From Schizophyllum amplum (taxonomy: Eukaryota; Basidiomycota; Agaricomycetes; Agaricales; Schizophyllaceae), in contig VDMD01000028.1 of assembly GCA_007026445.1 (NCBI GenBank), positions 248,001-312,000 of the forward strand: DNA of 64,000 bases. Direction: 5' to 3'. A model generated the notes under the pieces. That model made no database searches, was not told where the DNA came from, and saw only the letters and a program-made list of their open reading frames with translations. Shown in pieces: positions 1 through 64,000 of the stretch (positions are counted from its first letter, which is position 1; the number at the start of each line of letters is the position of its first letter). Position numbers and translations under genes: made by a program.

Positions 1-215
1 TATCTGCACATGAGCCGCTTCGCGCGAGCACTCGAGGCGCCCAGCTGGCCAGTTTCACGTTCGTTGCGATCATGAGCCCCGAGTCCCAGCTTCTTGATCA
101 AACGCTATGGTGAGCAGACGGGCGCATTTATATGGGGAGGGGTGCTTGGGAGGTGCTTGCGCACGTCGGCCCTCCCCGCCCCCTCACCCTCTCTCCTGCT
201 TGGTACTCAGAGGTC

Positions 216-1418
216 ATGGCGCGTTGCATCTCGCTCGTCTGCCTTACCCTTTTGGCCTCACGAGCCTCGTGTTGGGCTCTCCTTCGCTGATTGTCAAGCG
301 CGACGCTATCCCGGACTATGCTCTCAAGTATGCGCCATATACCCTGCTGTACAGCAACGAGACCTATCAGCCTTCGGATGCCGCTGTCCATCTTCAGCAT
401 ACCACTCCCAAGGCAAGTACTTAACATCTCTTCGAGTTGATCTCCTAGCTGATAATCACTCAGGTCAACTTCGAGGCGATCGCTGACGCGACCACGCTCA
501 CCGATCTGAACACTCTCACCGCGGATGCCTTCCTGACCTCCAACGACGACCCCGAGACGCTGCCCGCATGGCTACTGTCCACGGACAACAAGCCCGACGC
601 GGACGGCTTGTCGGCCGCGCCCGCGACGATCATCGCCGTTCAGAAGGACGGCTTCATCGACGTCTTCTATTTCTACTTCTACTCCTTCGACTTTGGCAAC
701 GATCTCTTCGGCATCGTGTTTGGGAATCACGTCGGGGACTGGGAGCACTCCATGGTCCGCTTCGTTGACGGAGCGCCAACGCACGTATATCTGTCGGCGC
801 ACAGCAGCGGGTACGCGTACACGTACGATGCGATCCCGAAGAACGGCGACCGCCCTATAGTCTACGTTGCAGATGGCACGCACGCCAACTACGCGACCGC
901 GGGCACGCAGGAGTACACATTTGCTGGCAGTAAGTGGTCGTCTACGTGCTGTTGGACCTTGGATGCTAACCACAGACTAGGTCTTATAACGGACGACACC
1001 GATGAGGGTCCGTTCTGGGATGTTGCTTTAAACTACCGCGGCTACTGTGAGTGTACTTGTTTCCTGTACAGCTTTGCCATGTTTTTGACCAAGATGTTCA
1101 GGGTTCGATAACTCAACGACGACCTTCTCGTCTGCTGGTGGCGCCGGACCCGGAGGGGCCGCCCAGAACGCTGAGGGAGCCGACTGGCTTCTTTGGACGG
1201 GCGCATGGGGCGACGAGGAGTACCCCGATGATGACCCGCGCCAATATTGCGTGTTCGACATTTCGTGCCACTACGTGAGCGGTCCGACAGGTGAACAGGG
1301 TGGCAATGAGATGTGAGACTATCGCTGACCGTTGGTAACAGGCCCAGTACAGAAGAACCTCGGACGGAATGAGGTTTGCCAGGCTGAGGATGACTGCGAG
1401 ATCCTCGAGTCCGTGTAA
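216..1418 (+). CDS. Vps62-like (DUF946) protein, copy A
   Basis: The protein belongs to the Vps62/DUF946 family; its biochemical role is not established, and yeast Vps62 is linked to vacuolar protein sorting. Visible family blocks are [18 protein letters not shown] near the N-terminus, [33 protein letters not shown] and [16 protein letters not shown]. Canonical introns lie near 414-463, 930-980, 1048-1100 and 1290-1342, and the protein ends with EDDCEILESV at the TAA at 1416-1418. The start is uncertain. The ATG at 216 opens a good signal peptide (MARCISLVCLTLLAS) but that frame stops after 24 codons, while the domain sits in another frame whose only nearby ATG, at 107, gives no signal peptide. 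Copy B (29511) has signal peptide and domain in one frame, so a single-base frame break at about 255-275 is likely. Family assignment is firm; the 5' end is not. Confidence 0.75.
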
Positions 1419-2390
1419 ATTATCGGTTATATGTATTATGATATGACATGACCTTATGACGACTCCGAGACTCGACAATGGAATTGGCCTTCCTCGCCAC
1501 AAACTCTGCGTCGCATACTCAGGCCCGTTTACGCTGCTCAAAGCACGTGAGAGACAACCTTTGAGACTGTGGATGCTGCCCTTTCATGTCGTGCTCGATG
1601 CGACATGCGGCCGGCCATAGACATTGGCCTGCGGCCAACCCGGCGAGAGCCTCGGTGGGTGGCACGTAAAGGAAGACACCCAGTACTGCTTCGTGTCGGA
1701 GGACATCATGTACATGCCATCCGAGAACGATCATGAGGTGCGATGAGGCTGCCAGACGCAGGAAGATGCACGCTCTTCAGCCGCGCGATGGACACTGCCG
1801 ACGTCAAGGCAGCGTGAAGGGCAAGTTCAACTTGGGGACTTTCAGGTTCACGAAGCACGTGCGGTTGCCATGTGAATCCTCGGGATCAAAAGTTTGGTCA
1901 GGGGCCGAGAAGCCGGCCCTCGGCTGAGGCTGCAAGCAGGCTGTCCGAGGGAGTCCGAGGGGGCGAGAGTGCTGCGCTTGTTGATTCTCTCACCCCACCT
2001 TCATCAGGTGCAGGTCACGGCGTAACGAAAGTTGAACTTGAGTCCATCAATCTCAATAGAGCGGCGGCGTCGAGCTGTAGAGTCGCCCGGACTGACAGGC
2101 AGGAGCCCAACAGGAGCCCGGAAAAAAGCCGCCGTAAAACTCGCCCGCTGATGGGCCGTTTTGATCTCCTGGGGAATGGCCGCATGGACCTGGGTTCCGC
2201 GCTGGATCACGCGCTACTCGATCTATTCTCTCGTTGCCCTGCTCTTCTCTCTCCGCGCTCTCTCCTTTCCTTCCCCAACCATCGCCTCGCCGGGTCCTTC
2301 GGGCGTGACGCTCGCTGCCCGCTGCATCGCACCTTCGCGCTCTGCTAAGCGTTCCCCCCACACTCGTTCCCCTCAATCCTTTCGCGTGCC
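1419..2390. other. Intergenic region upstream of the GH13 gene
   Basis: I see no convincing gene here. Short open frames lack splice structure and recognisable domains. The last 180 bases before the GH13 ATG include a long pyrimidine-rich tract (about 2215-2275), a common core-promoter feature in filamentous fungi. Two CACGTG hexamers lie near 1545 and 1857. Confidence 0.5.
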
Positions 2391-4602
2391 ATGGCGACTC
2401 GCTCAACATATTTTCTCGCCCTTTCCGCACTCCTCGTACCCCGCTGCGTTCAAGTAGCACTGGCAGCTACCGCAGACGAATGGCGAGGGCGCAGCATATA
2501 CCAGTGCGTCTCGCCTATACTTCCCGCGTGGCGCGCAAACTCAGTGCTCGCCTAGGGTTCTCACCGACCGCTTCGCGCTGCCGGAAGGCGCAGACACGGA
2601 CGCGTGTAAGGTTGAGGACCAGACTTGGTGTGGTGGAACATGGAACTCGTACGTGGCGGGCGATATGTAGCGCACGGCGCGAACTCATCTCCTGCGCTAG
2701 CATTCGCGAGAACCTGGACTACATTCAAGACGCCGGCTTCACTGCACGTAGGGAACTCCGCTATTTCCCTTGACTCCTCCACTAAGTTTCTATCTCGCAG
2801 TGTGGATCAGTCCCGTGAACCAGAACTACGACGGAGAGCGTTCCGCCTACGGGGACGCTTACCACGGATACTGGATCAAGGACATTTCGCAGCTCAACGA
2901 CCGCTTTGGGTCGGCGGACGATCTCAAAGCGCTGTCGAATGAGCTTCACAAACGGAACATGTATTTGATGGTTGATGTCGTCGTGAACAATGTAATGGCC
3001 ACCCAAACCGATCCCGACTTCTCGCAGTATTACTTCAAGGACAAAGTAAGCATACATGGACGATTTTGGCCTCGTTCTCATGCTAATCAACGAGTAGAGT
3101 CAATACCATCCATACTGTGGCATCGAGTGGGGAAACACCACCAGCGAGCAGGATTGCTGGCTTGGCGATGAGAAGGTCCCCTTGCCCGACTTGGACACGC
3201 GCAATCAGGATGTCATCGACGGCTACAACACATGGATCAAGTCGTTCGTCCAGGAGTATGGCATCGATGGTCTTCGTATCGATGGTACGTGCTAGGGAAG
3301 GTCACCATAACTGGCTCTTGCCTAAATTTCTGACAGCCGCAAAACACGTCAACATCGATTTCTGGTCGGGCTTCTGCGCTAGTGCTGGTGTTTTCTGCAT
3401 TGGCGAGGTCTTTGGTGGCGACGACGTCGAGTAAGTGCTGTATCATAGTGGTGCATATAGTCGCTTATGTCCTTCGCAGTGCGCTCGCGCAGTACCAGGG
3501 ACCTCTGGACTCCGTCTTGAACTACAACATGTACACCGCTGTTACGGCCGCCTTCAAGATCCCTGGTGACCTGAACGTGAGCGCGATACAAGACACGCTG
3601 GAGCAGTCCAAGCAGAAGTTCAAGGTGCGTCCCCGTATTCTAGTCTACATCACTCCGTTGACCATCTCGTAAGGATATCACCGTGTTGGGTAACTTCCTC
3701 GAGAACCAGGACTTGCCTCGCTGGCACAACCAATCTGTGGACCTTCAGTCGCTCTAGTGAGTGCCACAAATAACTGCGAAAGCAATTCTCATTAACGATT
3801 CATAGCAATGCCATGACCTATAACTTCATGTCGAGTGGCATCCCGATCGTATACTACGGCCAAGAACAGTACTTCGCCGGTGTTCATGACCCTGTAAGCT
3901 GGCTATTGCGGTCATTTTGCGCATAGCTGATACTTTCGTAGTATAACCGCGAGCCTCTTTGGCAGTCAAACTATGAGAAGACGGCCGCATATAACCTCAC
4001 GGCGACTTTGAATATGGTGAGCGTCGATTGTTCCGGCTGGGCGCTGGGCGCTGAAGTTCTCGCAGTTTAGGAACCACCTTGTTGGCACCACCGACTGGGC
4101 TAAGCAAGACATGGAGATCCTGACGACGAGCGAATACGGCATCGGCTTCTCCAAGGGCGATGTTATCACCGTTCTCACCAACATTGGCTCGCCGGCGCAG
4201 AACGGTACCCAGATTGCTGTGAAATCCCCATACGACTCCAGTTACGCTATGACTGAGTGAGTGGCACGTATATGTCTTAAGCTGATTGTCTAACGGTCAG
4301 CAGCGTTCTCACGTGCCGTCAATGGGTTACGTCTTCCGAAGGCATGCTCGACGTCGAGTACACGGGCGGTGGCAAGCCAGGTGAGCGTTGAGAGCGGTAA
4401 TAGTCTCATTCGTCTTGCTGACCGACTGGCAGTGATTTTGGTCCCGGAGAAGGTGCTCGCTGGCTCTGGCATGTGTGGCCAAGACTCGTCCCTCGCAAGC
4501 GGCTCGAAGACTGATTCTAATGACGGTCTGGTCGTCGGCGGCTCACGACTTCTGGCCACCCTGCTTTCTGCTGTTGTTATTGTATTTGCTTGGCCTTGGT
4601 AG
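2391..4602 (+). CDS. GPI-anchored GH13 enzyme, AgtA-like 4-alpha-glucanotransferase type
   Basis: A secreted glycoside hydrolase family 13 protein of roughly 520-560 residues after splicing about nine short introns. It starts with a signal peptide (MATRSTYFLALSALLV) and continues through GRSIYQ, VWISPVNQNY and SAYGDAYHGYW of the (beta/alpha)8 barrel. Catalytic residues are visible: the nucleophile Asp in GIDGLRID (the next exon begins AAKH), the acid/base Glu in CIGEVFGG, and the third Asp in FLENQDLPRW. Two histidines conserved in ordinary alpha-amylases are replaced: region I reads DVVVNN instead of DVVxNH, and region IV reads ENQD instead of ENHD. The C-terminus is a small-residue stretch followed by a hydrophobic tail (LLATLLSAVVIVFAWPW), a GPI-anchor signal. 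Both histidine losses plus a GPI tail match fungal AgtA/AgtB, which act as transglycosidases on cell-wall alpha-glucan. The role is inferred from that match; family membership is certain. Confidence 0.85.
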
Positions 4603-5026
4603 TCCCCTTTCCTCGTCCGGTTGTACCTGTACGACGGGCGTTTATTCTGCGTCGATGTTTTGGAACAGTTGTACTATATCTTGAGCAATACGGGTAGTGT
4701 TATTTGGTAATGGAATACGTGGATCTAAAGAGTTGCTAAGGAGGATATGATTGTGTGCGAGTGTGGGGACCGCGGTGGGATCCCGTGCCAGCCTCACGTC
4801 ACACGTCACCAAGTTCTGAATTTTGATTTCGGAGTTTGAACGTGTTTGGCCTCGACGTCGACAAACGCGGTACCTCACTGCATCTCCCTCGTCTTGCATT
4901 CATCAGGCGCCGACGCGCCCGAGACCTCACTTTGGAGTATACCCCCGAGATCAGCTCAAAACGGCGACGGGACCTGGAAGCAGTGGGAACGTTTCCCGAC
5001 GTTCGACGCCGTCCAGGTCGTCCCAC
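4603..5026. other. Intergenic, GH13 to NOT1
   Basis: Holds the 3' flank of the GH13 gene and the NOT1 promoter. The frame of the first NOT1 exon stays open upstream to about 4823, so an earlier start cannot be excluded, but no conserved sequence is seen there. Nothing else is visible. Confidence 0.4.
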
Positions 5027-8000
5027 ATGGACAATCCGTCCACAAACATACACACCATCGTCAAGGCTCAGATAGTATTCCTGCTATCGACTTTGACGGA
5101 TGCCAATTTTGAGCACAATCAGGTTGAGATTCGTTCGGTGCGTGTTCACGCGTCGCAAGAAAACCAGCACCCTCTGACGCGTCGTTCCCTCGTTCCCTTC
5201 TGCAGCTCTCCGAGCAGCATGGCATCGATACCTATCTTCACTTCATACGCCGCCTCATCGTGCACTCAGCGCAGCGTCTGTCGCCGAACGTCCCAAATGC
5301 GGCGCTGGATAGCTCGAACGGGCTGACATTCCGCTTGCTCGTGCAAGAGACGCAGCGTCTGGCGCGCGACCCGCACCTCGCAGACCGCTTCCGCGATGGA
5401 GTGGACAAGGGGGAGGGGGAGATCTTCCGAACGTTTGATCTCATCCGCTTCATGGATCGCGTCGGCCTGCGCCCCCTCGAAAAGCTGGTTCTCGCCGCGT
5501 CGATCTTGTCCGGGAAAACGCGTCCTGAACTGGCAAGCCAGGCCACCTCCATCATCGCGACCGATTTTGAGGAGGCGGTCATGTCACTGTGCTCCACCCC
5601 ATCTTTCGACCACGCCGATCTCAACCCCAACGGCATCTCCAAACTCATGCGCAACCTCCTCTCCGACCCTCCCCTCGACCACCCTGTCCTCGATTTTCAA
5701 CAGCGTCAGGCGCTGATAGTAGCTTCTCAGTCCAAATACGGCCGAGAGACTATCGCGCCAATTCTTTACAACATCCTCCCGCAACTCAGGTGCGTACCCT
5801 GCCACAGACTGCCACTTACGTATACTCAAATGTCTTCCAGCCTTCCCGCTGGGATCACACTAGTTCAGACATTGATGCAGTTGGGACCAGAAGCGACCAA
5901 CGATCCCGACGTCGTTCGCGCCATCTTCGCACGTTTCGGCATCTCGGACGCGTCCCCTCCCGACAATAACATGGTTGTTGATCTCATCCAGACATTGGGC
6001 CGCCTCGCAGCTGAAGGGTCGACCATGTGTGACATGGGAGCCGTTGTCCGAGCGTTGAGCAGCTATGTGAGTACAGCCGATGCTCTGGCTTCCCGTTAGC
6101 CTGACCCCTTGCAGCCTGTGCAGTTTGACTGGCCCGCTGTCATCAGGTCCTTCGACTGGCCTGATCGCGTCGGCGTCGATACTGCGACACTGAAGCTACT
6201 GATCGCGGTCCTTATAAACTCGCCAAGAGACGCCCACCCTCACGCTGTCACGGGCTTTTGGACCACGTGGAACAATTCGCTATATCAGCTTCGACTACTC
6301 GACGCGCTGCTCTCCCTACCCGCCGACACCTTCAATTTTGTCACCTTGCCAGGCCATCGCATCGTGACCGTGGACGACGTGTCCATCGCCAGTCCGACAA
6401 TCAAATCGCTGGCGGCCAATGTTCAGGGGCATACCTGGAATTCGCTCGACCTCTTCCAAGTGCTGGTCAGGCTAGCGGATACCGACTCTCCGGACGTCAA
6501 GGGCTGCATACGCGACATGCTGGACAAAGCCATTAAGATCAGCGCTGAGCTTGTGCACATGGGCTTGTTGCAGGTGCCGGTATGTGGTCTCCAATGCAGG
6601 AACGTGCGCATGCTGAGTATGCTATCAGAATGCGAATTGGAATGAGATACGCTTGGAGTATTCACGGAGGCTCCTTGCCATGTTCCTTGGAGGGCACCCC
6701 AACCACCAGCTGGTCTTCATGCGGATATGGCAGATACAGCCGTCCTACCTCACCGACGCCTTCCGCGACTTCTACGAGGAGAACCCACAGAACATCACCC
6801 GCATCCTGGACGTTGCGCAAGATCTCAAGGCAAGTCGTCTTCGCATCGTACCGACGAAACCTAACTTGGCCACGATAGATTCTCGAGGCGCTCCTGGAGG
6901 TCCGGCCATTCACCTTTGCGTTGGATGTCGCGGCGTTGGCATCGCGTCGCGAGTACCTCAACTTGGACAAATGGCTCGGAGACAAGGTTGCTGCTCACGG
7001 CACCGAATTCCTCATCTCTATCGCCGACTTCCTCAAGGAGAAGATGGAGAGCGAGAAGTTGACCAGGATCACAGATCCGCCTGTGGAGAGTCGGACAATG
7101 CCCATCAATCCCAGCACAGTTTCCATCATCTTGCGCGTCATTCGTGGCAGGTCAGTTGGTTGGCATGTGCAGAAACAAGTGGTTGACCCGTCTTATAGCT
7201 CGCATCTCATGGAACAAGCCGATGTCGACTACGCGCTCGACGTCCAGAACATGTGTTTTCAGGTGTATCCGCGCCTGATGAACCTCACTCCTGGAGCCGA
7301 CGTGGAGTCAGGTCTGACAGTCATTCAATATCCGCAGGACATCGAGAACGAGGTCGACCTCATCTACAAGCGGATGTACGACGAGAACATATCCATCGAC
7401 GAGGTCATCGCCATGCTGCAGCAATTCCGGTCATCAACGAACCCTCGGGACCAGGAGGTCTTCTCATGCATGATCCACTTCCTCTTCGACGAATATCGGT
7501 TCTTCCAGTCCTACTATCCTGACCGGGAGCTGGCTATGACGGGCTATCTCTTTGGCTCTATCATCCAGCACGACCTCCTCGACTACATGCCCCTCGGGAT
7601 AGCAGTGCGCTACGTCATCGATGCCCTCAATTGCCCGCCAGACAAGAACCTCTTCAGATTCGGTGTGCAGGCATTGTCGCGCTTCGAGTCGAGATTACCT
7701 GAGTGGCAGCCTCTCTGTGCGGAGTTGCTCAAGAATCAGCATCTCATCGAAGCTCGCCCTGATCTTGCGGCGACACTGCAACGCGCCCTTACGCTCGGCC
7801 CAGACGGCGATGTTACAGAGCTGCGTGTGCCAGGCTTAGGACTCGGGGGGATGGTCGAGACGCCGCCTGTCTTCCTTGCGATTCAGCCCGATGTTATGGA
7901 TGAGGACGTCGAGACCCCGTCTGAGGAACTATCCGACAAGATCCTCTTCATTGTCAACAATCTCGCGCCGAGCAACTTCGACACCAAGCTGGTTGACATG

Positions 8001-11000
8001 AAGGAGTCGTTCTCCGACGAATACGCGCGATGGTTTGCCAACTACCTGGTGGACCAGCGCATCTCCACGGAGCCGAACAACCACTCGCTGTACCTGCGAT
8101 TCTTGGACGCGCTCAATCGCGTGTCGCTGAACAAGTTCGTCCTCCAGGAGACGTTTGTCAAGGCGGCGGCCCTGCTGAACTCGGAGAAGACGGTGCAGAA
8201 CAGCACGGAGAGGACCGTCTTGAAGAACGTCGCTTCGTGGCTCGGAACGATAACGCTCGCTCGCGATCGGCCTATCAAGTACAAGAACATCTCTTTCAAG
8301 GACTTGTTGATGGAAGGCTACGACAGTGGTCGGCTGATTGTGGCGATCCCTTTCGTGTGCAAGACGCTCGAGCCTTGCGCGCAGTCCAAGGTGTTCCGAC
8401 CTCCCAACCCGTGGCTTATGGCGGTCGTCAGCCTTCTTGCCGAACTATACCACTTCGCCGAGTTGAAGCTCAATCTGAAGTTCGAGATCGAAGTTCTTTG
8501 CAAGAGCCTTGACATCGACTTGGACGCCGTGGACGCTTCGGTCATCGTGCGCAGTCGCCCCATGAACGACGTCGGTCCCTCTCTGCCGGAATATCCTGGA
8601 GACATTGATGCCCTGCCCATCGGCGGCTACGACCCAGCGTCTATGCTTGGTGAACCACCGGTCTTGCCCTTGACGGAGATGCGCCAGGTCGGATCGCAGA
8701 TCGAACAAATCTTGTCCACTCTGGCGCAGCACGTGCAGATCAGCAGCACGCTCAGCCCTCTCATCGGCAACCCGACGTTCAAGCGTGCGGTGCAACTTGC
8801 AGTTGACAGAGCGGTTCGTGAGGTAGGTCATACCTTTGCAACTGAGTCGCAGATTTTCATTATGCGTGCTACAGATCATATTGCCTGTCGTTGACCGCTC
8901 CGTCACTATAGCTGGGATTTCCACGAGGGAGCTCGTGGCGAAGGATTTCGCAACTGAGACGAATGACGATAAGATGCGCAAGGCGGCGCATAGCATGGCA
9001 GCGAAACTTGCTGGCAGCCTCGCTATGGTCACCTGCAAGGAGCCCTTACGAACCAACCTCGCTCAACACTTGCGTCAATTCCTCGCAGATCATGGGTTTT
9101 CCGACGTGAGTTGTATCGAGGATGTGCAGAGCGACCTGCTAATGTCCTGCAGATCGCTGCGGTGGACAACCATATCATGGACCTTGCGCTAGACAACTTG
9201 GACAATGCGTGCAGTGCGATCGAGAGGGCAGCCATGGAACGAGCAATCACGGATGTAGACGAAACTTTCGCACCGGCGTTTGAGGTACGGCGTCGCCATA
9301 GCGAGGCACGTTCAGTGATTGCACTGTGCTCATCATTCGCTTATCCCGCCGTTAGACCCGAAGTGGACCGTTCTGGGACCCGTCCAATCCGGTCCACAGC
9401 GTCACCAACAACCTACCGGACGTACTGCGCCTCAACAAGAACGGAGTTCTGCCTGTTCAGCTCAACGTCTACGAAGATTTCAGTGCGTACACAATCTCAT
9501 CAAACCGCTGGTTGCTGATTCATTTCTCAGGCGTCGATCCAAAGCGGAGGACAAGCCGCCCAAGTTCGGCCATGCCATTCAACGCGCAGGGGCCGTACCC
9601 TTCTGCGACGCCCGCGCCGCCGCTCGCCCTGACCGCGCAAGCGCCGAGCAATGAGGCTGTCATGGAACGCTTTGGTGTGCTCATCCGGGACTTGGACAAC
9701 GTCCTGGTACAGCTCCCCATTCAAAGTTTGGCGCTCCTTCCGCCCAACCACGACGTTCGCCATCTGGTTCGCCAGATCATGATCAACGCCCAGGAGTCCG
9801 ACCGCAGACAGGCACCACTCCAGATGTCGCAGAAGATCGTCCAGCTGTTGTACAAGGCGCCTACTCAACTTGGCCGCGAAGTTTACGTCGCTCTGCTGGA
9901 CCAGCTCTGCCGTCACTTCGAGGACACCGGCAAGGAGGCTATCAACTGGTTGATCTATGCGGAGGACGAGGTTAGCTTCATCACATTCCCCATTGTACGA
10001 CTGCTAACCCTGTCACAGCGGAAGTACAACATCCCTGTCACCGTCACGTTGCTTCGCAGCCGACTCTTCGAGCTTGCTGTTTACGAACAACAGCTTGCCA
10101 AGTTCTTGTTCACCGATCCTCGTCCTAGCCTCATCAACTTCGTCATCGGCCTCATAAGGGAATGTCTGACGACGGATCCACCTCTGGCAACGCAGAGCCA
10201 GTTCCCTTACTGCATCGAGGTGTTGAGCCAGATCGCTCAATCGGACAAGACGACAGACGAGTGCGTAATTCCGTTGCGGCGCGCGTATGCCTACTGATAA
10301 ATGGTGTTGCAGAGTGGCCCACTTCATGGATGATCTGCGCGGCGTCCGCCGACCGTCTCTTCCTGCTACGCCCGACATCATCGCCCGACAGCCGTCAACG
10401 AAGCCGGAGAGTGACCAGCTGCGCGAAGCTGGATTCTGGTTCCAGAGCTGGGTGCAGATCTACCATCGGTCGCCAAACCCAGAGAAGAGCTTCGTCGGCT
10501 TCATTACGCAGGTGCTGAAGAGTGGGGTACTCAACATCGACGAGGCATCGCAGCTGTTCTTCCGAGTCTGTGCCGAGACGAGCGTCAACCACTACGCCAA
10601 GGCCATCGCTATGGGCAACTACGCTTCGGCCTACTCGTACGTAGACGCGATGTCGAAGTTGGTGGTCTTTATCATCAAGTACCACGGCGACCCGACCGGA
10701 GTCAACGCGGATCAGGCGAAAGTGCACTACTTCAAGAAAGTGTTGTCGATCCTGATCCTCGTGTTGGCCTACTTCCACGAGGAGCAAGAGCCGTTCCAGC
10801 AGAAGCCCTTCTTCCGCTTCTTCTCCAGCCTCTTGAACGACCTCAACTCCATGGAGGTATCGTTGGGAACAGTCTACTTCCCTCTATTGGTTGTGTTCTG
10901 GTGCGTCCTCAACTCGACCTGCACTCTCACATTTACTCAATTTGAAGTACAGTGAGACGCTGAGCGGCTTGCAGCCTATCTACTTCCCTGGCTTCGCCTT

Positions 11001-12135
11001 CTCGTGGATGGGCCTGATCTCACATCGTCTCCTGATGCCGAAGCTGCTTTTATCCGAGAACCGCGAGGTATGTACACGCACCAATGGTCCAAAACACGTG
11101 CTCATCTTGCTTCAGGGCTGGGCGATATTGCAGAAGCTCCTCATCGCGCTGTTCAAGTTCTTGGCGCCGTTCCTCAAGGAATCCGAATTGAGCGTACCTG
11201 CACGGGACATGTACCGCGGGAGCCTGCGGATCCTGCTGGTACTCCTGCATGACTTCCCCGACTTCCTGAGCGAGTATTACTTCTCTCTCTGCGACGCCAT
11301 CCCGTACCGGTGCATCCAGTTGCGCAACGTCGTCCTCAGCGGCTTCCCCCAGACCATGGTCCTTCCGGACCCGCACTTGCGCGACATGAAGCTAGAGGCC
11401 ATCGCCGAAATGATGGGGCCTATCCCGCCAGTTCTGTCCGACTTCGCGGCCGGCTTGAAGGGCGGAGACCTGAAGGCTTACCTGGATCAGTACCTTCTTG
11501 GACGGGGATCGACTTCGTTCTTGCCGTCGCTCAAGGAACGGCTACGCATCACCAGCCCGATGGAGGGAGTAACAGAGAGCTACAACCTGTCGCTGATGAA
11601 CGCCTTGGTCATGTACATTGGTGTGTCCTCGGTCGCTCAGGCGAAGGCCAGGAACGGCACTACGCTCTTCGCGCCGAGCGACCCTGGAGTCGTCGCGTTG
11701 CAATATCTCGCCTCGTCGCTTGACCCTGAAGGTATGCTTTACACTCATGGCTGAGATTTCGCTCTAACGAAGTACTCAGGGCAATTCCATCTCATCACGT
11801 CCATGACGCTCCATTTACGCTACCCTAACGCCCATACCTACTGGTTCTGCTCGCTTCTTCTTCACCTCTTCATTGAGGTGAACGAGGAGAAGTTCCAAGA
11901 GATCTTGACCCGCGTCCTCCTGGAGCGCTTCATGGTGCACCGTCCGCACCCATGGGGCGCCGTCATGACGTTTGTCGAGCTGCTCGGGAACCCGAAGTTC
12001 GACTTCTGGGGCAAGGAGTTCATCCACGTTGCACCGGAAGTCGCTCTACTTCTGGAAAGTGTAAGTCATCGTCTTGCGCCCCTCGTTACGTCGTCTAAAA
12101 CTACATAGGTCGCCCGCAACATTTATCCTCAGTAG
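5027..12135 (+). CDS. NOT1: CCR4-NOT complex scaffold subunit Not1 (CNOT1)
   Basis: Scaffold of the CCR4-NOT deadenylase complex in cytoplasm and nucleus; it holds the Caf1/Ccr4 nucleases, Caf40 and the Not module. The spliced protein is about 2,100 residues, normal for fungal Not1. In order: an N-terminal HEAT region starting NIHTIVKAQIVFLLSTLTD (5027-6660); a middle HEAT region (6700-7860); the Caf1-binding MIF4G domain (about 7915-8560, with FDTKLVDMKESFSDEYARWF); the Caf40-binding CN9BD/DUF3819 region (about 8690-9260); a linker with a Pro/Ala-rich stretch near 9580; and the C-terminal Not1 homology domain (about 9650-12135), ending ESVARNIYPQ. More than a dozen short introns interrupt it; the longest exon runs about 6895-8825. 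The ATG at 5027 was chosen because conserved sequence begins right after it. Confidence 0.93.
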
Positions 12136-12609
12136 AAATAAGCCTCTGTCGATGTTGTCATTGCTGTCGCTATCTCGCACGTATCTTTTCTGTTCTATTG
12201 GGTTTTCTGTTCTCTTCATGTCTTAGTTATTCCTTACACACTGTATTGTATCAACATCTTCTGTCAATGTTCAAAGCTGCGCTAAGATGGTTGGCATTGG
12301 ACAAGTGGCGTGTCTCCATAACTGATATCCTTAGACCCAGAAGTCGTACATAATGTGTATCATTTGCTGCTCCCACAGTTTGCGTAACCTGCGTCTTGCA
12401 AGCCAGTTCCCACCGGGTTCCCACTCAATGAAGTAGGCGCGGACATGTTCATCCCCTAACGATTGGTGACAACGTTTACGACGTCGCACCACAAGACAAA
12501 CGCAAGGTCAAGTTGAACATTGCACGTGCTCGTGCACCCATGATATTTACAGATCCGCCCTTATGTTACAGCATAATCCCAGGAGCCTCTAAGTCTATAT
12601 GCCCTGCTA
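12136..12609. other. 3' flank between convergent NOT1 and a hypothetical gene
   Basis: No gene seen. The stretch is less GC-rich than its surroundings and must contain the 3' UTRs of the two convergent genes. Confidence 0.5.
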
Positions 12610-13351
12610 TTATGGCATCTCCGTTTTGACACACTCGAATCCGACCTCGTTCCGATGAACGAAATGACCGCGCATCTTCACGACACATGCGTACGACGGT
12701 CGTGCCCCTCCATCGACGACGATCTCCACATCCTCCGCGATTCGTGGCGTCTTTTCTACCAGACGAACGGCTGCCACTCCCTGATATCTCTCCGTCCAGT
12801 CCCCGTGATAAACCACTTTGCGGAGGTTGGGCAGCAACCTCTGGCGATCGTGCCGGCCGACTCTCGCCTCGACCAAGCGGCGAGCAGCGTGCAGAGACGC
12901 CGGTATCTCCTGTATGGATTGCGACGGCACGGCAATGTGCAGGATAGATATCGTGCGGCGTAAGCAGGGAATGCCTTCCAAGCGTTCGATCATAGGGTCG
13001 CTAGCTTCGTAAGGGTCGGTGATGACGATGGGAACCGCCTTTGGCACGTAGAAATGAGGGGTAATGCACTATTAGAGCGTGTCAGTGCATTATTCTGGAG
13101 TGTATGTGTAAAGTACGCACTTGTGTGCAGTAGATGCTGTTGTTTTGAACCTCTAGCGGGAGCTTGGCGCGCTGCTCGACCGCCTCAGGTGTTGGTATGC
13201 CACGAGGGGCGTTTCCGGAACTGTTTTTGGTACCAGTCGCAAAGACGATTTTGGGGCGAGGGGATATCGATGATGTCGATGACGATGAGGACGAAGAAGA
13301 ATAGAATATAGTGGTAGCAGCGTCGTTTCTAGGCATGGCGTGCATGGTCAT
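12610..13351 (-). CDS. Hypothetical protein, two exons
   Basis: I do not recognise this protein. Exon 1 (13351-13121) encodes an N-terminus with a run of eight serines followed by a basic, Pro-containing stretch. A canonical 52-nt intron (13120-13069) joins in phase to exon 2 (13068-12610), reading CITPHFYVPKAVPIVITDPY across the start of exon 2 and ending VGFECVKTEMP. The total is about 230 residues with no signal peptide or membrane segment. An alternative start is the ATG at 13336. TATA-like sequences occur upstream on the minus strand near 13470-13515. The clean intron and long in-frame exon make a real gene likely; the function is unknown. Confidence 0.6.
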
Positions 13352-13676
13352 GAGCTGAGCCGTCGTGGAGTCGAGAGACTGAAGAGTGGGGCGAGCTCGG
13401 CGAGGAAGGCGAAGAAGCAGCGCAGTAGTTGAGGGAAAAGGGGCTTATATGCCACCCTGCACCGCCTGAGGGATGATATATAGTGCGCAGCCGGGAGGTG
13501 CGCACTAGACTATATAGTAGGCCTCCCCTATTCATATGGGTGCAAGTCTCGAGATATGTCTGACTTTGACATCCTCTACTATCTTCCGAGAAGCCCTGTC
13601 GATGGTCTTGCTTCGCGCAGACAGCCGAGACAGAGCCGCCGTTGACCGCGCGGCCGAAGAACAGGCTCAAGCTCGC

Positions 13677-13923
13677 TCAGAGGTCTTGCGCCTTCGCGAG
13701 GTCTGCAGCAAGTCTGCGAGGGAACCATTCATACGCCTCAACAGCGCTTCGATCCCACACGAGATACGCGCATCGGTCATCCAAGATTGAAAGAGCGTCG
13801 TGCCAGTCTATTGTTATACTCGCTGAGATTGCGAGCTCTCCCATGTACAGGACGCGCTAAAAATATTCGATGTGAGAAAAAGGCAAGTACTAAAGCAAAA
13901 ACCACTCACTGATTGAATGTACT
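13677..13923 (-). other. Coding-like segment after the MFS gene (possible tail exon or small gene)
   Basis: On the minus strand, just past the transporter stop, a canonical intron (GTGAGT near 13907, ending TTTTTAG near 13860) precedes an open stretch reading VLYMGELAISASITIDWHDA and ending RRLAADLAKAQDL before a TGA at 13679-13677. Composition looks like protein rather than UTR. It could be an alternative cytosolic tail of the MFS protein, because a GTACGT donor overlaps the annotated MFS stop; a short separate gene; or a spliced 3' UTR. No family is recognised. Confidence 0.3.
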
Positions 13924-13946
13924 GAGCCCTCCTGCCCACGCTGGGC

Positions 13947-15638
13947 TCAACTACGTACGAAGCAGATGGTGACTATTGCGAGAAGACCGCACATTGCCGT
14001 GACGGACCAGAAGGCTGCTGCGTAGCCGTCTTGTGGCATGGATCCGGGCTTGTTGTTGATCTCTATGGTCACAGTCGTTGACACTGCGCAACGAATAAGA
14101 AATGGAAGGGCGAAGCCATGACTAATGCTTACCAGCAAGACCTATGGTTGCGCCTATCTGGTAGCTTGTGGACATGACGGCACCGACGACGCCCTGCTGG
14201 TTGGGCGCCGCTCCCTCCATCATAGCAACCGTAGAACCCACATACGAGCAGGCCATGCCCATCATGCCAACTATAATTCCGGGGAAGATACGCGACCAGT
14301 ACTTATCTGGCGAATCCGCGAGTGCGAACAGGACAGTACCCACAGCTTGCAGGACTTGGCCGACGGTGAGAAGCAGACGGCGAGGCACCTTGTGCGCGTA
14401 CTGTCCCACAATCATCGACGCAAAGCCGCCAGTTACGCCGAGGGGAATGCACCGGAGGGCAGTCGAAGAGAGGGAGACACCCCATACGTCCTGAGAAGCA
14501 TGGTCAGCGCATGTCGAGGACGCGTCGTGCCGCAGGAACCCACCACATGGAGCTGGACGATGTTGACTGCGCAGACAAAGAGCCACCAGTAGGGACTCCA
14601 GCAGCAGAAGAAGAGAGGGATGAAGTTCTTATTCCGCCATGTTTGTGGCGGGAGAGCGGGGTCACTTTGAACTTTCTCGATAACAAAAAACGCGACAAGT
14701 AAGACCACGGAAATAACAAGCGTGGCGATAACTTGCGGGCTTGACCATCCTGAAAAGGTACTCAGCTGCCGTCGGATAAGGTGAGATGAAAGAACTCGCC
14801 GGCATCGCCGCCTTCGGATAGGGCGTACACAAGCAGAATGAGAGCGCACGTTAAGGTTGCGACCCCTGGGATGTCGAGATTGCGTTTTCGTCCGTCATAA
14901 TCATTCTGTAAGTCAGGAAGGACCAACCAGGCAGCGAGAGAAGTCGGCACAATCGCCATCGCCGAGATGTAGTACACTGCAGGCGAAGATTAGCCTGTCA
15001 GAAGCATTTGGTGAGAAGCGAAGCCCACCCCATCTCCAGGAAGCACCGACAGTGACAAAACCGCCAATGAGGAGCCCAGCGACGTTGCCAATGCCTCCGA
15101 TGGCCGCAAACAGGGCAAACGCTCGGCTCTTTTCGCGGGGGTCCGTGAACATCGTTCCTATCATCGATAGGCCAGTAGGGACGTTTAAGGCAGCACCTGA
15201 AAGCGGGCATAATGAGGGAACAGCTTCGACGGGTGTGAAATGTCGCTGACCCAAGCCCTGCAGCGCACGGAAGACGATGGTCATGATGGGATGTACGCTC
15301 GCAGCGACAGGTATACTGAGCAGGCCCATGACCAAAAAACCGGCGCAGAAAACCGGCTTCGGGTGGAAGACATCGCCAATGCGTCCGGATATAAGCATAA
15401 GAGAGCCAAACGTGAGAGCATACGCTGAGAGAACCCATTGAAGCTCGGACTGCGAAAAGCCAAGGTCGTCGCCAAGTGTTGGAAGCAGGATGATCGCGGA
15501 CGACGAATTGAAGATGTCGAAGAATTGCGCGAGGCAGATGACGATTAGGCTGGCAAGTTGCCTCGCTCTGGACACGCCGGTGACATCTGCGTTGACTGTC
15601 TCTGTTTCGATGTCCTCGCGTGTCTTGGAACTTGACAT
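13947..15638 (-). CDS. MFS transporter, DHA2 (14-TMS drug:H+ antiporter) family
   Basis: A plasma-membrane proton-coupled exporter of the major facilitator superfamily; the substrate cannot be read from sequence. Exons on the minus strand join into about 470-490 residues with many hydrophobic helices. Visible motifs are the N-terminal loop with SGRIGDVFHPK (motif A, between helices 2 and 3), RALQGLG followed by an intron and ALNVPTG, the helix-5 region AIGGIGNVAGLLIGG (motif C-like) and a late helix with GMMGMACSYVGSTVAMMEG. Short introns break it near 15200-15250, 14980-15040, 14750-14770, 14500-14560 and 14085-14130. It ends TICFVRS. It starts at 15638 and is divergent from ATP20 across about 580 bp. 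No biosynthetic core enzyme lies nearby, so general detoxification is as likely as metabolite export. Confidence 0.85.
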
Positions 15639-16221
15639 ATCAACGGGACGAAGTTCTCTGACGGAGCGCGCCTGGGGTTCTGGCTTTTATGTCGCATGCC
15701 GAGTCCAACCATATTATGGAGCGTTCCCTAACCGTTTGTCAGTAAGGTATGATTTGGGAGCAGGTCGCAGCGTCGCGGGCAGGTCGTGGGCTCGCATGAG
15801 AATCGTAAACTCCGATATAAAATCCTATGTCCGACGCACCTCTGGGTCTATATGAGTCAGGTTATGAGGGACGTCTTCAGGATAGACTTGATGAAGACAT
15901 GTGGACTTGATCAGAAGAAAAGCTTCAAGAAGGTTAGTACATGGGAGTGGCATTCATGGAGTACTCAAACTGGAGGCTCTGCAGATTTTGTTCAAACTCA
16001 ACTCGGAGCGAATGGACGCATTCTTTGACTGTGGTAGGCAGTAGTCCCAGCGAGGCAATCCGGTTTTAGCGGCTTCATCTGAGTAAAGGTCATTGGAGTC
16101 TGATGTTCAACATGGCCGTACTATTTGGGTGTGTTTACGTGCGATTTTCTCTATCGGAAGTCCCCGGATGGTCGTCACCTCGTCACCTGTGCGTGACCGC
16201 GTCCAACCTCCGTCTTTCGCT
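15639..16221. promoter_or_regulatory. Divergent promoter region, MFS / ATP20
   Basis: A 583-bp gap between two divergent starts. I see no gene. It must carry both 5' regulatory regions. On the plus strand TATA-like motifs occur near 15815 and 15850, too far from the ATP20 start to assign. Confidence 0.4.
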
Positions 16222-16960
16222 ATGCGTCCAACTCTGCCCGCGGGTGTTCTGCGGAACTCTGCAGCTCGTCATTCGGCTCGCCCCCGAAGCTCTCCTTTAC
16301 AGACGTCTCGTTTCAATTCCAGCAAGCCCAATGAGTCTCTAGAAGAGGCACAGAAAAAGGCCAAGGAGGCGTTTGAAGTCGCGCAGAAGCAGGGCGCGAA
16401 GGCATGGGAGACGGCCAAGGCGTACTCTGGGCCTGTCCAGGGCTATTTGCAGATCGCTGCGAAGCGTGCAGGCCCCGTGGTGCAGCGCGCAGGAGAGCAG
16501 CTGGGGCCTACGTTGCAGCGTCTGGGACCTGCCGGGCAGAAGACTGCCCAGTTCGTTTCTAGTGCGTTGCCTGCTCTTTGCGCGATGATTTGGAACTGAC
16601 GAACCGCGCTCCCAGCCTACAAGGGACCCACACTGTACAACCTGGCTGTCGCGCGTGAACTGGTCAAGCAGGTCTACCGCGCGGAGCACCTCCAGCCGCC
16701 TACATCATGGGCGCAGGTCAAGGCCGCCTACGAAACCCTCTACGCTCGCGCGACCGACCGCCAGTTCTGGCGCCATGCCATTGCGACGGGGGAGATTGCC
16801 AAGATTTTCGTCTACAGTGTGGAGGCCTACGGTATCTACAAAGTAGGTGACCCTGTCCGCCACGTAGTCTCTCTGCTTACCTTTACCTCCAAAGATCGGC
16901 GAAATGATTGGTCGTCGTCACATCGTTGGCTACGGTGTTCCTTCCAGCTCTCACCACTAA
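16222..16960 (+). CDS. ATP20: Mitochondrial F1Fo ATP synthase subunit g
   Basis: Subunit g sits in the Fo sector in the inner mitochondrial membrane and supports dimerisation of ATP synthase and cristae shape. Exons are 16222-16561, 16616-16842 and 16895-16960, joined by canonical introns of 54 and 52 nt. The N-terminus is a basic, Ser/Arg-rich mitochondrial targeting sequence (MRPTLPAGVLRNSAARHSAR). An Ala/Lys-rich amphipathic helix follows, and then the conserved subunit g block, with GPTLYNLAVARELVKQVY and the C-terminal helix FVYSVEAYGIYKIGEMIGRR ending HIVGYGVPSSSHH. Length, about 210 residues, is normal for fungi. Confidence 0.92.
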
Positions 16961-17865
16961 TTAATGCTGTTTGTCTTCGGTCCCGCAATTGCCTAGACTT
17001 ATTGCACGAGACTTGTATGCGCTACTGCTGAGTGAGACTATGCGTTATGTCAGGGAGGATTGTTCCTTCCGTATTGTGGCTGACGTGGTGTGTAGCCTGC
17101 GCCATCAGGCTGTTTCCTTGGTTCTGGCAGTGATCGTCTGCCCTGAGACTGTCCTCCTGCATGCACTGTCGATAAAAGACACTGAGTTACGCTGGCGAAG
17201 GTCTCCTTTGACTGGTCGGTAGGCCTTTCAGGGAGCAGATTCGACATCAAGTTCAAGGGAAACCAAGAGGTCATCGGAGCTGCGATCGGGTAAGTACATG
17301 GATCTGGTCGCGTGCGACGCCGTTCTCGGAGGCACGGCAAAGTCCGTGAGTCACCAGTGTACTTACTTTGAAGCTCGCAATGACACCCGGCTCTGCCAGC
17401 GTAGTGTGTGAAGAAAATAAAAGACTATGCATCCCGCAAAAGAATGAAAAGCGATCGCTGAAGGTGGCGGGTCGTTCACGCTGGCGACTCTCGGCGAACG
17501 CCGGTGGTGGCTGTCGTCATCGACGCCATGAGTTGTCGCGACCTGGATGAAGCTCGCTCTTCTCGTTTTTGCTCTCGAGAGTTCTACGCTTAGTCTCAGG
17601 ATATTTCTGGATGTGATGCAGAGGGCAATGGCCAGTCCAGCGATGCTGAAGGAGGCGGCGGCGGCAGCGTCCGGCCAGTGGAGCGCAGCACGCGAGCGCA
17701 CGCGACCAGATCCATGTACCCGATCGCAGCTCCGATGACCTCTGAGGGAAACCGTTCGACGACGATCGGTGCTGGCGGGCCCGTTCCGGGCCGGTCCTTG
17801 ACATCACATTGACGACGGGCGCCTGTGTCCTTGTTCTTCCCATCTGCTTGCCATCATCGACGATC
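16961..17865. other. Intergenic, ATP20 to phosphomutase, with possible minus-strand ORF
   Basis: No secure gene. A minus-strand open frame (17701-17363) encodes about 112 residues with two hydrophobic stretches (ASFSIAGLAIALCIT and FHSFAGCIVFYFL) and no recognised domain; an overlapping minus-strand frame just upstream reads SEVIGAAIGYMDLVACARV. The region also contains the short inverted duplication annotated separately. Confidence 0.35.
17266..17743. repeat. Short imperfect inverted duplication (51/47 bp arms)
   Basis: The sequence at 17266-17316 recurs in reverse complement at 17697-17743. The arms match base for base apart from a 4-base insertion (AGTA) in the left arm, which creates a GTAAGT donor-like hexamer there. 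The arms are about 380 bp apart. Confidence 0.8.
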
Positions 17866-20603
17866 ATGGCTACGGAGCGCCTCGAAGTTCTTGTCAAGCA
17901 ATGGCTTAATATTGACAGAGTGCTTGTCGGATCCCTGCCCATTTCACTCTGATGACTCAGCCGTTTCTCAGAACGAAGCAACCCGCAAAGAAATCGAACA
18001 ACTATGGGCCAGTAAGGACATTGCACAGCTGGAGGCGCGTTTAGGGTACCGTTGGCCTCAAAATACCGTCGGAATATTCTAAAATCATCTGCTAGATCTC
18101 GCATTGAGTTTGGCACTGCGGGTAAGAATGTCTGAATGTTCTCATGGACACTGAACTGCATGGAGAAGGGCTTCAGGCTTGCGGGGCAGGATGGAGGCCG
18201 GCTGGAGTCGTATGAACGGTGTGTTTGAGGGCTTTTTTGATTTATGTGCTCCTACTCACTTGGCCAAGACGTGACCATCATACAGGCGTCTCAGGTTAGT
18301 CTGTTGACCACGAAGCAACGAAGCGACGCGAACAAGGACACAGGGTCTTTGCGCCTATGTGCTCGACAAAGTCGCCAAGGCTACAGAACGTGGGGTGGTC
18401 GTCGGGCACGACCATCGCCACAACTCGGAACGATGGGCGCAACTCACCGCTGCGGCATTCATCGACCGAGGCGTGAAGGTGTATCTGCACCGTGGATTGG
18501 TGCATACGCCTCTGTATGTTCCTTGATAAGGCGAGGCGTGCTGCGCTAATGGAATTTCCAGAGTGCCGTTCAGCGTGAAGAGACTAGGCGCCGCATGCGG
18601 GGTCATGATCACAGGTAATTGTGATATGCAATTGACCTGAGTGCATTGTGCCGTCTGACGCTCACTAGCCAGCCACAATCCCAAGGTCAGCCTTTCTTTT
18701 AGTTCATTCTGATGTATCTGACGACGGCGACTTAGCAAGACAACGGCTACAAAGTAAGCGGCACGTAGTTCCTTCGCTGACTGCGGCCTTATGTCTCCTA
18801 GGTGTACTGGGAGAACGCTGTGCAGGTAAGCCGTCTATCCCATCGTTTACATTCTTTGTTTCTAAGCTACTTGTCCGTCACAGATTATCGGACCGCACGA
18901 TGTTGGCATCGCTGCTGCCATTGAAGCGCACCTTGAACCGACGACATGGGCGGTAGATGGCCTCGCCACCTCCAAGCTCTGCGTGGACGTTACGCAGCAG
19001 ATGAAAGACGCCTACTTCCAAAGTCTTCTGGACATCGTGCAGTCAGTCCGCCCCCCATTCATTTTTTGAGCGATCTGAGAGAAGACAGGCCCGCGGTCGA
19101 CCCGCCGGCAGTCAAGTTCGTCAACACGTCGATGCACGGCGTCAGCCATCCTTTTGTGCAGAAAGCGTTCGAGATGTTGCAGTTCCCGATGTTCACGCCG
19201 GTCGCTGAGCAGCAGGAGCCGGACCCGGAGTTCCCCACCGTCCGCTACCCGAACCCGGAGGAGAAGGGCGCTCTGGTGCGTGTATCTTGCGCATCGCGCG
19301 GTTTCCTCTTACCTTTTGCATGCCTCTTAGGACCTCGCCATGAAAGTTGCCGCTGAGCATGGCGCGCAGATCATCCTCGCCCAGGATCCCGACTCCGATC
19401 GCTTCTCCGCCATCGAGGCGAAGGAGGGCGGCGGCTGGACGACGTTCACGGGCGACCAGCTGGGCGCGATCTTCGCGGCTGCGGTGCTGGCGAAGTACAA
19501 GGCGGCCGGGAAACCACTGGACAAACTTGTTATGGTCCCGTCGACCGTCAGCTCGAAGATGGTAGCGGCGATGGCGGCGGTGGAGGGCTTCAGGTTTTCG
19601 GAGACACTGACAGGTGAGAGGTTTGGTCCAAGTGGGAAAGATACGGGGTCTGAACGAATGATGGACAGGCTTCAAGTTCATCGGGAATAGGGCGCTAGAT
19701 GTCGTGAAACAGGGATATGAAGTGCCCTTTGGGTATGAGGAGGCCATCGGGTTCATGTTTGGGTCGGAGATCCGGGACAAGGATGGTGTGGCGGCAACGG
19801 TGCGTTGTGGTGGTTTCTCACTTTGCGGTTTAGCTGATAGCTCATTATTTTGCCTGTGTAGGTCATGTTTGTGGATCTCGTGCTTTCGCTTTACAAGCAG
19901 GGCAAGACCGTCAAGTCCTACCTGGACGAGCTTTACGAGAAGTATGTACAAATGTCGTCTCGCTCTGTGACGCCCTGCTTACAATCTTCCTTCCATGCGA
20001 CTCTAGATACGGCTACTTCGAGACACGCAACAGCTACTTCATTTGCAGCGATCCACGCATCATCAATGATATATTTGCCGATCTAAGGAACATGAACGCT
20101 GTAAATATGCTAAACCTCTATCTAGCGCACCCTTCGCTCATCGCAAATCACTTAGGACCGAAACATATTCAAGCGTTACCCGCACACCATCGGCGGGCTG
20201 GCAGTGACCGCCGTCTCTGATCTGACGGTGTACTGGGACAGCCGGCGCGGCAACCCGCGGCTGCCCCGGTCGTCTGGGCAAATGATTCAGTTCTGGGCGG
20301 AGCAGGCGGGTGTGAAGATTACGCTGACGTTGAGGTGCGTAGTCGCAACAACACGCCTGCTTTCTTTCATTATACTCACGAGTAACGGGATGATAGGACG
20401 AGTGGCACGGAGCCTAAGGTACGTGTAATTGGACGTTTGGTGGTGCGGCGTACTGAGGATCTTCGCGCGATGTTTAGATCAAGTATTATCTGGAGGGGAG
20501 TGGGAAGGACCGGGATGCTGTGGCGAGCGCGCTCACGAGAGTTGTGGATGATTTGCGTGCAGACTGGATGCAGGCAGACAGGTACGGCCTCCAGGAGCCT
20601 TGA
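17866..20603 (+). CDS. PGM2: Phosphoglucomutase/phosphopentomutase, PGM2 type
   Basis: Alpha-D-phosphohexomutase superfamily enzyme interconverting sugar 1- and 5/6-phosphates in the cytosol; this subtype (human PGM2, yeast Pgm3/Prm15) prefers pentose phosphates. About 600 residues from many small exons. Visible: [18 protein letters not shown] at the start, then after a canonical intron [26 protein letters not shown]; the phosphoserine loop ITASHNPKQDNGYKVYW; the metal-binding loop [11 protein letters not shown]; the sugar-binding loop [19 protein letters not shown]; and the C-terminal phosphate-binding [18 protein letters not shown]. All catalytic loops look intact. The symbol follows human naming; yeast PGM2 is a different subfamily. 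It ends at the TGA at 20601-20603, convergent with MCMBP. Confidence 0.93.
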
Positions 20604-20780
20604 TTATAGACGGAGGGACGCATGCAACTTGTACCACCACTGAAGTACTGAATATTGATAAATCTGTTGAAGGAAATTTTCGGCGAGACTTGAGAGCACA
20701 GAGCGTCAAGGCAGGGAACATGGATACAAAATCTGGCTAACGCTACATAGGACACGTCCAGTGCGATGTTCCTGTCATCA

Positions 20781-23132
20781 TCACTGCTTGCTGCCTGGCG
20801 CCGCCGCCGCCTCCCGAGCCTTCCGCTCCAGCTCGAGCGCCCGCGCCTTATTCCAAATGTCTACGCTGACCTCCGGAACGTGATACGACAACGCGACCAG
20901 CCGCGCCAGCAACATGCGCAAGATCAGGTCATCGGAGGTCATCTTCGCCGCCTGCCGCTCCTTCACGAACTCGTTCTCAATGTGCTGCGCAGGATGGATA
21001 GTCAGCGCTACGCTGTCAGAAAGCGAGACGCAGTCAAGGAGAAACACGCCGTCAGGAGGAACACGCCGTCAAGGAAGAACACGCAGTCAAGAAAGAACAC
21101 GCTATCAGGAGAAACACGCATTCAACAACGAACGCGCAGGCAAGAAAGAAGACGCAGCTGATACAACAGAGAGCATACAATCGAAAGCAAACAACGCACC
21201 TCAGCAGCCTCTTCGCCCACTTTCGCCGTGCCGACCATGGCGCCGCCGACGAGGGCGCGGAAAGCTTCGAGTTTGTCGGGGTCGGGCAGCTTGATCGCGT
21301 CGGCCGGTTTATAGAGCGCATCAGGCGGGAGCTGTTCCCCGGAAGGTGGCGCGAAGGGTACGTTGACTGTGGTCTGCTGGGGGTGTGAGGACGCGCAATG
21401 ATAGGTGAAGAGAGCACACAGTGACATGTGAAGAGAGCACACAATGACCGGTGAAAAGAGCCAACGGCAGGTGAAGAGAGCACACAATGACAGTTGTACA
21501 GAGCACACAACGACAGGTGTGCAGACACAACGACATGCGAACAGAGCCCACCACTCACATTGAAAAACGTGCTCTTCCGGCCCTCGGCCAGGACGACGAA
21601 CGACACGTCCGTCTCGAAGCCAAAGTTGCTGAAGGGGAAGACGTAGTTGAGGACCTGGTCCTTCATCATCTCCTGCGTCGCGTGCAGGTTGCGCAGGCCT
21701 GAGGGGGGCGTTCGCGTCAGCGGTGTTCGGGGTCTGACCACCGAATTCCTCCATATGGCTGAAGCCCTCCAATCCGCCACCCAAATGAATGAAGTCCCAC
21801 TCACCCCGTTCCGTGACTCCACCCTCGCTCAGCCCGCCCTCAGTGATCAAACAGACGCTGCCTTTGGGCAGCTGAAGCCAGCCGCTGACCAGATCCTCGT
21901 CCCTCGACTCGGGCGCAAACTGGGTGGTATTAATAGTCTCCAGCGACAACGGTATGGCCGAGACAGAGGGAAACAAGAGGGACAGCGCGTGCCGCAGGGT
22001 CGGCAGATTGGTGGAACCAGGCGGAGGTGCTGGAAATCGCGACAGCGTCAGGGATGGTGGCAGGATGGGCGGGTTTCGGCTCTGACTTGTAAGGAGGGTC
22101 AGCTGCTACGTGTGTCGGGAAAAGTATGAGCGTACACTTTCGCCATTGCACACAGCAGGACCCACTCGGCGGCGAAGCGGTCGCCGCCCAATGCCTCGTC
22201 TGCTAGCCAGGATACCAGCTCGCTCCGCAGGTCTTGTACGGACGAGGAAGATGGGGCGTAGGGAAATACTCGAGGTATAATGGTCGGAGGTAAAGGCTGG
22301 CTGAACAGGACGTGCAGAGTAGGCACAAGCGGTGGTGTGGCCGCAGGGTCCATATCAGCGACCTGCAAGCTATGGGTACAGCGTTAGTTCTCATCAATGG
22401 GTTGTAAATGTAGGGTGTACCTCTCGCTAGTCAGAATGCCTATAAAATCATGGATATCTGTGGATTTTAGCGCCTCTGCCTTTGACGTGTCGTAGATCTG
22501 TCATGGTCATTGAGAGAAGGCACCAGTCGAGGACAGGACGCCTTACTTTGAGCTGCATGCCAACGTGTGGCTCTGCATGTAAGGGATATTTGTGGGGACG
22601 TGATGACTTGTGTGATGAGGCACTAGCTATAATTCATGAGTGGAGGTCTTTTGTAAAGGGTAGATCGCGCACCTTCGCTGCCTTCGAGATCGGACCAGAC
22701 GCTGCGGCCAGGGATGGAGACGGCCCACATTACACTGGACTCTTTCAAGTCATTGTAATCGAGTGCAGATGTTGTCGAGGCTTCTTCAGTTGCACCCCAG
22801 CCGCCACATGCGCCCGATGATAGCTTCGAGAGGTACATCTCGGTTGGCGGCAAGGTATCTTGTATCATCGCTCGAAACGCAACGAGAGAAGACTCCTTGT
22901 AGATATGGGGAGGCGTCGATGTGTCCATCACGGGGATCTTGCCGACAGTCAGGTCAAGACGCGATCGGGTGCACGCGTCGCGTACCTCATTAAGCGCGTC
23001 TTTGAAGATATCTGCAAAGTAGGACGCGACTTTTGCAGAAAAATCCTGTCCATCGTCTTTGGACTTCTGATAAAAGTCCTGAAGCACGCGATGGGGATCG
23101 CGGAGGGCGTCGGACGGGAGGGAGCTGACCAT
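20781..23132 (-). CDS. MCMBP: Mini-chromosome maintenance complex-binding protein (MCMBP / ETG1 family)
   Basis: MCMBP binds MCM subunits and promotes assembly and unloading of the replicative helicase in the nucleus. Minus-strand exons give about 550-600 residues. The N-terminal block is MVSSLPSDALRDPHRVLQDF with SYFADIFKDALNEVRDA and the FRAMIQDTLPPTEMYLSKL strand pair; the middle block is DIHDFIGILTSERLQVADMD; the C-terminal block has LRNLHATQEMMKDQVLNYVF, DVSFVVLAEGRKSTFF and DDLILRMLLARLVALSYHVP, ending AAAAPGSKQ. The ATG at 23132 is preferred over an in-frame one at 23201 because the conserved N-terminus starts there. Two introns near the 3' end are about 215 nt (20985-21199) and 185 nt (21374-21558), three to four times the local norm, and are filled with tandem repeats. 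The start lies 134 bp from divergent CDC50. Confidence 0.88.
21036..21160 (+). repeat. Minisatellite in an MCMBP intron, about 17-bp unit
   Basis: About six to seven imperfect units of the type GGAGAAACACGCCGTCA lie inside the intron 20985-21199. The units keep the core AACACGC and diverge at the ends. They account for most of the extra length of this intron. Confidence 0.85.
21398..21548 (+). repeat. Minisatellite in a second MCMBP intron, about 23-bp unit
   Basis: About six to seven imperfect units containing GTGAAGAGAGCACACAATGA lie inside the intron 21374-21558. The unit is unrelated to the one in the neighbouring intron. Confidence 0.85.
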
Positions 23133-23266
23133 GGCGGCGGAGAGCAAGACGCGTCGTCCGAAGAAGGCAATTATCGTTCCGCCGGGCACGTGCGCTGACA
23201 CATCGGCAACGACAAGTTGCTGCTCTTGAACCCGACGGTCAGCAATTCGCGCTGTTCGCCTCCGCC
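23133..23266. promoter_or_regulatory. Compact divergent promoter, MCMBP / CDC50
   Basis: Only 134 bp separate the two divergent ATGs, so core promoter elements must be shared or overlapping. No TATA box is obvious. Confidence 0.5.
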
Positions 23267-24691
23267 ATGGGCCTCTTCAACCGCAAGGCCAATCCCCAGG
23301 ACACCACAGACGCCAATGGCGAGCCAAAGGAGAAGAAGACAGGCTGGAAGCGCCCAGCGAGTGCGTACCCTCTCCCCCGCCCCGCCGCAGCCCCCCGCTC
23401 ACCCGTACACCAGACACCGCCTTCAAGCAGCAGCGTCTCAAGGCATGGCAGCCTATCCTCACCCCAAAGACCGTCCTCCCCACCCTTTTCATTATTGCCA
23501 TCGCATTCGCACCCATCGGCGGCCTCCTCATATGGGGCTCCTCCAAGGTCTCGGAGATGACCTTCGACTACTCTGAATGCGAGAACCTCTCGGCCTCGGC
23601 CTCCAACGACTCCCTCACCTTCTCCGACATGCCCTCCAACAAGTACAAGTATGCGCTTGGCGGAGACGCAGCGCACGCGAACCCGTCGCGACCGCGCTAT
23701 GCCTACCTCGATAACTCTCAGGACGACGGCTTCACGGACATCTTCAACCAGAAGCAGTGCATCATCGAGTTCAACGTACCCGCGTCTATCGGCCCCTCGG
23801 TCATGCTGTACTACAAGCTCAGCAACTTCTATCAGAATCATCGCCGCTACGTCAACAGCCTCAACTCTGACCAGCTGCTGGGCAAGAGGCAGTCGGCAAG
23901 TGACCTCGACGACGGCGACTGCGACCCCCTCGGCTCAAGAGACAGCTTGCCAATCTACCCGTGCGGCCTGATTGCGAACTCCATCTTCAACGGTTCGTTC
24001 ATCTCATCAGCTGCTTCATCCCCGGCTCACACGTCCACGCAGACACCTTTTATTCCCCTGTTCTCCAAAATCCCCCAGAAGACACGGAGTCTACGACGTA
24101 CGAGTTCACCTCCAAGGGCATTGCTTGGCCAGGAGAAGCCAAGAAGTATGTGTCATCGCCCATTGGAGGGGATGGGTACAGCTCTGTCTCGGATATTGTG
24201 CCCCCGCCCAACTGGATGCTCCAGTACCCAGACGGGTACACCGACGACAACCCCCCTCCGGACCTCAAGAACGACGAGCACTTCCAGAACTGGATGCGCA
24301 CAGCCGGTCTACCAACATTTTCGAAGTTGTACGGACGCAACGACAATGACAAGATGATCGCCGGTACCTACCGCATGGTCATCGGATTGAGTACGTGCTG
24401 CGCTTGGCAGCTGGGCGGGCGACTGACCCAAACTCCAGACTTCCCCGTCCTTCCGTACAAGGGTACAAAGTCCATCGTTATCACGACCGTGTCTTGGATA
24501 GGTGGCAAGAACCCTTTCCTCGGTTGGGCATACGTAGCTGCTGCTGGCTTGTTCTGCTTCCTCGCTATTGCGGGTACCGCACGGCATCTCATCAGGCCAA
24601 GGTATATTGCTTGGAGTGTTCTTGTGTACGGTCAGCTCATACGTTTCACAGACGCCTTGGTGACATGTCCTTGCTGTCCTGGAACCGATAG
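23267..24691 (+). CDS. CDC50: CDC50/LEM3-family subunit of P4-ATPase lipid flippases
   Basis: Beta subunit of P4-ATPase flippases, needed for their exit from the ER and for phospholipid flipping in Golgi, endosome or plasma membranes. About 400 residues in six exons. A charged cytosolic N-terminus (MGLFNRKANPQDTTDANG) leads to WQPILTPKTVLPTLFIIAIA, the first membrane helix. The large luminal domain has KQCIIEFNVPASIGPSVMLY, YYKLSNFYQNHRRYV, IYPCGLIANSIFND and FQNWMRTAGLPTFSKLYGR. Then comes ISYxSWIGG-type sequence (here VSWIGGKNPFLG) and the second helix YVAAAGLFCFLAIAGTARH, ending RLGDMSLLSWNR. All are family hallmarks in the right order. Which P4-ATPase it partners cannot be told. Confidence 0.93.
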
Positions 24692-24831
24692 ATGGGCCCT
24701 GGGTATGGCACGGACGCTGAGGCGAGCGATTTGTTCTACCACTTACGACCACCCTGTAATCCACCGCTGCATACCCTGCACGCCCGTAATTAGGATGCTG
24801 ATATTTATGACGACCACCATGTACTATCCCG

Positions 24832-25975
24832 TCACGACGGTGCCGTGTAGCCCATGCCCTGACATCGAACGATGTGCAAACCGGCGTCGTTCGTGGTGAC
24901 GGTGAATCTGGCTTCCGTGAGCTGTTCTGCCACCCATATTGCCGTCCTGAGGAAAGTCAGTAGCGCACAACAGCTCCAAGAAGCTAGGAACTGACTTTGT
25001 ATGCAATGTCAGGTCATCTTTGCCAACGTTCAGGCTGCTTTCACCAGCGGCGAGGGCCATGAAGATGATGACTTGGTCTTGCAGCCACTCGTCCACGCAG
25101 CCACCATTTGTGAGGCCCTTCACGAGCTCCCGCGCCGCCTCTTCACCTTTCGACGCAGCGCTTGCGCCCTTCTTCCCCACCGCGCTGCCGCCGATGATAC
25201 CCCCGCCCTCGAGCTCGGCCCAGAGAACGACGCCGCTCCCCGCGCCGGACGTGTTGTCGTTGCGTTCGCGCGTGTACTCAATGTCGATGTCCACGCCCTC
25301 CAGCGCGGGGTATGTGCCGAGGACGTCGCGCGCGCCCTGGGCCATCTGCTCGGCCAGCGCACGCGGCACGCCCGCGACGTGCGCGATGCCACCAACGCGC
25401 TTAACGGCGCCGCGTTCGAGGAGCGTAACCGGCGTCAGCGGGCCCGCGACCGGGCGGACGAGGACGTCCAACCGTCCGCCGCCTCGGGGGTAGTATCCGC
25501 GGCGCGCGATGTGCAGGTCCGCCTCCACCCCGAATGCGCGCCGGCAGAAGGGGAGGAGGACGCGCTGCGCGTAGTCGGCCTGCGGGGCCTGTGTGGCGTT
25601 CGTGCCGCCGAGGAGCGTGAGGCTGGTCGGTGCGGGGTCGCGGGAGAAGGCTAGCAGCGGGAGCGCGACTTGCAGGAGAAGGGTCGTAGCGCCGGCAGTG
25701 ATGGCGTCGCCCGTGTAAGCGCGGCCGGTGGTGATGCGCGTAGGGGCGAAGTCGACGGAGGCGGAGGCCACGGTGGCGCCTTTGAGCTGGGCGGCGCTGA
25801 TCTCGGCGGCGAGCTGCAGGCCGGCGGCGTGCTGGCTTTTGAGTCCTGGCGGATTGCGGCTGGCGCGGATGTTGTGGATGGAGATGGGTGTGGTGAGGAG
25901 GGCGGCGAGGGAGACGCTGTTGCGCAAGATCTGGCCCCCGCCTTCGAGGACGCTGCCGTCGATGACCTTGGCCAT
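24832..25975 (-). CDS. RTCA: RNA 3'-terminal phosphate cyclase (RtcA type)
   Basis: Converts RNA 3'-phosphate ends to 2',3'-cyclic phosphate using ATP through an AMP-histidine intermediate. Exon 1 (25975-24996) and exon 2 (24946-24832) join across a 49-nt intron, giving about 365 residues. Visible: VLEGGGQILRNSVSLAALL at the N-terminus, RASRNPPGLKSQH, the substrate loop GATTLLLQVALPLL, and the RTC signature ARRGYYPRGGG. The catalytic His lies in LTLHTKTAIWVAEQL and is spelled across the splice junction. The C-terminus VRCQGMGYTAPS matches the RTCA subtype. Presence of the catalytic His argues against the inactive nucleolar paralogue Rcl1. The ATG at 25975 begins the conserved part; an upstream in-frame ATG at 26062 adds an unconserved leader. 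Confidence 0.92.
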
Positions 25976-26456
25976 GGCAGCACGGTGCATGCGCAGACTA
26001 ATGATATATTCTGAGTACCTGTTCTGGATTCGAGGGAATTCAGACTTTGAACACTTTGACAACCTATCGGCGATGGTTCAAGTCAGGATGTCTGTGACAA
26101 GGATGTGACGTTGAACATATACGTCACGTGCCCAGTCTGAGTCACGCCGCTCACCAGGTGCCGTCCTTGCTAGCATTTGTACATCGCGTTGACTTCCACG
26201 TAGACCGCCATCCAGTGGCTCACCATGCAAGCTCGAACGGGATAAATCGCAAGCCATATCTCCGTTTGCCCAATGTCTTTTCTGCTGCTCTCTGTGTAGT
26301 ATGCCGCACTGATGCCGCATTAATTCAGCCACCTCGTTCGAGAAGTACGGATAGCAGCCGCTTCCTCGAGGCTGACTCAGGGGACCTGGGCGCCACTTTG
26401 CCTGACTATACTTATAAGGATTGTAGCACGCTCTACGACGTGACCTTTTTGCTCCC
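25976..26456. promoter_or_regulatory. Divergent promoter region, RTCA / SDR-1
   Basis: 481 bp between divergent starts. On the plus strand a TATAAGG lies at 26413-26419, about 44 bases before the SDR-1 ATG, a good core-promoter position. No gene is seen. Confidence 0.55.
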
Positions 26457-27438
26457 ATGGCTGCCCCAACCGTGTACTTGATTTCGGGCGCGAATCGCGG
26501 CATTGGTGAGTGCTTTTCCTCGTCTTCTCCTCGTGCTCTTCAAGATACGTTGCTGATACTTCTCGTCAAAGGGCTTGGGTTTGTGGAAGTGCTCGTCCAA
26601 CGCGATGGTGTGATCGTGTTTGCTGGTGTGCGGGACCCTGCGTCCGCCGCTGCCCTCGAAAAGCTGCGTGCGACACATCCCGACAAGCTGCACATCGTGC
26701 GGCTCGTGTCTGCGGACCGTGTCAGCGCCGCTGCCGCCGTAGCAGACATCGAGCGCGTCACAGGTCACCTCGATGTCGTTATTGCGAACGCAGGGATCGC
26801 GCAGGACTACAGCCTTGCATTGGAGGTCTCACCTGAGGCGATGATGCGGCACTACGAGGTGCGCCAGTCGGGATGACATGTACAACAATCGACGTTGACC
26901 TTGCGCCTGCGCCACAGGTGAACGTAGTAGGCCCGCTCGTGCTGGCGCAAACCTGCTATCCGCTGATGCAGGAGAGCCTGTCAACGCCGAAGTTCATCGT
27001 TGTCTCATCTGGCGCTGGCGGAATCACAAACGGCGCCACGTATCCGATGAGAGTCACGGCATACGGCTGCTCGAAGGCGGCTGTGAACTACCTCGCACGT
27101 CGTCTGCATAGCGAATTGCCAGATCTTGGTCCGTGGTTCACCGCGGGCGTTCTTCCTTGGCTTACCTCTACTCAGTGTGTTTTCCGATCAACCCTGGCGG
27201 GGTAGCAACAGATCTCGGTGGGTCTACCGGTTCTTTATTGAGTATCAAGACAGCTCATACCAGTGTGTCTTCACCGATAGCGGATGATGGCAATGCGGAC
27301 CAGTGGATACGCGACAACGTAGTGATGAAGCCGGTTGGCGAGACGGTGGCATCCATGTTGAGCGTCATCGATAATGCGACGCGAGATGGCGAGGGCGGTC
27401 AATTCGTGAGCTATGATGGCGGGCGTATTCCATGGTAA
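26457..27438 (+). CDS. Short-chain dehydrogenase/reductase, copy 1
   Basis: NAD(P)-dependent classical SDR of about 250 residues with a Rossmann fold; the substrate is unknown. Visible: the cofactor motif VYLISGANRGIG, the structural NNAG equivalent VVIANAGIAQDY, the catalytic Ser region FIVVSSGAGG, and the catalytic YxxxK in YGCSKAAVNY. After the active site come NPGGVATDLGG and a C-terminus ending GGQFVSYDGGRIPW. Short introns interrupt it near 26505-26570, 26860-26918 and about 27130-27180; the last junction is the least certain. The fold resembles carbonyl reductases of the C-factor/sniffer type common in basidiomycetes. A diverged paralogue lies at 38185-39085 on the other strand. Confidence 0.85.
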
Positions 27439-27809
27439 GCCTTATGCAATAGTGGAACATGATGTTCAGTTCTTCATTTGCATGCGCTCTTTCGAATATA
27501 CTCCGATCTGAAATTGCACAAGCCTAACGTATTTGAGATGAAGGCGGAAGAATGGGCGAATTGAGGGCTGGCATCGTCCGGAGCGTCCAGATCGGCGATC
27601 AGTATGAATATATCGAAAAGATTGAGATGTCCTGAACTTGTGGGTCCATATTTGAGTTTACGCCGGCAATCGCCGTCGTTCGGCCCGGACATGATGTCCT
27701 TTTCCTCGACCTTTCCTTTCACGAACGCTTTGCACCTCTGCCGCCTGACTGCTGCGCTCCTCTGGCGAGACTGCTGGCCTGACAATATAGGTCCTTACAC
27801 TCACTTCAG
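27439..27809. other. Intergenic, SDR-1 to BTB locus
   Basis: No gene seen. Contains the 3' flank of SDR-1 and the presumed promoter of the BTB locus. Confidence 0.45.
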
Positions 27810-28817
27810 ATGGCGTCTTCGCACACTCGCGATACCGACCTGTGGTTCAACGACGGCAATCTCGTCATCCAGGTCGCACCGCGTCTTTTCCGTGTGCATC
27901 GAGGAGTGCTAGCTATCAGCTCCAATTTCTTCAGCGATATGTTGGCCTTTCCGGAGTCCGAAACGCAGGAAATGTACGAAGGGTTCCACTCGTGATCTTT
28001 CGTGACGACGACGCGATAGATGCTGCTTATTTCTTGAAGACCTTGTACATTCCCCCAGTAAGCGGATACACCGCACGGACGACGTGACCAGGCTTACCTC
28101 TTAGTAGTTACTTCCTGCCTCCACCAGCAAGAACGACATTTCCAGTCATTGAAGGGGTGCTGCGCTTAGCACACAAGTACGACGTGCCCGTACTTCGACG
28201 TTGCGCCCTGGAACATCTATCTCTCGTGTTCCCAACCGACTTGAGCAAGTTTACACAGGAGTTGTACATTGAAACGAACCTATACGGTCGCCCGCGGCTG
28301 CCGACTGCCTGAACTAAAGGCAGTTGCTACCGTTGCGCACGAAGTGGGTGCGACATGGCTTCTTCCCGCGGTCTATCATGCTACATTGCAGTTCGATGCC
28401 ACCGAACTCGATGCTTCTCATTTATGGTGCGGCCGACGCAGGAGATTCACTTACGAAGACCTTCTTGCCTGTTTTTCCGGTTGCGGAGCTCTGCGTACGA
28501 AGGTGCCCTTCTTCATCTTCACCGCAACCAACCTCGGATGCGGACGACAGGATTGCCTCATAGCGAGGCTGCGCAGCTTCAGTCAGGAGGACCTAGAGGG
28601 CTATATGAAGCTGCCCTTGACCTATTCACAGCTTGGATAGCCCATGATGGTAGCTTCGAGGCTAACTGCACAAAGTGCACGCTTGCCATGCCGAGCTGCA
28701 TACAGGGCGTGGCTCAACGATACCTGGCGATGTTTCCCGTCCTTTTTCAAACTTCCTAGCTGGGATACATTGTTGTATTTGGAACGACGGGACTTGCAGG
28801 TAACTTGCTTTAAATGA
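27810..28817 (+). pseudogene. BTB/POZ-domain protein, frame-damaged
   Basis: Related to the large basidiomycete family of BTB proteins. The N-terminus is a good BTB start: RDTDLWFNDGNLVIQVAPRL, then FRVHRGVLAISSNFFSDMLA. Later pieces are YEG/VPLVIFRDDDAIDAAYF, then after an intron FPVIEGVLRLAHKYDVPVLR, then VATVAHEVGATWLLPAVY, and a tail FPSFFKLPSWDTLLYLERRD typical of the family. These pieces lie in different frames. Passing from one to the next needs single-base shifts near 27983, 28285, about 28610 and about 28690, with no plausible intron at those points. I therefore read it as a decaying copy. The alternative is a run of local sequencing indels. Confidence 0.6.
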
Positions 28818-29510
28818 CCTGAGCGCTGGAGTCTCTCTTACTTATTTCCCCGCAGGATCGTTCGGAAGACCCTGTAACGGGCCACATTGGCAATGAAGGG
28901 ATGTCTGAAGAATGAGCAGTACCGTTCCTTTGTCACGGTCGCGCCTATAGGATGATGTTCATGTAGACCGCCACATTGCAGCTTCTCGACGTGCCAGTGC
29001 TGAGAGTGCAGCTCGGACTATTGCATGCTGCCGCAGACTGGCACACCTCTCGTGACCGTTCAACATGTTCATAGAGAAAGGAGGAGAGCGAATCACCTAG
29101 ATATGAAGCAGCTCGTCAGCCATTATGGTCGTTCACGCTGAGCGCTGAGAAGTTGTTGCAGTCGGCTTAGTAGCGGCTTGGCAATGCAAGTTCAACTTTC
29201 GTGGTCATGTGCGTATCAGCGTGCGAAATAGCCGTTGCCATGTTCCTGACCATAAATTTCGAAGACTTCTCCCTCGCCTGTCGACGGTCGTCGACTTGAC
29301 GGTCATGCGGTCGCCCGCGGTTGCGAGGGCGCGTTCTATCGAGATAGCATGAGCTTGTGCCCACGTTCGCGCTCAGCAATCCTCCCTTGCACTCTTCCCT
29401 CATCTCACTCTCGTGCGTCGTTGGGCGTTAGAACGTGCTTCATAGTCACTCCTTTAGCTCCTCCTTATAAGCGCATGTCGGTCAAGTGCATCTCGTGGGC
29501 ACCGACAAAG
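28818..29510. other. Intergenic, with TATA box of Vps62-like copy B
   Basis: No gene seen. A TATAAG at 29466-29471 lies 45 bases before the ATG at 29511. This favours that ATG over an in-frame one at 29475, which is only a few bases from the TATA box. Confidence 0.5.
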
Positions 29511-30816
29511 ATGATGCGTGTCTCTGTGGCTCTTGCCGCGCTCGGGCTCGTATCTGCGACACCAGCCACAATCATCAGGCGCGATGCAATCCCAGACTAC
29601 GCTCTCACGTATGCACCGTATACCGTGATCTACTCAGGCGAGGGCTGGTGGCCGTCCGAAATCACGACGCACCTTGCGCACGTCACGCCCGAGGTCGGTT
29701 AGTTTCGTCGTCTGTTTTCGAGCCTTGTCATACAAAACCCCATCTACATGACAACGGCGCCCTAGCTTGATCATTGAGCACTCATATCGCTCTTCAGGTG
29801 GATTCCGTGGCGGTCGCCGATACGATCACCCTCGCGACGCTCAACAGCATCACCGCGGACGCGTACCTCACCTCCAATGACAACGTCGAGGATGATCCTG
29901 CCTGGCTGTTGTCTACGGAGAACACACCGAACACCAGCGGCCTCTCGAACGCGCCGGCCACTATCATAGCCGCCGACAAGGGCGACTTCGTCGACGTGTT
30001 CTACTTTTATTTCTATTCCTACAATCACGGTGGGTGTCATTGCGTTCTGTGACGAGCCTCCTGCCTGGTAATAACGAACTGACATCCCATTAGGCACCAC
30101 ATTCCTTGGCTCGCGCTATGGCAATCACGTTGGCGACTGGGAACACACCATGGTCCGTTTCGTGGACGGCGCACCGACGCACGTCTATCTATCTGCACAC
30201 AGCGGGGGATATGCATACACGTACGACGCCAGTCGCAAAGCAGGGCGTGCGTCCTGTGGTATATGTCGCAGACGGATCGCATGCAAATTACGCGACCGCT
30301 GGAACACAGCAGTATACAGTGGCAGGGAGTGGGTTTGTTCAGGCGGCCCAATGACAGTGCAGCACGCTAACGCCTGTCTTTGCAGGCCTGATTGAAGATC
30401 ACACGGATGAAGGTCTCTTCTGGACGTGTCGTTGAACTACCGCGGTTACTGTACGTGCAAACATAGTCGTCGCAACTCCATACTGATCAGCACTGCGCAG
30501 GGTACGACGCGGGCTCATTCAGCGCTGCTGGAGGTGCAGGGACGGGCGGCGCAGCTCAAGCAAGCGAGACCGTTGATTGGCTTTACTGGGGCGGGCACTG
30601 GGGCGATGCACAGCTGCCGGACGATGACCCACGACAAAATTGCATTTTTGACATCGAATGCCATTACGTGGAGGGCCCCACAGGTAAATCTTACAGCTCA
30701 ATATATCTATGCGATTGGTGACACGAACACTTTTTGCAGGTCCTAACAGTAAGAACCTTGGCCGTACAGAGGTTTGCCAGGACGAAGACGACTGTGATAT
30801 TCAGGACTCGATCTAG
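29511..30816 (+). CDS. Vps62-like (DUF946) protein, copy B, with one frame break
   Basis: A close paralogue of copy A (216-1418) with the same exon layout. It has a clear signal peptide ([19 protein letters not shown]) followed by [19 protein letters not shown], so the family is probably secreted or lumenal here. Conserved blocks: [65 protein letters not shown], and a tail ending [10 protein letters not shown]. Between TYDASRK and [12 protein letters not shown] the frame changes at about 30236-30241. Copy A has TYDAIPKNGDRPIVY uninterrupted, so one base has been gained in copy B, and no intron can explain it. Either this copy is a recent pseudogene or the base is a sequence error. The last exons remain well conserved. 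Confidence 0.7.
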
Positions 30817-31423
30817 GCATTTCTGTCATATTCACTGTGTCCTTTCGTGGTGTTGAAGCGTGTGTAACTCCGACCAAACACATCGTGTGTCATGTAATGT
30901 TCAGCGTTCGAGTTCGACAGAAGTTCGTTGACGCTGTCCCAGCATCGATCATGTGATCGTGAAGTAATCGCATGCTCAAGTTCGGAATCGGAGGTCCTTG
31001 GCAGAGGCTTCCATACTGTCGCCCCCGTTGCCGAAGTCTGAGTCAACGACGACGAAGGCCATCTTGAACTTCAACGCGGCTCGGGCGCTCACGAGACCAC
31101 ACGGAACCACAACCGTCCCCGAAACGGAGGCCGCCCACGAGACTGCACCACAACCGTTGCCGAAACGGTGGCCGCGCAATGCGTCGCTCTCAGGAGTCCT
31201 CCATGCATCATATTGGAAGATGGTACCCGGGATACTTACTTACTCATCCATGTCTGTACAGGTGAACTAGCTGACGCAAATTGAAATTCTGTTCTACGGC
31301 AGCGTCATGTGACTCGTCTTTAACGGACCAGGAGCCGTCCGGCGTCGAAGCCCTGAGCCTGAGTATAAAAGAAGTGAAAGTGATATATGCATCGAGATCC
31401 TAGTCTTCTTCACTTCCATCAGC
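30817..31423. promoter_or_regulatory. Intergenic, with TATA box of the aldo-keto reductase
   Basis: No gene seen. A strong TATAAAA at 31364-31370 lies about 54 bases before the ATG at 31424. A CCACAACCGTTGCCGAAACG-like stretch near 31108 recurs in variant form near 31145 (short direct repeat). Confidence 0.55.
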
Positions 31424-34400
31424 ATGTCCACCTCACCTGTGAGATACGCCCAGCTGGGCAAGAGCGGTCTCCGCGTGTCAGTGCCGATTGTACGTCGCGT
31501 GCAGTCAATCAATACGCTCAGTATGCCGTTGATTCCGTAAAATTAATCACTTGCGTATCACAAGTGGAAATCTCGCGTGACATCACTATGAGGGGTCTTG
31601 GAACGTGCATCTCAGCTGCCGCACGAACAAGTGAGCCCCCGCAAACACAAGTGAGGTGGCCCGCAAACACAAGTGAAAACCCGCGAACACAAGTGAAGTA
31701 GCCCGCATGAGTCACGTGGGGAGGCTGGGTGAACAAGTGAGAATGCCGATCGCACAAGTCAGTCTGCCGTACGACTAAGTCAGTGGTCCGCAGAGACATG
31801 TTAACGACTTCCCCTGGCATGTCTGCGGCTAGTGTTGCCGTCAAGTCAAGGTCAAGTCCGACTCGAGTCATGCACGTGTAGCGACTCGAGTCGACTCGAG
31901 TCGGTCCCCGTGCCCAAGTCAAGTCAAGTCAAGTCATGCAAAAGGGGAAGCACCACGTCACGTTTACCCATATGGAATACAATGTCGACGAGCGTCGTGC
32001 GCGCGCGCGTCCGCGACGCGCATGTCTCTCTCCTTGACTTCGAAGTAGGTAGAATTACGGGATGGAGACCACCTGAGAATCCTGTAGTGTCTGAGGAGAT
32101 GCTATACAGTCAATAAAATCTATTATGAGCGCGTGTGGACAGTCCTCAAGCTCGCGACGAAAGCAATCCTTGAGAAGCACAAGAAGAGTCTTGTCCTCTC
32201 CCTGCCGTTCGTTGGGTGTCAGTGGTCGCGCAATTTCCTTCCTCGCTCCCCAAGTCATATCCATCAGCTTTCGCGCCTCTTCGTGCTTGCCCTGCAGAAC
32301 AAGCTCCCTGAACACCTGCCTATCTTTCTCCGTCTGTTCCAGCCGTGCCGCGTGCGCAATCCTCTTCGGTTGCCACCAGACCCTCCGTAAAGCTTAGCTC
32401 TTGTTGACGGACCGTGTACTTCAAGATCTGCAGCATCTCCATCATCTCCGGTCGCAAATTTCCGCGCTTGAGGTCGTCGGTTTGCTTGCTCGAGGAGAAA
32501 ACTCGCTCGCATGGCACTGCTGACGCCTGGACCGGTAGAATATCCATGGCGGCGCGGAACCCGTATCCGCTGATGAACGTCCCGGGAGGCGGTCCCGAGG
32601 ACATTTGAGGTACGGTAGAGTAGTACTCTGGCGTCGGCCATGCAGGAACCCGCGCGTCTTGAGCAGAGTCATAGTAATGGTGCGCTGAGTGCGACATGTG
32701 GGGTGCAACAGACCTCGAATTCAGAGCTTATAAATGCATATTCCGGGGCTGAGCTACAGAGCTGTACGGTTGAGGTAGCATCGCCCAACATGAGCTTTCC
32801 AGCCACATTGAGGCGAGGCGCGTCGAAATGCACGATGGGCGAAAACACGATGCATAAATCTAATAAATTGACGTCAGTCACAGCCTGTCACCGGCCACGA
32901 GGTGATGACGGCGGCGCACGACTCGGAGGTGGGGGCGGGCAGTCTTGCAATGATTCACGACTCGGTACTTTGCATTCAGAGAATAGGGAGGACTTTTTGG
33001 ACTTTGTAGGTCCATCGTCGATCACTCGGGTGCGCGCCCCGGTGACATCAATCGGCCATCAGACAAGTCACTCGAGTTGCGCGACAAGTCAAGTCAAGTC
33101 GCGACTTGATGCCTTTTCAGGAAGGCAAGTCACAACTTGACCTGACTTGGGTGCCAAGTCGACTTGACTTGACGGCAACACTATCTGCGGCCCTAATTCG
33201 TGAAATACCTTCCTTTTTGGGATTGGTCACGGTCACAGAGCGTGATATTCACGTGCTTAATTTGAAATATTCTCGCAGTTGACTTGCTGTGTGGATCGCC
33301 GACTTAGTCGTACGGCAGGCTGACTTGTGTGTGCGGCATCCTCACTTGCTCACGCGGACTTCCTCACATGAGTTTTCGGCACTTTCACTTGTATTTTCGG
33401 CGGCTTCACTTGTGTTTGCGGCGAGTTCACTTGTGTTCGCGGCGAGTTCACTTGTGTTTGCGGGGCCTTACTTGCTCATGCGGCATCTTGTCTTATTCGT
33501 GCGGGCAGCTGGCATGTGCGTCCGAAGACCCTTCATAGTAGTGCTACTCGGAATTATCACTTGTAGCACGCAAATGATTAAATTTACGGAATCAACGGCA
33601 TACGCTCAGTGACATTGCTAACCGATCTCTTCACGTATCCAGGTTGGCGCCATGAGCTACGGGAATCCAAAATGGGCGGTACGCGAGTGCGATAAACAAG
33701 TTCGAAGTGTGTGTTGACCCTCTATACCTGCCAGGCCGCCGACGAGTCGGGTCAATGGGTGAAGGGCGAGGACGAGGCTCTTCCCATCTTGAAGGCTGCA
33801 TGGGATCGCGGGATCAAGTACGCACTGTGCACGCCGATGCGCATACTTACTGAAGCCCTTCATAGCACCATCGACACATCGAACAACTACTCGAACGGCG
33901 ATTCCGAGCGCGTTGTCGCTAAATTCATTGAGAAGGTACGCGTCGCAGTATACATTCAAGCTCTGCATTCTCACTATTCTTATAGTACCACATCCCGCGT
34001 GAGGAAATTGTCATCGCGACCAAGTGCTGGGGGCTCGTAGGAAAGGGCGACGACCACGACCTCTTGACATACGCCCAATTCCCGACCATCAACAACCGCA
34101 AGGAATACGTTAACCAGTCTGGCCTTTCGCGTACAGCGATCTTCAACGCCGTCGAGGGATCGCTGGCGCGCCTGAACACGACGTACATCGACCTCTACCA
34201 GATCCACCGTTTCGATTTCACGACGCCCCCCGAGGAGACCATGAAGGCCTTGCACGATCTCGTTGAGTTAGGCAAGGTTCGCTACATCGGCGCCAGCTCT
34301 ATGCGCTGCTGGCAGTTTGCGCTCCTCAACGAGGTGGCGGAGAAGAATGGATGGACGAAATTTGTCAGCATGCAAGACGAATACTCGCTCGTCTATCGTG

Positions 34401-34934
34401 AGGAGGTCAGTTGTTATTCTTAATGATCGCTTTTACCACTGCTCATGCATGCGGTTGCAGGAGCGGGAGATGTTGGCGTACTGCAAATATCATGGTATCG
34501 GCGTAATCCCATGGTCGCCCCTCGCCGGGGGTCAACTCGCGCGCCCGTCGAACGCGAGCGAGACTGCCCGCTCGAAAGCATTCGCTTCCTGGGGCACCCC
34601 GAATCAGGATATTGATCAGCAGATCATCAAGCGCGTGGAAGAAATTGCCAAGAAGCGTGGTTGGAAGATGTCCCAGGTACGTGACTGCTCCGTCTCAGCG
34701 ATGCTTTGGGCGAACAAGAGTATAGGTTGCTCTCGCCTGGGTGCAGCGGAACGTCTCGAGCCCCATCGTTGGCATGAACTCGATCAATCGTGTCGACGAG
34801 AGCATCGTTGATGGCGAGTTGACGGAGGAAGAGGTCAAATACTTGGAAGAACCGTAAGTGCACGCACATATCATAGTCTTCGTGCATTGACGCTTTATAG
34901 ATACCAGCCCAGGGCCGTTCGCAATCATGCTTAG
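31424..34934 (+). CDS. Aldo-keto reductase, transposon-bearing first intron
   Basis: NADPH-dependent aldo-keto reductase of the aryl-alcohol dehydrogenase-like (YakC/Aad) group, about 345 residues; cytosolic, substrate unknown. Exon 1 (31424-31489) reads [17 protein letters not shown]. Exon 2 resumes at 33643 with [12 protein letters not shown], after an intron of 2,153 nt in place of the usual 50-60. Catalytic tetrad residues are visible: Asp and Tyr in [12 protein letters not shown], Lys in IVIATKCWG, His in DLYQIHRFD. Later blocks are [46 protein letters not shown] and the cofactor-binding [10 protein letters not shown], ending [10 protein letters not shown]. All other exons are intact and in phase, so the gene should work if the large intron is spliced. 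Confidence 0.88.
31830..33183. mobile_element. hAT transposon nested in the outer element
   Basis: A 1,354-bp element with inverted ends TAGTGTTGCCGTCAAGTCAA and its complement (about 21 bp identical), flanked by an exact 8-bp target duplication TCTGCGGC (31822-31829 and 33184-33191). Eight-base duplications and TAGTG-type ends are hAT hallmarks. Subterminal CAAGTC/GACTTG tandem motifs lie inside both ends. It carries a remnant of a hAT transposase on the minus strand and is too short for a complete one (usually 600-800 residues), so it is an internally deleted copy. Confidence 0.9.
32320..32697 (-). pseudogene. hAT transposase C-terminal dimerisation domain remnant
   Basis: A 125-codon minus-strand frame contains [20 protein letters not shown] followed by [20 protein letters not shown] and MLQILKY. 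This is the signature of the hAT dimerisation region (Pfam Dimer_Tnp_hAT: a P-x-S/A-x-x-x-ERVFS core, then R-N-x-L/I, then ALQxLK). The rest of the transposase (BED finger, RNase H-like core) is not found inside the element. It is a fragment; activity is not expected. Confidence 0.85.
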
Positions 34935-35558
34935 GCAAAATCGTACGGGCATCAACAAGCGCGCGATTTGGTTCGCACTGCGCCTCCAACGTATGCGCTG
35001 TATTATATGACACTTGTATTCCGAAGCAACTTTCTGTGGCCCAGTGCGTACACTATGCACATCCACATCATCGTCATGAGTGCAAGCTTTGATCAGATAT
35101 CGCGTCGCGGGAGCAAGTCGTGCGCCACTTGGCACTGTATTCTCACCCCCTCTGCCGAGAGGCCTCAGAGCAGCCTCAGAGTCAATGTGCTCTCGAAGGT
35201 GATCTTCCGCTATTACGGTGTTTGCCGATATCAACCAAATATTCGCGCACATGGTGTGCGAGTCAGATCGTCCTCGTCGGCCTGCTCCAAGGCTGCTCTT
35301 CTTGGCGACCGCGCAAAGCTTCCCGCCCTGCACGCTGCACGCGAGAGATCTGATGCGCTTCACCTCAGCGCAGTGACCTCCCCGTTCAGCTATGCCGTGA
35401 ACAATGTGACACACGTTTATATTATCATGGCATCTGAGCGCTGAAGCTTTGAAGCTTGGACTGTGAAGTTCAAAGACTTAGACGAGGCTGTCAGATATAG
35501 ATATCGTATACAAGATGGACACTATTTTCCGTGAAAGTGCATACGCGCCGTGGGGCCA
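34935..35558. other. Intergenic, AKR to Atg27-like gene
   Basis: 3' flanks of two convergent genes. No gene with recognisable domains or good splice structure is seen. Confidence 0.45.
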
Positions 35559-37025
35559 CTACTGATCAGGGGGGGCAGGAGAAGGAATCTTCTGCGGCGT
35601 GCGTACAATGTCTTCCTCGTCATCATCTTCGCCTCCAAGCAGAAATGGTGTTTGTTCCGATGGTTGGTCGCCGGACGCCGATTGCACGCCACTGTGTGCG
35701 GGTGCTGGAGTCGTACGCGGGTGAGGCGTAGGACTTGCGCGTGGACCCGGCGATCCAACATCAGGGCGTACGAAAGCATGATGGGAGACGGGGTTTACCG
35801 CCGCTGCGCCCTCTTCCCGGTGATGACTCGCTGCTGGCGCATAGCCGTACCCATCTCCGTACCCGTGCCCGTGCCCAAGCGCAAGTCGCCCGCTTTGACC
35901 GCCCTCGTACAAATTCGTAGTCGCCTCACGCAAGCGCTCGAATGTATCGAGCAGGTTATCCTGTTATACATTCAGCCCAAATTCGCGAGGAAGCCGCCTG
36001 GCACGACCCAGGGTCGCGCCTACGTACCTTGCTGAATTTACGCGCCGCTGCAGACCTAAGATAGCGCAAGATGGGACCGAAGCCTTCTGCGCGAAGGTGC
36101 GTATACACAGCTTGTGCATGATACGCAAAGGCCTCCCCAGAGAAGCTCGGGATCTGGTCGAAGCCATTGAGGCCGAGAACCCAGCGGTTATATGCTGTAC
36201 CGCACACGAGATATATCGCGGTCACGATGAGGAGTGCGACGAGGAGGCCGGTAATCAGCGCGGCCAGGGAAAGACTTGCTGGCATGCGTGTTGGACAGGC
36301 ATGATGCGTAGCCCATTCGACGAAGAACACGCAGCTAGAGAGTACGTAGTAGGCGATGAGTATGACATGGGTGCAATTGGTGGGATACACGCACTGCTCG
36401 TCCGCCTGTGCGCCTGCAGGTAACGTAGCGGTCAGCCGAGGCTTGCCCGCGCCAAAGTCGGAGGTAGAGCATACGAAGTCGATGATCGTGGATGCACGAA
36501 CGGCTCCATCTGTTAGGGTCAGATTGAGCAGCGATCAACGTAGTAGCACAGTTGACGCACCTAGTGGGCAGGGGGAACCATCAAGATAGGTCAGTCGCGG
36601 ACGTCCAGTAGTCGGGGAGATGTCGAGCGTGCTGTTTGCCTGGCTGCGCGCGATCAGCACACCGTACATTGCAGCATACGCGTGTACATACCCCATGCTG
36701 TAATCGCCGCGATCCCGACGCACAAAGGCGCCTACATCGCCTATGTCGACCGCGTCGCCGCCCTCAACGTGCCAGGTCTCCGATGCTACGGAGCGACATA
36801 TGTTGACGACATACTCGGTGTCTACGAGACCGTCAGCCAAAGATCGCAGCTCGAACCCGTCGCAGCCTGACCTGAGTCGCGGAAGGTGTAGTCCCGCGCA
36901 GCTTTAAGGGGGGATAGGTTGTAGAAGGCATCGTTCAAGACATCATGCGCCGTGCATGGCTTGTCGATCTTCTGACTGGCGACACAAGCGGCCAGGAGCG
37001 CGAGAAGTAGGAGAAATGCGAACAT
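35559..37025 (-). CDS. Atg27-like type I membrane protein (mannose-6-phosphate receptor homology domain)
   Basis: About 400 residues in several minus-strand exons. Signal peptide: MFAFLLLLALLAACVAS. The lumenal domain starts DKPCTAHDVLNDAFYNLSPL and has paired cysteines (CDGFELR, NICRS, SPCPLG, FVCSTSDFGAGKPRLTATLP, CVYPTNCTH), the pattern of MRH/Atg27 lumenal domains. A membrane helix follows (HVILIAYYVLSSCVFFVEW region and SLAALITGLLVALLIVTAIY), then the conserved juxtamembrane motif YNRWVLGLNGFDQIPSFS of fungal Atg27-like proteins. The cytosolic tail has a Gly/His-rich run (GHGHGYGDGYGYAP), a Pro-rich part and an acidic end. Yeast Atg27 cycles between vacuole, endosome and Golgi and supports Atg9 traffic. 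Function is by family only; an Mrl1-like sorting receptor is the alternative. Confidence 0.75.
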
Positions 37026-38184
37026 CTCAGCGATGGGCTTGCATGAGCGCCGCTCACAGCGACGAGGGAGGACATGTTACGCTGGCGAGACGCTGCGGGA
37101 AAGACCTGACCTGGAATGGCAGTTGTATACACGTGCCACAGATTCGAAGGACCCACAAGTCGATATGGCGCGCAGTGTGCCAAGCTGGCATATATAACAA
37201 TGTGTAGATTTTGCATAGCTCATGGTTGATACTGGTCCATATGTCGTACGCATCGGAGTCTTAGAGGAAGACGACAAACGAAGTTAAGGATGAAGACGCT
37301 TCAGAGTTCGGAGATCTTCCTTCCGCACTTCTTCGATATTCTCCCCGCCAGGGATGATGATATCCATTGCAATCAGGGTTAGAACGACATGCTAGATAGA
37401 CATATATATTCCAGGCTTATAGTCTTGACGCTCGGACCGGCTACGGTCCATGTGGTCCACTTCGCCGACGTGCGAAGCATGTCGACGGTGCGGCAGGGTA
37501 AGTAGTACAACTAAGTGCGGGAGACTAAGGGTATGGAGGACGACATGCTGCAAACCTCCGAGTCCAATGGACAAACAGATGTCACGTGACCGTGAGACTC
37601 AACCTCCCAGATGGGAAATCCACTCTTCCACAGGCTGCTTTACTAAGACTTACCCCGCGTCACGCCCCGCCTTCCTCCCGCCGACATGGTGCTCCCGACG
37701 TCGCGATAGCCGTTTGAGGCCGGTGTATGCCCCTCTTCACTTCATTGCCCTGTAACTCGGGTCCCCGAGAAGGGCGGCTTCGAGACACGGGCGACCGCGT
37801 ATCGTGCGACGCATCGTCGCTTCGACTTCCCCGCCAAGCAGCGTCGACAATGGACACAAGTTGTGCAGAAGCGCGCCTCCTTCATGATAACTTCATATCC
37901 GAGCGCAAGGAATTTGAGGATTGCCTTGAAGCGCATGGCAAGATCTGCGATTCTCACTCATCCGGCGCCATTGCCCTCAGGACACACATGTCAGGTTCAA
38001 AGTACAGCTCGCCCTCAGCGATCGATTTTGATTGCCAGGAGTTACATGCAATAATTTATGGCGAGTGCAGTGTTCCATGCTAGATATCTATGCTATGCTC
38101 CGAGTCTAATACTGATACAGAATGGGTGATGCGGCCCACTGCACGAACCGCCTGCAGGTGATACCATGGTAAAGCGCGCGGCGT
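37026..38184. other. Ambiguous region with two possible small ORFs
   Basis: Two candidates, both weak. On the minus strand, after a splice-acceptor-like TCTATCTAG near 37392, an exon reads VVLTLIAMDIIIPGGENIEE and ends DLRTLKRLHP at about 37286. The composition looks genuine, and a short upstream exon near 37495-37430 (KWTTWTVAGPSVK) could join it into a small membrane-anchored protein. On the plus strand 37850-38083 encodes 77 residues (starts MDTSCAEARLLHDNFISERK). No family is recognised for either. Confidence 0.25.
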
Positions 38185-39085
38185 TTACCAGGTGAACTTG
38201 GTGCCATCGAAGTTGACGAACTCGCCGCCGAGGGATTCCCCGCGTGGCCCCATCGATGATGTTGAGCATGCCGTTGACGGAGTCCTCAACCGGGATGGGG
38301 GTCATGCCCTTCATGCCCGGCTCGGCCTCGAAGGTGCGGGTGGCCATGTCGGTGGCGACACCGTCCCCGGGGTTAACCGCGAAGGTGGCTATGGGATTGT
38401 CAGATACGCGTCACCCGCGGGTACGGAGATTGACTCACTGAGCTCGGGGTGCTCCTGGTAGATCTTGCGCACGAGGTAGTGCACGGCGGCCTTAGACGCG
38501 CCGTACGCGAGCATGCGTGCGGGGAACTGGGAGCCAATGCTGACGCTGCCGACCAAGCTGCCAATCGGGACGAACTTGGGTGCGGCGGACTCCTTGAGCA
38601 GCGGGTACGTGGTCTGGAAGAGGACGAGAGTGCCGTTGACGTTGACCTGCAGATGTGCTGGTTAGTTTGGCTCCCTCCGCGCGATTGACACGATGTTACG
38701 CACGTCGAAGTGGCGTGTCATCTCCTCGGGCTTCATCTCAAGGGTGGACGCGAAGTAGTCGCCAATGCCCGCGTTGGCGATGACAACGTCCAGGTGGCCG
38801 GAGATCTTCTTGATCTGCTCGACGGCTGCGAGGTTTCCCGGCTTGTCGCCGGAGACAAGCTTGAGGACATGGACCTTGTCGGAGTGCTTCGCGGCGAGGT
38901 CGTTGAGCTGCGTCGCAGCCGCAGGGTTGCGCGCGCCGGCAAAGACGACAGTGTTAGGGCGGGTGGCAAGCGCGGTAACAAGACCGAGGCCTGCATACGA
39001 GGTCAGTAAAACACGTGTTGCACGAGAGAATGTTCGTACCGATGCCGCGGTTGGCGCCAGAGACAAGGTAGGAGGTAAGAGACAT
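38185..39085 (-). CDS. Short-chain dehydrogenase/reductase, copy 2, C-terminal frame shift
   Basis: A paralogue of the SDR at 26457-27438 with the same domain order: TSYLVSGANRGIG, then after an intron LGLVTALATRPNTVVFAGAR; VVIANAGIGDYFASTLEMKP; catalytic YGASKAAVHYLV; FAVNPGDGVATDM; MTPIPVEDSVNGMLNIIDGA. The expected ending GESLGGEFVNFDGTKFTW is present right up to a TAA at 38187-38185, but lies in a different frame from the preceding IIDGATR. The shift is at about 38244 and no splice site is there. Read without correction, the protein continues to 38093 with an unrelated tail. The active site is unaffected, so the product may still work. Substrate unknown. Confidence 0.78.
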
Positions 39086-39524
39086 GGCTGTACGAGTGGG
39101 CGGTGTTGGGAGAGTGGGCGGCCAAGATGTGGAAGTAAAGAAGGTGCTCGGAGCAGCTTCAGCGTTTTAAGGCCGCGGGATGGCGATCGGATGGCGAGCA
39201 GGCGCGGGATCAGGTGATCCTTAGGTGAGCCGGGTAGCGCAGAGTGGAGAGCACGTCCAGTACGCGCAGCGGGGGCCGGGTGGCCAATGGGTACGCGCTG
39301 TCAGGACGCGTGTACATCACGCTCGAGACCTAAAGTGCGCATACCTACGCCGGGCCCGCATGTAACGGTCCTTTACCTCCTCTAGGCGCTCGTAACCCCG
39401 CAAGGCAACTGTCTTTTGTTCACCGATGCGCCTTGTTTAGACGCCGGGGCCCCTGCGGCGGGCGAGTAGCGTGTCCCTCGCACGTCTCACTTACACAAAA
39501 CATCTGCAGAAGGCCAACCGCGTG
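39086..39524. other. Intergenic, SDR-2 promoter side
   Basis: No gene seen. Contains the promoter of SDR-2 (minus strand) and the flank of the foldback element. Confidence 0.45.
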
Positions 39525-39527
39525 TGA

Positions 39528-40380
39528 CACGACAGACGTTGCCGAATTCGACGGCGGGGATAATCGTAGCGTTATGGGTTGATTTATGCTACATATTCCG
39601 AGAGTATATACATAACAAATCACCACCGATGAAGACATGGGGAAATGAGTTGTATTTCGGTAGCTGTTTGGTATGTATATCCAGTAAAAAACAAAAAGGC
39701 CCATATCTGGCCGAACACGGGACAAACGCTGGCCGGACGCGTGACGGACGATGCCCGGCCGTGTGACGAACAAAGGGCGAACATGTGACAGATGGTGGCC
39801 GAACGTGTAACGAATGCAGGTCGGACAGAGGCCGATCTTGGGAGCCGGACGCAGGCCCATGGAGTGACGTTGAACGGCACCACGTTCTCTGGCGACCTAC
39901 GCCCTACACAGCGCGTGAACAAGCAATATTCTGCAAGGCAAACATTCAGGGCCGTCAAATTATACATACCGTTGAAGATTAGTTGTGTTTGGTGCACTGT
40001 ATGGTGTACAACTCGCCAGAAAACGTGTTGCCGTTTAACGTCACGCCATGGGCCTGCGTCCGGCTCCCAAGATCGGCCTCTGTCCGACCTGCATTCGTTA
40101 CACGTTCGGCCACCATCTGTCACATGTTCGCCCTTTGTTCGTCACACGGCCGGGCATCGTCCGTCACGCGTCCGGCCAGCGTTTGTCCCGTGTTCGGCCA
40201 GATATGGGCCTTTTTGTTTTTTACTGGATATACATACCAAACAGCTACCGAAATACAACTCATTTCCCCATGTCTTCATCGGTGGTGATTTGTTATGTAT
40301 ATACTCTCGGAATATGTAGCATAAATCAACCCATAACGCTACGATTATCCCCGCCGTCGAATTCGGCAACGTCTGTCGTG
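39528..40380. mobile_element. Foldback DNA transposon with 368-bp inverted arms
   Basis: The arms 39528-39895 and 40013-40380 are reverse complements of exactly equal length, nearly identical over the outer 300 bases and slightly diverged near the inner ends. The spacer is 117 bp. The outer ends begin CACGACAGACGTTGCC and the flanks on both sides read TGA, consistent with a 3-bp target duplication. CAC ends plus a 3-bp duplication suggest the CACTA/CMC group, although such long arms are unusual for it. Inside each arm, near 39705-39835, are tandem variants of a 20-24 bp unit built on GGCCGGACGCGTGACG. There is no transposase, so the element is non-autonomous. Confidence 0.85.
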
Positions 40381-40383
40381 TGA

Positions 40384-41947
40384 TGGGCGTTTCTGGGTGT
40401 TTGTGTCGTAGCCACGAAGGGAGAACGTGGCAAGTTCAACCGTGACAGGATCACGCTGCGGACCCACAACGTCGGTCTCGGGGCGTGTGGCGAGGCGTCG
40501 GCGATGTACTGGTGATATGCTTTCTAAACTAAACACAAAAGCACGGCACGATGTCAGCGGCTGGTGGGCGGGATGATAATGTCGGGATGTCACTGGACGA
40601 CCCTCGGGGGCCTGGCACACCCGTGTCCGCGTCGCAGATCCGGGACCAGGGTAGGAGGCGGGCACGGAGTGGACATTGGCACAACACGAAGTCAACAACG
40701 CGCTCACCCAACTGACTAGCGATCGGTACAACGGGGGTATTTACAGAGTGGACGAAGGACTGAGATGGCAGTCAGCTTGGGCTAACTTGGTACGCCTACC
40801 ATTGCATTGAGTTGAATTCATGCGAAGCGGAATCACCGCGCATACCCACGCTGACACATCCTGGTCGTTCGGTGCTCGAACTTGCGGCCAAGTCGAAGTA
40901 CAGTAATCTCGAAGTGGTTTACCGCAGGTTCACGCGTTCACAGTTAGACGCTGCCTCTGGTCAGCGGGACTTCTGGACGACAATGCATGTTGTCGCGCGG
41001 CGAAGATTCATGGGTATGGTATAATGCATCCTGTTCGATAATTCGAAAGCGATGAACAGCAGACATTCGGAGCCCATCGCAGAATCGTCGTCGATGCAGC
41101 TTTTATCAACTTCAATCAAGTTCAAGGCCGCGAGCTCGAGTTCAACCCGACCTGGCCTGCGTAGTCGTTCACTACCTAGTATATGTGATTGGCACAGAGT
41201 ACGTCCGTTGTCTACAGATGCTCCTACGCCGTGTAACGGATGCGCTCCTACTCCGCGGGTCGGGCCCGATGCATATACCTCGACGGTGGAGTGTTAACGT
41301 TGAAGTTGGCTCGCCAGCGCGTTGGTGAGTTAGGTAATGAAATGGACTAAACGAACCCCTTCATCCTCGACTCCCGCCATTTTTTTGGTAACGACCCGAT
41401 CAAGTGCAACCAATCACTTTTACGTGATGCGCGCTTTTCGACCCGTACATACCGCCCCAGCCGCCAATTTTTTTATCTGTCAGCGCTTGTCCTTTCTTTC
41501 TTTGCTTCTGGCTGTCGTTATACCGAGTCGCTTGTTTTCTTTTATCTCAACTTAGGTCGATCTGTGTTGATTGGAGAGCCGTTCGGCAAGGGATTCGTTG
41601 TCGCGCGAGGTGCGTCATTCGGCAACAGCCGTGACTCGTCATCGTGGGAATAGCCCTCGACATCGCGATCGACTGGATGGGCCACGACGCTGCCGCGGGA
41701 GATCGTGTATACAGCGCACCTCTGGTCGTGTCCTACACACGCATCAGCAATACAAGTCACAAGAGCGCTCCATACGTCTATTCCGCCCGTCTACCTACCC
41801 ATCTACGAGTTCGCATTTCTCACAACGGGCGGTCTTCTCACATTGCTACTCAGGCCTATTCGAGTGCGAACTCAAGTCTCTGCGCTACTGATGTACCGCT
41901 GTACTTGTAAACTCGTACTCGTAAGTCCCTTCGTCTCGCTGCTTACG
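40384..41947. other. Accessory DNA without a recognised gene
   Basis: Only short frames without recognisable domains. A plus-strand stretch near 41556-41650, preceded by an acceptor-like CTTAG, reads SVLIGEPFGKGFVVARGASF before a stop and looks coding-like, but nothing supports a full gene. Confidence 0.35.
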
Positions 41948-42965
41948 CCGGACTGATCGTGATTGCAGCGCGTTCGCCGCCGCCTTCATCCATTCTCGTA
42001 AGTCTTCATTCACGCTCACTTGTTCTTGCTGACCACATTCGCAGGAAATCTCGTTACGAGCGGCACGGTGCCTTCGCCGTCGTCGCCGATGAGCGGGACC
42101 GCGGCGACGTCCACCACCGCTGTGCCCATGCACGCCGCAACCGTGGCAGGGGACGAGGAGATGGGTGCGGATGCGGCGGCATCGTCGAGCCCCAACGTCA
42201 ACACAAGGTGCGTACTCGTTGTTCATGACAGCGCTCTCGACGCTGACAACGACCCAGCTGCCGACATGGTCGACCATGCACGAAGCGCCCACAACGTCCC
42301 ACACAACGAGCATGACGTCGCCCGGCTGTCAGCATCGCCGACTCGTCCAGACCGCTGTCAAGGGGAGCCGATCGCGGACCGGGAACTTCTCGCCACCACC
42401 GTCGTCGCCGCCGCCGCCACCCGCGACGAGCTCGCCGTCGACCCCCTCGTCGCCGCCGTCACCGTCGTCCATCTCGCACGGCGAAGCGCTCGTCATCAAC
42501 GGTGCCGGCAGCGAGAAGAGACGGTGATCGCACAATCGATCGCCTCTGCTTCTCACCACCACCATGCCCGACGAGTCGCGTCCTGGATGCGGTCGACGAC
42601 GAGCTCGATGTCCTCATCGACGTTGGGATGCCCCGGTGAGTCTGCCGTCAACGCGAACGACGAGCGCGAACTGACACGTCCAGGGTCGATCGACGCGACG
42701 CGACGCGAGTAGGCGCCAGACTTGCACCCGCGTGCACTCGACGGGCGGCGGGACGGGCACGCGGTAGCCACCGCCAACGACGCGCTCGACGTCGTCTGTA
42801 TCGGACAGAGGTGTGTACCTCGCCGTTCCCCGCTGCGAGCTGCACTGACACAATGTAGGCGCGAGTCGAGAAACACGCCGCGCCCAGTGTCGCCGCCGGA
42901 CGCATCGCTCCCCACGCACTCCCCGCTCTCCCCATCCACACAACACGATGGACGAACGCTATGCG
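41948..42965 (+). other. Possible low-complexity multi-exon ORF leading into the module array
   Basis: Several GT-AG flanked stretches read as Ala/Ser/Pro/Thr-rich peptide. One exon (about 42044-42207) reads NLVTSGTVPSPSSPMSGTAA and ends SSPNVNT before a GTGCGT donor; another near 42550-42630 contains VLDAVDDELDVLIDVG before GTGAGT. Joining them in one frame is not straightforward. It could be the 5' part of the gene that contains the tandem modules downstream, a disordered protein, or chance open frames in GC-rich repetitive DNA. Confidence 0.25.
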
Positions 42966-45900
42966 GCCCCGAAACCGCCGGAGGCCTGCGCGGGATTGCC
43001 CTGCGGGGAGCTTGATGCGAGGTAAGTACACCCCTTGTCCTGCTTATAGAACAAAACAAAAAAACCCCGCCAACCCCCCTCCAACCTGTATCCCCGACTC
43101 ATATTGACGGTGTCCCAGACGTTCTTATTCAGAACTGCGAGCCGCCGGAGGCCTGCGTGCGATCGCCCTGCGGGGAACTGTATGCGAGGTACTCAGGTAA
43201 GTACCCCCTTGACCGTCCGTCCGACCCCCCCACCCGCTGCCTCACATTATATTTCAGAACGCGGACTGACGTTCATATAGACGACCCATTTTTGACCCCC
43301 GAGCCGCCGGAGGCGAGCGTGCTGTTGCCCCGCGGGGAATAATTGATGACGACTGCGAAAGGTACGCCCTCACCCGCTCGTTCGTCGAATCTCCGCTGAT
43401 AAACGTGCACCGAACCCAGGTCTTTTCATCGGGGGCGTATTGATACGACCTCCGCGTACCTTCCGCTGCGTCGCGGGCGTGCGCCATGCCACACGACGGG
43501 GGAATTTAGTCTCACGGGTCAGACTCTTCTCACAGAAGACGGGGGGAAAGGTCAGGGGGAATTATCGCCAATTTCCGAGCACGGTACGTCCGATTTCTCG
43601 ATATTTTGCTCACAAACGTGCACCGACCCTAGGGTATCTTCGGCTTGGAATGTACATACGACCTACCTGCGACCCCCCGAAGCGTTTCGGACGTGCTTCA
43701 AAGCGCGTTCCGGGGGACAGTTGCTAGTCTCCAAGGCAGACGTTCAGGGAAGACAGTTGCTCTCGGCACGGCGGGTAAGCCCGCCCTCTCGTCAATCGAG
43801 TTTCTGCTGAAGGATGTGCACCAGGTTCTCAATACATATTATGGTCCACATGACCTCCCTGCAGCCCTTGACAAGTCGCGGGCGTGCCTCACGCCGCTCG
43901 TCGGGGGACGTTTGACCCTGTCACCAAAGGTAAGCCCCCTTCCCTCTTTTTAACCAAAATTTCGCTCATAAGCGTGCACCGACCCTAGGTCCTTTTCATT
44001 GGGGGATATGTATATGACCGCCCACACTCCGTAGAGGCGTCGCGGACGTGCTACAAAGCGCGTCGAGTGTCGCTCTTGGTGCGGCAGGTAAGCCCTTCCC
44101 CTCGTCGGTTCGATTACTGTTCATAAACGTGCACCAAGGCCAGGTTTCCGATATAGATTATAGTGCATACGACCTCTCTGCACCTCCCGCTGCGGTACGA
44201 GCGGTCCCCCCGCTCCGGGAACGGGGGAATCATCGTCGATTTCGTTGGAAGGTACGTGCCCACCTTTGTTGACCGGAATTTCGCTGATAAATGTGCACCA
44301 ACCCCTAGGTTATCAGCGCGGGGGAACATGCATATGTCACACACGTACCTCGTCGCGAGCTGCGAGCGGTGCCCCCGTTCCAGAGACGGGGGATTATTGA
44401 CGGTTTCGCTGGAAGGTATGCCCTCACCTTCGTTAGTCAGACTTCCGCTGATAATTGTGCACCAACCCTAGGTTATCGACGTTGGTGGACATATGTACGA
44501 TCGTCACATACCCTCCGAGGCCTTGCGAGCGCGCCCCCGCTGCAGGACGGGGAGATTATCGTCGATTTTCACGGGAGGTACGCTCCCGCCTTGTTTATCC
44601 AATTTTCGCCACTAAATGTGCACCGACCCCGCGTTCTCAGTACAGATTATGGTACATATGACCTCCCTGAAGCCGTAGGAGCGTCGCGGGCGCGCGTCGC
44701 GCCGCTCGTCTGGGAACTCTTGACCCCGCCACCAAAGGTACCCCCCCTCCCCCTTGTTCGCTGAAATTCCGTCTATACTATGCACTGACCCCAGTTATCT
44801 TTGTTGATGGATGTCGTTAGTATGACGCCCCCGCAGGACACAGAGGGCTCACGGATGTTCTGACAGCGCATGGATCTCGTCGCGGCAGGTAAGCCCTCCC
44901 CCTCGCCGGCCAAATCTGTGCTCATAAACGTGCACCAACCTCAGGTTTGCGATACAGAATATGGTATATATGACTTCCCTGTAGCCATGGGCGAGTTGAC
45001 GGTATGCCTCACCTCGTCTTGACCCTGACACTGAAGGTAAGCCCCCCCTGCCCCTTGTTCGTCGAGATTTCGCTACTAAATGTGCACCAAACACCCAGAC
45101 CTTGTCCGCTTCGGGATACACATATGACCTCAAAGCACCCTCTCGTGCGCGGCGCGCGGGCGCTACGCGCGACGCACCGAGACGGGATCGATTTCCGTCC
45201 AGGTAAGCCCTCCACCTCTGTTAGCCGTATCTCGCTCATAAACGTGCACCGACTCCAGGATCTCAATACAGAATATGGTATATACGAACCCCCCTGTAGC
45301 CCCAGGAGAGTCGAAGGCGTGCCTCACGGCGCTCGTCGAGTGACACTGACCCTGCCACTGCAGGTAAGCCCCCTCCCCCTTGTTTGCCGATTATTCGCTG
45401 ATAAACGTGCACCAAACCCAGGCCTTTTTCGTTTTGGGATATGCATATGGCCTCAAAGCACCTTCTGATGCGCCGCAGGCGTGCGCTGCGCACCGCGACG
45501 GGAGAGCTATCGTCGATATTTCGTCCAGGTAAGCCCCTCCCCCCCACCTCTGGCAGCTGGATTTTCGCTCATAAACGTGCACCAACCCCAGCCTTTTTTT
45601 GCAGGGGGATATACATGCGACCATCATGTTTCCTTTGAGGCGTCGGAGACGCCAGCCCCGCCCCGCGTGGGGGAGAATTTATTGTGAGGTAGGCCTCGAC
45701 CCTTGTCCATCGCAATACCGCTCACAAACGTGCACCAACCTCAGGTTTTTTTCGATGGGGGATATACATATGTAACCGTCGAGGCATTGCGGGTGCTCCC
45801 CGCGTCGCACGTCGGGGGAATTATGTCGCTTTTCGTGCAAGGTATGCCCCCATCCCCTTGTTCGTCAAATGCTCGCTCATAACGTGCACTCAACCTAGGT

Positions 45901-46045
45901 TCTTTTTGCTGGCGAGGGTATATACGAACCCTCGGTACCCTCTGGCGTGTGTCTCGTCGCTGGGGGTCACCGAGTTAAGTCCCGCTGGCATATTGCTCGT
46001 TGCCTACGTCCTGACCGCGGCGCCCCTCGTCCAGTTCGTGTGGTA
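42966..46045 (+). repeat. Tandem array of about 19 intron-exon modules (period about 160 bp)
   Basis: Three diverged leading modules (exons ending 43021, 43196 and 43361, with the core PPEACxxxPCGEL) precede sixteen regular ones. Their exon-like parts are 43420-43583, 43633-43774, 43825-43929, 43989-44087, 44144-44251, 44309-44415, 44472-44577, 44633-44737, 44795-44888, 44945-45036, 45099-45202, 45259-45363, 45422-45528, 45592-45688, 45745-45841 and 45899 onward. The intervening segments are 49-63 nt, mostly 55-58. Each starts GTAAGC, GTACGC or GTATGC, has a pyrimidine-rich middle, and ends with a branch-site-like CTCAT/CTGAT, then AAACGTGCACCAACCYCAG. The exons share a peptide core near V-[LFI]-x3-G-Y-x-Y-[DE]-x2-x-P with a variable tail. 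Twelve of sixteen are open in that frame; modules 1, 9, 10 and 14 have a stop or shift. After the last module an open frame ends with a hydrophobic stretch AGILLVAYVLTAAPLVQFVW. Confidence 0.8.
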
Positions 46046-46560
46046 GGCATGTGCATATGCACGCCGTGACGGCATGCAGGTACCATCGAGTGCGTCTTGG
46101 CTCTGTGCGATGCATACTAGAGGGGGCACGTTGTCGAAGGTGAGTATACGTTTCGTAGCTCGGACCCCGCCGCGGAAGAATTATACAGGGGGTGGGATCG
46201 GTATATCTTTATCACATTGCTGTACCTATGTAGTCGAATTGACTGAGTTTGCGGGCGCGAAATTGGCGGCGACGTGAGTACAAGGTTGAAGGCGGGGAGC
46301 GCCCTCCGCCGCGCCTTCGCCTACCCTTCCCCGACATGTCGCCTCACATCTACCGCGTCGCTTCCCTCACATTCTCCTCTACAGAGACATCGCCGCGCTA
46401 CTCCATCCCCCCTCCCTCCTCTTTGTGCCGTAGGTCCCCCCTCCCTCGCGACCACCTCTCACGCGCACTTCGGTCATTGTCTCGCCGTTCGTTTGGCTCA
46501 CAAACTCGTATATTCAAGTCTACACTACGTACATGGGCAGTAGTACATACGTCGTCCACG
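46046..46560. other. Accessory DNA downstream of the module array
   Basis: Nothing identifiable beyond short GC-rich frames. A donor-like GTGAGTA near 46140 resembles those in the array. Confidence 0.3.
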
Positions 46561-47060
46561 GTTAGCAAGCGGCTATGGTTGTAGATCTTGGACAAAACCC
46601 AGGGCGACTGACTCACTAGCAGACCCCCTTCACGCACTTGCGAGTCAGTATCGAGACTCACGACACTGACTTGGATCACGCGTTTTCGACTCACTAGTAA
46701 CACAGTGCGCCTCATCCGTCCGAGCGCGGTGAGGGGTGGCGGCGATGTGAACGGTGATCCCCCTTTACGACGTCGGGTGCGTGCCTTGTGTCGGGTGCGT
46801 ACCTCGCCCCCCGCCGCTTTATGACTGTAGATCCTGGACAAAACCCAGGATAGTGACCGTGAGTCGCGATTTTCGCGTGAAAATAGAGACGTGAGTCGCA
46901 TTTTTCGCGTGAAAGTACGAGTGAATCGTGACTTTCGCGTGATTGATCACGCGTCTAGAGAGTCACTCACCGCGTGAGCTCACGCGTTCGAGAGTCAGTC
47001 GTGAGTGAGGGCCCCCGAAATTTCAGAATCACGCGAAAACAGTGACTCCCTCCCCGCGTG
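46561..47060. repeat. Repeat-rich block with duplicated motif and CGCGTGA palindromes
   Basis: The motif GTAGATC(T/C)TGGACAAAAC followed by CCAGG occurs at 46581-46603 and again at 46827-46849. After the second copy come three imperfect units of GTGAGTCGCGATTTTCGCGT (about 46860-46940). A perfect 16-base palindrome CGCGTGAGCTCACGCG lies at 46971-46986 and a near-palindrome of the same CGCGTGA type at about 46937-46954. This resembles the end of a decayed DNA transposon; no transposase or target duplication was found. Confidence 0.5.
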
Positions 47061-48596
47061 ATTGAACCACGACCGAGAGTCGCTACCTACAAGAAGTAAA
47101 CTAATTTTCTTATCTTTAGCACCTGGTACTTGACCTGGTAAATTCGGTTTGGAGCGCCGAATGAAGGAGTACCAATTTCGATCCATTGTAAGTACGGGTC
47201 GTGAGTGCACAAAGCTTAATATGTGAGTCAAGCTCGTATTACGCTAAGCTTCTGTGAGAGAAACAAGGACATTCAAGGCATCCGGCGTGCTCCCGGCGCC
47301 GTTGAGCGCAACGACGGCGATGCTCGGGTATCGGTCCGAGCCGCCGACTGTCCGATCTCTCCCAGCGTCCACCACTGCGACGCGGTCTTGGTTGCTATTC
47401 ACCCCTTCCTCGACTTATCGAACCATCTCAAGACGCATTCCCCCAACTTTGACTCGATTTTGGTGCGAGACGGGGCCCTCAAGAGCGCACGGGAGAAGAA
47501 ATGGCGGGCGAGGCGCTGTGAGCGCTCACCCGCCGAGGTGCGTCCGTTGTACCCCGCTCCGAGGCTGCGCAACCAAACGATCTAATTCGGTACAGACTGT
47601 ACTGCACGGAGTGGCGCAGACACAGCCAGCGGTTGCGCGATCGACCCCGCGATGGCCGAAGTTTGCGGCGCTCGCCCTCGAAGCGATTGGCAAAGGCGGT
47701 CGAGCAAGAGCAAGCGCCATGCGCGAGTGGGAGGCAAGGCGAGTAATGCACTGGCGCTGCTTGCTACCCGTGAAGGCTGCGCTGGATGTTGGTACGTGAT
47801 CACCCGCGATACTCTAGCCATCGCCCCAACGAACGCGTGCGCGGTACCAGCACCCGTGCCCGTCCATCTCTTGCCCCGATGCCCGTCCATCTCTTGCCCC
47901 CGCCGCAGGACCGTTTTCTCTCACCTTACGTGCTCGCTTCCGATTTGCCCGCATCTCTACGAATATCCATCACACCTCCGAACGGCTGACAGGGCTACAG
48001 ATCGCGCGCGGGCGTCATCGCACCCGACCTGCCCTTACATCGCGCCCGCGCACCACTTCACGGCACCACCAATCAGTTCTAGCTCGATCCGCCCCTCCTC
48101 CTCCTCCCCCCCTTCCCCGTTCCCGCATCGCGCGGCAGGCAGGTGGCCGGAGAGATGCTGCGATTTCGCACTCGCCGTCGATCATGCACTGTTGCGCCGT
48201 GCTTGCCGGCATACCGCTGGCGGTACGGTACGATGCCTTCTACATGTACTGACTTATATGAACAGACTCAGAATGCATATACATCATTGACTCCTATGTA
48301 CTATCTTTCTGCAGTACAGCACCAACGCCGTCTGCGGTGGCGAGCGCGCCATCCCCGCGCCACCCCCGCGCCACACGGCCCATACCCGCGTCAGTCTGTA
48401 AACTACTAATTGTCTGGTTATAATCGGGGTCAATTTTAAACAATGCGCCTGGGAACCCATCTAACGCACGAGAGATAGTGAATCTGAAACGCGTGATAGT
48501 GTGGACCGCGTCATTATGAAAACGGCTGTAATTAATTACAAGTGGGGCTTGACGTCCTCTGACGTGCTTTCAGCTGCAGTGAGGGAGAAGGAGCTT
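47061..48596. other. Accessory DNA with open frames of unknown status
   Basis: Two overlapping plus-strand frames (47223-47585 and 47254-47799) are long but unrecognised and lack a clear splice pattern. One contains SVHHCDAVLVAIHPFLDLSN. I do not call a gene. From about 48420 the DNA becomes markedly more AT-rich than its surroundings. Confidence 0.3.
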
Positions 48597-48840
48597 CACT
48601 ACAAGAGATATTCAATAACCTTCAGAGATTACTGCATGATTATCGAGAGCTTATCATGTCTAAGCCCATAATAAGGTCATATAGGTTACTGAGAAGTATA
48701 GAGAACTCTGGCAGTCCTGATTGGCTGAGGATTCTTTATGCCACTCAATAACCTTATCGGCTTTGTTCTAAGTCTTTATATCATTTTATCACAATAATCA
48801 TGCAGTAAGGGCCGGAGATTATTGTATCTCTCTTGTAGTG
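48597..48840. repeat. AT-rich imperfect inverted repeat, about 47-bp arms
   Basis: CACTACAAGAGATATTCAAT at 48597 onward and the reverse complement of 48793-48840, starting CACTACAAGAGAGATACAAT, align over about 47 bases including a shared TTACTGCATGATTAT, with roughly a quarter of positions differing. The loop is about 150 bp. It looks like the remains of a small inverted-repeat element (MITE-like). Confidence 0.6.
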
Positions 48841-49400
48841 CTTGTGGCACGAAACGATTGTTCACGGGTTCTCGCGTGTTTTTAGAGTAGCAGCTTGCAA
48901 CCGAGGGGCTGAGAGTACTGTACACTGCTGTCCTGATGCCGTATATATTCAGATATAACAGTTCAGTGCTTTTCCTTTCAGTTGTGTTAAACGAGAGGTT
49001 TGGGATGGCCCTAACCCTCTGAGGGCGGCCTGAGGTGCGCATAGCTCGCCGCTATGGATATTGCTGGGATATTCTACACATCTGTATCCAAAGACTTGAG
49101 ACAACTTGGTTCGAACCGGGTTCGAACTTCAATCGGTCGGTGCGCGGGCTTTTGCCCCATTTCCTAACTCACCACACGACACACGCAGTGGTGGCCCTCT
49201 TGAAACTAGTGATGGCTTTGTATTTTGTCAGCGCGATGATCTCACACAGAGATATTTGCCTGCTCAGACACTCAAGAGCGCTTGCGAAGAGCTCGAGAGC
49301 AAGATAGGAGTAAGATTAGTTGCTTAGCCAGTGATATGATACTTAACTTGATATGATAGGAAGAAGCTGATATAAAAATATTATCACTGTCACTGTCATG
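48841..49400. other. Flank between the AT-rich repeat and tRNA-Asp
   Basis: No gene seen. Contains a doubled GGTTCGAAC motif near 49110-49130 that is not part of a tRNA. Confidence 0.4.
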
Positions 49401-49481
49401 TCCCCGGTAGTATATCGGTTAGTACACCCGCCTGTCAGAGTACAAGCGCGGGAGAGCGGGGTTCGACTCCCCGCCGAGGAG
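49401..49481 (+). tRNA. trnD-GUC: tRNA-Asp (GTC) with a 9-nt intron
   Basis: The cloverleaf reads TCCCCGG acceptor, D-arm, CCCGC CTGTCA-C GCGGG anticodon arm with GTC, then a T-arm built on GGTTCGACTCC and CCGAGGA-G. A 9-base insertion (49438-49446) lies between positions 37 and 38, the canonical intron site. The acceptor stem has a C4:A69 mismatch, shared with the second copy. Five bases of flank (TCATG) just upstream also match the second copy. Confidence 0.88.
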
Positions 49482-49705
49482 CTTTGGAATCATTTTTGAG
49501 TTTTGTTTCTACCACCGCCTTAGGGACACCTCTCGCCAGCCTCTTGCAAAAAAGTATGTGTATCTTGCACGCTGATGTCCTTGACTGTACTTGCTCTCAC
49601 ACTGTACAGTTGTTTGCCACAGTGGCGTGACGATCGAGTCGAACTCGGTACCCGGGCCGAGCCATCGACGACGATCGGGGCGCTTGCAGAATTTGTTTGA
49701 AGTTC

Positions 49706-52700
49706 ATGTCTGATTCTGCGACGATGGACGAGCGACCGCGCAAACGATTTCGGCACGAAACATACGCCCAGAGTGTGCAGGATGTGCACGCCCCGCGACC
49801 TACAGCGACAGACGCCACGTTCTCCGACGCCCTCGATTACTGGAGACAGCTAAACCTTGCACCAGCTTTCCTTGCATTCGCCAAGCGCACTTCTCCCCTC
49901 GCGGCGTCGCTCCCCCTGCTCGTACACAATGCAGAAGAGGTGGTAGAGGCATGGCTGGATGCCCTGCGAGAGACGGATGATGAAGGTCATCGGGTCCTTT
50001 TGGCGTGCGTGATGATCCATTCTTTCCTCGCGTAGCTGACAGTATGAACAGGCTCCTTCCCCCGCTCCTGACCGATCTGAGGACGACGGTCGTAAATAAA
50101 TTCGATGCCCTGCTTGACGCGACACTCAACGTACTGCCGCGCCGGCCGTCGAAAGAGACGCTGCCGCATCTGCTTGCGGCACTCGCGGCTATATTCCGCA
50201 CGCTGCTCACCTCGGGAGCCCTTCTCGAGACGCATGCTCGAGTCTTGGATGCCGCGAAGGCAGCACCGGATGAGCTACAGCGCGCGCTGGGCGAAGCATG
50301 GGCGTCGGTGCTGAGGAGGAAGGACATGCAGGCTGCACCCGCTCTACTTGCCTCTGTGGACGAAGAGGCGGATCTGTTCGCTGCGTGGGCGCTCGCATCT
50401 GCTTGCAAGGTGAGCAGGTCGACCTGAGATAGTGTGACGTACTGACATGCATCTCAGAATGTTGCCCAGTCACTACATACTGCAACCCCGCGAGTCCTGG
50501 CTGCTGTTGTCGATGTGCACATCGCTGGCCCCGGCTGCCTGCGTTTGCTTCGTCGCACATTCACAGCGCTTGCACATCATGTAGTGCGGCCTGAGGCGTA
50601 TGCAAGCGTGGCACGGGTGGCGGCAGACGTGGCGGGAAGGACAGTGGATGCGTTTACTGAGGCAAATTCCCTCGACACTAGCTCATCGATCTCCGCTGCC
50701 CCCATCTCAACATCTACCACCCCGACTACCCTATCACGCGCGCTTGACCCGTCATTCTTGGTTGCTGCTGTGCGTGGCGGAACGCGGCTACCTGCAGCGG
50801 AACGGGAGGCGCTTCTCAAGACTACCACGAAGCTGGTGGCGCACGTGTCTGGGCACACGGCATCCACTTTGGAGGCAACCTTTGGCGCGGCGGCTCCCCT
50901 CAACGCGACACTTCGTCGGCTGATTCCCGCACTCCTCCTCTGCGCACCTTCCTATACACTCGACGCGAGCGCTTCAGCGTTGCTCGCAGCGACTTGGTCG
51001 CTGCCGATCGCCCTTGCGGCACAGATTCATATGGTCATCCATGCGAGGACATCCAGCGCACCCGGTGTCTGGAAAGCCGCGCTGCCAGGTGTGCTCAGGA
51101 GGGTGCCGCAGCTGCTGCAGTGCGATGAGGGCGTGAGGCTGTTGGGCGGGATGGCAAGGGGAACCGCGGACGGCAATGACGATGAAGACCATGCTGAAGA
51201 CGCGGACGAAGAAGATGTGGAATACAAAGCAGCAAGCAACGCCCAGCTGGGTAAGCCCCTTAAACTCCGCGCCGCGCAACTCGACGCGGTCGCAGTCCGT
51301 GCAATCGCGACGTGGGCGACGGAACGGGTCGTTTCTCTCGCAGGAACGGCGCAAGAGTTGGAATCTGCGGCACCGGCTTGGCCTGCCGTCCTCGCTCTGG
51401 CGTCGCTAGTCCCGGACCCAACACCAATAGGGGCGCTCACTACAGCTACCAAGACGGTACTGCTTGACGCGGAGGGTAGCTTCGCAGACAAAGCAGACGC
51501 AAACTCCACCCGAGCGCGCATGCTCGGCTTAGCACTTCAAGCCATCGCCGACCGGCTAGGAAAGGAGGCTCCGATGAAGGAGAAGGCGCACGCAAAGCCA
51601 ACCGATGCATTTTGGCACGCCCCCATTGTTCCCATATCTTGGGCGCTGGCTGCGCTCGGCCGCTGGGCGGAGTGCGGAAATGTGCTCGCAGGGGCGGCAA
51701 GGGTGGTGGAGGAACTTGAGAGGGTGAACGCCAACCTCAAGACGAAGGCCGACAAACTTGGCGCAGCCCCAACAGGACTCGACATCGACATCACTGTGAC
51801 TCTGGCCGCGCTGCGCAGCCCCTCGCGTGCGCGGCGCCTTGGTGCATTGCGGTTGTTAGCGGTCGTGGTGGTGAGTAGACATTTGTTGAGAATGTTTGCT
51901 TTCCTTTTTCCAGTGACATTGATGCATTTTTCTGCAGCCCCAGGGTCCGCCAGTCGCCAACGCCCTTCAGCTCTGTTTAGCTGCGGAAAATGTTGAACCC
52001 GGTATAGCTGGCGTGCGAGAGCGGGTGTTGAAAACGGGGAAAGTTGGAGATGGCGTCAACGTAGGTGAGGTTGAGGATGGTCAGGGAGCAGATCAGACGG
52101 ACGGAGATGCAGAAGGTGGAAACATGCATGGTCTGACACCTACGACTCTTGCGACGGCTTGGCTTATCGGCCAGCTTGCCGTGCCCTTGCGTCCTCTATG
52201 GGCGGCAGCGGCGGACGCGCTGGTTGTCCTAGCTGAGCGGGACGTGGAGAATGTGGTGGGCGGCGGGGTCTGGAATGCGGTCGAAGATCATTTGTGGGAC
52301 GACAAGATGGAGGTTGTGGTTGGCGATGTGGATGCAGGCGATCACCTGCTTATGGATGCTGCAAAGGCGGAGATAGAACGTAGCGGGTTTGATTCCATGG
52401 AGGTCGACACGACACCCTCCACAGCAGACCTCGACGCCGAGTCGGATTCAGAAGAAGAACGCTCATGGCGCGATCCTTCGGCGCACTTACTGCGCTTAGC
52501 CGCTCGACGAGCGGCGGCGCCTTCAGATAAGTGGGGCGAGGGTGTAGAGGTGAGTTCGTGGTCTGCGCTGTCTTAGTCCAGTTGCACCATATCTGCATAC
52601 TCCTGTCTTTACTCACATCTCCGCCTCAGGACGACATCCGGCGTTATGACGCGCATGCGCACGAGGAGCAACTTGTGGGCGTGCTTTCGCGACTACCGAA

Positions 52701-55700
52701 TGTCTCGCAAGCGCGCGGGGGAGCCCTCGTGAAGGCGCTCCTTCTGCGTGTCGGTGCATCGGAGACGACGTCGGCACCGTCTTCAGTTCAGCGGCCACAC
52801 TCCCCTCCCATTGCCCGCCCCCTTCTCCTCGCCTGGCTCCGGTTGCTTTCCGCCTGTCCTGGCCCGCGCTCCTTGCCCAAGCATGACACCGTATACGCGG
52901 CACTTGCAGACCTGCTCGCACGACCTGATCGCGCCGTGCAAGAAGCTGCATTGACTGCGCTGGGCGGGTTCTGGGGCGTGCGAGGAGAAAGTGGCAGAGA
53001 CGGCAAAGATAGCAGGAAGGGAAAGAACAAGGAGAAGAAGGGGAAGACAAAGACAAAGGACGGGAAGGGGGTGGAAGGGAGGCAGATAGCAACCGAGAGC
53101 CCTGGACAAGCGCAGCGCGACAACGAATACGCGGCTTGGGCGAATACGCTTCATGCACTGCTGGACGAGACTAGATGGAGAGACGAGCTGGCGAGATTGA
53201 GGTTGGACGAAGACACCATTGACGCGGAGAATTTAACGGAGGACGGCCTCGATTCTTCAGTCCAGGCGCCTTTACCGCCCACCTCCACGCCCGCCCGCGT
53301 AGCGTTCACACCCTTGCTTGTGCGTGTACTCTTTGGCCGGCTGCGCGCGCGTGGGCGCCGGCCCGCGGCACTCTTAGGTTCATTACCTGCCAGAGGGCGC
53401 GGACTGTTAGTAGGGTTGATGGTCAAAGAAGTGGGCAGAGGGTGGGATGTGAGGTTAGTGCATACGTACTTCGCGTTGGGCTTTTAGGTCCTGACCAGCG
53501 TTTACAGAAGCGATGCCAATCTCGACAGCTATACTTCCGACGCTGACCGCGCTGCGCAAGACAAGCGCGCCGCCGGGTTTCTTGTCCTTCTTGGTGATGT
53601 GCTCACGCAACTGGGTGCGCGCCTTGTGCCGTACTGGCCCGCGCTGTTGGAAGTGGTAGTGAAGGTGGGCGGGGACGCGGAAATGAGGCTGACGAGGAAA
53701 GGAAACGGAGAGAATCAGGAGAGCGAAGAACAGGAGGATGTTGGTGACGAGGAGGAGGCAAAGGACGCGGGGGAAGAGGATGAAGATAATGACACAGCGA
53801 CAGAGAAGGACGAAGCAGCCGAAGGAAAGGCCATGAGCGCAGTCAGCAAGAGGTCGCCGGGCAAGTCAAAGCCATCGCCTGGTAGGACAGCGCGCGCCGC
53901 CGCCCGCAACATCCGCGCACTCGCCCTTCGCCGGCTCGCACAGTTCTTTCAGGTCGCAGCTGCGTTTGGAGAGGGTAAGTGTTCTCATTCTCTTCCCTTC
54001 GACTTATTAATTTAGATTTTCAGACCCAACGACACCTGCTACGACGCCTGCCTTACTTGGAGCCGTACGTGCAGCCTATCCCGCTCTCCTACGCCCGCGC
54101 ATCGTGTTGTTGCCTTCCGAAGGCACCCAGGCGCCGGGCGCGTTGCTGGACGTGCTTGGCGCGTGGGCAGGCAGGCGGGACTGGGCGAGATGGCTAGTTG
54201 GCGAGGACCTGCCAATCAACGAGGGCATGGACGATGGACGTATGCCGGACACTCCACTCCACCAGCTCTTTGCGCTGCTCACAGCTCCAGCGGTCAAGCC
54301 TGCGGTCGTGCTACGCGTGTTTGATATGATTGAAGGCTTGCTGGGGCTTGCTGATAGTGAAGGCGATGCTAACGTCTGTGCGGCGAGCTTCAGCGTCAAG
54401 CGCGACGTACTCCTCCCTCACATGGACCTCTTGCTGGAGAGTCTTGCCAGTATGACAGGCACGGGAGGCAAGAGCGAGCCAAAGGCCGACAGCAAACACG
54501 CCCAGTACGACGCACCACCTCTCGCCGACAACAAATCCACTCCATCATACAAACCAACACCCGCGAAATCGGACAACGAGAAACATACGACCGACGCTCT
54601 CCTCGCTCGCCGTATTCGCATCCTCGCAGCGGTTTCCAGTCACTGTACCTCTGGGAGGCAGGCTGCCGCCCTCGCGCGTCTGGCGTTCCCGCTTCTCCGC
54701 ACTCCGACGAAGCAAGTTCCGGAGCGTGTAAAGGCGGACCTTTTGCGGGTTGTACGGGATGCGCTGGTAGTGCCAGAGGGTGATCTCGACGGGGACCTGG
54801 ACGCCATGGAAGGACCCGATGCTCGAGCACGCCAAATAGCTGCAGCGTTCGCGGCGCTAGTGCCCCTATTTCAGTCCCTCCGCTCCCGCGCCGCCCGCAT
54901 TGCCCTTGTTGACGCCTTCTCTGCTCTCGCAGTACGGGACAACAGCTTGAAATATGTCTGCCAATCCCTCGCGCAGCTTAATGCGTACTCTAAGCGCCGG
55001 GTTGACGAACCCGATGTCGACGCACGGCTCACTGCCTTGGGCGCTCTCGGCGAGGTAGGATGGAAGTTGCTGGGAGCGCGCGAGTGGACCCCTGTGCTAT
55101 ACCACCTGCTCCATGCCATTCAGGACCCGGAGGAGCTTGCAATGCGCACGAGCACGGCGCAGGCGCTCCAACGGTTTGTAGATGCGACTGCAGAGGAGAC
55201 CAACCGCGCGGATGCGCCAGCCTTGCAGACGGCTTTCAAGAAGATCTTCTACGCGGGACTCCGGAATGGCTTGCGCACGCGCTCGGACGCGGTGCGAAGC
55301 GAGCTCCTGGGAGTGCTCTCTTACTCGGTCGACCGTGCTGAGAGCGCAACGGTTCTTTCGCGCACCGTCCCTGCGCTGGCTGAGATGGCTGGCCTGCGTG
55401 CGGGTGGCGATGTTGAAGCGAGCTTTTTCAACAACATCCTGCACGTTCAGGCACATCGGCGCGCGCGAGCACTACGACGCCTGGCGGACTATTGTGACAG
55501 CGAGGCAGACAGCGCTTGTCCCTTACGCAGTGGGACGCTGGCAGAGGTGTTCGTCCCTCTTGTGGCGCACTTCATTGTACCGACTGGGCAAGGCGTGGAT
55601 CATCATGTTGTGAACGACGCCATCTTATGCACGGGACGCATGGCCAAGCATCTTGCGTGGGGCGCGTACTACGGGCTCGTGCTTGCGCATATGCGTCAGG

Positions 55701-58700
55701 CGCGGGCCGCAAATGGTAAGGAGGCGGGACAAGGAGACAAGGTGTACGTTCGCGCTTTAGTTGCCGTGCTCGATGCGTTCCACTTCCCGATGGATGAGGA
55801 TGTGGAGGACGTGGAAAAGGACGACGAGCAAGTCGAGGAAGAAGACAAGGAGGAGCAACCGGAGGCCGAGGCCGCCCGATTCAGGCGCGCACGAATCGCG
55901 GACGTCGTCAACGCCAGACTGCTTCCCGCGCTCATTGATCATCTCGAAAACCGGCACGCGACAACAGAGGATTCCGCCCGTATTCCCATCGCGCCTGGCA
56001 TTGCCGCCGTCGCTGCTCATCTTCCCGCGGACAAGCGCGACGCGCAGTTGACGCGACTGCTCACCGCGTTGAGCCAAGTGTTCCGCAGTAAGGCGCAGGA
56101 CACGCGCGACGCCGCAAAGGACGCACTCACCAAGATCGTAACTCAGCTTGGCCCGCCGGGCCTCTCGCTCGCCGTGCGCGAATTGCGCGAGGCGCTCAGG
56201 CGCGGCCCCCAACTACACACACTCGCCTATGTCGTGCATGCGTTGCTCGTGCATGTTTGCGCACGACCTGAGTTTGACAATGTCGACGCAGTCGCGGTGG
56301 ATGTAGCGCACGTCGCTGCCGAAGTTGTCTTCGGTACATCGGGCAAAGACGTCGAGTCAGACGGCTTCAGGACGAAGATGCGCGAAGTGAAGGGCTCGGC
56401 GAGCAAGGGTTTGGATACGTTCGCGCTCCTGGCACAACACGTCATGCCAGGTGCTATTGGTGCCGTCCTCAGCCCTGTACGGAGTATTCTGCATGAGACT
56501 GCCAACGCGCGCACCCTGCAACTGGTAGACGATGTTCTACGGCGCGTAGCCGTCGGACTCAACGGCAACAAGCGCCTAGCTCCCCCTGAACTGCTGGTGC
56601 TATGCCACACATTGATCAGCCAGAATGCCAAATTCCTGAAGGACACGCCGACGAAGAGGGCGAAGAGGGCGAAGGGCGATGCGATAGTGCAAGTCAAGCG
56701 GCAAGTGGCAAAGGACGATGACCATTATGCGAACAACTCGTTCAGGTGAGCGAACATTCAATCTGTACACTCAACATACTAACCACACACTCAGGTTCGT
56801 TGCATTCGGATTAGATCTTCTTCACACGGCGCTCCGCCGCAATCGCTTCGACCTACAGGATAGTAGCACGGCCGCGCGATTAGACGCCATCATCCCCGTC
56901 GTCGGCAACACACTATACTCCTCTAGTGCTTCAGTGCTCATCGCTGGCATGAAGGCTGCCACAGGTCTCACAAAGTGCCCCCTCGCGTCTCTGCCCAAGT
57001 CTCTCCTGTCTACACCAGGCAGATGATTGATGCGCTCAAGAATCTCGGCAGTACCGAGTCCGACGTCGCCCAGACGGCCCTACGCTCGCTCAGCACCATC
57101 ATGCGCGACAGCTCTGGCGCAACGATGCAAGAGAAAGACCTGACATTCCTTCTTGAAATCGTGGCGCCCGACCTTGAGGAGCCTGAGCGTCAAGGCGCCG
57201 TCTTCGCCATGCTGCGCGCGGTGGTGGCGCGTCGCTTCGTTGTGCCCGAGTTGTACGACCAGATGCAACGGGTCAGCGAGGTCATGATCACGTCTCAGGC
57301 GCCACAGGTCCGCGAAGCGTGTCGTGGCGTCCTGTTGCAATTCTTGCTCGACTATCCGCAGGGGAAGGGACGACTCAAGACTACGATGGCCTTCCTCGTC
57401 AAGAACCTCAACTATGTTCACGAGAGTGGCCGTCTATCCGTGCTCGAACTACTCAGTGCAGTCGTTGGCAAATTCCAATTGGGGCTCGTACGGGAGTACG
57501 CCGAACTGTTGTTCGCGGGCCTCGTTATGGTCCTTGCCAACGACGAGAGTTCTAGGTGCCGTGAGGGCGCCGCGGGTCTGGTCAAGACCTTGCTGGGCAG
57601 ATTGGACGACGGAGGTCGCCAGACGATGGTGGCGCACGTGCGCGCGTGGGCAAGGCAGGCCGATCGTCCCTCACTTGTCCGCGTTGCGATGCAGGTCTAT
57701 GGCCTGGTGGTGGAAGATCTGCATGCGGACGCTCGACCATACTTCGAAGGCATGGTACAGGATGCTAATGCGGCTTTGGACCGGAGCGCCAGTACGCTGG
57801 AGGAAGCTGGAGAGGACACCGTGGATGCTGCCTTCGACTGGCAAGTGCCATATCATGTCATGACGCTCCTGTCAAAGCTCGCGCGCGAGTCTCCGGATGT
57901 CCTCCAGGACCAGGAAGTCATTTCCTGGGAACACGTCACAGATCATATGCTGTTCCCTCACTCGTGGGTGCGCATGGCCGCATGTCGATTGCTTGGGTCC
58001 TTGTACGCCGCAGAACCGCCAACATCGCCCCCGGCCGTCCTCTACGGCCAGAAACCAGCCGCTCGTCCGCTCTCTTTGGAGGGTATGCAAGAGGTTTCTC
58101 GTCTACTGTGCTTGCAGCTCAAGAGCAGCAACTTGGACGACGGCCTGGCGTTGCAGATCGTCAAGAACCTTCTATATGCTGCCAAATGCTTCGCGTTCGT
58201 CACAGTCGACGACACCAACGACGAGCGCGACGAGGATACAGAGGAAGTAGAGGGCGCGGAAGAGCAGGCGAAGCCGCAGCACGCACCGCTAGCCTGGCTT
58301 TTCTCCAAGTTGTCGTATCAAGCACGATCGGTATTGATAGCTCACAGTAGCGCTACCTCGAGGATGGTAGGTTGCTTATTCGTCTGAGATCCGCATGCGC
58401 TTACAGCATGTCCAGAACAATCCCAGGTGGCATCTGCAACTGCAGTCCATCCTCCATTGGTTCGCTGCCATGTCCACGCACCTCGATGCTGCACGGTTAG
58501 AACGCTTTTTGCCTCATATCCTCAACGCACTGTATCGTATTACGGAAGATGAAGGAATCAAAGATCCTCAAATGGGTAGGCTGTTTGCAGTCGCCAGGGT
58601 TGTTGTCAGTGCTAACATCCACGCTTTAGATGAACTCAAGACTCTCGCGATCGAAGTGCAGTCTCTCGTCCAATCGAAGGTTGCCCCCACCGCCTTCACC

Positions 58701-58955
58701 GCCGCGTACTCCAAGATCCGCGAGAACGTTCGTGGCGTGCAGCAGGAGCGCAAGATCAAGCGTACGCTCCTCGCTACGACGAACCCCGAGCAGGCAGCAA
58801 AGCGCAAGACAAAGAAGAATGAGTCGAAGAAGGAGAGTAGGAAGCGAAAGAATTCAGCGTTCGCGTAAGTGTTCGACCTATGTGATGTGCCGCATCTGAG
58901 CTAATGGCGTCAACAGCGATAATCGCGGGAGAATGAAGAGATCAAAGGAGGCTTA
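49706..58955 (+). CDS. UTP20: U3 snoRNP / SSU processome component Utp20 (DRIM family)
   Basis: A giant HEAT/ARM-repeat protein of the nucleolar small-subunit processome, required for 18S rRNA maturation. Spliced length is about 2,700-2,850 residues. The N-terminus is basic (MSDSATMDERPRKRFRHE). Very long exons follow (for example about 50458-51868 and 54024-56746). Diagnostic C-terminal-half blocks include YCQSLAQLNAYSKRR-like sequence, LRTRSDAVRSELLGVLSYSV, the signature SFFNNILHVQAHRRARALRR, VNDAILCTGRMAKHLAWGAY and ALRSLSTIMRD. The C-terminus is strongly basic with ERKIKRTLLATTNPEQAAKR, ending NRGRMKRSKEA after a last intron at about 58866-58916. Acidic low-complexity runs occur near 51180 and 53740. 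At about 57000 the conserved sequence passes from KCPLASLPKSL to PVYTRQMIDAL by losing one base; see findings. The ATG at 49706 is the first in frame. Confidence 0.9.
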
Positions 58956-59207
58956 AAGTGTCGAGGGTCAGACGTTCACTACGGAAATGGAAATTGCAGG
59001 ACATAAGTACGCCTCATGCAAATAAGCCTTTACTCATACGGAGCTGTAGCTATGTAATTGTACACCTGCAAACCATGCAGGTATCCTGGCATCGTCTTTT
59101 CGTGCGAGGACCACGCGAGCCATGGCAGTAGGCCAGCAAGTGTTTCGCCGTAAGTAACGCAACACTTGGTTTGCGCATGATATGTTCCAATTTTAAGTCT
59201 TGTCATG

Positions 59208-59303
59208 TCCCCGGTAGTATATCGGGTAGTACACCCGCCTGTCATGGGGCTCATAACCTGTTAATTGTCGCGGGAGAGCGGGGTTCGACTCCCCGCCGAG
59301 GAG
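59208..59303 (+). tRNA. trnD-GUC: tRNA-Asp (GTC) with a 24-nt intron
   Basis: Same mature sequence as the copy at 49401 except one D-loop base (GGGT instead of GGTT). The intron (59245-59268) lies between positions 37 and 38, is 24 nt long and is unrelated to the 9-nt intron of the first copy. The C4:A69 acceptor mismatch is present here too. The flanks TGTCATG upstream and CTTT downstream match the first copy, indicating a duplication. Confidence 0.9.
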
Positions 59304-59803
59304 CTTTTTGGTTCTGCATTCTTTGCGGCCATATTGAATGCTTGCAAGATACATGCATACTCGTGATTCTCTGGACTATGCGAGTTCTTACTGGCTTACA
59401 GGGTTATGATAGGTGTTAGTGAGTTCTGAGGGGAGCGAGCGGTGAGCGCTTTAATTAAATATTTCCTTGCGAAGACACAGTGCCGTATGCGACATTAGCA
59501 TTTAGATAGCAAATGAATGCTGTTAATGTTGAGCATGTTCAATCTGAGCAAACATGTTATATAGGAAGCGAAAGGCAGGTTGTCAAGCCACATAAGTACC
59601 TGTCATGCAGCGCTGACTTAGGTTGGCGGCCGTAGCGGCGCTCCGTTCAAGTTCGGTTTGCTGGTGACGCGCGCGTAGGTCCCCGTGCGATTGAGATTGG
59701 TCTGACCTTCTCATTTTGTAGTCATGTTCGGGGAGTCAGCTACTTGGCTGATGTGGCGACGTACTGCGACTAAGAAGCCAACTTATATCCATTCGTCTGC
59801 AGT
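59304..59803. other. Intergenic, tRNA-Asp to NmrA-1
   Basis: No gene seen. Partly AT-rich; contains the 3' flank of the minus-strand NmrA-like gene. Confidence 0.4.
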
Positions 59804-61123
59804 TTACTCTCCCAAGTGTGATTTGAGGACGGTTCGCCCAAATTCCTCGATGGTGCCCGTCTTTACACCCAACTTCTCCAAACGTGGATCAGGGATAGCA
59901 ACTCCAGCATACCACGGAAACTCGGCGACGGAGTAGATCTGAGAACCCTATCAGTCACAGAGCGTTTAGCAGTTTTAGGCCGATTGCTTGCCATCTCATC
60001 AACAGGGAGAACGCCTGCTATACCTCCGTGCTTGTGATAAACCGGCTTCCCAAGACCTAGCTCAAAACAGAGCAAGATCAGCCCCACTCACCACAGTCTG
60101 CTGATACGCACCTTTGCTCAGCTCCGCTGTGAATCCTTCGAAGCTCGTACGTGCGCTCGCGAGGACGAAGGTCTGACCGACGATCTCAGAGGAGCGGGTC
60201 GTATACTGCGTGAAAAGCGCCACGACGGCGGGGCCTAGGTCGCGGGATGCCCATGTATGCACTGCTGTATCAGAGCCAGGCTGCGCATACGTGTTCCACA
60301 CGTAGCCATCGTCACTCTTCTCGAAGGGAAGTCCGGGGAATCTAGATAAGATGGATTAGCTCGCGGGGACGAAAAGAAAGGAGAAAGAGAAGTGAGGTAT
60401 GTACGGCAATGACACTGCTTACGGTGTGAGTATGTTCTCAAAGAAAAGCCTGTAGCGAGGGACGCGTAAGCGACACCAGATGCCTCGAGGTACTTCCGGA
60501 TCTTTTCCTTGTCTGCAGAAATTTACGATGTCGGTGAGCAAAACCTTCCAAAAAGACTGCAAGTTTACCGTCGCATTGAGTCGCATGGGAATACTTTCCG
60601 TTCGATATCTCGCTTACGCTGGGCAAAGTGCTGTGACGGAGGACAGCGTCATTGAAGAGGCGCCTCAAAACTAGACGCCTACATACCTGAACACCACAAA
60701 GCGCACTCTGGCCTCTTTACTTGCGTCGATGACGTTTATACCCTGAACATCCTCAGGCAAAGCTGCCTTGAACGGAATTGTGACCTGGAAGAGTAATTAG
60801 AATGCTTTTGTCCTGCAGAAAGGTACCATTTCTTACCAAAAAAACGACCTCTGCGCCTGTCACGGCCTTCTTGACAGCTTCCTTGTCGCCGCCCAAGTCG
60901 GCAGAGACGACCTCGGCACCGAGTTTGGCGAGCGCACGAGCAGATTTGGAGTTGACGTCGCGAGTAACTGCGCGAGGCATGAAGGTGCCATCTTTGAGGA
61001 GAGCGTGTACCACCGAGGAGCCTGGTCGCGACGTACATATCGGTGTTCTGACGGAGAGAAACGCGATGGCAGCCCACCTTGTTGACCTGTAGCTCCAAAA
61101 ACGGCGGCGATACGGGTGGCCAT
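59804..61123 (-). CDS. NmrA-like NAD(P)-binding protein, copy 1
   Basis: Atypical SDR of the NmrA/HSCARG group, about 300 residues in several minus-strand exons; members sense NADP redox state or act as reductases. Visible: the Rossmann motif TRIAAVFGATGQQGGSVV interrupted by an intron after GATGQQ; LLKDGTFMPRAVTRDVNSKS; ADLGGDKEAVKKAVTGAEVV; FVVFSTLPSVSEISNGKYSH; KIRKYLEASGVAYASLATGF with FFENILT; FEKSDDGYVWNTYAQPGSDT; DLGPAVVALFTQY; and a C-terminal exon reading IYSVAEFPWYAGVAIPDPRL, ending VLKSHLGE. All junctions are canonical and the frame is intact. The glycine motif is GATGxxG. A damaged paralogue follows immediately upstream in genomic order (61700-62827). Confidence 0.85.
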
Positions 61124-61699
61124 CTTGAGGAAACAGGTGTGGTTGTGAGGTATGCGCTGGACCGTCCCTTGGTCGTACGTCGAAGAGCACTTCAGAACTG
61201 CTATAAGTACGAGAATGCGAAACGATGATGACAACGCTGCTGACTCAGGTGCAATAGCGGTTCCAACGCGGGTCTCCTCCGCTGAAGCTATACATGTCCG
61301 TCTAGAGGTGGGCGTAGTCAGCATGGTCACCTTCAGATTGAAGTTGTTTCTGCCGCTCGGCTATCCTGAACCGACAATGCATAGGCATCAGAGTTGTCTC
61401 GTGACATGACCGGTCCCGCGTTCGATGCAAATGTTGGTTCTTGAAGCTCATGGCCTGCCGACGGGCTGTCGGCATCTTCATGGACTATAAGGTCAAAAGA
61501 AAACTTCACCTATGGCTGTGGCGCGCTGACGTGAATGGCAATTTGTACTTGGGCCTGCCGCTGTCTGGAAGCTGGAATGAGTGACAACCTTGGCGCTGAC
61601 AATTCGAGCTTCGAGTCTGCTTCATGCAAACATCAGTCTTTCGTGTCCGCCTCGTCTCGTCCAGTCAAGGTGAATTTCGTTGATTGGACAGCTCGCCGT
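61124..61699. other. Intergenic between the two NmrA-like loci
   Basis: Contains the promoter of NmrA copy 1. No gene seen. Confidence 0.45.
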
Positions 61700-62827
61700 C
61701 TACTCTCCCAAATGCGCCTTGAGTTCGGTCCTCGATGGTCCCCAGCTTCACACCCAGCTTTTCCCACCGTAAATCAGGGATCGTGGCTCCCGCATACCAT
61801 GAGAACTCGGCAATGAAGCTGTACTGGAAGGGCGTCCGGCTTCAGTGACGAGACTGATCAATCGAACGGCTTACCATCTCATCGATGACGGGGCTCCCAG
61901 TTGTGCTGATATGAGTCCGCCGCTTTCACTGCGAAAGGCTGCTATCACTCACCTTTGCTCAGCGTAACGACCGCCGGGCCCATGTCGCGCTCGATTCAGG
62001 AATACACTGCTTCGCTGTTGGGATGCGCGTATGTCTGAAGCAGATAGCCGCCCTCCGTCTTCTCGAAAGGAATTCCCATCATCCTCACGCCGCGGTTAGG
62101 CATGCCGACGTGCGATGTGGAAGTGACGCAGCAAACTTCTTGGTTATATTCTGGAGGAAACTGCCCGTTGCGATGCATGCGGGGGCGAGACCGGACGCCT
62201 CCAAGTACTTTTGGACCTTCGCCTTCTCTGGAATATCGCGGGTCAGCGTTTGATTTCCGGGATGCTCACAATGAACCGTCGCAGTATGCCACCTTGGTGT
62301 ACTTTCCGTTCGATGATTCGCTTATGTTGGGCACAGTGCTATGAGGCATCTCAGCGCGCGAGGTAAGATTTGCAAACACATGCATATGCTTACCTGAATG
62401 TCACAAAATGAACGTCGGCCTCTTTACTTGCGTCGACGATGTTGATACCTTGGACAAGGTCGGACGACTCCGAACCGAATGGGAAAGTGACCTGCGAGAA
62501 TTGTTTTGTCATTCACGTAAACAAGGGGAGACGAATAGCGCACTCACCGCGAAGACACACTCGGCGCCCGACACGGCCTTCTTCACAGCTTCCTTGTCGC
62601 CCAAGTCGGCGGCGACGATTTCGCAGCCAAGCTTGGCGAGGACTTGGGCGGAGCCGGAATTGACATCGCGCGTAACGACGCGCGGTGTGAAGGTGCCATC
62701 TTTGAGGAGAGCACGCACGATAGAGTTTCCTAAACGTGCAAAATTGGGATGGCGAAGATGGAAACCACGCTGAATATTCACCCTGCAGGCCCGTAGCGCC
62801 GAAGACGGTGGCAATTCGCGTTGTCAT
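61700..62827 (-). pseudogene. NmrA-like protein, copy 2, decayed
   Basis: A tandem paralogue of copy 1 with matching exons: TTRIATVFGATGLQG, then NSIVRALLKDGTFTPRVVTR, ADLGDKEAVKKAVSGAECVF, VQGINIVDASKEADVHFVTF and VQKYLEASGLAPACIATGSF. Three lesions are visible. After PNSEAVYS a TGA stops the frame where copy 1 continues TWASRDLGP. The segment from ALFTQYTTRSSE to FEGFTAE of copy 1 is missing, the sequence jumping from GPAVV to TLSKG. In the last exon a small deletion after TIED throws the conserved ending HLGE out of frame. The 5' two-thirds remains well preserved, so inactivation is probably recent. Confidence 0.8.
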
Positions 62828-63697
62828 CTTTATGCCAGTCTTATGTCGGCCTGGTGAACAGATCAATCTTCCAGCTGAGCCGCGAAGAGGTCCTGGTATA
62901 TAGAAGGGACATACCCGTGAAGCCCGGCACCTTAGCGCTGAGTCAGGTGGTACAGCGGCTCTACTCCGCTGCTTTACGCTGAGGGCAGACCAAGTAAGCC
63001 GGCGCAGAAGCCAGCGTCTGGGCGTGCACGGTGGAAAGCGAGTCCACCTTGCGGCTGTCTTCCGAGAATCCAAGATCCCGGGGAATCAGAGGGATACTGG
63101 CCGATATCCCTGCCGGATGCCGAGAAGGACAGCATGCGGAAGTGCAAGTAAATCTGTTGAACTTGAAGTTGAGAAAGAGCTTGAAGCTTGAGAGTGGCAT
63201 CGCTACCGCGGGCCACAAGGTCAGGACCACAGCATGCCAGAAACCCGAGCGGTCCGAGTGGAGTGACCTTGATGCCATTCGACTGACAAGACCATGAGAA
63301 GCACTTAGAGTGAGGGGATACTGTACAAAAATTCGTCTCTAAGGAGGGCTGAGCAAAATCGCGTATCAAGCTGATGGAACTTGGTCCCAACGCACGCGGT
63401 CATTATCTTCAGAAAGAGTGCGCTTGTGTGTACTTCTATTTTGCTTTGTTGCTTTCTGAAGGTGATCAATATGTGACAAATAATTACCCACAGAGATCCG
63501 CAGGATGCGTTCAACAACGGTATTTAAGTGTATGCTTAGGGCAGGAAGCCCCCCTTCGATATATGAGATACCTCAATTGTGCTGAACCCGTGTTTAGACA
63601 GTGATACGTGCGATAGAGGCGGATCGTACGCCACTCGATAGTGACCAGTGGTTATATACTTTACAATGCGGCAGAGCGTCCAAGAGCAAAAGCGTCT
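62828..63697. other. Intergenic, right end
   Basis: No supported gene. Minus-strand frames near 62961-63390 are unrecognised and have no clear splice sites. Confidence 0.4.
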
Positions 63698-64000
63698 TTA
63701 CTCGCTGAAACAATCCCAAGCAGACAGACCATCTTCCCTCACCCAATAGGACAACGGCGCGAGCTTCACCTCCCGCAGCGATGGACAATATCTTGTCCAC
63801 GCACTCAGGAAGCTGCGCATCTGCGCGCGCGAGAACACCCCCCGTTGCTCTGGCTTCCACCGACTCTCGTTGTGCATATCGTCGGCTCGCGCGGCATCCG
63901 TCGCATCCGCCGCGCCGCCGGCGCCCGGCAGCGGGAAGACCTTGAGCACCCGCAGGCGCGTCATTCGCGGGATGAGCTGCGTACCCAGCGACATGATGAA
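63698..64000 (-). CDS. F-box/LRR-like protein, C-terminal end, truncated by the window
   Basis: An open minus-strand frame enters from beyond 64000 and ends at the TAA at 63700-63698. It reads TQLIPRMTRLRVLKVFPLPG and later LSAWTRYCPSLREVKLAPLS, a leucine-rich, CPSLREVxL pattern typical of the C-terminal part of basidiomycete F-box-like proteins. The final residues are DGLSAWDCFSE. No F-box itself is in the window, so the assignment rests on the repeat style alone; the true start lies outside. Confidence 0.55.
   Translation of the reverse strand, partial: FIMSLGTQLIPRMTRLRVLKVFPLPGAGGAADATDAARADDMHNESRWKPEQRGVFSRAQMRSFLSAWTRYCPSLREVKLAPLSYWVREDGLSAWDCFSE

Follow-up and report, generated by a model that had tools for sequence, protein, structure and literature searches.

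A tandem array of intron-plus-exon modules within a Helitron2-like transposable element of Schizophyllum amplum

Introduction

Central tandem repeats are a known component of Helitron-like elements, and to our knowledge there is no agreed role for them. Rows of intron-exon units are known from Dscam-type arrays, in which the exons are alternative, coding and keep the reading frame.

Helitron2 elements have an inverted repeat at the 5' end and an inverted copy of it, beside a hairpin, about 20-40 bp short of the 3' end (PMC3627910; PMC5148889). Relatives in Chaetomium are reported without a 5' hairpin (PMC5148889). Non-autonomous Helentrons of oyster contain central arrays of 140-180-bp units (PMC7492417), and DINE-1-like elements of Drosophila can contain tandem repeats (PMC4067079). 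No description of spliceable tandem modules in a Helitron was found in the open-licence papers searched.

Here we describe such a locus in the mushroom Schizophyllum amplum, whose assembly comprises 49.65 Mb in 309 contigs, designated by C-numbers in the following. The window, i. e. the whole stretch of 64,000 nucleotides that was analysed, belongs to contig C201. Its positions 42966-46045 hold a tandem array, flanked in the window by ordinary genes (CNOT1, an MFS transporter, CDC50, RTC at 24824-26077, and UTP20). Among the named records listed, those of Schizophyllum come closest to the RTC protein. Tandem repeats of short period (units of 18-23 bp) occur elsewhere in the window, at 21028-21157, 21396-21551, 31627-31784 and 33384-33463.

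Results

Architecture of the array

The array consists of about 19 intron-plus-exon modules, as the initial annotation had proposed: 16 with delimited introns and three diverged ones at the head (Table 1). The 16 introns measure 49-63 nt and the exons between them mostly 92-108 nt, giving a period of about 160 bp. The earlier estimate of about 150-165 bp describes most of the array, with 148-166 bp from donor to donor, but not two units of 222 and 191 bp, where the exon has an insertion. These two insertions, of about 49 and 36 bp, are both absent from the near-identical copy of the array on contig C2. The longer one, a very short mobile sequence, has the direct repeat GGGGGAATT on either side and matches 25 other genome rows. 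The array stayed below the reporting threshold of Tandem Repeats Finder.

A GTAAGC or GTACGC donor had been claimed for every unit. GTAAGC is present in 8/16 introns and GTACGC or GTACGT in a further 4/16, but the others read GTATGC (2/16), GTACCC (1/16) and GTAGGC (1/16). The CAG/TAG acceptor, also claimed throughout, was found in 15 of the 16 introns, the exception being the intron at 44578, which ends in GCG. The near-invariant motif was recovered in the form of AAACGTGCACC-like motifs repeated across 43401 to 45880, and the two exon types do alternate over part of the array.

Table 1. Coordinates of the array and of the surrounding element in the window
Feature	Position	Strand	Remark
Whole Helitron2-like element, about 7.9 kb, without Rep match	41321..49210	+	Borders common to other loci; C68 and C273 have Rep between the same two ends
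Left end, 126-488 bp of it common to other family members; possibly promoter-like	41321..41810	+	
5' asymmetric terminal inverted repeat TGGTGAGTTAGGTAATG	41323..41339	+	16/17 identical to the inverted right copy
Three diverged head modules	42975..43361 (at about 42975, 43142, 43276)	+	Sequence and cross-matches
Array intron 1	43362..43419	+	
Insertion of about 49 bp in first array exon	43506..43561	+	Absent from C2 copy
Array intron 2	43584..43632	+	
Array intron 3	43775..43824	+	
Array intron 4	43930..43988	+	
Array intron 5	44088..44143	+	
Array intron 6	44252..44308	+	
Array intron 7	44416..44471	+	
Array intron 8	44578..44632	+	Acceptor lost (GCG), end approximate
Array intron 9	44738..44794	+	
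Array intron 10	44889..44944	+	
Array intron 11	45037..45098	+	
Array intron 12	45203..45258	+	
Array intron 13	45364..45421	+	
Array intron 14	45529..45591	+	
Array intron 15	45689..45744	+	
Array intron 16	45842..45898	+	
3' inverted repeat copy, 36 bp before right end	49158..49174	-	One mismatch to family sequence (copy at 49175)
Right-end hairpin CACCAC...GTGGTG	49170..49193	+	Fold -6.8 kcal/mol

The array lies inside a mobile element

The array is the interior of a transposable element and not a free-standing gene. The left border at 41321 is sharp and common to loci with differing flanks; the sequence at the left is TTGGTGAGTTAGGwAATG. A 23-base left end occurs at 12 places in the genome, and a related 15-mer at 25 places, compared with about 0.2 expected by our own arithmetic. 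The right part of the element matches C2:125323-125668 and two pieces at C242:108258-108980. The right end is common to the window, C2 and C242 up to GAAACTAGT, and in all three the sequence beyond is unrelated. The elements differ in size (about 7.9 kb in the window, 23.9 kb on C2 and 13.8 kb on C242), and those on C2 and C242 also lack a Rep match. A search with the right-end pattern gave ten matches in the genome, one of which (at the left border of C242) is false, and none for the reversed control.

The arrangement of the ends is Helitron2-like, with an inverted repeat at the 5' end and its inverted copy (16/17 bp) shortly before the right end. The right-end hairpin lies beside the inverted copy; two stretches gave folding z scores of -1.64 and -1.88, with 7 and 12 of 200 shuffles folding equally well. 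At the other end, folding 45 nt of the left end revealed no 5' hairpin (z 0.49). The ends do not have the 5' TC and 3' CTRR of canonical Helitrons (Helitron1): the left end is TTGG, though the right end CTAGT would fit CTRR. No direct repeat flanks the elements of the window and C2, and one of 48 bp (46/48 identical) was found at C242. The element there (C242:95194-109010) belongs to the same family, and its direct repeat is unusually long for a target duplication and not expected of canonical Helitrons.

Several further features of the family were observed. Between left end and head, the copies on C2 and C303 have a different sequence in place of 41808-42501, which gives the elements a mosaic structure. 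At 46574-46861, a block of 113 bp, which has the opposite orientation in the C2 copy, lies between two fragments of a further dispersed repeat (TATGRYTGTAGATCYTGGACAAAACCCAGG). At 48597-48840 an imperfect palindrome of 245 bp, MITE-like and 91-100% identical at more than 12 other places in the genome, is nested in the Helitron2-like element. One member of the left-end family (C9:78600-79914) has a chromodomain reading frame downstream of its left end (PF00385, 2e-10). The stretch in question is also contained in C242:274900-276400; the PF00385 scan covered the C9 locus only.

Partner elements with a Rep-helicase

The Rep-helicase domain PF14214 has 18 matches in the genome. For four of them an exact left end lies 14.7-19.6 kb upstream on the same strand; the three other possible arrangements of left end and PF14214 do not occur within 25 kb. 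If both were evenly scattered, 0.11 such pairings would be expected, a figure to be read with the uneven distribution of transposon-rich regions in mind. C68 and C273 each have, on one strand and in this order, a left end, Rep and a right end, spanning about 30.1 and 28.5 kb, with 10.9 kb between Rep and right end. On C290, where no exact left end is present, Rep and right end are likewise 10.9 kb apart, and C267 and C297 have Rep together with a left end. PF14214 had no match on C201 or C2. The Rep-helicase is thus found in partner elements with the same ends, as in Helitron2, and the window element itself has the layout of the oyster elements (HINE): the array (43362-45898) lies within Helitron-like ends and no Rep is inside. 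In view of these features we call the window element Helitron2-like; since no 5' hairpin could be detected, it is not a proven member of Helitron2.

KDZ or another cut-and-paste transposon was considered as well and is ruled out by the ends and by position. KDZ transposase has 77 matches in the genome. Among the 48 that were placed relative to the left ends, one lies up to 25 kb downstream (C240, on the opposite strand) and one upstream, and none falls within the elements of C2 or C242.

Other copies of the array

A profile of the introns found 104 matches in 15 loci including the window, with the duplicate contig C233 left out. Since the profile was built from the 16 window introns, all of which match it, its matches count as evidence only in the other copies. 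Of the scored matches, 94 of 96 retain GT and 75 of 76 AG; both fractions are flattered, as alignments that stop short of an end are unscored there. The array of the C2 element is 96-97% identical to that of the window. Besides these two there are 13 arrays or fragments, and two of them, on C240 and C255, lie downstream of an exact left end. For these two the right-end pattern search found no right end. Altogether, the 25 kb upstream contain an exact left end of the same strand for 4/15 arrays or fragments (window, C2, C240, C255) and none for 11/15, which counts against our preferred interpretation given below; exact end patterns would miss divergent ends. Hence the position of the window array within an element is firmly established, and that of the whole array family only in part. 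The initial annotation had seen an argument against a spliced gene in the possibility that the 160-bp unit recurs as a non-genic satellite; copies do exist elsewhere in the genome, and the argument holds to this extent.

The exons show no coding constraint

It had been suggested that repeated exon duplication built a hypervariable protein. When the modules were aligned by codon position, substitutions were distributed 39/35/38 over the three positions (35 nearest exon pairs with at least 72% identity and at least 85 aligned bases, 762 codons before the first gap), i. e. at the equal rates which the initial annotation itself had named as speaking against coding. Only 6 of the 61 indels in the nearest exon pairs are multiples of three. 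The supposed codon-sized steps in exon length were not seen either: the lengths modulo 3 are 27/25/27 among 79 exons from all copies except C233, which duplicates C235 (only exons of 80-135 nt with both borders located were counted). A frame-free test detected no periodicity, with 352 of 1170 distances being multiples of three (0.301, permutation mean 0.319, sd 0.011); in simulations, purifying selection with omega 0.3 gave 0.36-0.43, and omega 0.5 was indistinguishable from none. Substitutions in the Y-x-Y-D core are not amino-acid-preserving, contrary to the claim. With 1.58 bits, the third position of the codon for the second Tyr is one of the more variable columns, and the A and G that occur there produce stops in several modules of other copies. 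Codon periodicity is also absent from the head region (41850-43420) in comparison with eight paralogous loci, where 57/214 indels are multiples of three. Overall, no coding constraint is seen in the exons, and the evolution of a hypervariable protein by exon duplication is not supported.

A protein repeat family or positive selection was rejected on the even codon-position counts over the 35 nearest pairs. Structured exon RNA was rejected, too: the folding z scores of the 79 exons average -0.57 on the plus and -0.29 on the minus strand (5/79 below -2 per strand), and the two Rfam matches are far under the gathering scores.

The element could still carry a family of hypervariable multi-exon protein genes whose observed copies are all in decay. 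After in-silico splicing the longest open stretches reach 274 codons in the window and 256 in C2, where 200 random sequences gave 95% points of 214 and 218 and maxima of 259 and 269 codons, and stops are fewest in frame 0 (42/2736 codons, vs 55/2709 in frame 1 and 87/2684 in frame 2). In addition, two gene models exist, BD626DRAFT_572723 (window) and BD626DRAFT_577554, both from S. amplum contigs that bear the array; they were the only matches in protein-database searches, and the former runs straight through the intron at 43775-43824. However, the two long stretches count as one, the copies that hold them being near-identical, and stops apparently lie just before the one in C2. Moreover, codon periodicity is absent in every frame, exon lengths are random modulo 3, and a decaying coding gene would shed its splice sites as fast as its codons. 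We therefore regard a decaying protein family as improbable.

Splice signals change less than their surroundings

Three pairs of close copies (window-C2, C38-C2 and C240-C281) were compared over 28 intron pairs of at least 85% identity, which were taken from the profile alignment without requiring GT or AG. Donor positions 1-5 and acceptor positions -3 to -1 showed 0/209 changes, A-2 and G-1 being scored in only 22 of the 28 intron pairs, and GTGCACC showed 1/203. The other intron positions had 36/1262 changes and the exon flanks 135/3500, with a few bases counted twice where neighbouring flanks overlap. The core differs from the other intron positions with p = 7e-4 and from the exon flanks with p = 6e-6, both uncorrected. 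In the window and C2 copies alike, the acceptor at 44632 has been lost; it apparently lies outside the scored splice positions. Within the repeat unit, conservation is highest at donor, acceptor and GTGCACC, which also change more slowly than the rest between close copies, in line with what had been noticed for the intron half of the module. Judged from these comparisons, the splice signals seem to be protected by selection.

Another view would be that the array represents plain satellite-like central repeats as in HINE/DINE-1, whose splice-like signals go back to a single ancestral unit with an intron and no longer serve any purpose. The period of about 160 bp and the place between the ends fit the known central repeats (PMC7492417); the exons drift freely, and one acceptor is lost in two copies. 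Yet in three copy pairs the splice positions and GTGCACC changed more slowly than neighbouring bases. Mainly because of this slower change we prefer spliced RNA to a dead repeat, and consider the satellite view rather unlikely.

GTGCACC and the 160-bp spacing might also serve DNA-level binding, for replication, packaging or silencing of the element, instead of splicing. GTGCAC is exact in 77 of 100 scored introns and one base off in 19, it is palindromic, and it is regularly spaced. But the donor, about 45-50 bp away, is equally conserved, and the motif lies between the branch-like sequence and the acceptor. Binding at the DNA level thus appears highly improbable as the reason for the conservation.

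Discussion

Our preferred interpretation, which we consider probable on the basis of the sequence comparisons, is that the array constitutes the central repeats of a Helitron2-like element that is non-autonomous, each unit combining a splice-competent intron with a largely non-coding exon. Transcription would start at the left end of the element and yield a long RNA, from which the spliceosome would take out the introns of about 56 nt. The exons would be largely non-coding spacer, and the number of modules could shift by unequal exchange. Selection would then favour copies with spliceable repeats. As to the advantage, we can only guess, for example, that unspliced or stalled transposon RNA would be silenced or would harm the host. 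Silencing of badly spliced transposon RNA has reportedly been described in Cryptococcus, and escape from such silencing may be what is gained. Against this interpretation stand the missing 5' hairpin, the acceptor lost in two copies, the 48-bp direct repeat at C242, and spliced open stretches above the random 95% point.

With Helitron2, including FoHeli of Fusarium oxysporum, the S. amplum elements share the placement of the inverted repeats, the 3' hairpin and a Rep-helicase partner with the same ends (PMC3627910, PMC5148889). In contrast to these descriptions, no 5' hairpin is predicted, the end sequences are different, the elements reach 28-30 kb, one copy has a 48-bp direct repeat, and splice-competent repeats are inside. 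HINE/DINE-1 elements are likewise non-autonomous with an array of 140-180-bp units, up to 29 in number, between the ends (PMC7492417, PMC4067079). Their repeats are described there as satellite-like, whereas here the units are intron plus exon with little-changed splice signals and the host is a basidiomycete. The gene-carrying Helitrons of Pleurotus ostreatus likewise belong to a basidiomycete and have extra transcribed sequence of unknown origin; this cargo is described as genes (PMC4289320), whereas that of S. amplum is a tandem intron-exon array. The row of intron-exon units is also reminiscent of Dscam. Unlike there, the S. amplum exons are neither coding nor frame-keeping.

A more far-reaching idea, which we put forward tentatively and think somewhat doubtful, is that a rolling-circle family adopted a spliceosomal intron plus a non-coding exon as its repeat unit and that selection kept the unit spliceable. 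A long RNA would then be cut repeatedly, and the benefit would lie at the RNA level (silencing escape, export, or masking inside host transcripts) and not in a protein.

What is new here is the known central-array layout in a mushroom, with an intron-plus-exon unit. The array also shows how automatic annotation turns such repeats into a multi-exon protein model. If the unit is indeed an intron with protected splice signals, the central repeats of Helitron-like elements would have a testable function, and the survival of a transposon would be tied to the splicing machinery.
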